This document shows, in pieces, positions 1-64,000 of a stretch of DNA of 64,000 nucleotides. Numbering within the stretch: the first letter of the stretch is position 1; every line of letters starts with the position of its first letter. Under the pieces are notes generated by a model that was not told where the DNA came from, made no database searches, and saw only the letters and a list, made by a program, of their open reading frames with translations. A program made the position numbers and the translations under genes. The DNA lies in the NCBI GenBank assembly GCA_022826485.1, contig JAJDUU010000035.1, forward strand, positions 1 through 64,000. The letters are read 5' to 3'. The stretch is from Chloroflexota bacterium (GTDB lineage Bacteria > Chloroflexota > UBA11872).

Positions 1-78
1 CGGGGGCAGCCAGTCCCGCAGATCTGGGGGCAGCAGCAGGGTCTGGTTGGGCTCGTAGGGACGGAAGGTCGTCGGCAT
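1..78 (-). CDS. IS1182/IS5-type transposase, N-terminal 26 residues only (cut by window edge)
   Basis: The reverse strand opens with ATG and reads MPTTFRPYEPNQ, then LLLPPDLRDWLPP to the window edge. This is the characteristic N-terminus of IS1182-family (DDE) transposases, which cut and paste their own insertion sequence. Only the first 26 codons are visible, so it cannot be said whether the gene is intact. The end of the element should lie in the roughly 100 bp upstream of the ATG, but without the other end its terminal inverted repeat cannot be identified. Identification rests on recognising the N-terminal motif. Confidence 0.7.
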   Translation of the reverse strand, partial: MPTTFRPYEPNQTLLLPPDLRDWLPP

Positions 79-177
79 GGGCCACGTGCTCAGTCAACGG
101 CTTGACCGATGTTCCCATGTTTCTACGGCGCAGACTCCTAGAGACGGACTGGTTTAGTCGATCGACACTGCTCCCGT

Positions 178-215
178 CCGTTCGCCCTGAGCCTGTCGAA
201 GGGCCTAACGAACGG
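178..215. repeat. CCGTTCG-bounded palindrome (CCTGAGCCTGTCGAAGG type)
   Basis: CCGTTCG at 178-184 and CGAACGG at 209-215 enclose the inner GCCCT...AGGGC pair. The core is a hairpin repeat known from many unrelated bacterial genomes. It lies between the transposase fragment and the zinc-finger gene. Confidence 0.6.
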
Positions 216-288
216 ATGGGAGCATAGGGCGGCAAGCGATGCTTGAACGTCGATGGCCTCCGCTGCCGCCGTTCCCCGCATATGAAAC

Positions 289-316
289 GAGCGCTCCGGC
301 CGAAGCCGGAGCGCTC
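289..316 (-). terminator. Strong hairpin downstream of the zinc-finger gene
   Basis: GAGCGCTCCGGC (289-300), loop CGAA, then the exact complement (305-316) give a perfect 12-bp stem. On the minus strand it is followed by GTTTCATAT, a weak T tract. It lies 22 bp past the stop of the gene ending at 339, so a rho-independent terminator is the simplest reading. Confidence 0.55.
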
Positions 317-338
317 GCGGATCACCGCGATTCGAGCG

Positions 339-551
339 CTACGCCGCGAGCGACGTCACACCCTCCGGCACGTGACCCGTGCCGTGACATTGGGAGCATG
401 AGCGCCAGAACGTAGCGCCGGCGTAGCTGGCGCGCGCAAGCGGACGGCCGCCTCCGTCGTAGCGGCGAAATCCACGGCCGACGCAACGCGGGCAAATGTG
501 CTCGCCCGAGCGGGCAGAGATGGTCGCTCGTGGACCAACGTAGTGGGTCAT
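339..551 (-). CDS. Small double CxxC zinc-finger protein (DnaJ central-domain-like)
   Basis: A 70-residue protein with two motifs, CPRCVGRGF and CSQCHGTGH, about 30 residues apart. They match the paired CxxCxGxG repeats of the DnaJ cysteine-rich domain and of small zinc-binding proteins. Four cysteines are placed to bind one zinc. The ATG at 551 was chosen over an upstream in-frame ATG at 590 because GGAAGGGGGAAGG lies just before it. There is no J domain, so it is not DnaJ itself. Role unknown; a small structural or RNA/protein-binding zinc protein is possible. A strong hairpin follows the stop. Confidence 0.65.
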   Translation of the reverse strand: MTHYVGPRATISARSGEHICPRCVGRGFRRYDGGGRPLARASYAGATFWRSCSQCHGTGHVPEGVTSLAA

Positions 552-730
552 GCCTTCCCCCTTCCTCGCGGGAATGCCCCAGGTCAACATTGACCTGACA
601 GCGCACGCATCTCGTGCGCTGTCTGAATAGTACCGCGCAATGCCCCCGGGTCAAGACGGACGGTATTGGATCATCCAATCGGCCACGGCCCGGCGTGGCC
701 CGTCGGCGTCGGGGAATCAGGTCAGAGTGG

Positions 731-1360
731 TTAGGCCCACGACGGCGGCCGCGTGATGCGTCCCCGATCGTCCGAAATCGTCGCGGGGAACTGGCACCGG
801 GGGAGCAGTGCTCGATCCAGGAGCCGGTAGGTGCTAGCGGCCTTCGGCAAGTGAAAGCTCGCCGTTTCCTTTGGATCGACCACATGCACCGGAAAGCTGA
901 AATCCCGGCGCACCATGGCGATGACGCCGGCAAAGTCGGAATCTCCCGTGACGACGAACGCCGCCTGGCAATCGCGCTTGGCCGCGTCACGCGTCAGGTA
1001 GGCCGCCAGATTCGCGTCCGACCCTTTCTCCTCGGTACGGATGACCCTGACGAAAGGCGGATCCCCCGGCTGGGGATTGGCGCGAGGCATCAGAACCGGG
1101 TTCTGTAGGAAATGGCCCTCGTGAATGCTAAGTCGCGGGAGCGTTCGGAGGGCGCGAAAGTAAATCTGCTGGCGGATGTGCCTCTGCGGATCCCTCGCCT
1201 GAGCCTTAATCGGGGCTGTGAAGTAGCGGATGTGGTGGAGTTCGAACTCAGAGCCGAGGAATCCCAGCGCAAGGGCTCGAAGATCAAGCCACCGGTGCGG
1301 CGTGCCCTTGAGCGCGCGGTAGTAGAGATTGAACGCGTCGATATAGACGTTGGCGTGCAT
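731..1360 (-). CDS. NYN domain (PIN-like nuclease) protein, LabA/DUF88 type
   Basis: A 209-residue protein beginning MHANVYIDAFNLYY, with an acidic YIDAFN strand, a mid motif EEKGSDANLA and a later VTGDSDF strand. These supply the conserved acidic residues (D near residue 8, D around 115, D and D around 135) of NYN/PIN-fold ribonucleases. NYN proteins are known or suspected RNA-processing enzymes. The ATG at 1360 is preferred because the fold starts right there; the upstream extension to 1411 adds only unlike sequence. No clear Shine-Dalgarno is seen. It stands alone between the zinc-finger gene and the Fe-S unit. Confidence 0.75.
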   Translation of the reverse strand: MHANVYIDAFNLYYRALKGTPHRWLDLRALALGFLGSEFELHHIRYFTAPIKAQARDPQRHIRQQIYFRALRTLPRLSIHEGHFLQNPVLMPRANPQPGDPPFVRVIRTEEKGSDANLAAYLTRDAAKRDCQAAFVVTGDSDFAGVIAMVRRDFSFPVHVVDPKETASFHLPKAASTYRLLDRALLPRCQFPATISDDRGRITRPPSWA

Positions 1361-1568
1361 CGGGAACCAAAAAAAGAGAGGCCACCCGCAGGCAGCCTCT
1401 ATCCCAGCCATCGAAATGACTGGGGGGGTTGCCTATATGTTGGCCTGAAGGTCGACTACTGTCAACACTCTATTGTATGTAACGACAAACATCCACATTA
1501 TCCCCGTTCGCCCCCCCCAGGGCGGCTTTTCCCTCGGCTTTTGTCAGAGAATCGGACCCTGCCCGCTG

Positions 1569-1979
1569 CTAAAGCGCCAGCGCGCCCCGCTTGTGCTCGC
1601 TGGTCACCGCCCGGCCGCTGGTGGTGAACGATTGGCCGCAGCCGCAGGCGCTCTGCGCGTTGGGATTGAGCAGCTTGAACCCGCCGTCGATCAGCGCATC
1701 GCTGTAGTCGAGCGTCGAGCCTCGCAGCAGGCCGATGCTGGCGGCATCGACGATCACCGTGATGCCGTGCGCGTCGATGGACATGTCGCCGTCACGCGGG
1801 CCGGGCTCGATCCCCATGGCGTAGCGGAAGTCGCCGCAGCCTGAATCGGGCACTACGCGGACCCGCAGCACGGCTTCGGGCCTCTTGCGCTTGGCGCGCA
1901 TGCGGTTGAACTGCGCGGCCGCCGACTCGGTGATCGCCAGCACGGGCGCCGACGCGGCCATCGGAAGCGCGTCAGTCAT
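1569..1979 (-). CDS. A-type iron-sulfur carrier (HesB/IscA/ErpA family)
   Basis: A 136-residue protein. Residues from about 14 form the HesB-like fold, with a first cysteine in DSGCGDF (about residue 48) and the terminal pair in SACGCG (about 110-114). These match the three conserved cysteines of A-type carriers that pass Fe-S clusters to apo-proteins. About 22 residues follow the CGCG motif, more than in typical 105-120-residue members. It lies 34 bp downstream of the cysteine desulfurase on the same strand, so the two probably act together, the desulfurase supplying sulfur. Confidence 0.88.
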   Translation of the reverse strand: MTDALPMAASAPVLAITESAAAQFNRMRAKRKRPEAVLRVRVVPDSGCGDFRYAMGIEPGPRDGDMSIDAHGITVIVDAASIGLLRGSTLDYSDALIDGGFKLLNPNAQSACGCGQSFTTSGRAVTSEHKRGALAL

Positions 1980-2013
1980 CTCCTGCCCTCCACTTCAGCG
2001 CTGCATCGGAAGT

Positions 2014-3231
2014 CTACGCCATCGAAACCGCGGCGGCCGTATTGGCTTGGCGCCGCAGCTGCCCAATCGCACGGTCAATGATCTCCACGGCCTGCCGCAT
2101 CTGCGCGTCGGTGTTCGAGCGTCCCGTCGTCAGTCGCAGGCTGCTGCGCGCGATGTCGGCCGGAATGCCCATGGCCAGCAGCACGTGGGACGGCTCCAGC
2201 GACGCCGAGGTGCAGGCCGAGCCGCTCGAGGCCGCGATCCCCGCCGCATCCAGCCGCAGCAGCAGCGCCTCGCTGTCCACGCCCTCGATCACGAAGCTCG
2301 CGGAATTCGGCAGCCGACCATCCGCCGGTCCGGTCAGGCGCACGCGCGGAAGCTCCGTCAGGCCCTCACTGAGAACACCGGTCAGCCGGGCGTTCGCGGC
2401 GTTGCTCGCCGCGCGTTCGGCGTGCGCCCGGGTGAGCGCCGCCGCGAATCCCACCGCTCCCGCCACGTTCTCCGTCCCGGCGCGCCGGTTGCGCTCCTGC
2501 GAGCCCCCGACGATCTGCGGCGCCAGCCGCACCCCGCGCCGCACGTAGAGGGCGCCCACTCCCTTCGGGCCGTACACCTTGTGCGCGGTCAGCGAGAGCA
2601 GATCCACCCCGAGTTCCGGCGTCACCAGGCTCAGGCTCCCAGCGGCCTGCACGGCGTCCGTGTGCACCAGGGCCGGGTGGTCCGCCAGCGCCGCGGCGAT
2701 CTCGGCCACCGGCTGCACCGTGCCCACCTCGTTGTTCGCGTACATCACCGACACCAGCGCCGTGTCGTCCCGCACCGCCGCCAGCACGTCCGCGGGATCG
2801 ACGCGTCCGACCGCGTCCACCGGCAGATAGGTGGCCGCGAATCCATGCCGTCGCTCGAGCTGCTGCACCGTGTGCAGCACCGCGTGGTGCTCCACGGCGC
2901 TCGTCACCAGGTGGCGCCGTCCCTCCGCGTGCGCGCGCCAGGCCACGCCCCGGATCGCCAGGTTGGCCGCCTCGCTGCCGCTGCCGGTAAACACGACCTC
3001 CGCCGCATCGCAGGCCAGCACGGCGGCCACGTCCTCGCGCGCGTCGTCCAGCGCGGCGCGCGCCTCGCGGCCCTCCAGATAGAGGCTGCTCGCATTCCCC
3101 GCATGCGCGGACAGGTAGGGCAGCATGGCGGCCATCACGTCGGGATCGACCGGCGTCGTCGCCGCGTGGTCGAGATAGATGCGCCCGGCAGGTTCTACGC
3201 CGCGGCGGCCATCCTCATCGGCGGATGGCAT
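2014..3231 (-). CDS. iscS: Cysteine desulfurase, NifS/IscS family (class V aminotransferase)
   Basis: A 405-residue PLP enzyme that takes sulfur from cysteine for Fe-S clusters and other sulfur compounds. Visible marks are YLDHAATTPVDP at the N-terminus, the EHHA motif with its PLP-stacking His, the lysine motif SLTAHKVYGPKG, the RRAGTEN segment, and the active-site cysteine in SGSACTSASLEPSHVL. ATG at 3231 is chosen because the family sequence starts about 15 residues later; the frame runs open to 3426 with Arg-rich sequence antisense in character to the regulator gene. It overlaps the upstream sufR-like gene by 17 bp, which suggests translational coupling. Confidence 0.93.
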   Translation of the reverse strand: MPSADEDGRRGVEPAGRIYLDHAATTPVDPDVMAAMLPYLSAHAGNASSLYLEGREARAALDDAREDVAAVLACDAAEVVFTGSGSEAANLAIRGVAWRAHAEGRRHLVTSAVEHHAVLHTVQQLERRHGFAATYLPVDAVGRVDPADVLAAVRDDTALVSVMYANNEVGTVQPVAEIAAALADHPALVHTDAVQAAGSLSLVTPELGVDLLSLTAHKVYGPKGVGALYVRRGVRLAPQIVGGSQERNRRAGTENVAGAVGFAAALTRAHAERAASNAANARLTGVLSEGLTELPRVRLTGPADGRLPNSASFVIEGVDSEALLLRLDAAGIAASSGSACTSASLEPSHVLLAMGIPADIARSSLRLTTGRSNTDAQMRQAVEIIDRAIGQLRRQANTAAAVSMA

Positions 3232-3859
3232 AGCAGCATGCCTGGTCGCCCTTCGGCGACACCGCCAACTGCTCCACGTCGGCCTGCACCAGCTTGCGGA
3301 TGAACCGCAGCTCCGATTCGCAGGCGGCGGTGCAGCCCTCGGCCACCCGCGAGACCGGGCAGTTGTGCTCGCGCAGGCGGTAGCCGTCGTCCGTGGCCTC
3401 GAGCTCCACCATATAGCCGCACTCATCCAGGATCCGGGCCACCTCGTGAACGCGGAGATCGAACGACAAGCCGCGGACGCGGGGGCTGTATTTGTCGAGT
3501 TGCCGGCGTTCGTGCCGTTCGAGGACCGCCTGCAGCAGGGACTCTCCGCCCAACTCCCGCACCGCGTCCACCATGCACGAGGCGAGGTCGTCGTAGGTGC
3601 GCTCGAACGACTCGTGGCCCTTGGGCGTCAGGTGATAGCGATAGCGGGGCCGCCCCGGCCGCCCGCGCACCGGGCTCGCCGTCACCAGACCGTCGGCCGT
3701 CAGGCTCTCCAGATGCGGTCGGACGGCGGACGTGCCGGTACCCACGCAGTCGGCGATATCCGGCGCAAACATGCCACCGCCGACTTTGAGTGCCCGCAGA
3801 ATCTCGTCGCGGGGGCTCACCGTGCGCAAATGGCAGGCCCCAGGGTGTGCTGGTGTCAA
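3215..3859 (-). CDS. sufR: SufR-like Fe-S-sensing transcriptional regulator
   Basis: A 214-residue protein with an N-terminal winged helix (about residues 14-80, ending in the GRPGRPRYRYHLT wing). The C-terminal region carries NCPVSRVAEGCTAAC and GDQACCYAI, which matches the cysteine pattern that holds a 4Fe-4S cluster in SufR. In cyanobacteria and actinobacteria SufR represses its own operon and the Fe-S assembly genes when clusters are plentiful. Here it heads a three-gene unit with a cysteine desulfurase and an A-type carrier. It is transcribed divergently from the sigma factor gene, leaving a 167-bp shared control region. Confidence 0.87.
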   Translation of the reverse strand: MTPAHPGACHLRTVSPRDEILRALKVGGGMFAPDIADCVGTGTSAVRPHLESLTADGLVTASPVRGRPGRPRYRYHLTPKGHESFERTYDDLASCMVDAVRELGGESLLQAVLERHERRQLDKYSPRVRGLSFDLRVHEVARILDECGYMVELEATDDGYRLREHNCPVSRVAEGCTAACESELRFIRKLVQADVEQLAVSPKGDQACCYAIRR

Positions 3860-3874
3860 TTGAAGCTACCACCG

Positions 3875-3913
3875 CCATTGGTCGGCCAACAACAGCAATT
3901 CGTGCTCCAATGG
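3875..3913. promoter_or_regulatory. CCATTGG/CCAATGG inverted repeat in the sufR-sigma control region
   Basis: CCATTGG (3875-3881) and CCAATGG (3907-3913) are exact inverted 7-mers about 25 bp apart, just upstream of the sufR-like start and inside the divergent intergenic region. A candidate operator for SufR autoregulation, by position only. The spacing is wider than that of the known cyanobacterial SufR palindrome. A TAGAAT at 3957-3962 is the best -10 for the sigma gene but has no convincing -35. Confidence 0.25.
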
Positions 3914-4026
3914 TGAGAATTTAGACAATAAGTGCAGAGTTTTCTGTAAAAACGTGTAGAATGCCCTGACCAATCGACCCGTGGCCGCTCACTTGCGGAC
4001 ACCTGCTGCGAACCGAGGAACCTCCG

Positions 4027-5025
<999 letters not shown>

Positions 5026-5035
5026 AAGACCTCCG

Positions 5036-5345
5036 TCATTCCGGCGAAGAGCCTGCCCCGTACTCGATACGGGGCCGGAATCCAGGTTCGGGCTTCCGCA
5101 GCGGCTTAGCTCCGCGCCCGAGGTCGAAGGCCTTGGATTCCTCGCTACCCTCGAAATGACGCTTTCGGTATTCCTAGGACGCACCGTGGGAGCGCATGCC
5201 CACGCTGCACGCAGCGCGGGCCACCGTACCTCCGTCATACCGGCGGACGCCGGTATCCAGTCCGGTCGAACCTGGAAGCGCGCCGGATGCTCGGCGTCGG
5301 GCGGGTCTCAGATGCACCTCTACAGGCGTATGCCAAGGTCTTGAC
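5036..5345. repeat. Repeat island between sigma factor and DUF5678-like gene
   Basis: Holds two TCATTCCGGC...GGAATCCA type palindromes (about 5036-5092, with the inner CCCCGTACTCGATACGGGG hairpin, and 5231-5280), a reversed copy of the GAGGAATC element (about 5128-5160), and a right end TATGCCAAGGTCTTGAC resembling the MITE-like wrapper. No gene is seen in 5026-5496. Confidence 0.7.
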
Positions 5346-5496
5346 AAGCGGATAACCCGCACCGGTCTCATGGCTGGAGCGCGAGCAAATCTGCGGCGGT
5401 CTGGAAATCGACCGTTGCGTACACTCGACATGGTCTCCCGCCCCCGCGGCAGGTTTAGCGGGAGCGTCCCTCGGAGTGTGAGGGGAGGGCCAACTC

Positions 5497-5745
5497 ATGG
5501 CGAAGCTGTCCCAGGAGATTGCTGCTTACGAGCGCATGCGCGACGTACTCGAAACCGACCACTTCGGCCAGTGGGTCGTTGTTCATGATGAAAAGGTGTT
5601 CGGAACGTACGACGACTTCCAGGAGGCAGCCGATATCGCCGTGCGGAACTTTGGGCGCGGACCGTTCTTGCTTCGCCGGATTGGCGAGCCGCCGCTAACG
5701 CTGCCGGCGTCGGTTCTCTATCACCCGGTCAATGCCGACAGCTAG
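5497..5745 (+). CDS. Small DUF5678-like protein
   Basis: An 82-residue acidic protein. Its core GQWVVVHDEKVFGTYDDF, then EAADIAVRNFGRGPFLLRRIG, resembles the short DUF5678 family (a WVV-x-HD-x-K-V-x-GT hairpin followed by a helix and GPFLIRRIG). GGGAGGG about 10 bases before the ATG is a good ribosome site. Function unknown. In other genomes such genes are often next to a retropepsin-like aspartic protease gene; here a protein of that type is encoded far away at 33658-34041, so the usual pair appears split. Family assignment is from memory of the motif. Confidence 0.6.
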   Translation: MAKLSQEIAAYERMRDVLETDHFGQWVVVHDEKVFGTYDDFQEAADIAVRNFGRGPFLLRRIGEPPLTLPASVLYHPVNADS

Positions 5746-5831
5746 TTGCGGGTTTCCTAGTCGTCCCAGAATTCCTCCTCGCTTCCGGATCGACACGGTG
5801 AACCGCGCGGCAATATTCGGCGCCGACAGCC

Positions 5832-6899
5832 TCAGGTGATCTCCAGCATGCGCTCGATCGCCCGCCGGGCGCGCGCGCGCACGCGTGGCTCCACCTCGAT
5901 CTGGTAGCGGTTCTCCCGCAGCGACGCCAGCACCTCTTCCAGCGTGATCTCGTTCATGTGCGGACAGCGCACCGAGCAGAGCCGCACCATCTCCTTGTCG
6001 TGCGCCTCGGCGGCGATGTTGTCGCCCATGCTGCACTCGGTCAGCAGCAGATAGCGCGGCGCGGCGGTCTCGGTCACGTAGCGGGTCATGGCGCCCGTCG
6101 ACCCCGAGAAGTCGGACGCGGCGACCACCTCCGGGCTGCACTCCGGGTGCGCCAGCACCACTACGTCCGGAAACTGCGCCCGCACGTCGCGGATGTCCTG
6201 CACCGTGAACTGCTCGTGGACCTCGCACCGCCCGTGCCAGCCCACGATCTCGTACTGCAGGCCGTTGCACGCGTCCGCCGCGCGGCGCTCCTGGGATACC
6301 GGCTGCGCGCTGGGAAACACGATCTGCTTGGACGTGGACGCCGCCACGTTGCGGGCCAGGTATTCGTCGGGCAGAAAGATCACCTGCTCGGCGTCGAGCG
6401 ACTCCACCACCTGGGCCGCGTTGCTGGAGGTGCAGCAGACGTCCGACTCCGCCTTCACGTCGGCGTAGGTGTTCACGTAGGTCACCACCGGCGTGCCCGG
6501 ATAGCGGCGGCGCAGCTCGCGCACGTCCGCCGCCGTGATCGACGCCGCCAGCGAGCACCCGGCGCGCTCGGCCGGCAGCAGCACCGTGCGATCGGGATTG
6601 AGGATCTTGGCCGTCTCGGCCATGAACCGCACGCCGCAGAAGACGATCGGGTCCGCCTCGGTGGTAGCCGCGATGCGGCTCAGCTCCAGCGAGTCCCCGG
6701 TGTGGTCGCACACCGAGTGAAACAGCGCCGGCTCCATGTAGTTGTGACCCAGGATCACCGCGCCGCGTTCCCGCTTGAGTCGATTGATGCGGTAGGCCAG
6801 CTCGGCCTTGATCGCCAGCTCCGGCTCGGGCACCACGTCGGCCAGCTTGGACCGAAGGTCGCGGTAGGTGTCCTCGATCGAGGGGGTTTCGACAGTCAT
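5832..6899 (-). CDS. nadA: Quinolinate synthase A
   Basis: A 355-residue enzyme that condenses iminoaspartate with dihydroxyacetone phosphate to quinolinate in NAD synthesis. Seen are GAVILGHNYMEPALFH near residue 47 and the three cluster cysteines in ERAGCSLA, HPECSPEV and VRCPHMNEI, which hold the catalytic 4Fe-4S cluster. ATG at 6899 fits the family start; the open frame upstream to 7094 has unlike sequence and runs through a repeat. No partner nadB or nadC is in the window. As a 4Fe-4S enzyme it would depend on Fe-S assembly such as the iscS unit about 3 kb away. Confidence 0.95.
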   Translation of the reverse strand: MTVETPSIEDTYRDLRSKLADVVPEPELAIKAELAYRINRLKRERGAVILGHNYMEPALFHSVCDHTGDSLELSRIAATTEADPIVFCGVRFMAETAKILNPDRTVLLPAERAGCSLAASITAADVRELRRRYPGTPVVTYVNTYADVKAESDVCCTSSNAAQVVESLDAEQVIFLPDEYLARNVAASTSKQIVFPSAQPVSQERRAADACNGLQYEIVGWHGRCEVHEQFTVQDIRDVRAQFPDVVVLAHPECSPEVVAASDFSGSTGAMTRYVTETAAPRYLLLTECSMGDNIAAEAHDKEMVRLCSVRCPHMNEITLEEVLASLRENRYQIEVEPRVRARARRAIERMLEIT

Positions 6900-7065
6900 G
6901 GCATCTGGAGCCGCGCCCGATGCGGCGGATCCGCCGGCCGGAATCTCGCGCCGGCGGCGCCCGGGCGTTCGGACGATGGGCTCTGCCGAGCCGAAATGGT
7001 TAGAGATTCTCGCACGCGCCGCGCCGAGATACGAAATCGCGCAAGAAAATCCCTTCCCCTTCCAA

Positions 7066-7200
7066 GGGAGACTCTTACCTAACCCCTCCGTCATTCCGGC
7101 GAAGGCCGGAATCCAGTCCGGTCAAGCCTGAGGGCCCGCTGGAAGTTCCTCGTAGGGGCAAGTCTCAGACCCGCCCATCCAGGTCATGCACACGTCGCCT
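7066..7200. repeat. Palindromic repeat island upstream of nadA
   Basis: GGGAGACTCTTACC at 7066 and TCATGCACACGTC near 7184 look like decayed left and right ends of the GGAGACCYTTGC wrapper. They enclose a TCATTCCGGCGAAGGCCGGAA palindrome (about 7091-7115). No gene is seen in 6900-7278. Confidence 0.6.
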
Positions 7201-7278
7201 GGTAGGGGAAGGTCGGGACGCCGGTCAACGCCCACCGGCCGCCCAAATACTCCGCCTCCGCCCCGCCGCCAAACCCGC

Positions 7279-8310
7279 TTAGTCGAACAAATCCAGCAAC
7301 GCCAAATAGCTCGCGTCCAACCGGCGCGTGCGCCCGGCCACCTCGGCCAGGGGCACCGGCACGATGCGGTTGCGCTGCAGGGCGGTCAGCATCCCGTGGT
7401 CGCCGGACGCCAGGCCGTCCACCGCCGCCACCCCGCAGCGCGTGCCCAGCACGCGGTCGAACGGCGTCGGCGGACCGCCGCGCTGCGTATAGCCCAACAC
7501 CACCGCCGGCACGCTCCGCCCCAGGGCGCGCTCCAGCGCGCCCGCCGCCGCATATCCCAAGCCGCGCGCTGAAAGCTGCACGTGCCCGAACTCGTCCGAT
7601 GAATGGACCTCCGCCGGGTCGACCTCCAGGTCCACGATCTCGGCGCCCTCGGCCACCACGATCACGCTGAACGACAAGCCGCGGGCGGCGCGACGCTCCA
7701 CGTGCGACGCCAGCGTCCCCAGTTCGATGGGCCGCTCCGGCACCGCGATGTAGTCCGCGCGGCCGGCCAGGCCGCCCGCCGCCGCCAGCCAGCCCGCGTC
7801 CCGCCCCATGGTCTCCACCACCACCACGCGCCGATGCGAAACCGCCGTCGTCCGCACGCGCCCCACGGCGTTGGACACCGTGGTGACGGCCGTGTCGAAG
7901 CCGATGCAGACGTCGGTCTCCGGCACGTCGTTGTCGATCGTCTTGGGAATGCCCACCACGGCGTCGCCCTCGGCGGCCATGGCGCCGGCGATGGACAGCG
8001 TGTCGTCCCCGCCGATGACCACTAGACCGCGCAGCCCGCACTCGTCGAACACCGCGCGGGCCTTGGCGAACGACTCAGGGTCACGCAGCGGGTTGGTGCG
8101 CGACGAGCCGAGCATGGTGCCGCCCACGTCGAGCACGGAGTCCGTCGCCTCGATCGTCAGCGGCTCGGCCTCGCGGTCGAGCACGCCGGCCCAGCCCTCG
8201 CGAAAGCCCAGCGTGGTCCAGCCCAGGCGCGCCGCCTGGCGCACCACGCCGCGAATGGCGGCGTTCAGTCCCGGACAGTCGCCGCCGCCCGTGAGGACGC
8301 CGATCTGCAT
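7279..8310 (-). CDS. pfp: 6-phosphofructokinase, PPi-type signature
   Basis: A 343-residue phosphofructokinase. The N-terminus MQIGVLTGGGDCPGLNAAIR is the nucleotide/pyrophosphate loop. The two residues that separate ATP from pyrophosphate enzymes are both PPi-like: GGDDT (ATP enzymes have GGDGS) and PKTIDND with Lys (ATP enzymes have PGTIDND). The VETMGRDAGW motif and YTQRGGPPTPFDR complete the fructose phosphate site. Expected reaction is fructose 6-phosphate plus PPi to fructose 1,6-bisphosphate, reversible. Donor choice is inferred from these two positions; related mixed-substrate group members exist. Its gene stands alone. Confidence 0.9.
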   Translation of the reverse strand: MQIGVLTGGGDCPGLNAAIRGVVRQAARLGWTTLGFREGWAGVLDREAEPLTIEATDSVLDVGGTMLGSSRTNPLRDPESFAKARAVFDECGLRGLVVIGGDDTLSIAGAMAAEGDAVVGIPKTIDNDVPETDVCIGFDTAVTTVSNAVGRVRTTAVSHRRVVVVETMGRDAGWLAAAGGLAGRADYIAVPERPIELGTLASHVERRAARGLSFSVIVVAEGAEIVDLEVDPAEVHSSDEFGHVQLSARGLGYAAAGALERALGRSVPAVVLGYTQRGGPPTPFDRVLGTRCGVAAVDGLASGDHGMLTALQRNRIVPVPLAEVAGRTRRLDASYLALLDLFD

Positions 8311-8413
8311 TACGCGCCGCCTGACCCCATCCCGTCACTGCCGCCCCAGCGTACCGCCGGCGGGTATCGGGTCGCTTGGACCCCCAGGCGCTATGGGCGT
8401 GTGGCCAACAGTC

Positions 8414-8644
8414 TCAGCCGTGCAAATCGATAAGTCGGCGAAGACCGTCTACCCCGAGACCTGTCTGTTTCGGTCCCAGGATTTCACGCAGGGTGCCGCG
8501 TGGGATCGGCTTATTCCGCTTGTGTTTCTTCGTCGGAATGACCGTGACCCGGGTCACAGGCCGACCGTCAACAACAAAGGACTTCCGATAGACGGCGCCA
8601 TGCTTGGATGCTCGACCCTTGTGCCAGCCGTCGCGTTCGAGCAA
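8414..8644 (-). CDS. hicA: HicA-type mRNA interferase toxin
   Basis: A small double-stranded-RNA-binding-fold toxin: LERDGWHKGRASKHGAVYRK, with the conserved His in SKHG, then VTVIPTKKHKRNKPIPRGTL, a typical HicA end. It is expected to cleave mRNA when free of HicB. The only conventional start in frame is TTG at 8644, which drops the first helix. In-frame codons upstream read LPAISCAKLERL, clearly HicA sequence, but reach a TGA with no ATG or GTG. A GTG that would suit (8699-8701) is one frame away, so a small frameshift or a rare start (ATT) must be considered. Lies 63 bp after hicB on this annotation. Confidence 0.72.
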   Translation of the reverse strand: MLERDGWHKGRASKHGAVYRKSFVVDGRPVTRVTVIPTKKHKRNKPIPRGTLREILGPKQTGLGVDGLRRLIDLHG

Positions 8645-8707
8645 CCGCTCCAGCTTGGCGCAGGAAATCGCGGGCAGCCCCGCACGGCTGGCGATGGCTC
8701 ACACCCC

Positions 8708-9049
8708 CTATGCCGTGGCCATGGCTGCCGTCGAGTGAGGTGCGTCGATCTGCATTGAAAGAATCTGCGTGAACAAGGGGGCATCGCGGCTGATTGGCAC
8801 GGGCCGCTCGACCTCCTGCGGCACTGAGTCCTCGTAGACCTTGATTCCGTGGGACTCGAAAAACCGTTCCCGTTCGCCGGCATCCTCCATCCCATTCAGG
8901 TGAAGAATGACGAGATCGATCAGTTCTTCGTGAACCTCGTCAACGGATTCCCCGAATGTGGCCGTTCCCAGCTCCACGCAACGGCCAACCCATTGCTCGC
9001 CCTCGCGCTGGATTTCCACGGTCAGAATGACAAGTTTGTCTCCCGCCAT
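8708..9049 (-). CDS. hicB: HicB-type antitoxin
   Basis: A 113-residue protein. LTVEIQREGEQWVGRCVELG and TATFGESVDEVHEELIDLVI form the partial RNase H-like fold typical of HicB/UPF0150 antitoxins. No clear C-terminal DNA-binding helix motif is seen, so repression of its own promoter is uncertain. ATG at 9049 has GAAGGA five bases upstream. Antitoxin first and toxin second is one of the two known hic orders. It should bind and silence HicA. Confidence 0.78.
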   Translation of the reverse strand: MAGDKLVILTVEIQREGEQWVGRCVELGTATFGESVDEVHEELIDLVILHLNGMEDAGERERFFESHGIKVYEDSVPQEVERPVPISRDAPLFTQILSMQIDAPHSTAAMATA

Positions 9050-9245
9050 GTCGATCCTTCAATGACCAGCGGCATCTGCCGCGCCGCCGGGCGGCCAAGC
9101 CTACACCACTAAGAATCGACCGTCGGTGACCAAAGCCCCCTCGCCAGGTCGGCGGGATTGGGCGGCCGTCACGCAGCCCCGCGCCCCCGCCGCGCGAATG
9201 GCTACCATGACCCCGTGACGGCCAGCCCCAAGCATTCGAGGCTTC

Positions 9246-9827
9246 GTGGATACCCTTACGGCGCTGCGCGACCGCCGCAGCATCAACGCCCTGACGGCCG
9301 ACGTGCCGTCGCAGGCGGCCATTCAACGGCTGTTGGACGTGGCCGTGTGGGCGCCCAACCATCGCATGACGGAACCCTGGAAGTTCCACGTCCTGACCGG
9401 CGACGCGCGCCGGACGGTCGGCGAGGCCATCAGCGACGGCCTGCGCGACGAGCTTGACGCCGACGACCCGATCGCCGCCGGCGAGATCAAGGGCGCCCGC
9501 GCCAAGCTCACCCGCGCTCCCGTCGTCATCGTCGTCAGCCACCCGCGCGCCGACGACCCGGTGATGGACCTCGAGGACTACGCCGCCTGTTGCTGCGCCG
9601 TGCAGAACATGCTGCTGGCGGCCCACGCCGAGGGCCTGGCGGCCAAGTGGCGCACCGGCGCCATGTGCGACTACGTCGCCAGCCGGAAGGCGCTGGGTCT
9701 CGGCGACACCGACCGGCTCGTCGGATTCATCTACCTGGGCTATCCGTCCCCCAACGCGCCCCCGGACACGCGCGAGCGGACCACGCCGCCGGTCGCCTGG
9801 CTCGGCTGGGAGGACGCGGGTGACTGA
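9246..9827 (+). CDS. Nitroreductase family flavoprotein
   Basis: A 193-residue FMN-dependent NAD(P)H oxidoreductase. The N-terminal RDRRSINALTADVPS helix start, WAPNHRMTEPWKFHVLTG, and AVQNMLLAAHAEGLAAKW with the late GFIYLGYPS motif are standard for the family. Start is GTG, with GAGG about 5 bases upstream. It overlaps the amidase gene by 8 bp, so the two are one translationally coupled unit. Substrate cannot be read from the sequence. No membrane or signal segment, hence cytosolic. Confidence 0.88.
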   Translation: MDTLTALRDRRSINALTADVPSQAAIQRLLDVAVWAPNHRMTEPWKFHVLTGDARRTVGEAISDGLRDELDADDPIAAGEIKGARAKLTRAPVVIVVSHPRADDPVMDLEDYAACCCAVQNMLLAAHAEGLAAKWRTGAMCDYVASRKALGLGDTDRLVGFIYLGYPSPNAPPDTRERTTPPVAWLGWEDAGD

Positions 9828-11247
9828 CGCCACGGAGCTGTGGCAACTCACCCTGGTCGAGATCGGCGAGCGCATCGCCGCCGGCGAGGTCAGCCCGGTT
9901 GAGGTGACCCGCGCCTGCCTGGCGCGCACCGAGCGGCTGGGCCCGGCGCTCAACGCCACGACCGCGATCCTCGGCGATCAGGCGCTGGCGGCCGCCCGGC
10001 AAGCCGAACGCGAGATCGTCGGCGGCAGCTACCGCGGTCCGTTGCATGGCGTGCCCATCGGCATCAAGGACCTGGCCGACGTGGCCGGCGTTCCTACCAC
10101 GGTGGGCTCGCACGTTTACGACGGCCATGTCGCCGAACGGGACGCCACCCTCGTCCGCCAGCTCAAGCGGGCCGGCGCGGTCATCATCGCCAAGCTGAAC
10201 TGCGACGAGATGGCCCTGCACCCAACCGGCGCGATCTCCCAGTTCGGACCGGGCCGCAACCCGTGGAACACGGCGCGGGCCAGCGGCGGCTCGAGCAGTG
10301 GGTCCGGCGTCGCCGTCGCCGCGGGCATGATGTTCGGCGCGCTCGGATCGGACACCGGCGGCTCCATTCGCATCCCGGCCGCCGCCTGCGGCATCGTCGG
10401 CATCAAACCCACCTACGGCCGCGTGAGCCTCGACGGCGTGCGGCTGCTGGCCCCGACCTTCGACACGCCGGGACCCATGGCCCGCACCACCCTGGACGCG
10501 GCGCTGCTGCTGCGCGCCATGGTGGACCCGGACGACGAGGCGGACATCGGCGAGGCCAACCGCGTCGCGCGCCTCGTACCCGACGCGGACGCCGGCCTCG
10601 ACGGCCTGCGCCTCGGCGTGCCGTCGAGCTATTTCTTCGAGGAAATCGACCCCGACATCGAGTCCCTGGTGCGCGGCGCCATCGACGCGCTGGCCCGGCT
10701 GGGCGCCGAGTTGGTAGCGGTCGAGCTGTCGTCGCTGGCGCAGGTGATCGAGTCCCACTGGGGCATCATGGTTCTCGAAGCCCACGCCTCGATCTCGGCG
10801 GCGACGGGCGGCGACCTCACCCGCGTCGGCCAGCCCGTCCGCGAGCGGCTGGCGGCCGGCCTGGAATTCTTGCAGCTGGACCCGCGAGACTCCGCGGTGA
10901 CGCTGGGACGCCTGCGGGCCATGCGCGATGACGCACTGGCGGACTACCGGCGCGCCGCCGGCCAGGTGGACGCCCTGGTCACGCCCGCCCTCCCGCGCTC
11001 ACCCGTGCCCATCGCCGACGCGCTCACCGACTTCACCTGGATGGGAAGCTATACGCGCTGCTTCAACGGCACGCACGAGCCGGTCGTGTGTCTCCCCTGC
11101 GGCCGCGGCTCGGACGGCATGCCCGTGGGCCTGCAAATCGTCGCGCCCAAATACCGCGAGCGCACCGCCGTCCGCATCGCCCTAGCCTACGAGCGCAGCG
11201 ACGACGCCCCCACACTCGGCTGGCCACCCGAACCCACACTCCCGTAA
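9820..11247 (+). CDS. Amidase signature enzyme (GatA-like)
   Basis: A 475-residue amidase with the Ser-cisSer-Lys triad: Lys in GVPIGIKDLADV (about residue 86), Ser in ASGGSSSGSG (about 162) and the nucleophile Ser in GSDTGGSIRIPA (about 186). The fold matches GatA of the Asp/Glu-tRNA amidotransferase, but no gatB or gatC is adjacent. Instead it is coupled to a nitroreductase gene, and the region after the triad differs from typical GatA. A small-molecule amidase is therefore at least as likely as the tRNA enzyme. GTG start inside the end of the nitroreductase gene. Confidence 0.88.
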   Translation: MTDATELWQLTLVEIGERIAAGEVSPVEVTRACLARTERLGPALNATTAILGDQALAAARQAEREIVGGSYRGPLHGVPIGIKDLADVAGVPTTVGSHVYDGHVAERDATLVRQLKRAGAVIIAKLNCDEMALHPTGAISQFGPGRNPWNTARASGGSSSGSGVAVAAGMMFGALGSDTGGSIRIPAAACGIVGIKPTYGRVSLDGVRLLAPTFDTPGPMARTTLDAALLLRAMVDPDDEADIGEANRVARLVPDADAGLDGLRLGVPSSYFFEEIDPDIESLVRGAIDALARLGAELVAVELSSLAQVIESHWGIMVLEAHASISAATGGDLTRVGQPVRERLAAGLEFLQLDPRDSAVTLGRLRAMRDDALADYRRAAGQVDALVTPALPRSPVPIADALTDFTWMGSYTRCFNGTHEPVVCLPCGRGSDGMPVGLQIVAPKYRERTAVRIALAYERSDDAPTLGWPPEPTLP

Positions 11248-11257
11248 GCCAAGGTCC

Positions 11258-11790
11258 GGAACCCTCTCCCTCTGGGAGAGGGCAGGGTGAGGGAAACGCC
11301 CGACCCGCCCCAGAGCTACTCCCCCGCCGTCGAAAGCCCTCCGTCATTCCGGCGTCCGAAACCCTCTCCCTCCGGGAGAGGGCAGGGTGAGGGAATCCCC
11401 CAATCCGCCGGCACGCTAGCCATAGTTCCCACTCCCGCGAGTCAACGTCCGGAACCCTCTCCCCCTGGGAGAGGGCAGGGTGAGGGCCCCCCAATCCGCC
11501 GGCACGCTAGCCGTAGTGCCCACTCCCCTGAGTCAAGGTCCGGAACCCTCTCCCTCCGGGAGAGGGCAGGGTGAGGGCCCCCCAATCCGCCGGCACGCTA
11601 GCCGTAGTGCCCACTCCCCTGAGTCAAGGTCTGGAACCCTCTCCCCCTGGGAGAGGGCAGGGTGAGGGCAACCCCCGACCCGCCGGCGAGCGAGCCGTCG
11701 TGCCCACTCCCGCGAGTCAACGTCCGGAACCCTCTCCCCCTGGGAGAGGGCAGGGTGAGGGAACCCCCCGACCCGCCCCACAGCTACTCC
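11258..11790. repeat. Tandem array of CCCTCTCCC...GGGAGAGGG hairpins
   Basis: Six copies of the CCCTCTCCCNNNGGGAGAGGG hairpin followed by CAGGGTGAGGG, near 11263, 11363, 11455, 11546, 11638 and 11731. The last four repeat with a period of 91-93 bp, including shared spacer words such as CCGGCACGCTAGCC and CACTCCC(C/G)(T/C)GAGTCAA. This is a local tandem amplification. The whole 11248-11783 gap has no gene. Confidence 0.85.
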
Positions 11791-12107
11791 CCGGCCGTCG
11801 TCCGCACCGCCGTCCCATAGGCCAACAGCTCGGCCACGCCCTGCATCACGTCCGCCGCGTTGTAGCGCACGCCCACGATGGCATCCGCGCCCAGCGACTC
11901 GGCGTGGGCCACCATGCGGTCCACCGCTTCCCGGCGCGCCTGCGCCAGCAGCTCCGCATACTCGCGAACCTCGCCGCCTCTGATGCTGCGCAGCCCGGCC
12001 ATGACGTCGCGGCCGATGCCGCGCGCCCGCACGCTGTTCCCCTGCACGATCCCCAGCGTCTCGGTGATCTCCCGGCCCGAAATCTCCAGCGTGGTCACCA
12101 CGATCAT
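11784..12107 (-). CDS. YbjQ/UPF0145 family protein
   Basis: A 107-residue protein: VVTTLEISGREITETLGIVQ at the start, then GRDVMAGLRSIRGGEVREY, and GADAIVGVRYNAADVM in the second half. This is the UPF0145/YbjQ pattern, a small oligomeric protein described as a putative heavy-metal-binding domain; function not established. Its ATG overlaps the stop of the sugar kinase gene by four bases (ATGA), so it is co-translated with it. Confidence 0.88.
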   Translation of the reverse strand: MIVVTTLEISGREITETLGIVQGNSVRARGIGRDVMAGLRSIRGGEVREYAELLAQARREAVDRMVAHAESLGADAIVGVRYNAADVMQGVAELLAYGTAVRTTAGE

Positions 12108-13120
12108 CCCGTCACCTCCGATGCGTCCCGGTCGGACCCTGATACCAACACGTCCAGCGTCCGCAGCACGTCATCCCACCCCAGCTCTCCGGCCCGCGCC
12201 ACGATCTCGGGACGCTGCGGGAGCCCGTGAAGCGGTCCCGGTTTCTCGACCTTCAGCCCAGCGACCAATGTGCCGAAGCGCGCGCAGGTCGCCAGGTCCG
12301 CGCCCGCCAGGCGCCCCGCCAGGAATCCGCCGACGAACGCGTCCCCGGCCCCCTGCGGTCCCTTGACCCGCCGCGCCACGTGCGGCAACCGCACGGTTTC
12401 GTCGGCGGTGGCCGCGAACGCCCCGTCCCCCGCCATGGTGATCGCCGCCAGCTCCGCCCCGCGGTCGAGGAAATACCGCGCCGCGTCCTCGGGATCGCGG
12501 ACGCCCGCCACCGCGAGCGATTCGTCCGGCGCGCCGCAGAACACGAAGTCCGCGTCCGGCAGCACCTCATGCATCGCCACCGCCGCCTCTTCCCCCGACC
12601 AGAGTTGCGGACGGAAGTTGATATCCAGCGAGACCGGGATTCCGCGCTCGCGGGCGCGCTCCGCCAGGCGCCGCGTCGCGGCCCGCGACGACGCCGAAAT
12701 GGCCTGCGAAATACCGCTCAAGTGCACCAGCCGCACGCCCTGCAGGTCCACTCGATCCACGTCGGCGGGCGCGATCGTCGACGCCGCGCTCCCTTTCCGC
12801 CAGTACCAGATTTGGTAGCTGGCATCGGCGGCGTGCTCCGCCACATACAGGCCGGTCGGCCCGCCGCCACGCGTGACGTAGCGCTGATCGACCCCGAGGC
12901 CGGCCCAGTCCTCCAGCAGATAGTCGCCGAACGGATCGTCGCCGACCTTGGTCAAAATCGCGCACGGCAGGCCCAACCGCCCCAGCGCCACGGCCACGTT
13001 GAGCACGTCGCCCGAGTTCGACCGCTTGATCGTCTCCACCCGCGCCAGCGGCTTGGGGCCGGCAAGCTCGACCATCACCTCGCCCGCCGCGATAACGGCC
13101 GGCCCTTTCGCGTCGCTCAT
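12104..13120 (-). CDS. kdgK: PfkB-family sugar kinase, 2-keto-3-deoxygluconate kinase-like
   Basis: A 338-residue kinase. The start AGEVMVELAGP and KRSNSGDVLNVAVALGRLG, the mid-part GISQAISASSRAATRRL, SLDINFRPQLW, and the anion-hole/base motif GPQGAGDAFVGGFLAG are shared with KDG kinases of the ribokinase fold. It would phosphorylate 2-keto-3-deoxygluconate or a similar sugar acid. GAGDAF contains the catalytic Asp. No aldolase gene lies nearby, so the exact sugar is inferred only. Followed by ybjQ with a 4-bp overlap. Confidence 0.82.
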   Translation of the reverse strand: MSDAKGPAVIAAGEVMVELAGPKPLARVETIKRSNSGDVLNVAVALGRLGLPCAILTKVGDDPFGDYLLEDWAGLGVDQRYVTRGGGPTGLYVAEHAADASYQIWYWRKGSAASTIAPADVDRVDLQGVRLVHLSGISQAISASSRAATRRLAERARERGIPVSLDINFRPQLWSGEEAAVAMHEVLPDADFVFCGAPDESLAVAGVRDPEDAARYFLDRGAELAAITMAGDGAFAATADETVRLPHVARRVKGPQGAGDAFVGGFLAGRLAGADLATCARFGTLVAGLKVEKPGPLHGLPQRPEIVARAGELGWDDVLRTLDVLVSGSDRDASEVTG

Positions 13121-13133
13121 CCGAATCTTTCGA

Positions 13134-13252
13134 TGTAGGGGCAGCCCTTCTGGCTGCCCGAATCACCGGCGGATCGGGCACCCACGAGGGACGCCCCTAC
13201 CAATCTATGTAAGGCAACCCCGTCATTCCCGCGGAGGCGGGAATCCACCTCA
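13134..13252. repeat. GTAGGGGC palindrome plus TCATTCCCGC hairpin
   Basis: GTAGGGGC (about 13136) and GCCCCTAC (about 13193) bound an imperfect palindrome; a TCATTCCCGCGGAGGCGGGAA hairpin follows at about 13224-13245. It fills the short gap between lpdA and kdgK. Confidence 0.6.
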
Positions 13253-14668
13253 CGAGGATCTCCCACGTGCACGCCGCTGCGGCAGGTGCAGCGGCTGGTT
13301 GATGGCCTGCCAGGCCGCCTCGGCCGTGGCCTCGGGGAAGGTCGGGTGCGCGTGAATCGTCTCCCGCAGATCGTCCAGCGTCGCCTCCAACTGCAGCGCC
13401 AGCGCCCCCTCGGCGATGATGTCGCTGGCCCCGGGACCGATCACGTGCATCCCCAGCAACCGGCCCCCCGCGCCGTCGGCCACCAGCTTCACGAAGCCGT
13501 CGGTATCGCCAAATGCTCGGGCGCGGCCCAGCGCCTGGAACGGGAAGCGCCCCACGGTCACCTCGCCGTGCTGTTCCCGCGCGTCGGCCTCGGTCAGCCC
13601 CACGCTGCCAATCTCGGGATGCGTGAAGGTGCACGCCGGCACCACGTCGTCGTGATAGGCCGCCGAGCCGCCAACCACGTTCTCCGCCGCGACCACACCC
13701 TGATGCGAGGCCACGTGCGCCAGCAGCCGCTGTCCCGTCACGTCGCCGATGGCGTACACGTCGGGCCGATTGGTGCGCATGGCGCTGTCGACAGGTATCC
13801 CCTGCGCGCTGTGCGTCACGCCCATGCGGTCGAGACCCAGGTTCATGGCATTGGCCCGCCGCCCGGTGGCCATCAAGACATGCGTCGCGTCGACCTCTAG
13901 TGATTCGTCGTCTTTTGCCAGACTCACGCGCAGCCCGCCCTCGCGCTCGGCGATGGACTCCATGCGCGTGCCGTCGCGCACGGTCACGCCCTGCTGCACC
14001 AGGATCTTGCGCAAGGCCGCGCTCACGTCGGCGTCTTCATTCGGAACTACGGTCGGGAGCATCTCGACCAGCGTGACCTCGCTCCCCAGCAGCGCGAACA
14101 GCGTGGCCCACTCGACGCCCACCGCGCCCGCCCCCGCCACCACGATCTGCTCCGGCGGCTCTTCCAGCTCGAACGCCCCGTCGCTGTCGATCACTCCCGG
14201 CAGATCGACGCCCGGCACCGGCGGCATCACCGACGACGAGCCGCTGGCGATGATCACCTGTGGCGCCATGACCAGGTCGCCCCGGTCGCCCATATCCACC
14301 TCGACCACGCCCGCGCCGGCAAGCGTGCCGTAGCCGCGCACCACCGTGACCCCGGCCGCATCCAGCAGGCCGCCCACCCCGCGCACCAGCTGTCGCACGA
14401 TGCGGTCCTTGCGCGCCCGCATGGCCGGATAGTCGGCCTCGACGCCCGACACGTTGACGCCGAACGCGCCAGCGTGGAGCGCGAGCTGATAGACCTCGGC
14501 GCTGCGCAGCAGGGCTTTGGACGGAATGCAGCCCCGCAGCAGGCACACCCCGCCGACCTCTTCGGCCTCCACCAGCGCGACGTTGGCCCCAAGCGCGGCC
14601 GCCCGCAGGGCCGCCACGTAGCCGCCCGGACCGCCGCCGAGCACACACACGTCCGCCGTTATCGGCAT
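13250..14668 (-). CDS. lpdA: Dihydrolipoyl dehydrogenase
   Basis: A 472-residue flavoprotein disulfide reductase that reoxidises dihydrolipoamide with NAD+ (the E3 subunit of 2-oxoacid dehydrogenases or glycine cleavage). FAD site VCVLGGGPGGYVAALRAA, redox disulfide GGVCLLRGCIPSKALL, NAD site VVAGAGAVGVEWATLF, second FAD motif DVYAIGDVTG, and the C-terminal HAHPTFPEA with the catalytic His-Glu. No E1/E2 genes are nearby. GGVCLLRGC replaces the more usual GGTCLNVGC but keeps both cysteines. Confidence 0.95.
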   Translation of the reverse strand: MPITADVCVLGGGPGGYVAALRAAALGANVALVEAEEVGGVCLLRGCIPSKALLRSAEVYQLALHAGAFGVNVSGVEADYPAMRARKDRIVRQLVRGVGGLLDAAGVTVVRGYGTLAGAGVVEVDMGDRGDLVMAPQVIIASGSSSVMPPVPGVDLPGVIDSDGAFELEEPPEQIVVAGAGAVGVEWATLFALLGSEVTLVEMLPTVVPNEDADVSAALRKILVQQGVTVRDGTRMESIAEREGGLRVSLAKDDESLEVDATHVLMATGRRANAMNLGLDRMGVTHSAQGIPVDSAMRTNRPDVYAIGDVTGQRLLAHVASHQGVVAAENVVGGSAAYHDDVVPACTFTHPEIGSVGLTEADAREQHGEVTVGRFPFQALGRARAFGDTDGFVKLVADGAGGRLLGMHVIGPGASDIIAEGALALQLEATLDDLRETIHAHPTFPEATAEAAWQAINQPLHLPQRRARGRSS

Positions 14669-14744
14669 GGCATCTTCAGGGTCACCAGAGCGGACGGCAT
14701 TGTAAATGGCGCGCGCCCTCGCTCAGCCCGCATTGCCAAAGGCC

Positions 14745-15056
14745 GCCGCGTCACAGCAAGTCCGTCATTCCCGCGGAGGCGGGAATCCACCCCCCACGTC
14801 CTTCGAGTTCGGCCTAGGGCCACCTTTTGTGGTCGCCCCATTGGGATTTCCGTTCGCCCTCGCTCAGCCCGCATCGCCAAAGCCCGCCGAGTCACAGCGT
14901 GTCCGTCATTCCCGCGGAGGGAGACCTCTGCGTAACCCCTCCGTCATTCCGGCGAAGGCCGGAATCCAGTCCGGTCGAACCTGAAGGCGCACTGCATGCG
15001 TGGCGTAGGGGCGACGCATGCGTCGCCCCTACCGAACTATGCAAGGGTCTCCGGAG
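14745..15056. repeat. Repeat island between M20 peptidase and lpdA genes
   Basis: Two near copies of a CTCAGCCCGCATYGCCAAAG...TCATTCCCGC block (about 14716 and 14860), two TCATTCC palindromes, a perfect GTAGGGGCGACGCATGCGTC palindrome (15006-15031), and MITE-like ends GGGAGACCTCTGCG (about 14918) and GCAAGGGTCTCC (about 15041-15052). The whole gap 14669-15131 has no gene. Confidence 0.7.
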
Positions 15057-15131
15057 GCGGGAATCCCCCCCCACGTCCCTCGCATTCGGCGTAGGGCCGA
15101 CCAGACGCCGCGCCGTGCATCAGGGGCAATG

Positions 15132-16277
15132 TCACCCGCCATCGGCAAAGGCCTCGCAAATCCCGCGATAGACCCCCACCGCCGCCTCCAACTCCGCCAG
15201 CTCAATCCACTCGTCGTTCGTGTGCGCCTGCGCAATATCGCCCGGACCCAGCACCACGGCCGGCAGCCCGCCGATGGACGCCAGCATGGACGCATCGGTG
15301 GCATAGGCCACGGCGGCCAGCGTCGGGTCGCGACCGGCCTGCGTAAGGGCCCGCACGGTCGCGCGCACCACCGGTTCGTCGGCGGCGGTCTCCATGGGCG
15401 GCACGTGCACATAGGGCGCCTCGCGCTCGACCCGGAGCCCGCTGTCGGCCTGACGCGCCTGATCCAGCGCCCGGTCCACCTCGGCCAGGACGGCCTCCGG
15501 CTCCTCGCCCGGCAGCAGCCGCCTATCGCAGTCGATCTGGCAGCCGTCCGGCACCACGTTCACCGCCTCGCCGCCCTCGATCACGCCCACGCTCCACGTC
15601 GCGCGTCCAAGACGCGGATGCAACGACCGCGCCAGGCCCGGCTCGATCCCCGCGCGCAGCGCGCCGATCACCGTTTGCATGTCGAATATCGCGTTGCGAC
15701 CGCGCTCCGGCGTCGCGCTGTGCGCCGCCACGCCCGTGGTGCGCACGCGCCAGCGCAGCACGCCCTTGTGCGCCACGATGGGTTGCAGGTTGGTGGGCTC
15801 GCCCACGATCACCGCGTCCACCGCGGGCCGGCGCTCGGCCAGCGCCCGCGACCCGCGCATGGTGATCTCTTCATCCATGGATCCCGCCAGCCAGACGTTG
15901 ACCGGAAACGCCGGGTCCGCGGCAGCCCCTTCGAGAACACTCAGCATGGCCGCCAACGAGCCCTTGGGATCGGCCGATCCCCGCCCATAGAGCCGTCCGC
16001 CCTCGACACGCGGATTCAGCGCATCCGGCATCGGCGCCAGCCCGACCGTGTCCAGGTGACACTCGAACATCAGCGTGCGCGGACGTCCGCGGTCGAGCCG
16101 CGCCAACAGGTTCGGCCGGCCCGGCTCGACCTCATATTGCTCGACCTCGGCGCCCATGCCGCGCGCGGCCTCGACCACGTAGTCCGCCATCGCCTGCTCG
16201 CCAGGGCCTCCGGCCAGACTGGCGTTGACGCTGTTGATCGCCACCAGATCGGCCAGGCGCGAGACCAGGGCGGACAT
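15132..16277 (-). CDS. M20-family metallopeptidase (ArgE/DapE/CPG2 type)
   Basis: A 381-residue di-zinc amidohydrolase. Metal ligands and catalytic residues are seen in FECHLDTV (His-Asp), GRGSADPKGSLA (bridging Asp), GSMDEEIT (general-base Glu), VGEPT (Glu) and the late AQAHTNDEW (His). The dimerisation domain lies around residues 170-280. The family includes acetylornithine deacetylase, succinyl-DAP desuccinylase and carboxypeptidase G2; the substrate cannot be fixed from sequence and there are no arg or dap neighbours. Confidence 0.9.
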   Translation of the reverse strand: MSALVSRLADLVAINSVNASLAGGPGEQAMADYVVEAARGMGAEVEQYEVEPGRPNLLARLDRGRPRTLMFECHLDTVGLAPMPDALNPRVEGGRLYGRGSADPKGSLAAMLSVLEGAAADPAFPVNVWLAGSMDEEITMRGSRALAERRPAVDAVIVGEPTNLQPIVAHKGVLRWRVRTTGVAAHSATPERGRNAIFDMQTVIGALRAGIEPGLARSLHPRLGRATWSVGVIEGGEAVNVVPDGCQIDCDRRLLPGEEPEAVLAEVDRALDQARQADSGLRVEREAPYVHVPPMETAADEPVVRATVRALTQAGRDPTLAAVAYATDASMLASIGGLPAVVLGPGDIAQAHTNDEWIELAELEAAVGVYRGICEAFADGG

Positions 16278-16338
16278 GGGCGGATTCTCAGTGATTGGGG
16301 CGCCGCAGTATAGGCGCGGTCGGCATCCGGCATACTAC

Positions 16339-16367
16339 CAGACAAACACCGAACAGCCTGCTACACT
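16339..16367 (+). promoter_or_regulatory. Promoter of the zinc-ribbon gene
   Basis: CAGACA (16339-16344), a 17-bp spacer and TACACT (16362-16367). Each hexamer matches consensus at four of six positions. The expected start of transcription falls at or beside the ATG at 16374, which suggests a leaderless message. Confidence 0.45.
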
Positions 16368-16373
16368 GTCGGC

Positions 16374-16565
16374 ATGGCTCCCCTCAAAGACCCACCGGCG
16401 GCGACGCTTTCCCCTCCGCGCCTCGGGGACGTCCGCCCACGACCACCGGCGCCGCCGCCCGTCGTGCGTCCACCCGCACCAACCTGCCCCGACTGCGCCG
16501 CGCCGCTCCGGGCCCAGGGCCTCTGCCTAGTCTGCCCGTCTTGCGGCTTCGGCGCCTGCGGCTAG
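16374..16565 (+). CDS. Small Pro-rich zinc-ribbon protein
   Basis: A 63-residue protein with a Pro-rich first half, then two knuckles, CPDC and CLVCPSCGFGACG. The spacing suits one zinc ribbon and resembles the C-terminal ribbon of B12-dependent ribonucleotide reductases, but the rest of that enzyme is absent. No Shine-Dalgarno is visible, consistent with a leaderless transcript from the promoter directly upstream. Function unknown. It is divergent from the M20 peptidase gene. Confidence 0.55.
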   Translation: MAPLKDPPAATLSPPRLGDVRPRPPAPPPVVRPPAPTCPDCAAPLRAQGLCLVCPSCGFGACG

Positions 16566-16624
16566 GCGCTCCGCCCCCCATCGGTCGTTCCGAGCACTCC
16601 GTCTGGTAATCCGCGCGCCCTACC

Positions 16625-17035
16625 TGTCATTCCGAGCGCAGCGAGGAATCTAAGGCGCTGGCGAGGGGCACAACGCCCGTCAACTCCCAACGGCCCCACC
16701 CCGTCCGTCATTCCGGCGGAGCCTGTCCCCGCGAAGGCGGGGAGCCGGAATCCAGTTCGGGTCACCGGCGCGTCGGGTGGACCTGGACCCCGGCCTTCGC
16801 CGGGGTGACGAGGGATCGTCCTGGATCGCATGGCCCGCCGCAGCGGCTTGAACACCCTTGACTTGCAACACAGATACTCCGACCACCCCCCTCTGTCATT
16901 CCGAGCGCAGCGAGGAATCTAAGGCGCTGGCGAGGGGCGCAACGCCCGTCAACTCCCAACGGCCCCACCCCGTCCGTCATTCCGGCGGAGCCTGTCCCCG
17001 CGAAGGCGGGGAGCCGGAATCCAGTCCGGTCGAAC
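16625..17035. repeat. Two near-identical 137-bp composite repeat units
   Basis: Units at 16625-16760 and 16894-17030 are almost identical: a TGTCATTCCGAGC...GAGGAATCTAAGG element, a spacer CGCCCGTCAACTCCCAACGG, then a TCATTCCGGCGGAGCC... palindrome. A diverged third copy is at 18131-18270. No gene is present in 16566-17084. Confidence 0.85.
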
Positions 17036-17084
17036 CTAGAAGCCCGCCGGATGCTTCGCGTCGGGCGGGCCTTTGGCGTAGACC

Positions 17085-18026
17085 CTACGCCCCGGACTCA
17101 GCCTCCCCCACGTGCCGCGCCAGATAGGCCCCGCCCGCGACTCCCAGCATGCTGCTCGGACCGGTCGCCGCGCCCACCGCCGCCCCGATGCCGGTGGCCA
17201 TCACGACCACCGCCGCCAGATTGTCCACCGTCACCGTCATGAACATGTCCGACACCAGCGGCTCGGAGAATCGCAGCAGGAAGGTCTCGCCCGCGCCCAG
17301 AATCTGGGCAAAGGACACCAGCACCAGCCCGAGCGCCGCGATTCCGAGCAGCGCGGCGGCCGCCGCGCTCGCCATGATGACCACGCCCACCAGGGTGCGC
17401 AGCACCGGACCGGGATGCTCCCAGCATGCCGACCGCACCCGCGCGTGCGCCTCCACCGCGCCGGACCCGCGCATCACGTGGGGCACCACCAGCCACAGCA
17501 GCGCGCCCACGGGCACGATGACCAGCACGTTCATGGCAAAGATCAACGTGTAGACCACCGCGATCAGCGCCAGCGGCCGCGCCGGCAGTTCGCCGAGAGG
17601 CCCGCGCGCGCCCATCTGCGTCAGGGCGAACACGCCCACCTGCGCCGCGAGCAGCACCCCCACGACCACCGCGGCCGGAATCGCCGCCGCCACCAGCGGC
17701 ACGGCGCGCCTCAACGACCTTCGCACCCCGGCGGCCAGAGGCATGTCCCGCTCGCCGGCCGCCGCCGCCACGGCGCCCGCCGCCACGGACCAGGTGACGA
17801 CGATGAGCACGGCCGCGACGACGAAGAACGGAATCGCCGCCGGCGATCGAATGTAGGCCAGCGCGGCGGCGCTTCCGCCCAGCGCGCCCACCGCCGCCCC
17901 CGCCCCGAGTCCCAGACCGAGCACGCCGGGGCGAGCGGCAATCGCAAAGGCCGCGGCAATGGGGGCCAGCAGGCCGTCCGTCGCTCCGGCCGCGTTACGC
18001 GTCCCGGTGGTGTCTGTGGATGTCAT
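17085..18026 (-). CDS. Ala/Val-rich polytopic membrane protein
   Basis: A 313-residue protein with about six or seven hydrophobic segments: around residues 20-60, 65-95, 108-135, 150-182, 210-245 and 265-300. Composition is dominated by Ala, Gly, Val and Leu. A charged loop near residue 185-205 (VEAHARVRSACWEHPGPVL) separates the halves. It resembles unnamed membrane proteins of the DUF4013/glycerophosphodiester-linked type in overall plan, but no diagnostic motif is seen. Function unknown. Flanked on both sides by repeat islands. Confidence 0.75.
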   Translation of the reverse strand: MTSTDTTGTRNAAGATDGLLAPIAAAFAIAARPGVLGLGLGAGAAVGALGGSAAALAYIRSPAAIPFFVVAAVLIVVTWSVAAGAVAAAAGERDMPLAAGVRRSLRRAVPLVAAAIPAAVVVGVLLAAQVGVFALTQMGARGPLGELPARPLALIAVVYTLIFAMNVLVIVPVGALLWLVVPHVMRGSGAVEAHARVRSACWEHPGPVLRTLVGVVIMASAAAAALLGIAALGLVLVSFAQILGAGETFLLRFSEPLVSDMFMTVTVDNLAAVVVMATGIGAAVGAATGPSSMLGVAGGAYLARHVGEAESGA

Positions 18027-18055
18027 GCGGCCAACGCCGGCAGTGTATCTCCCCG

Positions 18056-18345
18056 CCCCGAAGACCCTTGCGAAACCCCTCCGTCATTCCCGCAAAGAGC
18101 CTCCCCCTCCATCATTCCGACCACCCCCTCTGTCATTCCGAACGGAGTGAGGAATCTAAGGCGCTGGCCAGGGGCACATCGCCCGTCAACTCCGAACGGC
18201 CCCGCCCCGTCCGTCATTCCGGCGGAGCCTGTCCCCGCGCAGGCGGGGAGCCGGAATCCAGTCCGGTCGCACCTGGAAGCGCGCCGGATGCTCGGCGTCA
18301 GGCGAGTCTGAGACCCACCCCTCCAGACTTGTGCAAAGGTCTCCC
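18056..18345. repeat. MITE-like composite element
   Basis: AAGACCCTTGCG at about 18059 and GCAAAGGTCTCC at about 18333-18344 form inverted ends around two TCATTCC palindromes and one TGTCATTCCGAAC...GAGGAATCT unit. It is one of the clearest examples of the wrapper described in the findings. The gap 18027-18399 otherwise has no gene. Confidence 0.65.
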
Positions 18346-18399
18346 CCGCGGGGCTTATGCTCATAGTGCCGGTGGAACGCAGCGGGGGACGGAACCGTG

Positions 18400-19356
18400 A
18401 TGACTGAATCAACCGCGGGCAATGGGCGCCGGGCCGTGGTGGTGGGCGCCGGACGCATGGGTCATGGGATCGCGCTCGAGCTGGCGCGCGGCGGCTTCCA
18501 CGTCGCGTTATACGACGCGGCGGCCGGTCGCGCCGCAGCGGCCATTGCCGAGGCGCGGCAGGACGCGCAGGACCTGGTGCGCGCCGGGGTGATCGCCGAC
18601 AGCGATGTCGACGTCGTCGTGGGACGGCTGCGCGCCGCCGACAGCCTCGCCGAAGCGGCCGCCGGCGCCGAATTCGGCGCCGAAGCCGTGGCCGAGGACC
18701 TGGAGGTCAAGCAGGACGTTTTCGCGGAGCTCGACCGCCACTGTCCGCCGCCCGCCATCCTGACCTCCAACACGTCCAGCATCAGCATCAGCGACATCGC
18801 CGGCGCCTGCGCCCATCCCGAGCGCGTGGCGCTGGCCCACTGGATGCTGCCGCCGCACCTGATCCCCACCGTCGAGATCTGTGGCGGTGAATCGACCGAC
18901 GCGGCCACCATCAGCGGCCTGCGCGAGACGCTCGAATCGCTCGACAAGTGGCCGGTGGTCATCCGCAAGGAGCTGCCGGGCTACCTGATGAACCGCTTGC
19001 AGTTCGCCCTCGCGCGCGAGGCCCTCAGCCTCATCGACAAGGGCGTCACCACCGCCGACGAGATCGACCAACTCATCAAGGGCGTGCTGGCGCGGCGCAT
19101 CCCGGTGCTCGGCATCATGCGCCAGGCCGACATGGCCGGGCTGGACGTGTATCGCCAGATCTTCACCTACCTCGGGCCGGACCTCGATTCCAGCGACGAG
19201 CCGCCCGCGTTTCTGGAGAAGACCGTGGCCGCCGGCCACACCGGCGCGCGCGAGGGCCGGGGCCTCTTCACCTGGGAGCCCGGCGAGTTCGAGCGCTACG
19301 TCGCCGCTCGCAACGAGGCCCTCATCCAAGCACTTCAGAAGGATCGCGCCGGCTGA
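18400..19356 (+). CDS. 3-hydroxyacyl-CoA dehydrogenase family protein
   Basis: A 318-residue NAD-dependent dehydrogenase. Rossmann start VVVGAGRMGHGIALELARGG, the AEDLEVKQDVFAELD stretch, SNTSSISISDIAG with substrate-binding Ser/Asn, and AHWMLPPHLIPTVEI, where the catalytic His replaces the usual GxHFFNP motif. The C-terminal helical domain starts around 185 (GYLMNRLQFALAREALSL). The changed active-site motif means the substrate may not be a straight acyl-CoA; L-gulonate or carnitine dehydrogenase-like relatives are possible. ATG at 18400 is preceded by an adjoining GTG at 18397. Confidence 0.85.
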   Translation: MTESTAGNGRRAVVVGAGRMGHGIALELARGGFHVALYDAAAGRAAAAIAEARQDAQDLVRAGVIADSDVDVVVGRLRAADSLAEAAAGAEFGAEAVAEDLEVKQDVFAELDRHCPPPAILTSNTSSISISDIAGACAHPERVALAHWMLPPHLIPTVEICGGESTDAATISGLRETLESLDKWPVVIRKELPGYLMNRLQFALAREALSLIDKGVTTADEIDQLIKGVLARRIPVLGIMRQADMAGLDVYRQIFTYLGPDLDSSDEPPAFLEKTVAAGHTGAREGRGLFTWEPGEFERYVAARNEALIQALQKDRAG

Positions 19357-19377
19357 GTCCTTAAGTCCGTCTCCCCG

Positions 19378-19440
19378 GAAGAGACCCTTGCGTCACCCCC
19401 TCCGTCATTCCGGCGGAGGCCGGAATCCAGTCCGGTCGTG
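19378..19440. repeat. Left wrapper end plus TCATTCC palindrome
   Basis: AGAGACCCTTGCG at about 19379 followed by a TCATTCCGGCGGAGGCCGGAA hairpin at about 19404-19428, between two convergent genes. Confidence 0.6.
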
Positions 19441-19497
19441 CCCGGCAGCCTGCATACCTGGCGAAGGCGCGGCTCGCGCACCGCCCCTATCGGAGTC

Positions 19498-20874
19498 CTA
19501 CGAGCGCGTCTTCACCGCAGCGGGCTGTGGTGCAGGTCTGGCGAGCGGTTGCCCCGGCGCCACTTCCCGACCCACGTAGCGCCGTCCAATCGCGTAGGCC
19601 GCCGCCGACTCGCTGGCCATGCTCACCGTGCGCGCCATGGCCCCCACCCAGGCGCCGGCGAGCGCGGCGGCGGGCGCGACGACGAACAGCAGCACGGCCA
19701 TGAGCACCAGCCGCCCGATGGCCGCCGCCGCCACCAGCGACGTGCGGCGCTGGTGCATGGTCAGGCCGGAGTAGAACTGCCGCAGCCCCATCACCGCGGG
19801 CACCGCCACGAAAATCTGCAGCGCTGGCAGCGCCGCGTCGGCCACGCGCGGCGGCGCGCCGATCACGCCCTCCAGCGCAAACCGTCCCACCGGCGTGAAG
19901 GCGATCAGCGCCATCAGCGCGGTCAGGCCAAGCGACACCGCGACCACGAAGGCGCGCACCCGCGCATGGTCGACCGGGTCTTGCGCCATCACCAGCACCA
20001 CCTGCCGCAGCGTGGCCAGCGCCGCCATGCTGACCATGATGAGGCTCATGGCCACGCGCAGGGCCGCTACCGACGTCTCCGGCTCGGCCAGCCGCAGCAG
20101 CCCCGCGTTGGTGAGCGGCAGGCCCGCCGCCAGGGAAAACTGCGTCGCGATCAGCGGCAGCACGAACCATGTCACCTGGCGCACGTCCAGGGGCAATTCC
20201 CCGCCCGGGTCGTCGCCGTAGGGCGCGCGGCGCGACGCGCGATGCGCCAGCCAGCCGAGCACCACCGCCTCAACCGCCGCGACCGCCAGCCAGACCGTCG
20301 ATCCCGCCACGCTCGCCGCCACCGGAACGTTGGGGATGACGCCCAGCGCCAGCACGGCCAGCAAGCCAACGCTGACCGCCGGCGCCACCCACACCACCCG
20401 CGTCTGCCGCAAATGCGCCAGCTGCGCCACGTAGAACAGCCGCGCCAGGTTGAAGGCGGGCACCAGCACGGCGATCTGCATCATCTGCACCACGCGCGGC
20501 GTGAGCGCCGCGGGCGTGCCCATCACCTGCTCGAAAAACCACGGCCCGCTGCCCGGCAGCGCCGTCACCAGCGTCAGCCCCACGATGCCCACGGTGTAGA
20601 CCGCCGTGTAGCGCCGCATGAAGTGGTAGGACCGGCGCCCGCGCACCAGCACCAGGTAGGCGCTCTGAACCGCGATACCCGCCGCGCCCAGAATCTGCAC
20701 CACGCCGCTGACCACGCCAAAGGCCGCCAGCGACGCCGCCGGCTCGAGCCCCCGGGCAATGCCCGCGTCGAGCAGCGGGTGCCGCACCTGCTGCAAGACC
20801 TGCGACGCCGCCAACGGCAGAAAGAACGCCCACATGGCGTGGTAGGTCACGGCCTTTACCGACGCGGGGCGCAT
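19498..20874 (-). CDS. MATE/ANKH-like polytopic exporter (MOP superfamily)
   Basis: A 458-residue membrane protein with about 12 hydrophobic segments in two similar halves, each opening with FFLPLAASQVLQQ (about residue 17) or FVLPLIATQFSLA (about residue 233). This internal repeat and the spacing fit the MOP flippase/MATE fold, closest in feel to the ANKH (progressive ankylosis) branch. Substrate unknown; export of a small anion or drug is a guess. Arg/His-rich loops lie on the predicted inside. It is divergent from folE, sharing a 217-bp control region. Confidence 0.65.
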   Translation of the reverse strand: MRPASVKAVTYHAMWAFFLPLAASQVLQQVRHPLLDAGIARGLEPAASLAAFGVVSGVVQILGAAGIAVQSAYLVLVRGRRSYHFMRRYTAVYTVGIVGLTLVTALPGSGPWFFEQVMGTPAALTPRVVQMMQIAVLVPAFNLARLFYVAQLAHLRQTRVVWVAPAVSVGLLAVLALGVIPNVPVAASVAGSTVWLAVAAVEAVVLGWLAHRASRRAPYGDDPGGELPLDVRQVTWFVLPLIATQFSLAAGLPLTNAGLLRLAEPETSVAALRVAMSLIMVSMAALATLRQVVLVMAQDPVDHARVRAFVVAVSLGLTALMALIAFTPVGRFALEGVIGAPPRVADAALPALQIFVAVPAVMGLRQFYSGLTMHQRRTSLVAAAAIGRLVLMAVLLFVVAPAAALAGAWVGAMARTVSMASESAAAYAIGRRYVGREVAPGQPLARPAPQPAAVKTRS

Positions 20875-21091
20875 GGGCGCGGCAATCCTGGGGACCTCGA
20901 GGAAGCGGCCCGATTATGACCGGCGCGCACGCGCCGGTTTCCTACAGCCCCGAGAGACCCCGCCTGACGCCTGCGTATACTCACAGCGTCGGGCCGGGCA
21001 GCGGCGCCGGTCGCTTCGGCGGGCCCTACGATCCGCCCGACGCCATCGCGCGACCACGCGCCGCGGCCACCACACTCACAGGACGAATGGC

Positions 21092-21709
21092 ATGACCGCA
21101 TCCACCAACGGCGCCGAAGCGCCCCAGCCCACCGGCGCGCAGCTTGCCGAGCGGCACGCGCGCATCGAGGCCGCCATGCGCGAAATCCTCATCGCCGTGG
21201 GCGAGGACCCCGACCGCGACGGTCTGCTCGACACGCCGGCACGGGTCGCGCGGATGTACGACGAGCTGCTCAACGGTCATCTGACCGACCCGGACGAGCA
21301 TCTCGAGGTCACCTTCGAGCACGGCCACGACGAGATGGTGGTGGTCCGGGACATTCACTTCCACTCGCTCTGCGAGCACCACCTGCTCCCCTTCTTCGGC
21401 ACCGTTGCCGTGGGGTATCTGCCCCACGACCGCATCGTCGGGCTCAGCAAGCTGGCGCGCGTGGTGGAGCACCTGTCCCGGCGGCTCCAGGTGCAGGAGC
21501 GGCTGGCCAGCCAGATCGCCGACGCCATCGAGCGCGTGCTCGACACCGGCGGCGTCGCGGTGATGATCGAGGCCGAGCACCTCTGCATGACCATGCGCGG
21601 CGTCCGCAAGCCCGGCAGCCGCATGGTGACCACCGTCACCCGCGGCGCCTTCCGCGACAACCCCGCCACCCGCGCCGAGTTCCTCCACGCCATCGGCCAG
21701 CCCACCTAG
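21092..21709 (+). CDS. folE: GTP cyclohydrolase I
   Basis: A 205-residue enzyme that converts GTP to 7,8-dihydroneopterin triphosphate, first step of folate and related pterin synthesis. Zinc ligands are in FHSLCEHHLLPF (Cys, His) and EAEHLCMTMRGVRKPGS (Cys). VGLSKLARVVEHLSRRLQVQERLASQ is the conserved substrate-binding helix region. ATG at 21092 follows AGGACGAATGGC; the frame upstream to 20873 is Arg-rich and unlike the family. A TATACT at 20976-20981 may be its -10. No other folate genes are near. Confidence 0.95.
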   Translation: MTASTNGAEAPQPTGAQLAERHARIEAAMREILIAVGEDPDRDGLLDTPARVARMYDELLNGHLTDPDEHLEVTFEHGHDEMVVVRDIHFHSLCEHHLLPFFGTVAVGYLPHDRIVGLSKLARVVEHLSRRLQVQERLASQIADAIERVLDTGGVAVMIEAEHLCMTMRGVRKPGSRMVTTVTRGAFRDNPATRAEFLHAIGQPT

Positions 21710-21767
21710 CTCCAGCAACACCCGGCGTACAAGCCGAAGACCGGATCAGGCCCCTTCTCACCTGATA

Positions 21768-22065
21768 GGACCCTTGCGTAACCCCTCCGTCATTCCGGCG
21801 AAGGCCGGAATCCAGTCCGGTCGACTCTGAACATTGGCGGCGGATGCCCCAGGTACACCGGGTACGGCCACGCTTTGCAGAGATCTCCCTGATGGAGACC
21901 CTTGCGTAACCCCTCCGTCATTCCCACGAAGGGAGACCCTTGCGCACCCCCTCCGTCATTCCGGCGAAGAGCCTGCCCCGTACTCGATACGGGGCCGGAA
22001 TCCAGTCCGGTCGACCCTGGCGGAACTTGGGGATGCTTGGCCGACGGGCGGTTCCCGAACCGCCC
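21768..22065. repeat. Repeat island after folE
   Basis: Wrapper left ends GGACCCTTGCG (about 21771), GGAGACCCTTGCG (about 21895 and 21932) and a right end TTTGCAGAGATCTCC (about 21873) surround three TCATTCC palindromes, one with the inner CCCCGTACTCGATACGGGG hairpin. A perfect GGGCGGTTC/GAACCGCCC palindrome closes it at 22046-22065. Confidence 0.7.
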
Positions 22066-22430
22066 TTGCGCCCCGCCCGATACTTCATATACGATGTACA
22101 CGCAGCGTTAACAGCGCTGCACGGGTCGTCCCTGGTCCGCGGATCAGCGGTTGATCGACGGGCCAGCACCGCCAAAGGTGGCGTGATGCGAAACATTCGC
22201 GTCGAGATGGGACGCTGGCAAATTGACAGGTTGCGCCCCGCGGCGTCACGGCCAATTCGTCGCGGGGCAGCAGGTCGCGCCGGGCCCGGATGACGCCTAG
22301 CGACACTTGAGACCCCGAACCAGCGAGTGCGCTCGCGTGGGGCTCGAGCCACCGGACCCGCCAGACGACCGGGCGCGATCACGGACACGGTTCGCGCTGC
22401 GGGCTCGCATCGAACGATGCGAGCCCGCGT
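22066..22430 (+). ncRNA. Candidate structured RNA with its own promoter and terminal hairpin
   Basis: This part of the folE-dehydrogenase gap is free of the usual repeats. TTGCGC (22066-22071), 18 bp, TACGAT (22090-22095) could start transcription near 22102. Downstream are an 11-bp stem with one G-U (22235-22245 with 22258-22268), a CCCC-GCGAG hairpin (22313-22342), and a perfect 14-bp stem with AA loop (22399-22428). No RNase P, tmRNA or SRP signature word was found. A 35-codon frame from 22186 is possible but unsupported. Confidence 0.3.
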
Positions 22431-22484
22431 CTATGTCACCCGCCCGCCGCCGGGCAATCTCTCGTCGGACCCCTTCCCCCTGGA

Positions 22485-22600
22485 AGGAGACCCTTGCGAA
22501 ACCCCTCCGTCATTCCGGCGAGGAGCCTGCCCCCCTCCGTCATTCCGGCGGAGGCCGGAATCCAGTCCGGTCGAACCCGGAGGCGCGCTAGATGCTTGGC
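22485..22600. repeat. Palindromic repeat island
   Basis: GGAGACCCTTGCG (about 22487) leads into two TCATTCCGGCG palindromes ending at about 22565, then the CCGGTCGAACCC...GATGCTTGGCGTCGGGCG tail seen at other copies. Confidence 0.65.
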
Positions 22601-22624
22601 GTCGGGCGTTGTTCGGCGCCGTCC

Positions 22625-23602
22625 CTACCCCGCCAACCGCTGATAGACCTCCGGGTTCACCGTCCGCTCACACCGGCCCGTGCCCATGAACTCCTGCAAG
22701 TTGCGCACCGCGCGGTCGCCCATGCGGAACATCGACTCGTGGCTATGCGAGCCGAAGTGCGGCGTCAGAATCGTGCGCGGCGTGTGGAAGAACGGATGGT
22801 CCTCCGGCGGCGGCTCGACGGCGAACACGTCCGACCCAAGGCCGCCCAGGCGCCCGTCGTGCAGCGCCTCCACCACCGCCGCCTCGTCCACCAGGCGCCC
22901 GCGCGAGCTGTTGATCAGGAACGCGCCGGGCTTCATCAGGGCCAGCTCTTCGCGCCCGATGATCTCCATGGTCTCCTCGGTCACCGGCGTGTGCAGCGTC
23001 ACGAAGTCGGATTGGCGCAGCAACTCGGGCAGCGACACGAAGGCCCCGTCGATCCCCGCCGCCTCCAGCCGCGCCGGGTCGGGATTGGCCGTGTGCGCCA
23101 GGACCCGCATGCCGAAGCCGTGCTGGCAGATCGTCGCCACGCGGCGTCCGATGTCCCCGAACCCCACGATGCCCACCGTCTTGCCCGCCAGGTCGTTGCC
23201 GAGCAGCACGATGCGCTTGGCGAAACCCTCGGTGCGCACCGAGGCGTCGGCGTCGAAGATGCGGCGGGCGAGCGTCCACATCATGCCCACCGAGTATTCG
23301 GCCACCGTCAGCGACATTTCGCCCGGACCGTTGAGCACCGCCACGCCCGCGTCCGTCGCGGCGTCCAGGTCGATACTGTCCACCCCGGTGCCCACGCGCG
23401 AGATGCAGCGCAGCGTGCCGGCGTTGGCTTCCAGCAGCTCGCGCGTCCACGGCTCGGTGCCCGCGATCACACCCACGGCGCCGACCGCCGCCTCCGCCAA
23501 CTCCGCGTCGTCGGGGAACGGCGCCTGGCGCACCTCATAGTCACGCTCGAGATCGGCTTGCGGACCCGGGGGCATGGGAAACGTTTGCAGAATCAGCGTC
23601 AT
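22625..23602 (-). CDS. D-isomer-specific 2-hydroxyacid dehydrogenase (SerA-like)
   Basis: A 325-residue NAD-dependent dehydrogenase. Catalytic Arg in INSSRGRLVDEAA, Glu in the DVFAVEPPPEDHP stretch and His in TPHFGSHSHES; NAD loop GKTVGIVGFGDIGRRVA. The length lacks the ACT domain of full SerA, so it may be a short phosphoglycerate dehydrogenase or act on hydroxypyruvate/glyoxylate. SHSHES instead of the common GAxTxE near the His is a mild departure. It begins 21 bp after mreB on the same strand and may be the last gene of the atp-murA-mreB transcript. Confidence 0.88.
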   Translation of the reverse strand: MTLILQTFPMPPGPQADLERDYEVRQAPFPDDAELAEAAVGAVGVIAGTEPWTRELLEANAGTLRCISRVGTGVDSIDLDAATDAGVAVLNGPGEMSLTVAEYSVGMMWTLARRIFDADASVRTEGFAKRIVLLGNDLAGKTVGIVGFGDIGRRVATICQHGFGMRVLAHTANPDPARLEAAGIDGAFVSLPELLRQSDFVTLHTPVTEETMEIIGREELALMKPGAFLINSSRGRLVDEAAVVEALHDGRLGGLGSDVFAVEPPPEDHPFFHTPRTILTPHFGSHSHESMFRMGDRAVRNLQEFMGTGRCERTVNPEVYQRLAG

Positions 23603-23623
23603 GTCCGCCTCGCTGGGCCGGTG

Positions 23624-24649
23624 CTACGGGTGCGAGATTACGATTTCTTGCAGCACGTCGAAGTGTTCCAGGGCAACGCCCGTGCCGCGGACCGTGCATA
23701 GCAGGGGAGTCTCTGCCACGTGCACGGCCACGCCCGTCTCGCGCGCCACCAGCTTGTCCAGGTTGCGCAGCAGCGCCGTGCCGCCGGTCATGACCAGGCC
23801 CTTGTCGATGATGTCGGCGGCCAGCTCGGGCGGGGTCGCCTCGAGCACGCTGCGAACGCCGCGGATGATCTGATCGACCGGCTCCGCGATGGCCTCGGTG
23901 ATTTCGTCCGAGGTGATCGTCACGGTTCGCGGCAGCCCCTGCATCTGGTCGCGCCCGCGCACCTCCATGGTTTCCGCCGGTTCCAGCACGATCGCGCTGC
24001 CGATGCGCATCTTGATCGCTTCCGCCGTGCGGTCGCCCGTCATGAGGTTGTATTTGCGCTTGATGTAGGTGCGAATGGCTTCGTCCAGGCGATTGCCGCC
24101 GACCCGCAGCGACCCCGAGCAGCCGGCCACGATGTCGTTGAGCGAGATGACCGCAATCTCGGTCGTTCCCCCACCCAGGTTGACCACCATGCTTCCCGAG
24201 GCGTGCGAAATGGGCACGTTGGCCCCGATCGCGGCCGCCAGCGGCTCCGGGATCAGGTGCACGCGCTTGGCCCCCGCGGAAATGCCCGCGTCCATCACCG
24301 CGCGTTGCTCCACCGTGGTCACGCCCGTGGGCACCGCCACCATGACCTCGGGCCGGAACAGGCGGTGGCGCCCCGCCGCGCGCTCGATGAAGTAGCGCAG
24401 CATGGCCGCGGTGACCAGGTAGTCGGCGATCACGCCATCCTGCAGCGGACGCATCACGCGCAGGCTGCCGGGTGTGCGCCCCACCATCTCGCGGGCCGCG
24501 TGCCCGATGGCCTCGATGCGGCGGTCCTGCACCGACAGCGCCACCACCGACGGCTCGTCGATGATCACGCCCTGGCCGACCAGGTACACCAGCACGTTGG
24601 CGGTACCAAGGTCAACCCCAAGCCGCTGCGAGCTTAGGGATCGGAACAC
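23624..24649 (-). CDS. mreB: Rod shape-determining protein MreB
   Basis: A 341-residue bacterial actin. Phosphate 1 loop LGVDLGTANVLVYL, connecting MVAVPTGVTTVEQRAV, phosphate 2 MVVNLGGGTTEIAVISL, and adenosine-binding VMTGGTALLRNLD are all present. It polymerises at the inner face of the membrane and guides elongation of the wall. GVDLGTANVL replaces the usual GIDLGTANTL. Its start follows the murA stop with no gap, so the two wall genes are co-expressed. A membrane-binding N-terminal helix is short. No mreC or mreD follows. Confidence 0.93.
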   Translation of the reverse strand: MFRSLSSQRLGVDLGTANVLVYLVGQGVIIDEPSVVALSVQDRRIEAIGHAAREMVGRTPGSLRVMRPLQDGVIADYLVTAAMLRYFIERAAGRHRLFRPEVMVAVPTGVTTVEQRAVMDAGISAGAKRVHLIPEPLAAAIGANVPISHASGSMVVNLGGGTTEIAVISLNDIVAGCSGSLRVGGNRLDEAIRTYIKRKYNLMTGDRTAEAIKMRIGSAIVLEPAETMEVRGRDQMQGLPRTVTITSDEITEAIAEPVDQIIRGVRSVLEATPPELAADIIDKGLVMTGGTALLRNLDKLVARETGVAVHVAETPLLCTVRGTGVALEHFDVLQEIVISHP

Positions 24650-25981
24650 TTAGCCAACCGTCGCCGTGGCCGCCGGACGCGGGCGGCGCTCCACCGTGAT
24701 ATCGGCGCCAAGCTCCCGCAGGTCTCCCGGAAGGTCTTGATAGCCACGCTGGATCGTCTCCGCCTCATCGAGCACCGTCGTCCCCTCCGCCACCAGCCCC
24801 GCCAGCAGCAGCGCCGCGCCGGCGCGAATGTCGGGCCAGAGCCGGACCTCGCAGGCTGTGAGCGGCGTCGGACCGCGGATGCTCGCCGTCGGGCCCTCGA
24901 CCGTCACGTCGGCGCCCATGCGCCGCAGTTGCTCCACATAGCCCAGGTTGCCGTCGTAGACGCGCTCGATGATGGAGCTCTCGCCGTGCGCCTGGGTCAT
25001 CAGCGTGCCCATGGCCGCCTGCACGTCGGTGGGGAATCCTGGAAACGGGATGCACTGGATGACCGTGGCGCTGAGCATCGGGCTGCCCATCACTCGCACC
25101 GAGCGGTTGGTCTCTTGCAGCGCCACCCCCATGGCGGCGAGCTTGACCAGCACCGGTTGCAGGTGGTCGGGACGCACGTTTACCAGCTCCACGTCGCCGG
25201 CGGTCATGGCGGCCGCCACCGCCATCGTGCTGCCCACGATGCGGTCGGGAATCGCGCGCGCCACCGTGCCGTAGAGCCGCGACTGGCCCTGCACGCCGAT
25301 CGTGCTCGTGCCCTCGCCGTGAATTTCGGCGCCCATGCTGCGCAGGAAGTGGACCAGCGCGATCACCTCCGGCTCGCGCGAGGCGTGCACGATGGTGGTG
25401 TAGCCGCTGGCCAGCGTGGCCGCCATCAGCAGGTTCTGGGTGCCGGTGTGGCTCGGGTAGTCCAGGTAGACCCGGCCGCCGACCAGCGGGTCGGCCACCG
25501 CCTGGTAGACGCCGCCGCCCAGGGCGATGGAGGCGCCCATCTCCTCGAAGCCCTCGATGTCCACGTTCACCGGGCGCGTCCCGAGCTGACAACCGCCCGG
25601 CGCGTGGCAGTCCACCCGCCCGAAGCGCGAGAGCAGCGGCCCGGTGACCTGAAACGAGGCCCGCATGGCGCGGACCAGGCGTGGATCGGGCCGCGTCGAG
25701 TGCACGCTGGCCGCGGTGATGGCCACCGAGCGCCGCTCGGTGTCGATCTCCACCTGGGCCCCAAGCCCGCGCAGCAGCTCGGCCATCACCATGATGTCGG
25801 TGATGAGCGGAATGTCCTCGATGACGCAGGTCTCGTCCGTCAGCAGGCAGGCCGCCATCATGGGCAGCACCGCGTTCTTGGCGCCGGGCAGGCGATAGGC
25901 GCCCTTTAGCGAGCGGCCGCCGGTGATCGCGACCCGCGTGACCGGCGTGGTCGTGGCGGCGTCGGCCAGGGCTGCGGCCAC
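24650..25981 (-). CDS. murA: UDP-N-acetylglucosamine 1-carboxyvinyltransferase
   Basis: A 443-residue enzyme for the first committed step of peptidoglycan synthesis (enolpyruvyl transfer from PEP to UDP-GlcNAc). The repeat-fold start LKGAYRLPGAKNAVLPMMAA has PGAKNA. The active-site Cys is kept in CHAPGGCQLGTRP, so fosfomycin sensitivity is predicted. Later motifs DIEGFEEMGA and FPGFPTDVQAA are standard. Downstream of atpC by 10 bp and abutting mreB, so energy and wall genes share a transcript. Presence of MurA supports a peptidoglycan wall. Confidence 0.95.
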   Translation of the reverse strand: MAAALADAATTTPVTRVAITGGRSLKGAYRLPGAKNAVLPMMAACLLTDETCVIEDIPLITDIMVMAELLRGLGAQVEIDTERRSVAITAASVHSTRPDPRLVRAMRASFQVTGPLLSRFGRVDCHAPGGCQLGTRPVNVDIEGFEEMGASIALGGGVYQAVADPLVGGRVYLDYPSHTGTQNLLMAATLASGYTTIVHASREPEVIALVHFLRSMGAEIHGEGTSTIGVQGQSRLYGTVARAIPDRIVGSTMAVAAAMTAGDVELVNVRPDHLQPVLVKLAAMGVALQETNRSVRVMGSPMLSATVIQCIPFPGFPTDVQAAMGTLMTQAHGESSIIERVYDGNLGYVEQLRRMGADVTVEGPTASIRGPTPLTACEVRLWPDIRAGAALLLAGLVAEGTTVLDEAETIQRGYQDLPGDLRELGADITVERRPRPAATATVG

Positions 25982-25991
25982 GGGGCCGGCC

Positions 25992-26414
25992 TTAGCCGCG
26001 CCCGGCCCGTTGCGCGGTGCGAATGCGCGCCAGCGCGCGCAGCAAGGCCAGCCGCGCCCTGATCACGGTCGCGTCGTCGCCGCTCGTGCGCGCCTCTTCG
26101 AGCTCGCGCAGCGCCTCGGCGCGGGCGCGCTCCGCCCGTTCCAGGTCGATCTCGTCGGACCGCTCCGAGCCGTCCGCGAGCACCGTCACCGTGTCCTGCA
26201 TCACCTGCAGAAATCCGCCGAGAATCGTGAGGTAGCGCTCATCGCCGCCGCTGCGATAGCGCAGCGTGCCGGCCTGCAATTGGGTCACCAGCGGCGCGTG
26301 CCGCGGCATCAGCCCGAGCTCGCCCTCGATTCCGGGCGCAACGACCATATCGACGTCGTCCTCGCGCAGCACTTCCCGCTCCGGCGAGACAACGGTGAGG
26401 GTCAACCCAGCCAT
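25992..26414 (-). CDS. atpC: ATP synthase epsilon subunit
   Basis: A 140-residue central-stalk subunit: the N-terminal beta-barrel (LTLTVVSPEREVLREDDVDM, GELGLMPRHAPLVTQLQAG) and a C-terminal helical hairpin rich in Arg, Glu and Ala. It links rotation of the c-ring to F1 and can inhibit hydrolysis. It is separated from atpD by a 350-bp repeat island, unusual for this operon, but keeps its expected place after atpD. murA follows after 10 bp. Confidence 0.93.
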   Translation of the reverse strand: MAGLTLTVVSPEREVLREDDVDMVVAPGIEGELGLMPRHAPLVTQLQAGTLRYRSGGDERYLTILGGFLQVMQDTVTVLADGSERSDEIDLERAERARAEALRELEEARTSGDDATVIRARLALLRALARIRTAQRAGRG

Positions 26415-26486
26415 CTACGCCTCCATGTCGAGAGTATCAGAGCGCCCTCGCGCAGACGGCGACAGCGGGGCGTGAGTCACCTGGGG

Positions 26487-26725
26487 TCCGTCATTCCCGC
26501 GAAGAGCCTGCCCCGTACGCGATACGGGGTGAGGGCAATCCGGTTCCCTCTCCCCCAGGGAGAGGGCAGGGTGAGGGTCCGGGGCGTGGGATATCGCCCC
26601 TTTATACAAAGCTCTCCGAAGACGGGAATCCAGCCCCCGTGTCCGTCCACTCCCAGCATTGGGACAGCCCTTGTGGCTGCCCGCTCCTTGTCCATCATCG
26701 AGTCCCCTTTCCCTTGAAGGGAAAG
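26487..26725. repeat. Repeat island inside the ATP synthase operon
   Basis: Between atpD and atpC lie a TCATTCCCGCGAAGAGCC palindrome with CCCCGTACGCGATACGGGG, a CCCTCTCCCCCAGGGAGAGGG hairpin, and a block (26529-26620) almost identical to 39870-39960. An ATACAAAGCTCTCC wrapper-like end is at about 26604 and a TTTCCCTTGAAGGGAAA hairpin at about 26707-26724. No gene is seen in 26415-26764. Confidence 0.8.
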
Positions 26726-26764
26726 GGCTGGGGTGAGGGTGCATGCCGTTGACGGACGCCGCGC

Positions 26765-29049
<2,285 letters not shown>

Positions 29050-29052
29050 CGC

Positions 29053-30585
29053 CTAGCTGCCGGCCATCGCGGCGCGGCCCGAGAACGTGTTGGCCGAAAA
29101 GTCGGCGATCGCGGCGTCCAGCGCGGCCTCGTCGTCGTCGCTCAGCTCCCTCGTCTCCCGAATGCGGGCCAGGAGTTCAGCCTGTCCCGAGCGCAGGAAG
29201 TCGAGCAACTCCCGCTCGAAGTCGGCGACCTGGTCTTCCGGCACAGCGTCCGCCGCGCCGGACGTGCCCGCGTGGATGATGCAGACCTGCTCCTCGATCG
29301 GCGCGGGCACGAACTGCTGCTGCTTGAGCAGCTCGGTCAGGCGCGCGCCGCGTTCCAGCTGGTTGCGCGTGGCGCGGTCCAGGTCGGAGGCGAACTGCGC
29401 AAACGCCGCCACCTCGCGGTACTGCGCCAGGCCCAGCCGCAGCTGCCCGGCCACCTGCTTCATGGCGCGGATCTGCGCGTCGCCGCCCACGCGGGACACG
29501 GAGAGCCCGGCGTTGATGGCCGGGCGAATGCCGCCGTTGAACAGGTCGGCTTCCAGGTAGATCTGGCCGTCGGTGATCGAGATGACGTTCGTGGGGATGT
29601 AGGTGCTCACGTCCCCTTCCTGAGTCTCGATGATCGGCAGCGCCGTCAGCGATCCGCCGCCCTGGTCGTCGTGCATGCGGGCCGACCGCTCCAGCAGCCG
29701 TGAGTGCAGGTAGAACACGTCGCCCGGGTAGGCCTCGCGGCCCGGTGGGCGGCGCAGCACCAGCGACACCTGGCGATAGGCCCAGGCGTGCTTGGTGAGG
29801 TCGTCGAAGATCACCAGTGCATCCTGGCCGCGATCACGGAAGTACTCACCCATCGTGCAGGCGGCGAACGGCGCAATGTACTGCTGCGCGGCCGGCTGGC
29901 TGGCGGTGGCGGCCACCACGATGGTGTGCTCCAGCGCGCCGTATTCCTGCAGCAGGGCCACCACCTGCGCCACGGCGCTTTCCTTCTGGCCGATCGCGCA
30001 GTAGATGCAAATCAGGTCGCCGCCGCGCTGGTTGATGATCGTGTCCAGGGCGATGGCGGTCTTGCCGATCTGGCGGTCGCCGATGATGAGCTCGCGCTGG
30101 CCGCGGCCGATCGGAATCATGGCGTCGATCGCCTTGATGCCCGTCTGCACCGGCGTATCCACGTCCTGGCGCAGCGCCACGCCGGGCGCGACCTTCTCGA
30201 TAACGTCCGTGGCGCTGGCGGTGATCGGCCCCTTGCCGTCAACCGCTTCGCCCAGCGCGTTGACCACGCGCCCCAGCATCTCCGGCCCCACGGGCACCTG
30301 GGCCACGCGGCCGGTGGTGCGCACCTCGTCGCCTTCCTCGATGGTCAGGTAGTCGCCGAGGATCACCGCGCCCACGGTGTCTTCTTCCAGGTTGAGGGCC
30401 ATGCCCATCACGCCGCCGGGAAACTCCAGCAGCTCGCCCGCCAGGCACTCCGAGATGCCCGTGACCTGCGCGACGCCGTCGGCGACCTCGAGCACGTTGC
30501 CCACGTTGGCCTGCTGGGCGCTGGCCTGAAAACCCTCGATTTCTCGCCGTAGGGCGTCAGCGATCTCTTGCGGGCTGATAGACAT
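29053..30585 (-). CDS. atpA: ATP synthase alpha subunit
   Basis: A 510-residue non-catalytic nucleotide-binding F1 subunit. The N-terminal barrel is followed by the P-loop [18 protein letters not shown] (Ile in place of the usual Thr), the [13 protein letters not shown] segment, [18 protein letters not shown], and the Arg finger region in [17 protein letters not shown] with the later [14 protein letters not shown]. It sits between atpH (15-bp gap) and atpG (3-bp gap). Confidence 0.96.
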
Positions 30586-30600
30586 TCGCGTCCCTCGCGC

Positions 30601-31143
30601 CTAGCGCAACGCTCGGCCCAGCGACTGCAGCCGGGCGCGCACGCTCAAATCCAATACATTGTCGCCGCGTCGCACGACGAAACCGCCCAGCACGGCGGGG
30701 TCGGTCGTCGTGGTGAGGTGCAGCCGGCGGCCCGGCTGGGCCAGCCGCTGCCGCAGCTCCTCCGTTTCGGCCGCTTCCAACGGCGCGGCCGTGGTCACGT
30801 GCACGCGGTCCATGCGGCGCTCGCGGTCCGCGATGCGCAAGAACCCGCGCTCGATTTCCGGCAGCGCGTCGACGTCGCGGCTCGTCACCAGCACGTGCAG
30901 TAACCCCAGGCCGTTCACGCTCACGGAGGATCGGGCCACCCGATCCACCATGTCGAGCCGCTCGGCCAACGGCGTCGCCGGACTCTCCAGGAACGCCCGC
31001 ACGCTGTCGTCGGCCGCGATGGCGCGCAGCACCCGCAGGTCCTGCTCCCAGGCGTCCCACGAGTCCTCGCGCTGCGCCGCGGCCACCACCACCTGCACGT
31101 AGGTGCGGGCGCGGCGTCGGCGCGCGGCTGCGCCCTGCCTCAC
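30601..31143 (-). CDS. atpH: ATP synthase delta subunit
   Basis: A 180-residue peripheral-stalk subunit joining F1 to the b subunits. The N-terminal six-helix domain and the C-terminal MDRVHVTTAAPLEAAETEEL plus VLGGFVVRRGDNVLDLSVRA sequence (the GGxxVRxGDxxxDxSV signature) are present. It overlaps the end of atpF by four bases. Confidence 0.93.
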   Translation of the reverse strand: MRQGAAARRRRARTYVQVVVAAAQREDSWDAWEQDLRVLRAIAADDSVRAFLESPATPLAERLDMVDRVARSSVSVNGLGLLHVLVTSRDVDALPEIERGFLRIADRERRMDRVHVTTAAPLEAAETEELRQRLAQPGRRLHLTTTTDPAVLGGFVVRRGDNVLDLSVRARLQSLGRALR

Positions 31144-31649
31144 CTGGCGCCCCCGTCCACATCCGCCAGGGCTTCCTGCACCAGGCGGCGGTGCTCGGGA
31201 TCGTCGATGGAGCGATCGAGCACCCGGGCCGTGGCGTCCAGGACCAGGTCCGCCGTCTCGCGGCGAAGCTCCTCGCGCACCTGCGCCCGCGACCGGTCGA
31301 TCTCCGCGCGGGCGTCGCTGCGCAGCCGTTCCGCTTCCTCACGCGCGCGCTCGACTTCTCGCGTGCGCAGCGCCTCGGCGCTGCGGGCGGCCTCGTCGCG
31401 GATGCGCTGGGCCTCGGCCTGCGCGCCGGCGAGCTCGGACTGAAACTCCGCCCGCTCGCGCTCGACCTGTCCGCGCAGCGATTCCGCCTCTTGCAGGCTC
31501 TCGCTTATCCGCTCGCGGCGCCGGCGCAGCATGTCCGTGATCGGCCCGAACAGCAGGCGCCGCATCAGGTACAAGAAGATCACGAAGCTCACCAGCTGGA
31601 ACAGGATGTTCCAGCCGCTGATCCCCAGTGAGTTGATTAACCCGTCCAT
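31140..31649 (-). CDS. atpF: ATP synthase b subunit
   Basis: A 169-residue stator subunit: one N-terminal membrane helix (NILFQLVSFVIFLYLMRRLL) and a long charged coiled coil rich in Arg, Glu and Ala. LLFGPITDMLRRRRERISES marks the tether. Only one b-type gene is present, so a homodimer is expected. It ends inside atpH with a 4-bp overlap. Confidence 0.92.
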   Translation of the reverse strand: MDGLINSLGISGWNILFQLVSFVIFLYLMRRLLFGPITDMLRRRRERISESLQEAESLRGQVERERAEFQSELAGAQAEAQRIRDEAARSAEALRTREVERAREEAERLRSDARAEIDRSRAQVREELRRETADLVLDATARVLDRSIDDPEHRRLVQEALADVDGGAR

Positions 31650-31687
31650 CAGCGTCGCCTCCGCCTACGCTTGCAGCGGTCGCTCTC

Positions 31688-31918
31688 CTAGCCGAACGCC
31701 AACAGGATGCCGATGATGAACGCGTAAATGCCGATGGCCTCGGCCAAGCCGAGACCCACGATCATCGTATTGCGGATGTCGCCGGCGGCCTCTGGATTGC
31801 GACCGATGGCGTTCATGGCCGCCTGCACCCCAAGACCGATTCCCAGGCCCGGCCCGATTGCGCCGATGCCAATTGCCAACCCGGCGCCCAACGGTGCCAG
31901 GTTTGCAGCTTCTTCCAT
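31688..31918 (-). CDS. atpE: ATP synthase c subunit (proteolipid ring)
   Basis: A 76-residue hairpin of two membrane helices. The first has the Gly-rich GLGIGLGVQAAM face, the loop is GRNPEA, and the second holds the ion-binding Glu in GLGLAEAIGIYAF. The Glu is followed by Ala, not Ser/Thr as in sodium-binding rings, so proton coupling is more likely although Gln is present in the first helix. The low-complexity Gly/Ala pattern is normal for the family. Confidence 0.95.
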   Translation of the reverse strand: MEEAANLAPLGAGLAIGIGAIGPGLGIGLGVQAAMNAIGRNPEAAGDIRNTMIVGLGLAEAIGIYAFIIGILLAFG

Positions 31919-31942
31919 GCGTCCAACCCCTCCTCGCGGCGT

Positions 31943-32782
31943 CTAGTGCGCCTCGTGACCCGACTCAGCCACGGCTTGTCCCGTGAACACCATGCTGAGC
32001 ATGAAAAAGATTACGGCCTGAACCAGGCCGAACAATAACTCAAGCACCAGGAACACTACCCCGATCAGCGGGATATGCCCCAGCGCGAACCCCGCCAGGA
32101 TCGGTCCGTTCAGCACCACCTCCCCGGCAAACAGGTTGCCGAAGAGTCGGAACGACAGCGAGATCACCACGAACAGCTCGATCAGAATGAACACCGGCGC
32201 CAGCAGCGCGACCTGCGACATCTCCTTGAGGTGACCCAAGGGGTTGTGCGCCCGGATGCCGGAGACATGGATGACCAGGAACGCCAAAATCGCCAGCGCC
32301 AGCGTCATGTTGATGTCGGCGGTCGCCGGTCGAAAGATCGGCGCGGCGATCTCGTGCGCCGGGTCGTGCGGGTCGGGAACGACCATCCAGACGGTGCCGA
32401 TGCCCGGCAGCAGGCTGAACCAGTTGGCGACCAGGATGAAGATGAAGAAGGTGGCCCCGATCGGCAGCAGGCGCTGGGCGTACTTGCTGCCCACCGTCGA
32501 CTGCACCAATTCGTCGAGGAACTCGATCACCGCCTCGGCCGCGTTCTGCAAGCCCTCCGGCACGAGCGCACCGTCCGGATCCTGGCGGATCCGCCGCGAC
32601 GCCAGCCAGGCCACGATCAGCAGCACCGCCATGGTGATGAACATCATCAGCATGGAGTTCGTGAACGTGAACGGCCCGAAATGGCCCAACGGCTCCGCCG
32701 CCGCGCTGATGTGGGGGGCGAGATCGGCGCCCTCCTCGGCGTACCGAATGTCCTCGACCTGGGTCGGCTTAACGGCGGCCAT
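31943..32782 (-). CDS. atpB: ATP synthase a subunit
   Basis: A 279-residue membrane subunit forming the proton half-channels. Five to six hydrophobic segments are visible, with the essential Arg in VVISLSFRLFGNLFAGEVV. The C-terminal segment VFLVLELLFGLVQAVIFFML is the family hallmark. The N-terminal 45 residues are soluble and acidic. Its start follows the AtpZ/I-like gene after three bases. Confidence 0.94.
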   Translation of the reverse strand: MAAVKPTQVEDIRYAEEGADLAPHISAAAEPLGHFGPFTFTNSMLMMFITMAVLLIVAWLASRRIRQDPDGALVPEGLQNAAEAVIEFLDELVQSTVGSKYAQRLLPIGATFFIFILVANWFSLLPGIGTVWMVVPDPHDPAHEIAAPIFRPATADINMTLALAILAFLVIHVSGIRAHNPLGHLKEMSQVALLAPVFILIELFVVISLSFRLFGNLFAGEVVLNGPILAGFALGHIPLIGVVFLVLELLFGLVQAVIFFMLSMVFTGQAVAESGHEAH

Positions 32783-32785
32783 GGG

Positions 32786-32995
32786 CTAGCGATCCGCGCG
32801 CGACAACGCGGTCATGATCCGATAGAAGACGTAGGCCGAGCCGACGAGACCGAGCATCAATCCCACAAGCAAAAAGAGCGGGCTGAGGTCCAACCGCTCA
32901 TCGAGCCACCGACCCCCTAGGATGCCGACGATAAACATCGCCCCGACCAGCGAGCCGAACTGGAGCGCCAGCGCCGCCGCGCGCACCAAGCCCAT
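32786..32995 (-). CDS. AtpZ/AtpI-like F1Fo assembly protein
   Basis: A 69-residue protein with two membrane helices: LALQFGSLVGAMFIVGILGG, the RWLDERLDLSP loop, and LFLLVGLMLGLVGSAYVFYR. This plan, a GGxxLDxxL loop between two helices, and first position in the atp operon fit AtpZ/AtpI proteins, which help assemble the c-ring or carry magnesium/calcium. It is the promoter-proximal gene of the operon. Confidence 0.85.
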   Translation of the reverse strand: MGLVRAAALALQFGSLVGAMFIVGILGGRWLDERLDLSPLFLLVGLMLGLVGSAYVFYRIMTALSRADR

Positions 32996-33021
32996 CGCGA
33001 CTCAGTCCGATCCGAGGACTT

Positions 33022-33037
33022 TGTGAAAACATTCACA
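33022..33037. promoter_or_regulatory. CRP/FNR-like palindrome in the atp leader
   Basis: TGTGA-AAACAT-TCACA is an exact match to the CRP half-site arrangement TGTGA-N6-TCACA. It lies downstream of the proposed atp -10 and upstream of the first gene, a position expected for repression or roadblock rather than activation. No CRP-family regulator is encoded in the window, so binding is inferred from sequence only. Confidence 0.4.
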
Positions 33038-33054
33038 CCCTCGCGAGCCGGGCA

Positions 33055-33083
33055 AGTCTAGCAGAGGCGACCAGGCCCAACAA
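33055..33083 (-). promoter_or_regulatory. ATP synthase operon promoter
   Basis: On the minus strand TTGTTG (33078-33083), a 17-bp spacer and TAGACT (33055-33060). It stands about 60 bp before the first atp gene. The -35 is inside one arm of a perfect 11-bp inverted repeat AGGCCCAACAA/TTGTTGGGCCT (33073-33083 and 33111-33121), which could be an operator. Confidence 0.55.
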
Positions 33084-33175
33084 CGCACCCGGACGACCGC
33101 CGTTTGCCCTTTGTTGGGCCTGTCGGTCTCTTGATTTCCGTAACTCCAGCGAAAGGGGAGCCTCGCGCAAATGCC

Positions 33176-33262
33176 CGTCATTCCGGCGAATTGCCTGCCC
33201 CCGCGCACGGAGACCTTTGCGAAACCCCTCCGTCATTCCGGCGGAGGCCGGAATTCAGTCGT
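33176..33262. repeat. Palindromic repeats upstream of the atp operon
   Basis: A partial TCATTCCGGCGAA copy (about 33178), the wrapper left end GGAGACCTTTGCG (about 33209-33221) and a TCATTCCGGCGGAGGCCGGAA palindrome (about 33233-33254). Confidence 0.6.
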
Positions 33263-33281
33263 CCGTGGTAGCCGTGCTCTC

Positions 33282-33310
33282 TTGCCCCAGCCGCCGCGCG
33301 TGCCTAAAGT
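33282..33310 (+). promoter_or_regulatory. Promoter of the 37-residue membrane peptide
   Basis: TTGCCC (33282-33287), exactly 17 bp, TAAAGT (33305-33310), about 40 bp before the ATG. Divergent from the atp promoter. Confidence 0.45.
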
Positions 33311-33352
33311 GCAGCCAGCGACCCACGCAAATCACGCGAAGGACAACCGGCA

Positions 33353-33466
33353 ATGATTGAGCGGCCGCGCTCCTGGCGAGTGTCACGCACCGGACTCGCG
33401 GTGCTGCTCACCCTGGCCACCGTGAGCCTCGTGCTAGGCACCTGGCTCTACTCGATCGTCGGGTAG
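33353..33466 (+). CDS. Single-span membrane peptide, 37 residues
   Basis: ATG with AAGGA about 10 bases upstream opens a 37-codon frame: a basic start MIERPRSWRVSRTG, then a hydrophobic stretch LAVLLTLATVSLVLGTWLYS, then IVG and TAG. The positive-inside charge pattern fits a single-pass membrane peptide with its C-terminus outside. A promoter with 17-bp spacing precedes it. Not recognised as a known family. The combination of promoter, ribosome site and membrane pattern makes it more than a chance frame, but it is short. Confidence 0.5.
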   Translation: MIERPRSWRVSRTGLAVLLTLATVSLVLGTWLYSIVG

Positions 33467-33657
33467 CAAGACTCCGCGCTCAGGCGTCGACGGCACCCGT
33501 TGGTTTCCCCGAACTTCCATCTCGGGTCAATTCCCGGGCCTGCTTTGCGCCGCAATGATGGGGCCGCCACAATTGGTTGAGGGCGTGCTTGGCGGCGCGT
33601 TCGAGCCACAGAGTCACATGGGCCGGCCCAGAGGGCGGCCACGGAAGGGGGCGTGAA

Positions 33658-34041
33658 ATGGGAGTCACGCAAGTCACCGCCGTGGTTCGAAACCCGGCAG
33701 ACCCGGCGCGAACCTGGGAAGGGCTTTTCCTGGTGGATACCGGCGCGATCGACTCCCTCGTGCCCCGGCCGTTCCTGGAAGCAATAGGCCTCATGCCCAA
33801 AGGGCAACGGGTGTACGGGCTGGCCGATGGCAGCGAAGTCAGATTGGACATCACGACCGGCGATATCGAGTTCATGGGCGAAGTTGTGGGGTCGACGATC
33901 GTGATCGGCGAGGCGGACGCCGAACCGCTGCTTGGCGTGACAGCCCTGGAGTCCGTCGGCATCGAGGTGGATCCGCGCAATCAGACGCTCAGGAGACTTC
34001 CAACCACGCGGCTCAAGGGCCTTTCCCCTACTCCGCGCTGA
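33658..34041 (+). CDS. Retropepsin-like aspartic protease domain protein
   Basis: A 127-residue soluble protein with the aspartyl motif FLVDTGAIDSLVPRPFLEAI, flap-like region YGLADGSEVRLDI, and PLLGVTALESVGIEVDP, which is the second hydrophobic-Gly motif. This is the pattern of single-domain, retropepsin-like bacterial proteins that would act as dimers. ATG at 33658 has AAGGGGG just upstream. The DUF5678-like partner often seen next to such genes is at 5497 instead. Proteolytic activity is inferred. Confidence 0.8.
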   Translation: MGVTQVTAVVRNPADPARTWEGLFLVDTGAIDSLVPRPFLEAIGLMPKGQRVYGLADGSEVRLDITTGDIEFMGEVVGSTIVIGEADAEPLLGVTALESVGIEVDPRNQTLRRLPTTRLKGLSPTPR

Positions 34042-34084
34042 AGCACGCTCATCACTCCGAGCGCAGCCGGTAGCCATTCCGAGG

Positions 34085-34340
34085 CGCTCCCCTCCGTCAT
34101 TCCGGCGGAGCCTGTCCCCGCGAAGGCGAAGGCCGGAATCCAGTCGGGACCTCAAGCGCGTCGCGTGGACCTGGACCCGGCTCTTCGCCGGGGTGACGGG
34201 GCAGCACCCTGCCCGGTGGCCCAGGCTGCGCGCAGCCTGGGAAATCCACAGCACCAATCCCACGCTGCACGCAGCGCGGGCCACCACAACCTGTCATTTC
34301 GAGCGCAGCGAGGAATCTAGAACGCCCAGCCTCGACCGCC
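34085..34340. repeat. Repeat island between retropepsin-like and propeller genes
   Basis: A TCATTCCGGCGGAGCC... palindrome (about 34096-34142), ACGCTGCACGCAGCGCGGGCC words also seen near 5200, and a TCATTTCGAGCGCAGCGAGGAATCT element (about 34294-34319). No gene in 34042-34342. Confidence 0.65.
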
Positions 34341-34342
34341 GC

Positions 34343-36361
34343 CTACTCCCCGTCGCCCTCCGCCTCGGCTTCCTCGCCGGCCTCTTCCTCTTCCGCCTCC
34401 GCCGGCTCGTCCACCCAGCGCCAGATCTCACCGCCCAGCGCCATCGCGTAGACCGACTGGTCCTCCGCGAAGTCCGGTGACGCCACCACCGTGAGCACCG
34501 CCAGGTTGCTCAGGCCGGCGTTGATCGGCTGCCACGTCGCCCCACTGGTCGCGCTGCGGTAGACCCCGGCGCTGGTGGCGGCGAACACGCGCTCGTCGCC
34601 CGCAACCGGCGCCGGCACCACCGCCAGCACGGCCGAGCGCCGGCTCGCCGGGAAGGTGCCGTTCCAGGTATCCGAGAATCGCTCCGCCGGCTTGAACACC
34701 TGGCCCGCCGTGGCGAACATCCACCAGCGGTCCTCCGGGGTGTAGGCGGCCGGAATCCCCAGTGCAATCCACGGCGCCGCGGAGTCGTGCTCCACGAACC
34801 GCTCGAAGGTCGCCCCGCCGTCGGTGCTCAGGTGCACCGCCGCCGTGCGCTCGCCCAGGGTTCCGACGAACACGGTCTGATCGTCGGCGAAGTTGGGCCC
34901 CGTGGCAATGGACGCGATGGTCTCGCCATCGAACTCATAGTCGATCCGACTCCACGAGTTGCCGTTGTCGGTGCTCTTGAAGCCGAATCCCTGCGGGCCG
35001 CCCGCGAACACCGTGCGATCGCGCGCATACGTCGATGACATGCCCACGGCGCGAATCTCGTCGGTGTCGATGCCGCGGTCCAGCTCCGTCCATTCATCGC
35101 CGCCGTCCGTCGTGCGCAGCAGCCCAATGTTGGTGGCGGCAAACACGATCCGGTCGCGCCGATAGTTCGGCGAAATGGCGATTCCCGTGACGTCCGCATC
35201 CGCGTAGTCCTCGGTGACCGGAGCCCACGATTCGCCGCCGTCGGTGGATCGGAACACCCCCGTCCCGGTTCCCCCGGCGAACATGCTGCCGTCGCGGGCC
35301 AGCGCCGGACTGAGGGCCAGCGTGACCCAGTTCTGGCTGGTGATGCCGTTGTTGGCCGCCTCCCAGGTCTCGCCCAGGTCCGACGACCGATAGAGGCCCG
35401 TCTCGTAAGTGCCGGCCCATATGGTCGTCGCGTCGCCCTCGACCATCACCGACACGCTGAGCACCGCGCCCGCCTCGTCGCCGATGGAATAGGCCGACCA
35501 CGTCTCCCCGCCGTCGGCGCTCACCAGCACGCCGGCATCGCCCGTGCCGGCCACGACCAACTGGTCCTCGCCGAAGTTCGGCGACATCGTGACGGCATTG
35601 ATGGACTGCGACGCCACGCCCTCGACGGCCGCCCAGCGGCGGCCACCGTCCGTCGAGCGCCAGAGCCCTTGCTCCTCCGTGCCGATCACCACCACCCGCG
35701 CGTCCTTGAACGCCGGCGACAGCGCCACCGCCTGCACCGTGGCGGTGCCGACGGTCGACTTGCCCAGCTGGGTCCAGGTGCGCCCGGCGTCGGTTGAGCG
35801 GCACAGCCCGCCGTCCACGATTCCCGCGTAAACCGTCTGGTCGTTGGTGAAGTTCGGCGACACCGCGACGGCCTGCACCGACAGCCCGGTGAGCCCGCTG
35901 CTGGACGGGTTCCAGCTCCGCCCGCCGTTGGTCGACCGGAACACGCCGTCGGCGTCGCTGCCCAGAAAGGCCATGCGGTCCGTGGAGTAGGCCGGCGACA
36001 GCCCGATGGCCACCACGTTGGGCATGGTGCTCCAGAAGGCCAATTGGTTCCACGTGTCGCCGCGGTCGAACGACTTGAAGGCCCCGCCGCCAACCACGCC
36101 CAGAAACACCGTGCCGTCCTCGGTGACGGCCGGCGAGGCGACCAGCGCCTGCACGTAGGGGCTGGTGAGACTGCGGTTGGAAATCCGCCAGGAGTCGCCG
36201 CCGTCGTCCGAGACGTAGACCCCGGACATGGTGCCGGCGAAGAGCCGCCGCGCGCCCTCGCCCTGGTCGGCGCCCGCGATGGCCGTGATCGTGCCGCCAG
36301 CCCGACCGCCGACGCGCTGCCATTCGTTGACGCGTGGCGCGTCGTCGCTTGTCGCTGCCAT
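34343..36361 (-). CDS. Asp-box (BNR/sortilin-like) beta-propeller protein
   Basis: A 672-residue protein built of about a dozen Asp-box repeats of the form S-x-D-x-G-x-x-W, for example VSDDGGDSW, RSTNGGRSW, RSTDAGRTW, RSTDGGRRW, SADGGETW, RSSDLGETW and KSTDNGNSW. Such sequences form one or two propellers as in sortilin, glycosidases and the photosystem factor Ycf48. The C-terminus is a run of Glu, Ala and Gly. No signal peptide or membrane helix is visible, so a cytosolic place is likelier than the usual secretion. Ligand unknown. Downstream of the LysM gene on the same strand. Confidence 0.85.
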   Translation of the reverse strand: MAATSDDAPRVNEWQRVGGRAGGTITAIAGADQGEGARRLFAGTMSGVYVSDDGGDSWRISNRSLTSPYVQALVASPAVTEDGTVFLGVVGGGAFKSFDRGDTWNQLAFWSTMPNVVAIGLSPAYSTDRMAFLGSDADGVFRSTNGGRSWNPSSSGLTGLSVQAVAVSPNFTNDQTVYAGIVDGGLCRSTDAGRTWTQLGKSTVGTATVQAVALSPAFKDARVVVIGTEEQGLWRSTDGGRRWAAVEGVASQSINAVTMSPNFGEDQLVVAGTGDAGVLVSADGGETWSAYSIGDEAGAVLSVSVMVEGDATTIWAGTYETGLYRSSDLGETWEAANNGITSQNWVTLALSPALARDGSMFAGGTGTGVFRSTDGGESWAPVTEDYADADVTGIAISPNYRRDRIVFAATNIGLLRTTDGGDEWTELDRGIDTDEIRAVGMSSTYARDRTVFAGGPQGFGFKSTDNGNSWSRIDYEFDGETIASIATGPNFADDQTVFVGTLGERTAAVHLSTDGGATFERFVEHDSAAPWIALGIPAAYTPEDRWWMFATAGQVFKPAERFSDTWNGTFPASRRSAVLAVVPAPVAGDERVFAATSAGVYRSATSGATWQPINAGLSNLAVLTVVASPDFAEDQSVYAMALGGEIWRWVDEPAEAEEEEAGEEAEAEGDGE

Positions 36362-36528
36362 CTACGTCTGTCTCCTCTTTTTCATGGCCCCGTCCGGCAG
36401 GCGCGGGTGCGGACGTTCAACATTCGGTGGGTAAGGCGTCTAGCTCCGACGCCGGAATCGGCGCCGGCCGACATCCAGCGAACCCCGCCAGTCTACGGGC
36501 GCCCGCCGCGCGCAACAATCCTACCCGC

Positions 36529-37200
36529 TCACCCCCCACCGCCCGGCACGTTCAACTCCTGCCCGACAAGGATGCTGTCGGGGTCGGGGATATTGTTGGC
36601 GGCTATCAAATCTTGAACCGTCACGCCCAGCGCCAGGGCAATGGTGCTTAGCGTGTCGTTGGGCCGGACCACATACGTCGCCGGAAGTTGCGCTCCGGGG
36701 GCCACGTCCGCCTCCGCCGGCAGGATGAGCACTTGCCCAATCGGCACAGTGTCGGGGTTGGGGATCTCGTTGAGCTCGAGAATCGCGTCCACGCTCACGC
36801 CGTAGAAGTCGGCAATCACCGACAGGGAGTCGCCCGCCCGGACGGTGTGCGTCTTGGGCGTGGGCGTGGGCGGCGGGGTTGGCGTGGGCGTGGGCGTAAT
36901 CGTCGGCGTGGGCGTGGGCGTAATCACCACCACCGGCACGGCCGTCGGCGCCGGCGTCGCGGGAATGGGCGGCGCGGTGACCATCGACCCGGCGGTCGTC
37001 TGCGTGGCCGGCGCCCCGGCCGCGGCGAGCTGGTAGGAGTCTTCCTGCCACGCCAGGATGCGCCAGGCGATCAGCACGGCCGCCGCCAGCAGCACCACCC
37101 GCAGGTAGCGCATCCAATGCCGGTCCAGCGGCGCCAGGGCGTCCGGGCCGGCGACCTTGGCCCATTCGACGTCGGGCGGCGGCGCGGGTTCTTGCGACAT
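36529..37200 (-). CDS. Membrane-anchored protein with two LysM domains
   Basis: A 223-residue protein: a soluble stretch of about 30 residues, one membrane helix (YLRVVLLAAAVLIAWRILAW, about 32-51), a Thr/Pro-rich linker (about 80-115), then two LysM motifs, HTVRAGDSLSVIADFYGVSV and YVVRPNDTLSTIALALGVTV, each followed by an asparagine-rich turn and a GQxLxxP end. LysM binds peptidoglycan or similar glycans, so the linker should span to the wall. It begins three bases after the glycerate kinase stop. Confidence 0.9.
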   Translation of the reverse strand: MSQEPAPPPDVEWAKVAGPDALAPLDRHWMRYLRVVLLAAAVLIAWRILAWQEDSYQLAAAGAPATQTTAGSMVTAPPIPATPAPTAVPVVVITPTPTPTITPTPTPTPPPTPTPKTHTVRAGDSLSVIADFYGVSVDAILELNEIPNPDTVPIGQVLILPAEADVAPGAQLPATYVVRPNDTLSTIALALGVTVQDLIAANNIPDPDSILVGQELNVPGGGG

Positions 37201-37203
37201 CGG

Positions 37204-38574
37204 CTACCAGCCAACCGCCACGTAGAGGTCGTTCACGTTGGTATGCGTGGGCCCGGTCTCGATCAGATCGCCCGCCGCCGCCAGGCACGCGTGCGAGTCG
37301 TTGTCGTCCAGCGCCCCAACGGCGTCGACGCCCGCCGCTCGCGCGCGCGCCACCGTCCCGCCGTCGACCAGACCCCCGGCGGCGTCGGTCGGACCGTCGG
37401 TCCCGTCCGTCGCCAGGGCCATCACCGCGGCGTTCGTCGTGCCTTGCAGGGCGATGGCCGCCGCCAGAGCCATCTCCTGGTTTCGACCGCCCCGGCCCGA
37501 CCCGCGCACGGTCACCGTGGTCTCGCCGCCAAAGATCACGCATCCCGGCCGCCCCACCGGCCGCCCGTGCCGGGCAATGTCCCGCGCCGTGCCGGCCAGC
37601 GCCAGCGCGAACTCTCTCGCCTCACCCTCCACCGCCGACGTCACGTGCAGCGCCTCGAAGCCATGCGCGCGGGCCGCCCGCACGGCCGCTGCCGCCGCCT
37701 GTGCGTTGTCGGCAATGATCAGGTTGCGCACGTCGGCCAGCCGCGCGTCGCCGGGCTTGGGGCTCTCCGCTTCCGCCCCCGCCGCCCCGCGCCGCAGATG
37801 CTCGCGAATCGCCGCGGGCGCGGTCTCGCGCAGGCCATGGTCGTCAAGCGCGCGCAGCGCGTCGGCGTAGGTCGTGGGATCCGGCACGGTTGGCCCCGAA
37901 GCGATCACGTCCAGCGGATTGTCCACGACGTCGCTCAGAATCAGCGCCACCACGCGCGCCGGATGCGCCGCCGCCGCCAGCCGCCCGCCGTGGATCACCG
38001 ACAAATGCTTGCGCACGGCGTTGATGGCGTTGATGGTGGCGCCGCTGCGCAGCAGTTGGTCCGTGAGCTCCTGCAGGGCTTCGAGCGCAACGCCCGGCGC
38101 CACGGCGGGCGTGAGGCACGACCCGCCGCCGGAAATGCAGCACAGCAGCACGTCGCGCGGTCCGGCCTGCCGCGCCAGCTCCAGCAGCCGGCGCGCGGCG
38201 CGCTCGCCGCGTTCGTCCGGGTAGGGATGGGAGGCCTCCACCACCTCCACGCGCGCCGTCGGCGCCCCGTGGCCGTCTTTGACGATCACCAGTCCCCCGA
38301 CCACGCGGTCGCCCAGTTGCTCTTCGAGGGCCACGGCCATCCGAGCGCTCGCCTTGCCCGCGCCCAGCACCAGCACGCGATCGATCCCCGCCCACGGCAG
38401 CGCCGCGTCGCCCACGTGGAGCGCCTCGGCGTCGGCGCGCACGATGGCCTGAACCGCCGCCGCCGGGTCCACGGCGGCAATGCCCGCGCGCCCGATCTCA
38501 AGCAGCTGCTGGCGCAGCGTCGACTCCAGCGACCCGGCCCCCGGTGCATGCGCGGTGCGGTCGAGTGTACGCAC
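37204..38574 (-). CDS. Glycerate 2-kinase (DUF4147/MOFRL)
   Basis: A 456-residue kinase of the GckA type that makes 2-phosphoglycerate from glycerate. Seen are VLVLGAGKASARMAVALEE, SGGGSCL in the nucleotide site, KHLSVIHGGRLA, SDVVDNPLDVIASGPTVPDP and the MOFRL end with FGGETTVTVRGSGRGGRNQEMAL and ATDGTDGPTDAAGG. GTG at 38574 is the most likely start; the frame continues to 38937 but there overlaps the divergent gene and is Arg/Ser-rich. Cytosolic; glycerate salvage or serine-cycle role. Confidence 0.9.
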   Translation of the reverse strand: MRTLDRTAHAPGAGSLESTLRQQLLEIGRAGIAAVDPAAAVQAIVRADAEALHVGDAALPWAGIDRVLVLGAGKASARMAVALEEQLGDRVVGGLVIVKDGHGAPTARVEVVEASHPYPDERGERAARRLLELARQAGPRDVLLCCISGGGSCLTPAVAPGVALEALQELTDQLLRSGATINAINAVRKHLSVIHGGRLAAAAHPARVVALILSDVVDNPLDVIASGPTVPDPTTYADALRALDDHGLRETAPAAIREHLRRGAAGAEAESPKPGDARLADVRNLIIADNAQAAAAAVRAARAHGFEALHVTSAVEGEAREFALALAGTARDIARHGRPVGRPGCVIFGGETTVTVRGSGRGGRNQEMALAAAIALQGTTNAAVMALATDGTDGPTDAAGGLVDGGTVARARAAGVDAVGALDDNDSHACLAAAGDLIETGPTHTNVNDLYVAVGW

Positions 38575-38665
38575 CCCCGCGCGGTCGGGAGATCGCCCGG
38601 CGGCGGCGGGGCATACTGAGCGTTCGTAACGCCCGCGCCCTGACGCGGGCCAGGGAGGCCGACAC

Positions 38666-39634
38666 ATGGGCGACTGTCGGTTCTGCGGAAAGCCGGCGGG
38701 CTTCCTGCGCCGCCAGCACCGCGCCTGCGCCCAGAAAAACGCGCGCGCCAAGGAATCCATCCGCGACCACTGCGTCGACGCAGCGCTCCGCGGCGATGGC
38801 TTGGACGCGCTGCCCGGCTCGATTCGCGAGACCGCCGCGACGGGATTCATCACCATGTCCGACGCCGCCCTGACGGACACGCTGGCGGACAACTGGGGCC
38901 ACGCCCTCGAAGCCGCCATGGAAGACCACGTGCTCACCGGCCGGGAACGGCGCGGGCTGAGCCGCTATCGGGACCAGTTCAACCTCAGCCCCCGCCGGCT
39001 CGATCGCCAGGGTCATTACGAGCTCTTCCGCAAGCTGGCGTTGCTCGACGTCATCGGCGAGCACGGCGTGATCCCGCGCTACGACCGCCGCGCGGCGCGC
39101 GCGGAGTTCGGCCGGCTGCCGTTCAACCTGATGAAGAGCGAGGCGCTGATCTGGTTGTTCGACGACGTGGGGTACCTGCGCCAGGTGAAGCGCCGCGAGT
39201 TCCGCGGGCAGTCCATGGGGGTGAGCGTCCGCGTGGCCAAGGGCGTCTACGTGCGTCCGGGCGCCTTCCGGGGCCGCGCCATCGAGAAAACCGAGATGGA
39301 GCGCACCGACCACGGGCTGCTGGCCATCACCACCAAGCACATCTACTTCAAGGGCGGGGACCAGAGCTTTCGCGTTCGACTGGAGCGCATCGTCTCCTTC
39401 GAGCCCTATCGGGACGGGCTGGGCATCATGCGGGACACCGCCCGCGCCGTGCCCGAGGCGTTCACCATGGACGGCAACGACGCCTGGTTCGCCATCAACC
39501 TCATCGATGCCTTGCTGGATATCGAGGACGTGACGTTGCCCAAGCGCGACTCGCCGACGCTGGACGACATCGTGGACGCGGGTCCCGACGACGACGCGGG
39601 CCTCTTCATCGCCGGCGCGGGCGCTTCGCTCTAA
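38666..39634 (+). CDS. Unknown protein with an N-terminal CxxC-His-Cys knuckle
   Basis: A 322-residue protein not recognised. It opens MGDCRFCGKPAGFLRRQHRAC, a possible zinc knuckle, followed by a helical region (about 40-150) and a beta-rich segment from about 170 to 260 (VSVRVAKGVYVRPG, LLAITTKHIYFKGGDQSFRV, VSFEPYRDGLGIM) that resembles a PH-like/SHOCT-associated membrane-lipid-binding domain. The tail is acidic. AGGGAGG stands 8 bases before the ATG. Divergent from glycerate kinase. Function unknown. Confidence 0.75.
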   Translation: MGDCRFCGKPAGFLRRQHRACAQKNARAKESIRDHCVDAALRGDGLDALPGSIRETAATGFITMSDAALTDTLADNWGHALEAAMEDHVLTGRERRGLSRYRDQFNLSPRRLDRQGHYELFRKLALLDVIGEHGVIPRYDRRAARAEFGRLPFNLMKSEALIWLFDDVGYLRQVKRREFRGQSMGVSVRVAKGVYVRPGAFRGRAIEKTEMERTDHGLLAITTKHIYFKGGDQSFRVRLERIVSFEPYRDGLGIMRDTARAVPEAFTMDGNDAWFAINLIDALLDIEDVTLPKRDSPTLDDIVDAGPDDDAGLFIAGAGASL

Positions 39635-40066
39635 GGGAGACCCTTGCGAATCCCCTCCGTCATTCCGGCGGAGCCTGTCCCCGCGAAGGGAGACCTTTGC
39701 GTAATCCCTCCGTCATTCCCGCGAAGAGCCTGCCCCGTACTAGATACGGGGCGGGAATCCATTCCGGTTGAGCCTAGACCCGCACCTGACGCTCGGCGTA
39801 GAGCTCGCCCCGTACTCGATACGGGGGTAAGGGCGATCCGGTTCCCTCTCCCCCAGGGAGAGGGTTGGGTGAGGGGCAATCCGGTTCCCTCTCCCCCAGG
39901 GAGAGGGCAGGGTGAGGGTCCGGGGCGTGGGATATCGCCCCTTTATGCAAAGGACTCCGAAGGCGGGGAGCCGGAATCCAGTCCGGTCGAACCTGGTAGC
40001 GCGTCAGTTGCTTGGCGTCGGACGAGTCTGAGACCCGCCCCTGCAGACTGATGCAAGAGTCTCCTA
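39635..40066. repeat. Large repeat island with several wrapper ends
   Basis: Left ends GGGAGACCCTTGCG (about 39635) and GGGAGACCTTTGCG (about 39687), right ends ATGCAAAGGACTCC (about 39945) and ATGCAAGAGTCTCC (about 40051), three TCATTCC palindromes, two CCCTCTCCCCCAGGGAGAGGG hairpins, and the 39870-39960 block shared with the atp operon island. No gene in 39635-40083. Confidence 0.8.
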
Positions 40067-40083
40067 AGGCCGTCGACCGCCCG

Positions 40084-40956
40084 TCAGCCCGGCAGCGCGC
40101 AGTAGGCCAGGCCAATCAGCCCGGGTCCGACGTGCGCCCCCATCACCGGCGTGAAGCCCGTCACGAACAGATCGTCGGGCCCAATGACGCGCTGCACGCT
40201 CGCGGCCAGCTCGTGCGCCTCGGCCTCGTCCGAGCCGTGATGCACCGTGATGCCGACATACGACGCGCCTCGCGCCTCTCGCGCCACGTGGTGAATCAGA
40301 CCCCGCACCGCCCGCGCGCGCGAGCCGAATCGCGCCCGCACACCGATGGTCCCGTCCCCAAAGCGCAAGACGATGGTTGACGGAAGCGCATCGGCCACGC
40401 GCGCCACGATTCCCGGAACCCGTCCGCCGCGCGCCACGTAGGACAGCGAATCGAGCACCGCCACGATCGCGCTGTGCTCCGCCGCCCGCTCCGCCGTCTG
40501 CACCACCTCGGTCGCCGCCGCGCCCCCGGCCGCCGCGCGCGCGGCCAGCAACGCGGGAAACCCCGCCGCCATGCCCGCGCCGCCGGCTTCCACGATATGG
40601 ACCGGCAGCCGGGGCGCGATCTGCCGCGCCGCGATTGTCGCCGCCTCGGCCATCGTCGAGATTTGTCGCGGCAGGCACACGCACACCGCCGCGCGAGCCC
40701 ATGACGCCGCCTCCTGCAACACGCCCTCGTATTCGCCCGGCGCCATGGTGCTCGTCGTGGGCAGCTCGGGGTCGGTGGTCAGGCGCTGCCAGAACTCCGC
40801 CTGCGAGATGTCGACGCCGTCGCGCAGCTCCTGGCCGTGCCAAACCAGGACCATGGGGGCCACGCCGATGCGCAACCGCTCGACCTCGTCGGGCGGCAGG
40901 CAGGCACTGGAGTCGGTGACGACCGCGACCGGTCGCCGAAAATCAGCGCTCGTCAC
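40084..40956 (-). CDS. DegV family fatty-acid-binding protein
   Basis: A 290-residue protein with the EDD fold: VAVVTDSSACLPPDEVERL at the start, the PTTSTMAPGEY motif, CLPRQIST, and VLDSLSYVARGGRVPG, then the C-terminal PVMGAHVGPGLIGLAY. DegV/FakB proteins bind a fatty acid and present it to the kinase FakA. No fakA is adjacent, but the gene overlaps plsY by 14 bp, which fits a lipid role because FakB-bound acyl-phosphate feeds the PlsX/PlsY route. Confidence 0.88.
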   Translation of the reverse strand: MTSADFRRPVAVVTDSSACLPPDEVERLRIGVAPMVLVWHGQELRDGVDISQAEFWQRLTTDPELPTTSTMAPGEYEGVLQEAASWARAAVCVCLPRQISTMAEAATIAARQIAPRLPVHIVEAGGAGMAAGFPALLAARAAAGGAAATEVVQTAERAAEHSAIVAVLDSLSYVARGGRVPGIVARVADALPSTIVLRFGDGTIGVRARFGSRARAVRGLIHHVAREARGASYVGITVHHGSDEAEAHELAASVQRVIGPDDLFVTGFTPVMGAHVGPGLIGLAYCALPG

Positions 40957-41560
40957 GATCGAGAATGAGGCGGCGGACCATCAGCCGGGCCAGGCCCACG
41001 TCCTCTTCGGCGTGCACCTTGCGATACCCGATCAGCCGGCCCAGGACCACCACGCCCACGACCACCCAGGCCGTGACGCCGATGGTCAACGATTGACCCG
41101 TCAGACTCAGCAGCACCGCCGTCGCAAAGAACCCCACCAACGCGCCGGGCGCCGAGTCGCGCAGCAGCGCCCGCCCCAGCACCAGGCCGGCAAACGCCAG
41201 GCACATCTGCCAGGCGCCCAGCGCCGCCAGCAGCGCGCCGGCCGGTCCAATGCCCCGGCCCCCGCGCAACCGCAGCGTGACCGGCCAGATGTGGCCGCCC
41301 ACGGCCGCCACGCCCGCGGCGGCGGACACCTCGTAGCTCTCGAATCGCTGCGCCACGGCCACCACCAGCACGGGCTTGAGCGCGTCCAGGAATCCAGCCG
41401 CCGCGCCCGGCACCGGACCCAGCCGCTCGATGGCCGCCGAGCCGCTCACGCCGCCCGCCCCCTCGCCCAGCAGATCGTGACCGCGCAGACGGGCGGCCAG
41501 ATACGCGATCGGAATCGACCCGATCAGGTAGCCCATCAAAACGAGCCAGAAGGCGGTCAT
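40943..41560 (-). CDS. plsY: PlsY-like acyl-phosphate glycerol-3-phosphate acyltransferase, divergent
   Basis: A 205-residue protein with about five membrane segments. GYLIGSIPIAYLAARLRG is the family opening, and GHIWPVTLRLRGGRGIG matches the third PlsY motif (GHxFPxxxxFxGGKG) with Arg for Lys. The second motif, normally GSGNxGAxN, reads GAGGVSGSAAIERLG and lacks the Asn residues. So this may be a PlsY with altered activity or a paralogue. Expected reaction is acyl transfer to glycerol 3-phosphate in the membrane. Upstream of and overlapping the DegV gene. Confidence 0.75.
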   Translation of the reverse strand: MTAFWLVLMGYLIGSIPIAYLAARLRGHDLLGEGAGGVSGSAAIERLGPVPGAAAGFLDALKPVLVVAVAQRFESYEVSAAAGVAAVGGHIWPVTLRLRGGRGIGPAGALLAALGAWQMCLAFAGLVLGRALLRDSAPGALVGFFATAVLLSLTGQSLTIGVTAWVVVGVVVLGRLIGYRKVHAEEDVGLARLMVRRLILDRDER

Positions 41561-41729
41561 GGCACCTGCTCACGCCGAAGCGTAGACGCCGCACCGGCAA
41601 GCTCGGAGTCTAGCAGCGCCCCAAGAGTAGCCCCTCGCACCAGGCCGCCAGCCCCGGCCCCACCACTCACGCCAGCCCGCTTGCCCCCACCCATCCCAGG
41701 CAAGGGGGCCCGACAGCGCTCGTCGCGGC

Positions 41730-41995
41730 GCGACTTCGGTCCCTTCTCCCCAGGGGAGAAGGCCAGGATGAGGGGATTCGGGAGCCTGTTCCCTCTCCCC
41801 TCCCAGGCAAGGGGCCGGACAGCGCCTTTCGCACTGCGAGTTCGGTCCCTTCTCCCCAGGGGAGAAGGCTAGGTTGAGGGGATTCCGGAGCCTGTTCCCT
41901 CTCCCCTCCCAGGCAAGCAGGGCGGACGGCACCTTTCTCACTGCGGGTTCGGTCCCTTCTCCCCCGGGGAGAAGGCTAGGTTGAGGGGATTCCGG
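41730..41995. repeat. Three tandem 106-bp repeats with CCCTTCTCCCC...GGGGAGAAGG hairpins
   Basis: Hairpin copies start at about 41741, 41847 and 41953, period 106 bp. Each is followed by GCTAGGTTGAGGGGATTC-like and CCTCTCCCCTCCCAGGCAAG-like words. A local tandem amplification. No gene in 41561-42131. Confidence 0.8.
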
Positions 41996-42131
41996 AGTCG
42001 CCGAGGGGCCTCGCACAGGCTTCCCTTTGTGAGTACCACAAAACCAGCCGACCGCCCGCCGATGAGTCGCGAATCCCCGCCGGCACGCCATATCCGATGA
42101 TGTCTCGCGTCAACCACTGCGCCCCGCCGCC

Positions 42132-42713
42132 ATGTCCCTGCCCGACCCCACCGACCACGAACCCATCCAGGGGCCGCGCCTGCGCTTGCGGCCCATCACG
42201 CCCGACGACCTCCCGGATCTCATGCGCTGGCTCAGAGACCCGGACGTCATGGACTTCTACGGCCTGCCGCCCGCCGATCTCGCCGAAGCGAGGCAGGTCT
42301 ATCTCGAGCCTTCGGGACTCCCGACCTGGAGGTTCATCGTCGAAGACCGGGGTCGCCCCATCGGCGAGATGCAGTACTACTACTCCTATACCGATGCCGC
42401 CTGGTCGGCCGGGATCGACATCTTCATCGGCGAGCCGGACGCCCGGGACCGCGGCCTCGGCACCGAGGCCATTCGCACCGTGCTGCAGTATCTCTTCGAG
42501 ACCAAGGGCGTGAGCCGCGTCGTGATCGACCCCGAGCCGACCAACCGCCGCGCCATTCGCGCCTACGAAAAGGCCGGCTTCCGCCTCGACGGCGTCATCC
42601 GCCGCCACATGAAGATCGACGACCGCTGGGCCGACGCCGCCTTCATGACGATCCTGGACGAGGAGTGGCCCGCGGCGAAGGCCCGGTGGCACTCATCCGA
42701 GCGCTCAAGGTGA
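42132..42713 (+). CDS. GNAT N-acetyltransferase (AAC(6')-like)
   Basis: A 193-residue GNAT protein: GPRLRLRPITPDDLPDLMRW, the IDIFIGEPDARDRGLGTEAI acetyl-CoA loop (RDRGLGT) and VVIDPEPTNRRAIRAYEKAG with FRLDGVIRRHMK. The length and the IDIFIGE..RGLG..AI pattern place it near aminoglycoside 6'-acetyltransferases, though many members modify other amines. No clear ribosome site. Resistance is possible but unproven. Confidence 0.85.
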   Translation: MSLPDPTDHEPIQGPRLRLRPITPDDLPDLMRWLRDPDVMDFYGLPPADLAEARQVYLEPSGLPTWRFIVEDRGRPIGEMQYYYSYTDAAWSAGIDIFIGEPDARDRGLGTEAIRTVLQYLFETKGVSRVVIDPEPTNRRAIRAYEKAGFRLDGVIRRHMKIDDRWADAAFMTILDEEWPAAKARWHSSERSR

Positions 42714-42767
42714 AGTCCAAGCCCTAGTCCGGCTGCGGCGGAGGCCGTCGGGGTGTATGGGCAGCAG

Positions 42768-43307
42768 CTAGCCCAAGACCGCCTGAAGAATGCCGAACGT
42801 CACAGCGGCCATGAGTCCGACGCCCGTCAGGACTCCGGCCATGACCACACCGGCGCTCCACTTGATTAGGGATTGCTTGGCTCGTGCCAGGTCTTCCTTG
42901 GAAGCCGTTCGCTTCAGGTCTTCCTTGGAGGCCATCCGCTTCAGATCTTCCTTGGAAGCCATCCGATCCAGGTCCTCCTTGGAAGCCGTTCGATTCAGAT
43001 CGTCCTTGGTCGCCATCCCGGCGAGGTCCTGCTTGGTAGCCATTAGCTCCAAGTCTTCCTTGGTAACCATGCGCGCTTCGATCGCGACGACCCGCTTCTC
43101 GATGCGCACCAATCCCTCTGCCAGTTTTCTAAGGCTGATGTCCTTGAGATCGCGCCAGGTGTTGGCGCCTTCGTACTGCTCAATCGTGATTGAGCTTTCC
43201 CGCGCTTCGGCGACACCCTCGCCCACGTCCTCGCCCGACGTGCTGGGGTAGGGCTGTTCTTCCCGTCTGCCGGGATCGTCTTCTTTCTCAGGCATCACGG
43301 CTGCCAT
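42768..43307 (-). CDS. Coiled-coil protein with nonapeptide repeats and a C-terminal membrane anchor
   Basis: A 179-residue protein. An acidic N-terminus and a helix are followed by about six repeats of nine residues, DL-x-R-(M/T)-ASKE (for example DLDRMASKE, DLKRMASKE, DLKRTASKE), and one C-terminal membrane helix (WSAGVVMAGVLTGVGLMAAV). At DNA level these are 27-bp tandem repeats around 42890-43050. Similar TK-x-DL coiled coils occur in phage and bacterial proteins of unknown role. A tail-anchored rod is the likely form. Confidence 0.75.
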   Translation of the reverse strand: MAAVMPEKEDDPGRREEQPYPSTSGEDVGEGVAEARESSITIEQYEGANTWRDLKDISLRKLAEGLVRIEKRVVAIEARMVTKEDLELMATKQDLAGMATKDDLNRTASKEDLDRMASKEDLKRMASKEDLKRTASKEDLARAKQSLIKWSAGVVMAGVLTGVGLMAAVTFGILQAVLG

Positions 43308-43462
43308 CGTCGCAGGTGGCCTAGCCGCGTCTCAAGCCGGACGGCCGATCGACTGCAAGCGACCGGCGCCCATGTCCGCAGCCAATCCACCAAAGCGCTT
43401 GCCCCGCGTATCCGATAATGCTCCACCCGAGCCTGACCACCGGCCATTACGGGAGCCGCCCC

Positions 43463-45190
43463 ATGCCGACGCACACGTATAGCTGCCGCCAAATCGTCGG
43501 CGGCGTGGCCGAGGGTCCGGCGCTGGTGGCCGACACGCGCATCTCCTTCTGGGGCGGCTTCGATCCCGCCTCGGGCGAGATCGTCGAGGTGGGCAACCCC
43601 TTCGAGGGCGTCAACATTGCCGGCAAGGTGCTGGTCTTTCGCTCCACCAAGGGCAGCTCCGGCACCTCGCTCATGCTGCGGCTCGCCAAGATGGCCGGCC
43701 ACGCGCCGCTCGCGTTCATCAACACCGAGCTCGACGAGCTGAGCACGCTGGCCTGCGTCGCGCTCGGTCTGCCGTTGGTCACCGACCTCGACGTGGACCC
43801 CTTCGCGGCCATGCAGACCGGCGACGTCGTGCGCGTGGACGCCGACCGGGGCGTCGTCGAGGTCACGTCCGATCGGCCGGCGCCGACGCGGCAAGAGGCG
43901 GTCTCCAACGCCCCGGCTCGCACCACCATCGACCTGACCCCCGAGCAGCAGGCCATGCTCGACGGCGCCTGCGGCGACTCGCGCGCCGAGCACCTGCGCC
44001 TGCTGGTGGAGTGGGGTGAGGCCGTCGGCGCCGAGCGTCTCATCGAGGTCGACAACGTGCTGCCGGGCGGTCTGTTCGTTCCCAACCGCACCCTCGGCGA
44101 GCTGCCCTTCGAGCTCATCGAGGGCTACATCAACTACACCAAGGGCTGCCTCATCGACGACGTGGGGGGCGTCACCGCCACGGCCCACGCCAGCTTCATG
44201 GACCTCGAGCGCCTGGAGCAGTTCCAGCCCGACCTGCGGCAGGTTCCCGCGCAGCGTGAGTTGCTGGACCTTGGGCGCAAGGCCGGCGTCTCCATGACCT
44301 GGACCTGCGCGCCCTATCTGGTGGGCAACGTGCCGCTCAGTGGCCAGGTCTGCGCCTGGACCGAGTCGCACGCCGTGGTGTTCGTGAACTCGTTTCTCGC
44401 CGCGCGCACCACGCGCAACGGCAACGAGAGCGCGGCCGCCGCCATGGCCACCGGTTTCGTGCCCGAGTTCGGCGTGCTGCGACGGGAGGGCCGCGGCGCG
44501 GACTTCGTCATCGAGGTCGACGTCGAGCTCACCTCGGACGCCGATTGGGGCTGCCTGGGCTACTTCGCCGGCAAGGTCGGCGGGCTCCGCATACCGGCGT
44601 TCACCGGGCTGCCGTCGCCGCGAATCGAGTCGGCCCGCCAGCTCTGCGCCGCGCTAGCCACGTCCGGCGGCGCCCCCATGCTGCACATCGTGGGCATCAC
44701 CCCCGAGGCGCCCACGCTGGACGCCGTGTTGCAGGGCCGCGAGCCCGACGAGACGCTGACCTTCGGCGCCGACGAGCTGGCCGCGGTCTACGACTCCCTC
44801 ACCACCGCCACCGACGACACGGTCGACCTGGTCTACTTCGGCTGCCCCCACGCGACCCTGCAGGAAGTGGTGGAGCTGGCCAAGGAGCTGCGCGGCAAGA
44901 AGGTCCGAGAGGGCGTGACGCTGCTGGTCTCCATGTCCTACGCCATCGAGGCGCAGGCACGCCGCCTGGGCTACGCCGAGGAGATCGAAGAAGCCGGCGG
45001 ACGGGTGATGACCGACAGCTGCCCCAGCAACGCCCTCTGGCGCGAGTCCACGCGCATGGCCACCCCGGCCGTCAAGACCGGTTCCTACGCCCCCAATCTG
45101 CTCCAGTGCGAGGTGATCCTCGCCCCAATGCCCGAGTGCGTCCGCATCGCCGAAACCGGCCAATGGACCCGCCAGGCAACCTTTGCCTAG
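43463..45190 (+). CDS. Aconitase X, fused small and large subunits (DUF126-DUF521)
   Basis: A 575-residue protein. Residues 1-140 are the swivelling small domain (ISFWGGFDPASGEIVEVGNP and VFRSTKGSSGTS); residues about 155-575 are the large catalytic domain (LTPEQQAMLDG, LPGGLFVPNR, DLVYFGCPHATLQEVVEL, TDSCPSNALWRESTRMATP). Cysteines in MTWTCAPY, FGCPHA and TDSCPS are candidate cluster ligands. AcnX enzymes dehydrate cis-3-hydroxyproline or mevalonate 5-phosphate. In many organisms the two parts are separate. ATG at 43463 with GGGAG upstream is preferred to an earlier ATG. Confidence 0.88.
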   Translation: MPTHTYSCRQIVGGVAEGPALVADTRISFWGGFDPASGEIVEVGNPFEGVNIAGKVLVFRSTKGSSGTSLMLRLAKMAGHAPLAFINTELDELSTLACVALGLPLVTDLDVDPFAAMQTGDVVRVDADRGVVEVTSDRPAPTRQEAVSNAPARTTIDLTPEQQAMLDGACGDSRAEHLRLLVEWGEAVGAERLIEVDNVLPGGLFVPNRTLGELPFELIEGYINYTKGCLIDDVGGVTATAHASFMDLERLEQFQPDLRQVPAQRELLDLGRKAGVSMTWTCAPYLVGNVPLSGQVCAWTESHAVVFVNSFLAARTTRNGNESAAAAMATGFVPEFGVLRREGRGADFVIEVDVELTSDADWGCLGYFAGKVGGLRIPAFTGLPSPRIESARQLCAALATSGGAPMLHIVGITPEAPTLDAVLQGREPDETLTFGADELAAVYDSLTTATDDTVDLVYFGCPHATLQEVVELAKELRGKKVREGVTLLVSMSYAIEAQARRLGYAEEIEEAGGRVMTDSCPSNALWRESTRMATPAVKTGSYAPNLLQCEVILAPMPECVRIAETGQWTRQATFA

Positions 45191-45204
45191 TCCCTTCCCC
45201 CTGC

Positions 45205-45462
45205 AAGGAAACCTTTGCGTACCTCCTCCGTCATTTCCGCGCAGGGAGACCCTTACGTAACCCCTCCGTCATTCCCGCGAAGGCGGGAATCCACCCTTCC
45301 ATCACCTCCCGTGCAACCACCAACCCACGCGCCCCCTCCGTCATTCCGGCGCAGAGCCTGCCCCTTACTCGATACGGGGCCGGAATCTACCGGACGCTGA
45401 ACCTCTTAGCCCACGCGTAGGGGCGACGCATGCGTCGCCCGTGCCTCTAGATTCAAAAGTCT
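45205..45462. repeat. Repeat island after aconitase X
   Basis: Wrapper left ends GGAAACCTTTGCG (about 45207) and GGGAGACCCTTACG (about 45245), right end TTCAAAAGTCTCCC (about 45452), three TCATTCC palindromes and a GTAGGGGCGACGCATGCGTC palindrome (about 45418-45440). No gene in 45191-45483. Confidence 0.75.
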
Positions 45463-45483
45463 CCCGCAAGTGCGAAGGCTACG

Positions 45484-46353
45484 ATGGGGGCCAACGGCCG
45501 CAGCCCCCGCACCCCAACCTTGTCACCACCTCACGCCCAACGGCGTCCGCCTGCGCCTGACGCCCCCACCGTCTTGTTCGACCTCGACGAGACTCTCATG
45601 CCCGAAGAGCCAGTGGCCATGCGCTGCATCGTGGACACGGCGCGCGCGGCCTCCAGCGCCTACGGCGTCGATCCGCTGGACCTCGCCACGGCGCTGCGCC
45701 AGGAGGCTCGCAAGCTCTGGCACGCCACGCCGGTGCATTCGTTCTGCAATCGCGCGGGCATCAGCTCATGGGAAGCCCTGTGGTCGGAGTTTCCCGGCGA
45801 TGCGCCGGAGTTGGCCTACTTGCGGTCGCGGCGCGGGACCTACCGGCTCGAATCGTGGCAAGCCGCGCTGGAACGATTCGATATCCAGGATCCGGCCCTC
45901 GCGCAGCGACTGGCCGACGCGTTCCCGGCTCTCCGCGCACAGACATATGAGACCTTTCCCGATGCCGTGCCCTGCCTCGAACGACTCGCTCGTGACTGCC
46001 GTATCGCCGTCGTGACCAACGGGGCCCGCGACAACCAACTGCGCAAGCTCGCCGGGGGCGGAATGGCCGACCTGCCGGAACGGATCTTCGTCTCGAGCGA
46101 CTTCGGCGCCGGCAAGCCGTCGCCGGCGTTCTTTGGCCATGTGTTGCACACGCTGCGCGTGGCCGCATCCACCTGCGTGTTCGTGGGCGACAGCGTGACC
46201 AACGACATCCTCGGCGCCAGCGCCTGCGGCATTGCGACCATTTGGGTCAACCGCGACGGACGAGCCGACCCCCGCACCGCCGTCGCGCGCCACGAAGTCG
46301 GCGCCCTGCGCGACGTGGATGTTGGCCTGATCCGCCGGCTGCTCTCGACCTAG
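45484..46353 (+). CDS. HAD-superfamily hydrolase (YjjG/NANP-like)
   Basis: A 289-residue phosphatase. Nucleophile motif VLFDLDETLMPEE (about residues 30-42), motif II VVTNGARDNQ, motif III Lys in GAGKPSPAFF and motif IV FVGDSVTNDILGA are present, with a helical cap between I and II. Such proteins hydrolyse small phosphate monoesters; the substrate is not given by sequence. About 28 Pro-rich residues precede the fold, so the true start may be later, but AAGG is placed before this ATG. Confidence 0.85.
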   Translation: MGANGRSPRTPTLSPPHAQRRPPAPDAPTVLFDLDETLMPEEPVAMRCIVDTARAASSAYGVDPLDLATALRQEARKLWHATPVHSFCNRAGISSWEALWSEFPGDAPELAYLRSRRGTYRLESWQAALERFDIQDPALAQRLADAFPALRAQTYETFPDAVPCLERLARDCRIAVVTNGARDNQLRKLAGGGMADLPERIFVSSDFGAGKPSPAFFGHVLHTLRVAASTCVFVGDSVTNDILGASACGIATIWVNRDGRADPRTAVARHEVGALRDVDVGLIRRLLST

Positions 46354-46461
46354 CTCGCCGCTTCCCGGATACTCGGCCCGGCAGCCACGCTCCCGCGTCG
46401 CGTCGACCGTCGCCCGGCTACTCGCAGTTGCCTGCTGTGGCATAATCGTTACTGCTGTGAC

Positions 46462-46490
46462 TTGGCGCGCTAGCTCGCGCCGTATACATT
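46462..46490 (+). promoter_or_regulatory. Promoter with embedded operator of the XRE gene
   Basis: TTGGCG (46462-46467), 17 bp, TACATT (46485-46490). Inverted arms GGCGCG (46464-46469) and CGCGCC (46476-46481) cover the -35 and spacer, an ideal place for self-repression. Transcription would start about 5 bases before the ATG. Confidence 0.45.
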
Positions 46491-46501
46491 ACCTACCCCT
46501 T

Positions 46502-47197
46502 ATGGGAATCGCTGAAGCCGTCCGTCAGCTCCGCGAGCAGCGACGGTTGTCGAAGGCTGAGCTCGCAGCGCGTTGCGGGCTCGCACCCTCATATCTCTCG
46601 CGGCTCGAAAGCGGCGACTACAAAAGTCCGACCGTTGCCACGCTTGTTGCTATAGCCGGCGGGCTGGACGTGGATCCACGCGAGCTCTTGGTGCTCGCGG
46701 GCTACGTCCCCGAGGACTTGGCTCGCACCCGGCGCCACCTCGCCGAAGAGTCGATTGCCCGCGTCGCCGAGTCCGCCATTCGCTCGATCTCGCAAACGGT
46801 CAGCGCCTCACTCAGCCCAGGCGCCATCGACGCCGTCGACGGCGCGCTGAATGTGGACTCGGCGTTACTTGCCGAACGCCTGCATGACTTTCGGCGCACC
46901 CAGGGACTAAACCTGCGCGAGGTGGCGCGTCGCTCCGGCGTTCGCCCCTCCCAGGTGAGCGCCCTGGAGGCCGGCAAGCGTCCCGCGGGCGCCCTCGACG
47001 TGGTCGCCGTGCTCCGCGAGGGCTACGGCATGAGCGAGCCGGCCGTCGACGACCTGCTCTTCGAAGTCAGCCTCAGCCACTATCTGGCCGACGATCTCGT
47101 CCTCTCCGCCGAGTCGCGCCGCATGACGCTCGAGTTCGTGCGCCTCGCCCGCCTGCGCGACCGCCAAACCCGCCAAGACCAAGCCCACCGCGGCTAG
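46502..47197 (+). CDS. XRE-type regulator with two helix-turn-helix domains
   Basis: A 231-residue protein. The first HTH (about residues 5-60) reads LREQRRLSKAELAARCGLAP, then SYLSRLESGDYKSPTVATL. A second, more diverged HTH (about 128-185) reads FRRTQGLNLREVARRSGVRP, then SQVSALEAGKRP. The middle and C-terminal parts are helical. Two DNA-binding units in one chain suggest binding to a long or paired site. ATG at 46502 starts the fold directly. The operator-like palindrome over its own -35 supports autoregulation. Targets unknown. Confidence 0.85.
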   Translation: MGIAEAVRQLREQRRLSKAELAARCGLAPSYLSRLESGDYKSPTVATLVAIAGGLDVDPRELLVLAGYVPEDLARTRRHLAEESIARVAESAIRSISQTVSASLSPGAIDAVDGALNVDSALLAERLHDFRRTQGLNLREVARRSGVRPSQVSALEAGKRPAGALDVVAVLREGYGMSEPAVDDLLFEVSLSHYLADDLVLSAESRRMTLEFVRLARLRDRQTRQDQAHRG

Positions 47198-47275
47198 CCC
47201 GCGGGCGTCGCCATTTGCCGTGCCGCTCAAACCGCTTTTGCCATTGCCCGCACGCAAGCGCAAGAGGCGACCCTC

Positions 47276-47304
47276 TTGCCGGTCGCTCCCCTTGCCCACA
47301 TAAT
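47276..47304 (+). promoter_or_regulatory. Promoter of the DUF6941-antitoxin-toxin unit
   Basis: TTGCCG (47276-47281), 17-bp spacer, CATAAT (47299-47304), about 90 bp before the first gene. Good match at both hexamers. Confidence 0.5.
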
Positions 47305-47392
47305 CCCTTTCACCCTTCGGGCGGAATGAGTCTCGGGACCCTGCGGTGGCGCGGCCTCGTCCTCGTCGCCCGACATCTGGGCAGGTGGCTAC

Positions 47393-47821
47393 GTGGACGT
47401 GACGTTGGCGGCCCTCGCCGATTCAGCGAACATCTCGCAAGAGGGCAAGCTCAACATTCTTGGCGAATTCAACCAGATCCATGCCCCAAGCGTTCCAGCG
47501 CTGCACTCGTCGATGGCGCTCGTCTTGCGGCTGGAGGCGGGGCCTGTCGAGTATGGTCAAGAGAAGCGCGTTGAGATTCGTCTGGTTGACGCCGACGGGA
47601 ATAGCGTGCTCGACGTTGGAACGGCCACCGTGCCCGTACCGAACGCAGGCCCTGGCAAGCGTGCAAGGATCGTGACCGTGCTCAACATTCAGAATACGGT
47701 TCTGGAGAGCTATGGGGACTACGTATTTGTCGTCCTTGTCAACGGCGACGAGAAGGCTACGGTGCCGCTCGAGCTTGTGCCGCCTGAGATGGCCGCGCCT
47801 GAGGAGGTGGCCGATGAGTAG
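47393..47821 (+). CDS. DUF6941-like protein
   Basis: A 142-residue soluble protein: DVTLAALADSANISQEGKLN, ILGEFNQIHAP, SMALVLRLEAGPVEYGQEKR and VEIRLVDADGNSVLD form a predicted beta-sandwich. The ADSAN-x-x-x-EGKLNILG opening matches the DUF6941 group, which has no known function. Start is GTG. The last 8 bp overlap the next gene, a possible antitoxin, so it may be a regulator or a passenger of the same unit. Confidence in the gene is high, in the family moderate. Confidence 0.75.
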   Translation: MDVTLAALADSANISQEGKLNILGEFNQIHAPSVPALHSSMALVLRLEAGPVEYGQEKRVEIRLVDADGNSVLDVGTATVPVPNAGPGKRARIVTVLNIQNTVLESYGDYVFVVLVNGDEKATVPLELVPPEMAAPEEVADE

Positions 47822-48038
47822 CGAACGCCGCGTGGCGGATCAGGTGAGTGCCGCCGGGAGCCTTGCACCCCCCAACACCCAGTCGACGGCGAAGACCTTC
47901 ACGTTTGTCTGGACGCTCAAGGATCAGGGGGACCTAACAGAGGAGCAGGCCGTTTCGGAAGCTCGGGAAATCGCCGCGAATCCCGACGCTCACGAGTGGC
48001 TGCCCTGGAAGGCGTCGACGACCAAGCCCGGCGCCTAG
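47814..48038 (+). CDS. Putative antitoxin partner of the RelE-type toxin
   Basis: A 74-residue acidic protein beginning MSSERRVADQVSAAGSLAPP, with a middle TKDQGDLT-like stretch (WTLKDQGDLTEEQAVSEARE). Its ATG overlaps the stop of the DUF6941-like gene by 8 bp and its stop lies 6 bp before the toxin start. Size, charge and place are those of a type II antitoxin, but no known antitoxin family was recognised. The assignment is by context. Confidence 0.55.
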   Translation: MSSERRVADQVSAAGSLAPPNTQSTAKTFTFVWTLKDQGDLTEEQAVSEAREIAANPDAHEWLPWKASTTKPGA

Positions 48039-48044
48039 CACTAC

Positions 48045-48599
48045 GTGCCGTACCGCGCGGTCATCGAGCGACGGGCTGCGCGATACCTCGCCCGTCAGGA
48101 CACTCTCCTGCGGGCGCGTGTCGATGCGGCAATCGAAAGGCTCCTTGAGGACCCTTACGGAAGCGGCTCCAAGGCCATCGTCGGTGAGCCGCTGCTGCGA
48201 TCCCTACGAGTCGGCGGGTTCCGCGTCATCTACGCCGTTGATGATGCCCAAGAGCTCATCCGCGTGATCAGGTTTGCTTCTCGCGGCGGAGCCTATCGAC
48301 GACTTGGAGAGAAGTCCGACTCAGACTCTTCCAGCGCCCACTCCGTTGGCGTAGCCAGAGTCGCAGCAGCCGCTGCCGGGAACGGTGTGCCCCGCTCCTA
48401 CGCCCCCGCCCCCGCCGGCACCACCGCGATCGTGGTCGTCGCGTTGCTCGGCAACCCGCTGGTCGTGTTGAACGCCGTCCACCGGGCGCCGTCGAACACC
48501 CCGACCCCGGCGTCCGTCGCCGCCCACACGCGTCCGTCGGCCGTTTCCGCCAGCGCGTGGACGCTGTCGGCGGGCAGGGTCGAATTGCCTGTCGTATAG
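48045..48599 (+). CDS. RelE/ParE-type toxin with an odd C-terminal extension
   Basis: Residues 1-88 are a RelE/ParE fold: YRAVIERRAARYLARQDTLL, RARVDAAIERLLEDPYGSGS, LLRSLRVGGFRVIYAVDD and ELIRVIRFASRGGAYRRL. RelE toxins cut mRNA at the ribosome; ParE-like relatives poison gyrase. Normal length is about 85-95 residues. Here the frame runs on for about 95 more residues of Ala/Pro/Ser-rich sequence that is antisense to the propeller gene. The original stop was probably lost by a small deletion or frameshift near residue 90. Start is GTG. Confidence 0.75.
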   Translation: MPYRAVIERRAARYLARQDTLLRARVDAAIERLLEDPYGSGSKAIVGEPLLRSLRVGGFRVIYAVDDAQELIRVIRFASRGGAYRRLGEKSDSDSSSAHSVGVARVAAAAAGNGVPRSYAPAPAGTTAIVVVALLGNPLVVLNAVHRAPSNTPTPASVAAHTRPSAVSASAWTLSAGRVELPVV

Positions 48600-50305
48600 G
48601 TGGTCACCACTCCACCGACCACGCGGCTCACCCCACCGGCCGTCGCCACCCACACGTCGCCGTTGGAGGCGGCGAAGATGTCTCGCACCTCCCCGCTCGC
48701 CAGCCCCTCGGTCGTCCCCAGCTGCTTCCAGCTGACGAGATTGGCCGAATACACCACGCCCTCGTTGAGCAATCCCAGCCAGAGGCGGCCCCCGCTATCG
48801 ACGATCATCGCCGTCACGTTGTCCCGGATCACTTCGGGGATCATCGTGCGCGTGATGAAGCGCGGCCAGGTGTCCGTCTGTTGATCGTAGAGGGCCGCGC
48901 CCTGGCGAGTGGCGAACCACACGCGCCCCACGCTCTCATCCACGATGAAGATGTCGCGCACGTCCAGGTCCGGCAGCTCCGAGTTGTCCGGCCGCATCCG
49001 GTCCCACTGCGTGCCGGCCAATACGCTCACGCCCTGATCCGGGTGTCCCACATAGAGCACGTCGCTCGCGCCGAAACCGGCAATGGCCTGCACGTTGTTC
49101 GAGCCCAGGCCCTGGCCGGTGGAGTCCCGCGTGAAGATGTTGCCGTCGCCGGCCCGGTCGATGCGGCTGGCGCCCACCGGCGTGCCCACCCAGATTTTTC
49201 CGTCGCCGTCCACGTGCAGGGCCTGGATTCGGTCGTCCACCAGGTCCGTGCCCTCGGCCCTGACGATGTGCCACGCGCCGTCATGGATCGCCAGCCCGGT
49301 ATCCGTCGTGCCCACCACCACCAGCTCGCGGGTGGGGCTCGGCGTGGTTACCGGCGCGGCGGTCGGCGTCGGCGTCGGCGTCGCCGCCGGTATCACGGCG
49401 CCCGCGGTGGGCGTCGGCGCGGGGGGCGGGGTCAGGTCGACGACCTCAACCGTGTAGGTCTGCCCGTCGGCCAGCGCCGTCGCCGCGTTGAACGCCGCGA
49501 TCCGCTGCCAGGCGTTGTTGGGATAGAGGCGGTTGCGCAGGTCATCCCCCAGCAGGCGCAGTCGCACGCCCGACCCGGGGTGATGCTCGAAGACCGCCGC
49601 CTGGAAATACTGCCGGATGAACCCCGGCGTCGCCGCCGGGATGTGCAGCGTGCCCGGCCGGTTCGTATCGATCCGCGCCTCCGTCTTCGGAAAGCCAAAG
49701 GCGTCCACGCCGCCGTACGTCCGGAAGAAGTTCAGAAACCCCGTCCACACGCCGCCCACCGAGAAGTTGGAGACCTTGTGCCCCCACGGCCCGTGCCCCT
49801 CGCCCGAGTTGTGGTTGATGGTCCCGGGCTCCACGCCCTGGTCCACGCTTCCCGCCACGCCGCCGCCGAAGTAGTCCCAGGCCAGCCGCCGCTCCATCAC
49901 ATAGATGCCGCCCAGGTCGGCCCGCGGATGAAAGTCCACCACGCCCCGCTGGTAATACTGCGTCAGCGCGGCGGGCTCCTCCTGGAACACCTCGGAGATC
50001 GGCAGACCCCAACGCGTCAAGCCGCCGCTGGATTCGTAGAAGGCCGCAAAGTCGGCGGTCAGCGTTTGCCCGCCGATCGTCACCTCGAGCCGGGGAATGT
50101 TGTGGCTCAGCGACGGGTTCCCGGCATCCGTCTTCCGCAGCGAGTTGACCACTCGCACCGCCTCGAACCCCGTCGCCGTCTGCGCCAGCAATCCGAGCGG
50201 GCCGGCGACTCCAAGGGCCAGCAGCGCCGTCAGCAGCAGGATGCCGCCCAGGCGCATCGGGGCGCTCAAGCCCGCCGGTCGCCCCGCCAAAGGCCCCGGC
50301 GCCAA
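48398..50305 (-). CDS. Secreted protein with a two-component-regulator-type propeller
   Basis: A 635-residue protein. A signal-type segment (MRLGGILLLTALLALGVAGP, about residues 17-36) precedes a globular domain (about 45-270; GGLTRWGLPISEVFQEEP, FNFSVGG-like repeats), a Thr/Pro-rich linker (about 295-330), and a C-terminal propeller with repeats such as VDGDGKIWVGTPVGASRID, DESVGRVWFATRQGAALYD and AASNGDVWVATAGGVSRV, typical of Reg_prop repeats. Extracellular sensing or glycan binding is a guess. Its last 67 codons overlap the extended tail of the toxin gene on the other strand. Confidence 0.8.
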   Translation of the reverse strand: MAPGPLAGRPAGLSAPMRLGGILLLTALLALGVAGPLGLLAQTATGFEAVRVVNSLRKTDAGNPSLSHNIPRLEVTIGGQTLTADFAAFYESSGGLTRWGLPISEVFQEEPAALTQYYQRGVVDFHPRADLGGIYVMERRLAWDYFGGGVAGSVDQGVEPGTINHNSGEGHGPWGHKVSNFSVGGVWTGFLNFFRTYGGVDAFGFPKTEARIDTNRPGTLHIPAATPGFIRQYFQAAVFEHHPGSGVRLRLLGDDLRNRLYPNNAWQRIAAFNAATALADGQTYTVEVVDLTPPPAPTPTAGAVIPAATPTPTPTAAPVTTPSPTRELVVVGTTDTGLAIHDGAWHIVRAEGTDLVDDRIQALHVDGDGKIWVGTPVGASRIDRAGDGNIFTRDSTGQGLGSNNVQAIAGFGASDVLYVGHPDQGVSVLAGTQWDRMRPDNSELPDLDVRDIFIVDESVGRVWFATRQGAALYDQQTDTWPRFITRTMIPEVIRDNVTAMIVDSGGRLWLGLLNEGVVYSANLVSWKQLGTTEGLASGEVRDIFAASNGDVWVATAGGVSRVVGGVVTTYTTGNSTLPADSVHALAETADGRVWAATDAGVGVFDGARWTAFNTTSGLPSNATTTIAVVPAGAGA

Positions 50306-50447
50306 CCCCGCGACTCGCCGACCCTGATCCTGAATCGCTCACCCGCCTGGTGACAGCACTTCCAGTATAGGTGCCGGCGGCCGGTGATGGGCGTGGATCT
50401 CTCGCGTCAGCCCAGGGCGTTTCCCGCTTCGCCGATTCGGCCTGGTC

Positions 50448-50482
50448 CCCTCTCCCGCTGGGAGAGGGTTAGGGTGAGGGTA
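50448..50482. repeat. CCTCTCCCGCTGGGAGAGG hairpin
   Basis: A single copy of the CCCTCTCCC...GGGAGAGGG hairpin with GTTAGGGTGAGGG behind it, in the 50306-50562 gap between the propeller and methyltransferase genes. No gene in the gap. Confidence 0.7.
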
Positions 50483-50562
50483 AGCATGCACGTGATCCCC
50501 ACTCCGACTCGGGTCCACCGTCATCCAGTGCGCGAAGCCTCGCGCCGCCGCCCCTCGCTCGG

Positions 50563-53500
50563 TCAGTCGACCCGAAACACCTTCAGCACTTCATCGCCCA
50601 GGTGATTGATGACCTTCACCGCGATGCGGCCGGACGCCGGCCGTTCGAAGGGTCGCGAGATGTCGCTGCGCAGCGTCGCCCAGGCGTCGGCGTCGATCTC
50701 GGCCTTCAGCGTCGTCTTCAACGCCTTGTAGGGATCGTTCGCGCCCAGGAAATAGGCGTGCCGCACGAAGAAGCTCTCCGAGTCATAGTCGGTGTCAATG
50801 AACCAGCAGGCGATGCCGTCCGTATCGTCACTGCGCACCTCGCCCGTGCTCGGATCGAACACGTCAACGCCGCGGACAGTGACTTGTGTCCAGTGGCCAG
50901 CGGCCAGGGCGAGCGGGAAGTCGGAGCTGGTCAGGTCCTTGAGCGCAGCGATCGTTTCAGCCCGTTGAGCATCCGTCCAACGTCGCCCGCCTGTGAAAGC
51001 ACCGGCCGTATCTGTTCCCGGTTCGCCATGCCCAAGCGTTGCGCCAGGATCAGCAGCGTCTCCGTCTCCGCCAGCGAGCCCCCCGCGATCCCCAGAAACT
51101 GCAGAAATTCCCCCGTGCTGTGGCGTTCCGCCCCCTCCGCGATGTTCGCCGCGATCGACACCGCCGCTCGCCGCGTCTGGCTGGTCAGACCGAACCTCTC
51201 GTCCGGCGGAAAGCTCGCAGAGACTCGATAGACTATCTCCGCCAACTCGATTGATTTCCTCCAGACTTTCAAGTCCTGATAGCTCTTTAACGTACTCATA
51301 ATTTGCGATCATTCTCCCGTTTCTAGCCACTAGCCACTGACCACTGGTCACTGAAATGTCCGGCTCACCAAAGATCACGAACAGGTTCCCCTGCCCCGTG
51401 TTCTTGAGCTCGCCGGCCATGTGCAGGTCGGCGTTCATACGGGCCTTGAGGACGGGAACGCGGCCCAGCTTGTCGAACTCGGTGGCGTGGGCCTCGTAGT
51501 TGAACGCGCAAGCGATCAGCAGGTCGAATCCCGCCTCGGCCGCCTCGCGAGCAGCCTCCACCAAATCCTGCCGCTGCACCGTTCCAAACTCGGGACCGAT
51601 GAAGATCCCGGCGCGGACGTGGGAAGTGGCGAGTGGAGAGTAGTCAGTGGCGAGCCCTCCGCCGCCTCGCTCATCACTCTTCACTCGCCACTCTCCACTG
51701 TCCGCTTCCGCCACCCGCCCTTCGGCGCACACCTGCTCGCCCGGCCAGGGAATCAGCGAGTCGAACTCGATGCGGTCTTCCTTGTGCGCCTGCTGCACGC
51801 CGGCCGTGCGCAATTGGTCCAGGATGATCGCGGCGAAATCCTGCGGCTCGCCGTAATGGCCCGGCGTTTCCGACGCCCGGTCGATCAGCTCGCCGTGCTC
51901 GTCCACGCCCAGCATGCGGTGCGGCGACAGGCTCTCCACCGTAAACGGCCCGGCCACGCGCACCGTGCGCTTGTCCTCGTAGGGCTTGTCGTAGAGATAC
52001 TCGAACTCGGCGTTGGCGGCGATAGAGGCGTCGATCGCCTGCTGCCGCGCAATGCGGGCCTGCCAGAAGCGTTCCAGCGGCTCGCGGGCGGCCGCCGGCC
52101 AGTCGCCGGGCGCCTCGCGCGGGACCTCCCACTCCAGCAGGCCGTTGGCCGGAGCGGCTTCGCCGGACGGCAGCGTGACGGTCGCGCCGTCGGGCGCGCC
52201 AAAGTCGATCAGCTCACCTTCCCGTCCACCCGTCGGCGACACGAACGGCGGCGCGGGGGCAGAGGAAAGTGGCGAGTGGCTAGTGGTCAGTGGCGAGCGG
52301 TCCGCCTCCCTCTCCCTCGGGGAGAGGGCCGAGTGGTCTGCCTCCCTCTCCCTTGGAGAGAGGGCCGGGTGGTCCGCCTCCCTCTCCCTCGGGGAGAGGG
52401 CCGAGTGGTCCGCCTCCCTCTCCCTTGGGGAGAGGGCCGGGGTGAGGGGACTCCCTCCGTCATTCCCGCCCCCTCCGTCATTCCCGCGAAGGCGGGAATC
52501 CACCCGCCCGCGCAGCGTCTCGTTCAATTCACCCAGCGCGTCCTCCACCGCCGGCTGCAACTGCTCCCAGATCACGTCGATCTCCGCGTTGTTGGCAATG
52601 TCCCTCAGCGTGATGTGCGGCACCCGCTGGTAGACGAAGCCCTGGCGAATGTCGCCGTATGGAGTGGCGAGCGAAAAGTCCCGACCGCTGAGCTCGGCCT
52701 CTTTGACCTGTCCCTCGCGGCTGTCGGACAGCAGGTACCAGGGATAGCGGGCGCCCATGATGCGCGCCCGGGCCAGCGCCAGGGCCACGCGCGAGGTGTC
52801 GATGGTGATCCATCGACGGCCCCATTGCTCGGCGACGTAGGCGGTGGTGCCGGAACCACATGTCGGGTCGAGCACGAGATCTCCGGGATCGGTGGCCATG
52901 AGAATGCAGCGTTCGATAGCACGAATTCCAGTCTGAACCACATACACTTTCTCATCACCAAATCCGGACTGGCGCGTATCGTCCCAAATGTCGTTAAACG
53001 CCTGATAGGGATAGTCATCAAACGGCCTCACATACCCTAGGGTGCGACCCGAGAATGTAAGTCTCCCTGCCTTGTCGATTCGGCTCATACCCTCGCTATT
53101 GGTCTTCCATCCGCCCTTTCCAGGTCGAAATATATGCCCGGAATAACAAAGGGCAAATAGAGTTGTAGCGCTTGACGATTGGGACGTGATCGGGTTCATC
53201 CTAGCTATTCGATACGGCTGATTCTTCGCATGAACTAGGCTTCCAGATTCAGTAAAATCATAACGGTAGTTCCTATCAATAGCCGCCTGTCTCTTGAAGA
53301 ATACCGGTCTGATCTTAGCCGACTCCTTGTGCTTAGCAAACCAGACAATTACATCGTAAGTGCTGTCTAGAGACACCCCTCCTTTTCCCGTAGTCTTGCG
53401 AAAAACGATGCTTGCCACATGGTTGTCCTCGCCGAACACCTCGTCCATCATCGCCCGAACGCGATGAACGTTTTCATTCCCAATTTGCACAAAGATCGAA

Positions 53501-54225
53501 CCATTCTCCGTCATCAGATCGCGGGCTATGACGAGGCGGTCGCGCAGATAGGACAGGTAGGAGTGGATGCCGTCGCGCCAGGTATCGCGAAACGCCTTGA
53601 CCTGCTCCGGTTCCCGCGTGATGTGCTCCACCTTGCCGTCCTTCACGTCGCGGCTGGTGGTAGACCATTGGAAGTTCGAGTTGAACTTGATGCCGTAGGG
53701 CGGGTCGATGTAGATGCACTGCACCTGGCCGCGCAGCCCCTCGCGCTCTGCCAGCGAGGCCATGACCTGCAATGAGTCGCCCAGGATCATGCGGTTCGAC
53801 CAGTTGGCCTGGTGTTGGTAGAAGTCCGTCCGGTCCGCGCCCTCCGGCAGCCCGTTGAAGTCGGCGAACAAATCGGCAAAGCCGGTCTGAGTGGCGAGTT
53901 CCCCGTCCCGCTCGCCACTCTTCACTCTCCACTCACCACTTCTCCGCAGGTCGTCGATCAGCGCCTTGGGCGAAACCTTCTCCTGGATGTAGAGCGGCGG
54001 CGCCTGCGTCACCAGGTCCGACCAGTCGGCCGGGTCCTTGCCCCGCCAGATCAGCTGCGGGTCGAGGTCCGGATTGCGCCGCTCGAACGCCGCCTCGATC
54101 GGATGCCGCTCGTCGTCCTTCAGCAACGGCTGATGCTCCGCGCTGGGAATATTCGGCCGCCCCGCCGCCTCATGCGACAGCGACTCGACCTTGAGCGGTT
54201 GCCGCGGCCCGCGTCGACGCGCCAC
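50563..54225 (-). CDS. Type III-like DNA methyltransferase (Mod) with in-frame repeat insertions
   Basis: A 1220-residue SAM-dependent N6-adenine methylase of the beta class: catalytic [13 protein letters not shown] (about 170-182) precedes the SAM motif [20 protein letters not shown] (about 450). The C-terminal [12 protein letters not shown], then [20 protein letters not shown] is typical of methylases paired with BPTD_3080-type nucleases. Foreign pieces sit in frame at about residues 96-113, 573-590 ([11 protein letters not shown]), 594-642 (four copies of a [12 protein letters not shown] unit), around 645-655, 843-868 and 957-1116 (the 477-bp element). All fall between conserved blocks, so activity may survive. 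GTG start 3 bases after the DUF2283 stop. Confidence 0.9.
   Translation of the reverse strand: [1220 protein letters not shown]
50877..51353 (-). mobile_element. 477-bp in-frame element with CAGTGAC/GTCACTG ends carrying a four-helix-bundle gene
   Basis: On the minus strand the element opens CAGTGACCAGTGGTCAGTGG and closes CCACTGGACACAAGTCACTG, an inverted-repeat pair. Its length is 477 bp, exactly 159 codons, and the host methylase frame has no stop through it. Inside it a complete gene is read in a different frame. It carries no recognisable transposase, so movement would need help in trans or another mechanism. Confidence 0.65.
50931..51299 (-). CDS. Four-helix-bundle protein (23S rRNA intervening-sequence / bAvd-like family)
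   Basis: A 122-residue helical protein: LKSYQDLKVWRKSIELAEIV, FPPDERFGLTSQTRRAAVSI, AANIAEGAERHSTGEFLQFL and GIAGGSLAETETLLILAQRL. This is the TIGR02436-type four-helix bundle known from intervening sequences of 23S rRNA genes and related to the Avd protein of diversity-generating retroelements. Such proteins are basic, pentameric and of unclear role. It has a plausible but distant GGGAGA before the ATG. Entirely inside the methylase gene but in another frame on the same strand. Confidence 0.88.
   Translation of the reverse strand: MSTLKSYQDLKVWRKSIELAEIVYRVSASFPPDERFGLTSQTRRAAVSIAANIAEGAERHSTGEFLQFLGIAGGSLAETETLLILAQRLGMANREQIRPVLSQAGDVGRMLNGLKRSLRSRT
51622..51703. repeat. AGTGGCGAGTGG-family palindrome inside the methylase gene
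   Basis: AGTGGCGAGTGGAGAGTAGT (about 51625) and an inverted ACTCTTCACTCGCCACTCTC arm (to about 51700) form an imperfect palindrome. It is translated in the methylase as a Ser-Gly-Glu-Trp-Arg-Val-Lys-Ser type segment. Confidence 0.7.
52266..52443. repeat. AGTGGCGAGTGG copy joined to four 36-bp tandem repeats inside the methylase gene
   Basis: Four units of 36 bp begin at 52300, 52336, 52372 and 52408. Each contains CCCTCTCCCTYGGRGAGAGGG, the intergenic hairpin family. They encode a 12-residue repeat in the host protein. A short AGTGGCGAGTGGCTAGTGG tract adjoins at 52266-52299. Confidence 0.85.
52452..52507. repeat. TCATTCCCGC palindrome inside the methylase gene
   Basis: A partial and a full copy of the TCATTCCCGCGAAGGCGGGAA palindrome, translated as [11 protein letters not shown]-type sequence in the host protein. 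Confidence 0.8.
53889..53942. repeat. 54-bp AGTGGCGAG palindrome inside the methylase gene
   Basis: GAGTGGCGAGTTCC and the inverted GCTCGCCACTCTTCAC arm, with flanking ACTCTCCACTCACCACTT, total 54 bp (18 codons). It is near the N-terminus of the methylase frame and keeps it open. Confidence 0.7.
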
Positions 54226-54228
54226 CGA

Positions 54229-54444
54229 TCAGCTTGCCTTGATGGAGTGCACGGGCAGCGCCTCGGTTTCCAGCGTCGACAGATCCAACCGCCGCGACGC
54301 GTGGTCGATGTCAAATCCGACGACTTCGCCGGCAGCGTCCAGGTCGACGTTGAGCCCGTTCGCAACCTCGCGTGTCTCCGCACCGGGCCCGGATTTGAGC
54401 TCGACGTAGAGACTGTCGGTTTCCGGGTAGTAGTGGAGCTTCAT
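54229..54444 (-). CDS. DUF2283 protein
   Basis: A 71-residue protein: MKLHYYPETDSLYVELKSGP, then GLNVDLDAAGEVVGFDIDHAS. The repeated strand-turn pattern (Y-x-x-x-x-D-x-L-Y-V/I, and D-x-x-G-x-V-V-G-x-D-I-x-x-AS) is diagnostic of DUF2283, often found with toxin-antitoxin or defence genes; role unknown. ATG at 54444 has AAAGGA 7 bases upstream; an earlier ATG at 54477 lacks that. It lies 3 bp before mod. Confidence 0.85.
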   Translation of the reverse strand: MKLHYYPETDSLYVELKSGPGAETREVANGLNVDLDAAGEVVGFDIDHASRRLDLSTLETEALPVHSIKAS

Positions 54445-54530
54445 GGGCCGTCCTTTCGGAAGCGTCTGTCGAAGCACGCCTGGTGAATCGCTACGGCACG
54501 CCCCGTCGTGTGCAGCTTCCGTTTGGCCAT

Positions 54531-54902
54531 CTAGTCAGCGCCCTTGCACACCGCGTCCAATAGGTCTCGCAACGCGGACAGGAGGGCAGGAACGTCGTTC
54601 TGGATGATGTCCCAGATGAGATCGTCATCCACACGCATATACCCATGAGCCAACCGGTTTCGCGTACCTACGATCGCACGCCACGGGACGTCCGAATGCG
54701 CGTCACGGATGGCGCTCGGGATGCGGGTGGAGGCCTCGCCTATCAGTTCCAGGTTGCGCAGGGTAGCGTCGTAGGCGCGTGTGTCCGCAACGAACTTGGC
54801 TTGATCCATGCCGCGGGTGTACGCCATGACTCTTTCGGCGAACTGGATCATGTCGGTCACGTAGAAGCGCCACTCACGCGACTCCTGCTCGTCGTCAGAC
54901 AT
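54531..54902 (-). CDS. hepT: HepT-type (HEPN/DUF86) RNase toxin
   Basis: A 123-residue HEPN protein. It holds the exact RX4HXY motif in GTRNRLAHGYMRVDDD, the catalytic and modification site of HepT toxins. YVTDMIQFAERVMAYTRGMD and LIGEASTRIPSAIRDAHSDV are family helices. HepT cleaves RNA or tRNA and is kept inactive by MntA, which adds AMP to the motif Tyr. ATG at 54902 overlaps the mntA stop by 8 bp (ATGTCTGA). Confidence 0.9.
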   Translation of the reverse strand: MSDDEQESREWRFYVTDMIQFAERVMAYTRGMDQAKFVADTRAYDATLRNLELIGEASTRIPSAIRDAHSDVPWRAIVGTRNRLAHGYMRVDDDLIWDIIQNDVPALLSALRDLLDAVCKGAD

Positions 54903-55188
54903 GGATCGCGTCCCGCTCGACAAAGGGGCGCAGCTCGTCCCGCAAGGCCTTGTCGGTGACCAGATCGACCGGACGCCCGAGCAGATCTTCCAGGTAGAAC
55001 TGCACGCCGAAGTAAGCGCGCGACGTGGTCGGTCCGTCGAAACGAACCAGTACGTCGATGTCGCTGTGGTCGGTAGCCTGATCGTGGGCGATTGACCCGA
55101 ACAAGGCGAGTTCCGTGACCCCGAAGCGTTGCGCGAGTGTGGCTTTGTGCGCTCGGAGTGCGTTCAGTACGTCCTGCCTGCTGTTCAT
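54895..55188 (-). CDS. mntA: MntA-type minimal nucleotidyltransferase antitoxin
   Basis: A 97-residue nucleotidyltransferase: RFGVTELALFGSIAHDQATD, then HSDIDVLVRFDGP, giving the exact GSX10DXD motif with both metal-binding Asp. The LGRPVDLVTDKALRDELRPF end is typical of MntA. It inactivates HepT by AMP transfer. The gene is overlapped by res upstream (ATGA, 4 bp) and hepT downstream (8 bp), so the three are translationally coupled. Confidence 0.92.
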   Translation of the reverse strand: MNSRQDVLNALRAHKATLAQRFGVTELALFGSIAHDQATDHSDIDVLVRFDGPTTSRAYFGVQFYLEDLLGRPVDLVTDKALRDELRPFVERDAIHV

Positions 55189-58100
55189 CGGTCCTCAGGC
55201 TGAACCGTCGAAACGCGAGGGGCGGCGCATCGCTCGATTATGGCATTGAGCTCGGCTTCAACTTTGGCTTCAAGGTCGCTCTGCAAGGCATAGACGTCGG
55301 TGAACTCCGCGAAGGCCCAGCGGCCGAAGCTGCCCAGCCGGTTGACCCCGGGAATCCAATAGGTCTCCATCGTCGACTTTTTCACCTTGGCGTCTTCGCC
55401 CCGGAAGCCCTTGATCTCCACGACCAGATGCAAGGGGTCACCTTCGCCTTGGTCGACAAGCAGGATGAAGTCCGGCACATAACGCCGGCTCACGCCGCCC
55501 ATGCGGTAGGGCACGTCCAGGCCAAGCCCCTGGTTCTTCACGTAGGCGCGCACCCGCGGGTGCTTCTCGATCACACGGCAGAACTCGGCCTCCCAGTCGC
55601 TGTCGCAGACGGCCCAGTTGACGTGGCAGAAGCGATGGTCCGTGCGCCAGCGGATCGGCTTCGAGGTTGTGAACCGGACGTGGCGGGTCGAGCCGGCGGG
55701 GTTGTAAGGATCGAGGATGGCCTTGACCGGTTCCTGGTCGGCGAACTTCTGCACGATGCCTGCCGTAATCTTCTCGCAGGCCATATCGGCAAGCTCCCGG
55801 TGCATCAGCTGCGCCGGATAGGTCTTGCCCCGGCACACCAGGTGCTCGTCCAGCCAGCGGCGGGTGATTTGCCGCAGCTGGCCGAAGAGATGCAGCTTGG
55901 GCGCCTCGCCCGGATCGCGCCACCTCGTTTCGAGCAGCCGCCAGGTGAGGTGGTATTCCAGCGCGGCCCGGCGCAGGCTGCCCAGGTGCTCCACGGTGAG
56001 GTCCACGCCTTCGCCGATCAGCCCCTGATTGCGGGTTTCCGTGGGGCCGACCAGCGCCGGATCCAAGGTGAGCGTCGAGTCCGCGGTGAACGCGGCGCTC
56101 AGGCGCTCCTTGGGAAGCTCAATGCGGTAGCCCAGCACGCGGGGAAAGCGAATCTCGCAGGCGTCGCGCTCGGGCGAGATGGCCTGGACCTGCACCGTTT
56201 CGCGCGGCGTCGGCGGCGTGATGACGACCGGCTTGGCGGTGAAATCGAACGGTATGCCCAGCACGTCGGCGTATTCGGCATCGAACAGCCCGTTCGCGTT
56301 GAGGTCGTAGGACTGCCGGCGCAGCGCGCGGCCCACCGCCTGCTCGCAGAGCAGCTGCGTGCCGAAGGCGCGCACGCCGAGCACGTGGGTGACGGTGTTG
56401 GCGTCCCAGCCCTCGGTGAGCATGGACACGGACACCACGCAGCGGATACCTCCGCCGAGTTGCTCCTCCTTGCCCACGGTGTTCATCACCTCGCGCAGCA
56501 GGTCCTGGTCGGTCAGGTGGTCGGCCTGGCTGCGGTCGCCGGTGCGTTCCACGATGTCGCGTCTGAAACGGTCGATCTCGGCCACCGCCATCTTGCGGAA
56601 GTTGGCATCCAGCGCGTCGCCGGATTCGAGCTGCTCGCTGTCGATCAGCAGGGTGCGGGGACGGGCCAGGCGTTGCCCGTGCTCATCGAAGTTGCGGAAG
56701 AGCTCGAGGTGCCCGTTCCGGAACACGTCCGGACCGTCCGGCCGTTCCTGGTGGAAACCCGAGACGTAGTCGTAGACGAGCTTGGACGTGGCCGTGTTGT
56801 TGCAGACGATGATGAAGCACGGTGGAACCGGGATATTGGCCCGTTGCCATGAGTCGAACGTCTTGGCGTAGTGGCCGTAGAGCGCGTCCAGGGCGTTGGT
56901 GAGCTCGATGGGCAGGCTGAGGGGATCGAGATTCTTGACCGTGCGGCGGTTGCCCTTGGGCATGCGCTTGCCGATGTGCTTCCAGAGCTCCCGCAGCACG
57001 GGCATCTGGGCGTTCGGCACGTTATCGGCGACCGGCACGCGCGGCAGCTTCACGATGCCGCACTCGATGGCGTCCATGAGCGAGAAGTCGCTCATCGTCC
57101 AGGGAAAGAGCGTTCCCTCGGCGTAGCCCGAGCCGCGCAGGAAGAACGGCGTGGCGGAGAGGTCCACCACCCGCCGCAGCCCGACCCTGCGATCGACGGC
57201 CTCGAGTCCCGAAATCCACATCCGCGCGGCTTCGTCGTTCTTCTTGGCTTCGCTCAGGTCGTCGCCGGTGAGGCGGCCCTCCTCGTCGATCTCCTCTGGC
57301 CGCCGCCGGTAGCAGTGGTGCGCCTCGTCGTTGATGGCCAGGATGCGGCGCATGCGCATCAGCTCCGGCATGACCCGCTGGAGCATCTGCCCCTCGGTCT
57401 CGGTCGTCTGGATCTCGGGCCCGGTGCGTCCCCGAAGCAGGTCGCGCCCGCCCTTTGAGATTTCCAGGGTTTCCCGCTGCTTGAAGGCGTGAAAGTTGGT
57501 GATGACGATCCTGGCTTTGTGCAGGTCGGGCAGCATGTCCGCGGGCACGAGCTCGCGACTCTGGTAGTAGCTGTCCGGGTCGTGGGGCTGAAGCACCCGC
57601 AGCCGGTCGCGGATGGTGAGGCCCGGCGTCACCACCAGGAACCCGCGGGTGAAGTTTGGGCTGTTGGGCCGGCGCACGGCGTTGAGCGTCTGCCAGGCGA
57701 TCAGCATCGCCATCACGGTGGTCTTGCCCGCGCCGGTGGCCAGCTTGAGCGCCAGCCGTGACAGGCCGGGATTGGCCTGCTCGTTGGCGCCGGCCAGGTG
57801 GTCCAGGAATCGTCGCCCATCGCGGCCGCGCTTCGGTGCGACCTCGGTGAGCCAGATCAGCGTCTCCATCGCTTCGACCTGGCAGAAGAAGGGCCGGAGG
57901 CCGCTGAAGTGGTCGCTGCGCCAGTGCTGCAAGAGCCGCGCGGTCTCGGGGGTGACGTTCCAATCGCTGGGGTCGGGAATCAGCCGCCACGCATCCACCC
58001 GCTGGCGCAGGCTGGCGATGATGGGCATCGGGTCGTATTGCTGGTCTTCGCTCGACAGCCCCTCGCCTTCGTCGAGGACCATCCGGCGCTGCGCCGTTTT

Positions 58101-58265
58101 CTTGCGGGGTGCGGGGACGGGCGTGACGAACTTGGCGGCGCGGCGGCCGGAAATGAGGCGGTTCGTCGGCTGCCCGTCGTCGTCGAGCTCCCAGTGCTCG
58201 CCCGGATACTCATATGGCGAATTCAGAATCGGCTGCGCGAAGAAGTCGGGCACCAAACACCTCAC
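55185..58265 (-). CDS. Type III-like restriction endonuclease/helicase (BPTD_3080 type)
   Basis: A 1026-residue superfamily 2 helicase-nuclease. Helicase motifs: ALKLATGAGKTTVMAMLIAW (about 170), DEAH box in INDEAHHCY (about 310), SATPFF (about 367), SMLTEGWDANTVTHVLGVRA and QAVGRALRR (about 643). A C-terminal PD-(D/E)xK nuclease reads YVPDFILLVDQ and LHLVVEIKGF (about 930-955). It needs the Mod subunit for site recognition. GTG at 58265, or a second GTG four codons on, starts it. It lies 50 bp after metK, same strand. Confidence 0.92.
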   Translation of the reverse strand: MRCLVPDFFAQPILNSPYEYPGEHWELDDDGQPTNRLISGRRAAKFVTPVPAPRKKTAQRRMVLDEGEGLSSEDQQYDPMPIIASLRQRVDAWRLIPDPSDWNVTPETARLLQHWRSDHFSGLRPFFCQVEAMETLIWLTEVAPKRGRDGRRFLDHLAGANEQANPGLSRLALKLATGAGKTTVMAMLIAWQTLNAVRRPNSPNFTRGFLVVTPGLTIRDRLRVLQPHDPDSYYQSRELVPADMLPDLHKARIVITNFHAFKQRETLEISKGGRDLLRGRTGPEIQTTETEGQMLQRVMPELMRMRRILAINDEAHHCYRRRPEEIDEEGRLTGDDLSEAKKNDEAARMWISGLEAVDRRVGLRRVVDLSATPFFLRGSGYAEGTLFPWTMSDFSLMDAIECGIVKLPRVPVADNVPNAQMPVLRELWKHIGKRMPKGNRRTVKNLDPLSLPIELTNALDALYGHYAKTFDSWQRANIPVPPCFIIVCNNTATSKLVYDYVSGFHQERPDGPDVFRNGHLELFRNFDEHGQRLARPRTLLIDSEQLESGDALDANFRKMAVAEIDRFRRDIVERTGDRSQADHLTDQDLLREVMNTVGKEEQLGGGIRCVVSVSMLTEGWDANTVTHVLGVRAFGTQLLCEQAVGRALRRQSYDLNANGLFDAEYADVLGIPFDFTAKPVVITPPTPRETVQVQAISPERDACEIRFPRVLGYRIELPKERLSAAFTADSTLTLDPALVGPTETRNQGLIGEGVDLTVEHLGSLRRAALEYHLTWRLLETRWRDPGEAPKLHLFGQLRQITRRWLDEHLVCRGKTYPAQLMHRELADMACEKITAGIVQKFADQEPVKAILDPYNPAGSTRHVRFTTSKPIRWRTDHRFCHVNWAVCDSDWEAEFCRVIEKHPRVRAYVKNQGLGLDVPYRMGGVSRRYVPDFILLVDQGEGDPLHLVVEIKGFRGEDAKVKKSTMETYWIPGVNRLGSFGRWAFAEFTDVYALQSDLEAKVEAELNAIIERCAAPRVSTVQPEDR

Positions 58266-58315
58266 CGGCCTGGAGCCGGGCCGCCTCGTAATTTACCCCG
58301 CGTCGGACGCGGTTG

Positions 58316-59515
58316 TTATCCGGCCAACCTCGCCAACTCGGCCGCGCGGTTGGTTTGCTCCCAGGGGATGTCGGCCAGGTCGTCGCGGCCGAAGTGGCCG
58401 TAGGCGGCGACCTGGCGGTAGAGCGGGCGGCGCAGGTCGAGGTCGCGGATGATGGCGCCGGGGCGCAGGTCGAAGCTGTCGCGAATGGCCGCCTCTATGC
58501 GGTCGTCGGGCGCCGTGCCCGTGCCGTAGGTCTCGATGTTCAGGGACAGCGGCTCGGCCTTGCCGATCACGTAGGCCGCCTGCACCTCGAAGCGCGTCGC
58601 CAGCCCGGCGGCGACCACGTTCTTCGCGATCCAGCGCAGCGCATAGTTCGCCGAGCGGTCGACCTTCGTCGGGTCCTTGCCGGAAAAGGCGCCGCCGCCG
58701 TGGCGGGCCATGCCGCCGTAGGTGTCCACGATGATCTTGCGGCCGGTGAGGCCCGCGTCGCCCGTGGGTCCGCCGGTGACGAAGCGCCCGGTGCCGTTGA
58801 CGATGATCGCGGTGTCGGCATCGAGCAGCTCGCCGGGGATCGCCTCGCGGATGACGGATTCCACGATGGCGCTCTTGATGGCGTCGTTGCCGATGTCGGG
58901 ATCGTGCTGCGCGGCGATGACCACGCTGTCGACGCGCACGGGCCGGCCGTGCCGGTATTCCACCGTGATCTGCGACTTGCCGTCCGGCCGCAGCCAGTCG
59001 AGCGTGCCGTCCTTGCGCACCTGCGCCAGCCGGCGCGCGGCGCGATGCGCCAGCGCAATCGGCGCCGGCATCAGCTCCGGCGTCTCGTCGCAGGCGAAGC
59101 CGAACATCATGCCCTGGTCGCCCGCGCCCACACCTTCGACGTCGTCGTGGTCGCCGTCCAGGGCCCGCACCTCGAGCGCTGTGTCGACGCCCTGCTTGAT
59201 GTCAGCCGACTGCTCATTGAGGGACACCGTCACGCCGCAGGTCTCGCCGTCGAATCCGACGTCGGACGAGGCGTAGCCGATCTCGCACACCGTGTCGCGG
59301 ACCACGCGGCGGACGTCGACGTCCGTCGCCCTGGAGGAGATCTCGCCGAGCACCAGCACCAGGCCGGTGGTCGTCGCCGCCTCGCACGCCACCCGGCTCT
59401 CGGGGTCGGCAGCCAGGAACGCGTCCAGGACGGCGTCCGACACCTGGTCGCAGAGCTTGTCCGGATGGCCCTCGGTCACCGACTCCGACGTGAACAGCAG
59501 GCGCGGCGCCTGCAT
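58316..59515 (-). CDS. metK: S-adenosylmethionine synthetase
   Basis: A 399-residue enzyme making SAM from methionine and ATP. The ATP motif [20 protein letters not shown], the flexible loop with [12 protein letters not shown], the P-loop-like [19 protein letters not shown] and the AAYGHFGR end are all seen. ATG at 59515 gives the usual family start; a TTG 30 bases upstream, with AGAAGG near, is a less likely alternative. It is the last gene of the methyl-cycle set and is followed closely by the restriction operon. Confidence 0.95.
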
Positions 59516-59589
59516 GAACGTATTGCTCAAAGTGCCTTCTCCCAATGGCGGGGCGTGAGTGCGTGTGGTCTACGCGGAATGTGACCGTC

Positions 59590-59735
59590 CGGCTCCCTCT
59601 CCCTTGAAGGGAGAGGGTTGGAGCCTGCCCCGTGCTCGACACGGGGGTGAGGGTGACGGCCCCGGCCTACCGGCGCAGCGCCAGATGGCATTGAGCGTGG
59701 ATTCCCGCCTTCGCGGGAATGACGGCAGGGGGGAC
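59590..59735. repeat. Repeat island between ahcY and metK
   Basis: A CCCTCTCCCTTGAAGGGAGAGGG hairpin interrupted by GAGCCTGCCCCGTGCTCGACACGGGG (about 59593-59655) and a TCATTCCCGCGAAGGCGGGAA palindrome in reverse (about 59700-59724). It fills the 251-bp gap. Confidence 0.75.
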
Positions 59736-59766
59736 GGCGCGGGCGGGCATGACGTGGGCTTATCGC

Positions 59767-61038
59767 TTAGGTCCCTTCCTGCCAGCCGGACAGGTAGGCG
59801 GCCTGCTCCTCGGTCAGCGTATCGATGGCCACGCCCATCGCCTCCAGCTTCAGCGAGGCGACCCGCTGGTCGATATCCGCGGACACGTCGTAGACATTGG
59901 GCGCCAGGTCTCCGGCGTTGGACGCCAGGTGCTCGATCGCCAGCGCCTGATTGGCAAAGCTCATATCCATCACGCTGGCCGGGTGCCCCTCGGCGGCCGC
60001 CAGGTTGATGAGCCGGCCCTGGGCCAGCAGGAAGATGCGGCGGCCGTCGGCCAACCGGTATTCGTCCACGTAGGGCCGCGCCTCGTCGACCTCCACGGCC
60101 ATCTCCTCCAGCGCCTCGATGTTGATCTCGATGTCGAAGTGCCCCGAGTTGGCCAGGATCGCGCCGTCCTGCATGGCCTCGAAGTGGGGCCGGTCGATCA
60201 CGTGCTTGTCGCCGGTGACGGTCACGAACACATGCCCCTCCGACGCCGCTTCCTGCATGGGCATGACCCGGTAGCCGTCCATCAGCGCTTCCAGCGCCCG
60301 CACGGGGTCGACCTCGGTGACGATCACGTGGGCGCCCATTCCGGCCGCGCGGCTGGCCAGGCCTCGCCCACACCAGCCGTAGCCTCCGACCACCACGTTG
60401 CGACCGGCCAGCAGGATGTTGGTGGCGCGCACCAGGCCGTCCAGCGTGGACTGCCCCGTGCCGTAGCGGTTGTCGAACATGTGCTTGGTCAGGGCTTCGT
60501 TCACGGCCACGATGGGGTACTTCAGCACGCCCTGCTCGGCCATCGCCCGCAGGCGAATCACGCCGGTGGTCGTCTCCTCGGTGCCGCCGAGCACGTCGCC
60601 GATGACGTCCGTGCGGTCCGTGTGCAGCGTCGATACCAGGTCGGCGCCGTCATCGATGGTGAGATGCGGGCGCGTGTTCAGCACCGATTCGATGTGGTCG
60701 TAGTAGACCTCTGAATCTTCGCCGTTGATGGCGAAGGTGGCGGCGCCGTACTCGTGGACCAGCGCGGCCGCGACATCGTCTTGCGTGCTCAGGGGATTCG
60801 AGGCGCACAGCGCCACCTCGGCTCCGCCGGCCTGCAGCGTGCGCATCAGGTTGGCGGTCTCGGTGGTGACGTGCTGGCAGGCGCCGATGCGCAGGCCGTC
60901 GAGGGGCCGCTCGCGCGCGAAGCGCTCCCGGATGCTCTCCAGCACCGGCATGGACTGGTCGGCCCACCGGACGCGGCGGACGCCGAGTCCGGCGAGCCCG
61001 GCGTCGGCAATCTCGAACGAGCTATCCGATGCGGCCAT
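59767..61038 (-). CDS. ahcY: Adenosylhomocysteinase (SAH hydrolase)
   Basis: A 423-residue NAD-dependent enzyme that splits S-adenosylhomocysteine to adenosine and homocysteine, relieving product inhibition of methylases. Seen are [53 protein letters not shown], the Rossmann motif [14 protein letters not shown] and [13 protein letters not shown] at 61038 has AAGGAG 6 bases upstream and is preferred to one seven codons earlier. Same strand as the PfkB kinase, 41 bp apart. Confidence 0.95.
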
Positions 61039-61079
61039 GCGATTCTCCTTGTCGCGCACGGTGGGTCGCCATGGGGCGC

Positions 61080-62213
61080 CTAGTACGCAACGAACTCCTT
61101 GAACTCGGCGTAACGCCCTTCGATGTCCGCCCGCGTGAGCGCGGCCAGGCGCTCGACGCCGAACGCTTCAACTGTAAACGACGCCACGACGCTGCCATAA
61201 ACGATTGCCCGCCGCAGGTCGTCCCGCCCCATCCCGTCACTCCCGCGCCCCACTCCGTCATTCCCGCGAAGGCGGGAATCCACCTCTCCGCCACCTCCGC
61301 GCCCCCCACCGAAGGACCTCGCCTCTTCCCCCGAGGGCGAGAGCTGGGGTGAGGGGCCATCCGGTCCGGCCCCCTCTCCCCTTGAGGGAGAGGGCTGGGG
61401 TGAGGGGTCCACTCCGTCATTCCCGCGGAGGCGGGAATCCACCCCACCGTCACCTCCGCGCCCTCCGCCGAAGGCCCCCGCCTCCGCCAAGCTGCCCAGC
61501 ATGGCGCCGGCAAAGGCGTCGCCGGCGCCCGTCGGATCCACCACCTCGGGCAGGGGATAGCCCGGCGCAAAGAACCACTCGTCGTCCGCCGCCAGCACCG
61601 CGCCGTACTCGCCCATCTTGACCGCCACGGCCTGCGGGCCCAGCGCCAGGATGGGGCCGACCGCCCGGGGCACCCGGGACTCGCCGCTGAACATCCGCGC
61701 TTCCTGGTCGTTGAGCACCACCAGCGCGCTGCGCCGAAACACCTCAGCCAACTCAGCCGACTGGCCGCGAATCCAATGGTCCATCGAGTCGGTGGCCACG
61801 AACGCGTCCGTGTCCAGCTGCTCCATGACGCTCAGCTGAATCCCAGGCTCGATGTTGCCCACGAAGATGTAGTCCGCGTTCGTCGCCGGAATGCGCGGGG
61901 TGAACGCGGTCACGACGTTCAGCTCCACGAACTCGGTGTCGCGCGTGTTGAGGTCCTCGTGATAGCGACCGCCCCAGCGGAACGTCTCGCCCTCCACCAC
62001 ATCGAGGCCGGCCAGATCCACGCCGCGTCCTTCCAGCAACCGCCGATGGGATTCCGGAAAGTCCGTGCCGACCACGCTCACCAACGCCGTTGGCGCGAAG
62101 AGCCGCGCCGCCAGGGCGGCATAGGTGCCCGATCCACCCAGGACCCGCGTGACTTGTCCCGACGGCGTCGCGATGTCGTCGATGCCGACGGTGCCGACGA
62201 TGACGACGCTCAC
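61080..62213 (-). CDS. PfkB-family nucleoside/sugar kinase with in-frame repeat insertion
   Basis: A 377-residue ribokinase-fold protein. [13 protein letters not shown] and [20 protein letters not shown] open it; the catalytic [17 protein letters not shown] is near residue 228. The fold is then broken at about residues 244-329 by Gly-rich sequence holding [11 protein letters not shown] twice and [10 protein letters not shown], which are translated intergenic repeats, before resuming with [20 protein letters not shown]. Without this the length would be a normal 290. GTG at 62213 overlaps the mtnP stop by 4 bp. Next to ahcY and mtnP, an adenosine kinase role is plausible. Confidence 0.85.
61250..61480. 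repeat. Repeat cluster inside the PfkB kinase gene
   Basis: Two TCATTCCCGCG(A/G)AGGCGGGAATCCACC palindromes (about 61257 and 61412), each followed by near-identical ACCTCCGCGCC(C/T)...CCGAAGG(A/C)CC sequence, a direct repeat of about 70 bp. Between them are an AGAGCTGGGGTGAGGGGCC word and a CCCTCTCCCCTTGAGGGAGAGGG hairpin (about 61371-61393). Confidence 0.85.
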
Positions 62214-63114
62214 GACGCGTTCGGCTCGTCCAAATGACGGTCCACCAGCAGCGCCACCCGCTTCCGCGCCTGGGGGTCGATGGCCTCCGGCGCGGTGATG
62301 ATGCCGGTGGCGAGCGCCGCGCCGCACTCGCAGCCCCGCGGCTGCCGCACCACCGCCGGAATCGCCGCCCGCACCGCGCGCAGCGCCAGCTCGGCGTTGG
62401 CCATTAGATTGCGCACCACCATGGCGGCCGTCACCGGCTCCTCGCTCTCGTGCCAGACGTCGTAGTCGGTGACCATGGCCATGACCGCGTAGCAAAGCTC
62501 GGCCTCGCGGGCCAACCGCGCCTCGGGCAGCGCGGTCATGCCGATCACGTCCACGCCCCACGAGCGGTAGAGCTCGGACTCCGCGCGGGTCGAGAACTGC
62601 GGCCCTTCGATGCACACGTAGGCGCCCCCGCGATGGACGTTGCCGCCGGCGCCCGCCACCGCCTCGGCCAGGACGCTCCGGACCTGCGCACACATAGGGT
62701 CGGCCAGGCCCACGTGCACGACCAGTCCCGGCTCGTCGAAGAAGGTGGAGGGCCGGTCGCGGGTGCGGTCGATGAGCTGATCGGGGATCACGACGTCAAG
62801 CGGCGGGATGCGCTCGCGCATGCTGCCCACGGCGCTCACGGCCAGCACCCACTCCACGCCCAAGGACTTCAGCGCCCAAATGTTGGCGCGCACGTTGAGG
62901 GCGGTGGGCGAGATGCGGTGACCGCGGCCATGGCGTGGTAGAAACGCGACCTCGACGCCGTCCAGCACGCCCACGACCAGGCTGTCGCTGGGATCGCCGA
63001 ACGGCGTCTCGATCGCAACCTCGCGGCGCTGCTCCAACCCCGGCATCTGATAGAAACCACTGCCGCCAATAACCCCGACGCGGGCGCGCGCGTCGGCAGC
63101 GCTCGGACCGGCCA

Positions 63115-63115
<1 letters not shown>
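62210..63115 (-). CDS. mtnP: S-methyl-5'-thioadenosine phosphorylase
   Basis: A 301-residue purine phosphorylase that cleaves methylthioadenosine to adenine and methylthioribose 1-phosphate. VGVIGGSGFYQMPGL, FLPRHGRGHRISPTALNVRAN, VSAVGSMRERIPPLDVVIPD, CIEGPQFSTRAES and GMTALPEARLAREAELCYAV, then MVTDYDVWH are family marks. GTG start shares one base with the mtnA stop. Its product is the substrate of MtnA, the gene just upstream. Confidence 0.95.

Positions 63116-64000
<885 letters not shown>

Follow-up and report, generated by a model that had tools for sequence, protein, structure and literature searches.

A short conserved reading frame and the RNA hairpin behind it mark a family of small units in the Chloroflexota

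Introduction

What is the function of a strongly folded stretch of 365 nucleotides that has a promoter-like start and a terminal hairpin and seemed to hold no gene? The stretch occupies positions 22066-22430 of the window (the whole 64,000 nucleotides of Chloroflexota DNA analysed here), between folE (plus strand, ending at 21709) and a serA-like gene (minus strand, 22625-23602), both named by eye from their translations. An earlier note on this DNA took it for a possible new non-coding RNA. Sequence comparison across the phylum shows that it belongs to a family of small Chloroflexota units that unite coding and structure in a near-fixed geometry, without a constant neighbour. Below, f1 denotes the window's family, g1 its genus, g2 the sister genus and G000 its genome.

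Results

A structured unit downstream of folE

The minimum free energy of 22066-22430 is -189 kcal/mol, compared with -162 ± 5.6 kcal/mol for shuffled sequences (z -4.8), and 0 of 100 dinucleotide shuffles folded as well. The minus strand folds more weakly (z -2.8, with 1 of 100 shuffles as good). When the stretch was set against 48 random 365-nt stretches of the window with 20 shuffles each, it reached a z of -6.7 and the lowest control a z of -2.0. Its description as strongly structured is therefore borne out. By BLASTN (E ≤ 0.001) the stretch is single-copy in its own genome; the other matches involved either query positions 2-36, where the edge of a repeat precedes 22066, or the palindrome of the terminal hairpin. 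On either flank of the unit stands a short repeat around CCGTCATTCCGGCGA (window positions 21787, 21953, 22507 and 22537, besides 19 other places), giving 23 window matches with at most one mismatch against 0.03 expected, 22 of them on the plus strand.

The features of the window copy are collected in Table 1. The promoter-like TTGCGC-18-TACGAT reported before, of sigma-70-like form, is present, although a strict promoter consensus scan did not call it; it or a close form is found in g1, and g2 copies carry TTGAC-17-TAGGAT or a close form at the same place. The proposed 11-bp stem was recovered as 22232-22245 paired with 22258-22272, reaching 14 bp including one bulge in a later fold, and the perfect 14-bp terminal stem had 14 bp in one fold and 13 bp in another. 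A second hairpin also formed where it had been placed. The stretch looks like a separate transcription unit that would give a structured RNA, its status as an RNA resting on comparison.

Table 1 Features of the window copy, with the basis or comparison for each.
Feature	Position	Strand	Basis or comparison
-35-like hexamer TTGCGC	22066-22071	+	TTGAC in the sister genus; TTGACA in many distant copies
-10-like hexamer TACGAT, spacer 18	22090-22095	+	TATACGAT or TATAGGAT-like sequence there in most f1 copies
5' hairpin of the transcript, 8 bp	22102-22120	+	Fold; kept in six g1 copies
Shine-Dalgarno-like AAAGGTGG inside a small predicted hairpin	22174-22181	+	Sequence and fold
Short ORF, 35 aa in the window copy	22186-22293	+	Reading frame shared with relatives
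Constant motif GRWQID (family consensus GVWQVD)	22210-22227	+	Comparison of 66 copies
AGG (rare Arg codon) and codon TTG	22228-22233	+	Copy comparison; second codon a stop in many distant copies
Hairpin H1	22232-22272	+	Folds; covariation in 19 copies
3' domain, long imperfect helix with inner hairpin	22273-22371	+	Compensatory changes in g1 and g2
Hairpin of type GCGCGAT..ATCGCGC before the terminal hairpin	22372-22398	+	g1 and g2 copies; other sequences in G006
Terminal hairpin, probable 3' end, no T run in the window copy	22399-22428	+	Folds

A short reading frame with an exchanging stop codon

The claim that the stretch holds no convincing gene did not survive comparison, since a short ORF is the most conserved part of the unit and its motif, or a variant of it, is present in all 66 copies compared. 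The peptide core [ND]IRV..GRWQ[VI]DR.RPAA is common to all 18 f1 copies, and right after it 17 of the 18 have a stop codon (TAA in 10, TGA in 5, TAG in 2). Only in the window does this site (22246-22248) read TCA, and the frame runs 15 codons further, to 22293. The usual end is thus hidden in the one copy that the earlier note had before it, which would explain why the ORF was missed. The TCA itself is compatible with either a real change or an assembly error. In the other g1 copies the ORF ends at this site after 20 codons, with the peptide MRNIRVEMGRWQIDRLRPAA (single exchanges apart) ending in GRWQIDRLRPAA. In g2, a Shine-Dalgarno sequence is followed by 35 or 37 codons that end in NIRVLIGRWQVDRSRPAA and a stop in 11 of 12 copies, the copy in G006 differing at two places. 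The f1 peptides carry six residues after the D of the motif, the window copy more; the codon after D-R is TCG, TTG or CCG, with the stop five codons further on.

In the ORF frame, synonymous and non-synonymous differences are about equal, at 156 to 144 over the core and stop and 288 to 250 over the whole g2 ORF, from which G012 was left out. No other forward frame does better than 1 to 5. One of the reverse frames yields 149 to 143 and 233 to 257, as expected of an antisense frame that shares its third positions with the ORF. G012 has an in-frame deletion of 6 nt in the ORF, which fits coding. A chance ORF was rejected on this codon pattern and on the exchange of TAA, TGA and TAG at the stop site.

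Conservation and neighbours in the window's family

BLASTN against 61 genomes recovered the region in 6/6 g1 genomes and a shorter core in 11 of 13 g2 genomes; the only other matching genome, G033, aligns to the repeat edge alone. A peptide HMM raised the count to 18 of 19 family genomes. In a contig scan with a narrow f1 pattern, the 12 named records with f1 copies were Chloroflexota metagenome-assembled genomes, whose sample names we take to stand for sponges. One g1 genome (G004, L065 1500-1560) has a second GRW.IDRS.P.A-like stretch, GRWVIDRSKPKA, behind two tRNA-like stretches recognised by eye, which may be chance.

Measured from the core through the terminal hairpin, the unit has 237 nt in five g1 copies (the sixth lies at a contig end) and 231-235 nt in 12 g2 copies, a steady length although the sequence has largely changed between g1 and g2. 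At the place of the 5' hairpin, g2 has a hairpin of other sequence. Alignment of the relatives, proposed earlier as a check, did yield compensatory changes: RNAalifold reported 10 doubly changed pairs in 11 g2 copies and five in six g1 copies. The g2 3' part holds 17 doubly changed cells against 5.9 in shuffles, a value reached by 0 of 500 (11 copies, G006 being left out of the g2 RNA alignment).

In each of the six g1 genomes folE is the unit's neighbour. The g2 genomes have a GntR/FCD regulator gene (by Pfam on one copy; for example L074 5136-5867) separating the two; in G006, other genes lie upstream. A palindrome seen by eye at the likely transcription start in the sister genus is a possible operator. 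The serA-like gene is adjacent on the opposite strand in 14 of 18 f1 copies; it is about 30 kb away in G002 and G005 and on another contig in G001 and G003. folE and the serA-like gene are direct convergent neighbours, with no unit between them, in G016 and in two f2 genomes (G020, G021). G016 stands at the base of g2 in the tree, and so its lack of the unit is likely a loss, though this genome is 76% complete.

Copies across the phylum

Two places in a distant genome, G052, were picked out both by a covariance model of the core (R1) and by the peptide HMM; there MKRSTNARVLEGRWQIDR and MKRSTNIRVLKGCWQVDM each end at a stop codon with a hairpin immediately after. Three more HMM matches and one more model match look alike, that in G263 having no stop. 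A DNA pattern, GGNNNNTGGCARRTNGACAGRY, was found in 32 of 400 phylum genomes and its reversed control in 1 of 400. Among the 14 non-f1 genomes with this pattern, 11 hold members of the family and three (G358, G214, G061) chance matches that apparently lie inside genes. A second model (R2) matched 21 of 29 genomes, or 21 of 27 genera, of one class at E ≤ 0.01, and 24 of its 25 places have the motif, the exception being G211a. The weak class matches of a first peptide search (A1), with E up to 0.1, were read in frame (L059, L063 and L065 also as sequence); these resemble chance matches, and several fall inside other genes.

The third model (R3), trained on 19 copies, was run at E ≤ 0.001 on 400 Chloroflexota genomes of 224 genera. 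It gave 63 places in 55 genomes and 37 genera, all carrying a short ORF with the motif or a variant; 18 are f1 copies and 45 lie elsewhere, of which 18 were training sequences. The stretch is thus unique within its genome, as had been claimed, but not in nature. For the comparisons below, the table of non-f1 copies comprises 48, with G211a dropped and G211b, G211c and G169 kept though outside the R3 list at E 0.001; together with the f1 copies this makes 66. Six genomes have two copies each and G308 has three. A mobile element was rejected, since most genomes have one copy, none more than three, and neighbours are kept among related genomes. Viral contigs gave 0 matches with one strict pattern. 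In one copy (G134, L197 140-187) the motif is tandemly duplicated inside the ORF, AFLGAWQVDQAFLGVWQVD preceding the stop, and the G036 copy has a tRNA gene (Rfam) upstream in the same orientation (L176 1767-1849).

The peptide end and its hairpin

Across the 66 copies, the motif has Q in 66, D in 65 (E once), W in 59 (L in 4, F in 3) and G in 62; its fifth place is V in 57 and I in 9, and its second V in 39 and R in 23. The exchanges of W for L or F use unrelated codons and third positions are free, which, with the constancy of Q and D and the exchange of V for I, points to selection on the peptide. The N-terminus varies in length and sequence. ORFs have 12-37 codons across the family and the non-f1 peptides 12-34 residues, with as few as five before the motif (G190). 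A Shine-Dalgarno sequence with at least 5 of 6 matches precedes 44 of the 48 non-f1 ORFs, and the start codon was chosen by it. Comparison at the level of sequence shows that the short ORF, with its constant C-terminal motif, codes for a peptide.

The stop codon follows zero or one residue after D in 44 of the 48 non-f1 copies (none in eight, one in 36; 6, 7, 20 and 22 residues in one each). In 18 of these 36 the single residue is Arg (AGG 13, AGA 4, CGA 1); the rest have K, S, C, W, V, G, T, F or M. Over all copies, D is followed by AGG or AGA in 36 of 66, and in 18 of the 48 outside f1, a count to be read with the DNA pattern in mind, which required AGR after D and found some of the copies. 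Of all Arg codons in seven genes of the window, 0.5% are AGG.

H1, a GC hairpin, begins 2-7 nt beyond D in 48/48 non-f1 copies, and 6-7 nt beyond it in 40, in a search for stems that covered 0 to 11 nt after D and with search models that contain H1. In the window copy the core stem, GCCCC.., starts at 22235, 7 nt after the D codon. The stop codon shifts in position while the motif and H1 keep close. Over 19 copies H1 covaries, with 13 doubly changed cells compared with 3.2 in shuffles (0 of 500). The RNA of one class continues with ACCUCAGGCUA..CCC pairing with GGG..GUCCUGAU further on, and H1 plus this long-range helix hold 16 doubly changed cells compared with 5.8 (nine copies). A further RNAalifold helix joins the Val-Asp codons (GUCG) to the CGAC that immediately precedes the long-range element, and it shows no double changes; a ribosome on the motif would be expected to open these pairs. 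The 3' domain differs in sequence between genera, and by eye no common pairing seed or conserved single-stranded seed was found between them.

Transcription signals are enriched at the units: a promoter score of at least 9 of 12 was found in 25 of 48 copies and in 15 of 753 control spots, and terminator-like hairpins follow 29 of the 48 distant copies against 0 of 209 control stretches. When folding was modelled with a ribosome footprint blocked, the terminator was still predicted in 30/30 copies (18 of the 48, having no clear terminator, were left out) and the freed H1 strand had no common partner in these folds. Formation with and without the footprint speaks against a simple antiterminator switch.

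Downstream genes

By a strict pick, the next downstream ORF of the 48 copies lies on the same strand in 16, on the opposite strand in 18 and is unclear in 14. A cruder pick gave 25, 22 and 1, having taken in some ORFs that overlap the unit, and for G099 and G190 it differs from another reading. Most copies thus seem to stand alone. The window copy is followed by the serA-like gene on the opposite strand. For 30 of 47 downstream ORFs scanned by Pfam, the kinds were unrelated except for pyrE (enoyl-CoA hydratase, DUF362, cation efflux, LytR, integrase, RpiA and others). Five copies from three families (G284, G296, G308b, G349, G355; loci L154, L241, L245, L246, L249) are immediately followed by a pyrE-like gene. 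Its top match in NCBIfam is orotate phosphoribosyltransferase, at scores under the curated cut-offs; Pfam sees only one of the five. As called, the pyrE-like ORF starts 4-37 nt after the terminator-like hairpin, too close for a pyrE promoter of its own.

Searches against known families

The covariance-model search that had been suggested for the stretch was run with Rfam 15 and found no family at gathering score in the window, in keeping with the earlier remark that no RNase P, tmRNA, SRP or T-box words could be recognised. By E-value, 21700-22640 gave one chance match only (E 3.9). In 24 loci of relatives, the Rfam matches overlapping units stayed below gathering (for example ctRNA_pGA1 33 of 45 bits, BjrC68 23.6 of 39, His_leader 29.2 of 49), and one tRNA near a copy scored above it. 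ARAGORN called no tRNA or tmRNA gene in the window. tmRNA (RF00023) was rejected for the stretch, having no Rfam match or ARAGORN call in the window and a place elsewhere in G000 and three f1 relatives (4/4). RNase P RNA (RF00010) was rejected too, with no window match and copies at other places in three of the four genomes; G000 is the fourth, and its missing RNase P RNA is probably an assembly gap. 6S RNA (RF00013) had no match in the window, nor any at E ≤ 0.001 in four f1 genomes. Pfam-A and NCBIfam gave no match for four f1 peptides (one Pfam line, at E 0.17, was below cut-off) or for eight non-f1 peptides of 20-28 aa, such short peptides being weak queries. Searches of open-licence PMC papers brought up no account of such a unit. 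Of the proposed new non-coding RNA, the separate structured unit with compensatory changes and no Rfam match stands, but the conserved short ORF speaks against its being non-coding.

Discussion

We consider it nearly an even chance that the unit is a ribosome-sensing RNA, in which the nascent GVWQVD would pause the ribosome against H1 and so set the fate of the 3' domain. The ORF would be translated from its strong Shine-Dalgarno sequence, and the motif, once in the exit tunnel, would slow or stop the ribosome at the ORF end. In many copies the rare AGG codon and the stop codon may aid the pause; in E. coli, a rare AGG before the stop promotes stalling and tmRNA tagging. The paused ribosome would hold H1 open in the mRNA entry channel, and its presence would decide the fold, lifetime or partner pairing of the 3' domain. 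The RNA might then report the state of translation or a ligand in trans, with possible action in cis at a minority of loci, as the leader of the pyrE-like gene. We infer the pause from the constant C-terminus and free N-terminus, from the position of H1 at a distance that fits the entry channel and from the common rare AGG before the stop. Counted against this reading are the footprint folds, which show no terminator switch, the divergence of the 3' domain between genera, and the varying residue after D together with the more distant stop in 22 of 66 copies (18 f1 and four others), which blur the predicted stall site.

The strong conservation at the peptide level, the good Shine-Dalgarno and promoter-like sites and the lack of a steady downstream gene would suit a plain gene for a tiny peptide that acts after release, as a signal, a ligand or a ribosome-binding peptide, with a structured 3' UTR that merely protects the mRNA. 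Such a peptide would not need H1 at its near-constant distance from D in every non-f1 copy, however. It can have as few as five residues before the motif and by eye shows no export signal, and in f1 it continues for six residues beyond D, or more in the window copy; on balance this explanation is rather unlikely. The peptide motif also bears on a trans-acting small RNA that has a translated ORF yet would act chiefly through the RNA itself, as do dual-function RNAs such as SgrS and VcdRP. A short unit that combines an ORF and structure with promoter-like sites and terminator-like hairpins would suit it, yet conservation is highest in the motif and lowest in the 3' domain, and no conserved single-stranded seed is visible between genera; we think it quite improbable. 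Least credible of all is the earlier reading of a non-coding structured RNA with a chance ORF. It accounts for the very stable fold and the compensatory changes and is largely refuted by the codon pattern, the stop exchange and the motif in 66 copies.

The genomic setting bears on a cis-acting leader-peptide attenuator of the downstream gene, of the classical type. The five copies placed directly before a pyrE-like gene, with only 4-37 nt between it and the terminator-like hairpin, are what it would predict. Elsewhere, the next confident gene lies on the opposite strand in 18 and on the same strand in 16 of the 48 copies, the serA-like neighbour of f1 is on the opposite strand in 14 of 18, and the scanned same-strand genes are of unrelated functions. 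With the terminator also predicted to form in 30/30 folds whether or not the footprint is there, we regard this explanation as improbable.

We put forward a broader proposal only tentatively and think it somewhat unlikely: the phylum would hold a widespread class of stand-alone RNAs gated by their own nascent peptide, in which the arrested ribosome is the sensor, perhaps also the carrier, and the 3' domain is a trans output with no cis target. Attenuation would then have been freed from the operon and re-attached to pyrE in a few lineages. A conserved peptide end of six residues, tied to a hairpin in 37 of the 224 genera sampled from a little-studied phylum and unmatched by Rfam, NCBIfam and Pfam in the searches run, points to an undescribed form of translation sensing or regulation. 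The mechanism proposed for the WQVD unit makes the sharp prediction of a pause at GVWQVD. The locus also illustrates how short genes can be missed when the sole copy at hand has lost its stop codon.

Several known systems resemble the unit in part. In tmRNA a reading frame ends in AA and a stop codon inside a helix, and the f1 frame ends likewise; unlike it, the unit coexists with a real tmRNA elsewhere in 4/4 f1 genomes tested. SgrS has a terminator and a stand-alone position. peTrpL belongs to the trp attenuator, whereas the copies here precede no common gene except pyrE in five. The attenuator RNA rnTrpL and its leader peptide peTrpL are presented in PMC7298713 as acting in trans, and a leader peptide with a role in trans is the likeness we propose. 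As with VcdRP or SgrS, the unit would be a small RNA with a short ORF; on the account in PMC8672173, it differs in the near-fixed distance between peptide end and hairpin and in its large covarying 3' domain. TnaC, the Trp-sensing arrest peptide of E. coli, needs Trp and Asp as PMC8429421 presents it, and the unit likewise has a short leader ORF with Trp and Asp. Judged by the same account, the TnaC spacing (W12, D16 and Pro24 before the stop) is not found here, where W-x-V-D needs no final Pro, no tna-like operon lies behind and H1 comes directly after the motif. A constant C-terminus with a free N-terminus is the look of arrest peptides according to PMC10987492, whose main text contains the terms 'Chloroflexi' and 'Chloroflexota' 0 times, and the family shows both traits. 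With the RAPP-type and Sec/YidC-related arrest peptides treated there it also shares a patchy distribution, but GVWQVD is not RAPP-like and there is no sec or yidC gene among the scanned neighbours. The cyanobacterial Downstream-peptide RNA motif similarly joins a structured RNA to a short conserved ORF outside known protein families; its structure, in the description of PMC2864571, lies 5' of the ORF, and here, with no Rfam match, the structure follows the ORF end. Not assigned to a known family, the unit would work like a leader-peptide RNA or a dual-function RNA.
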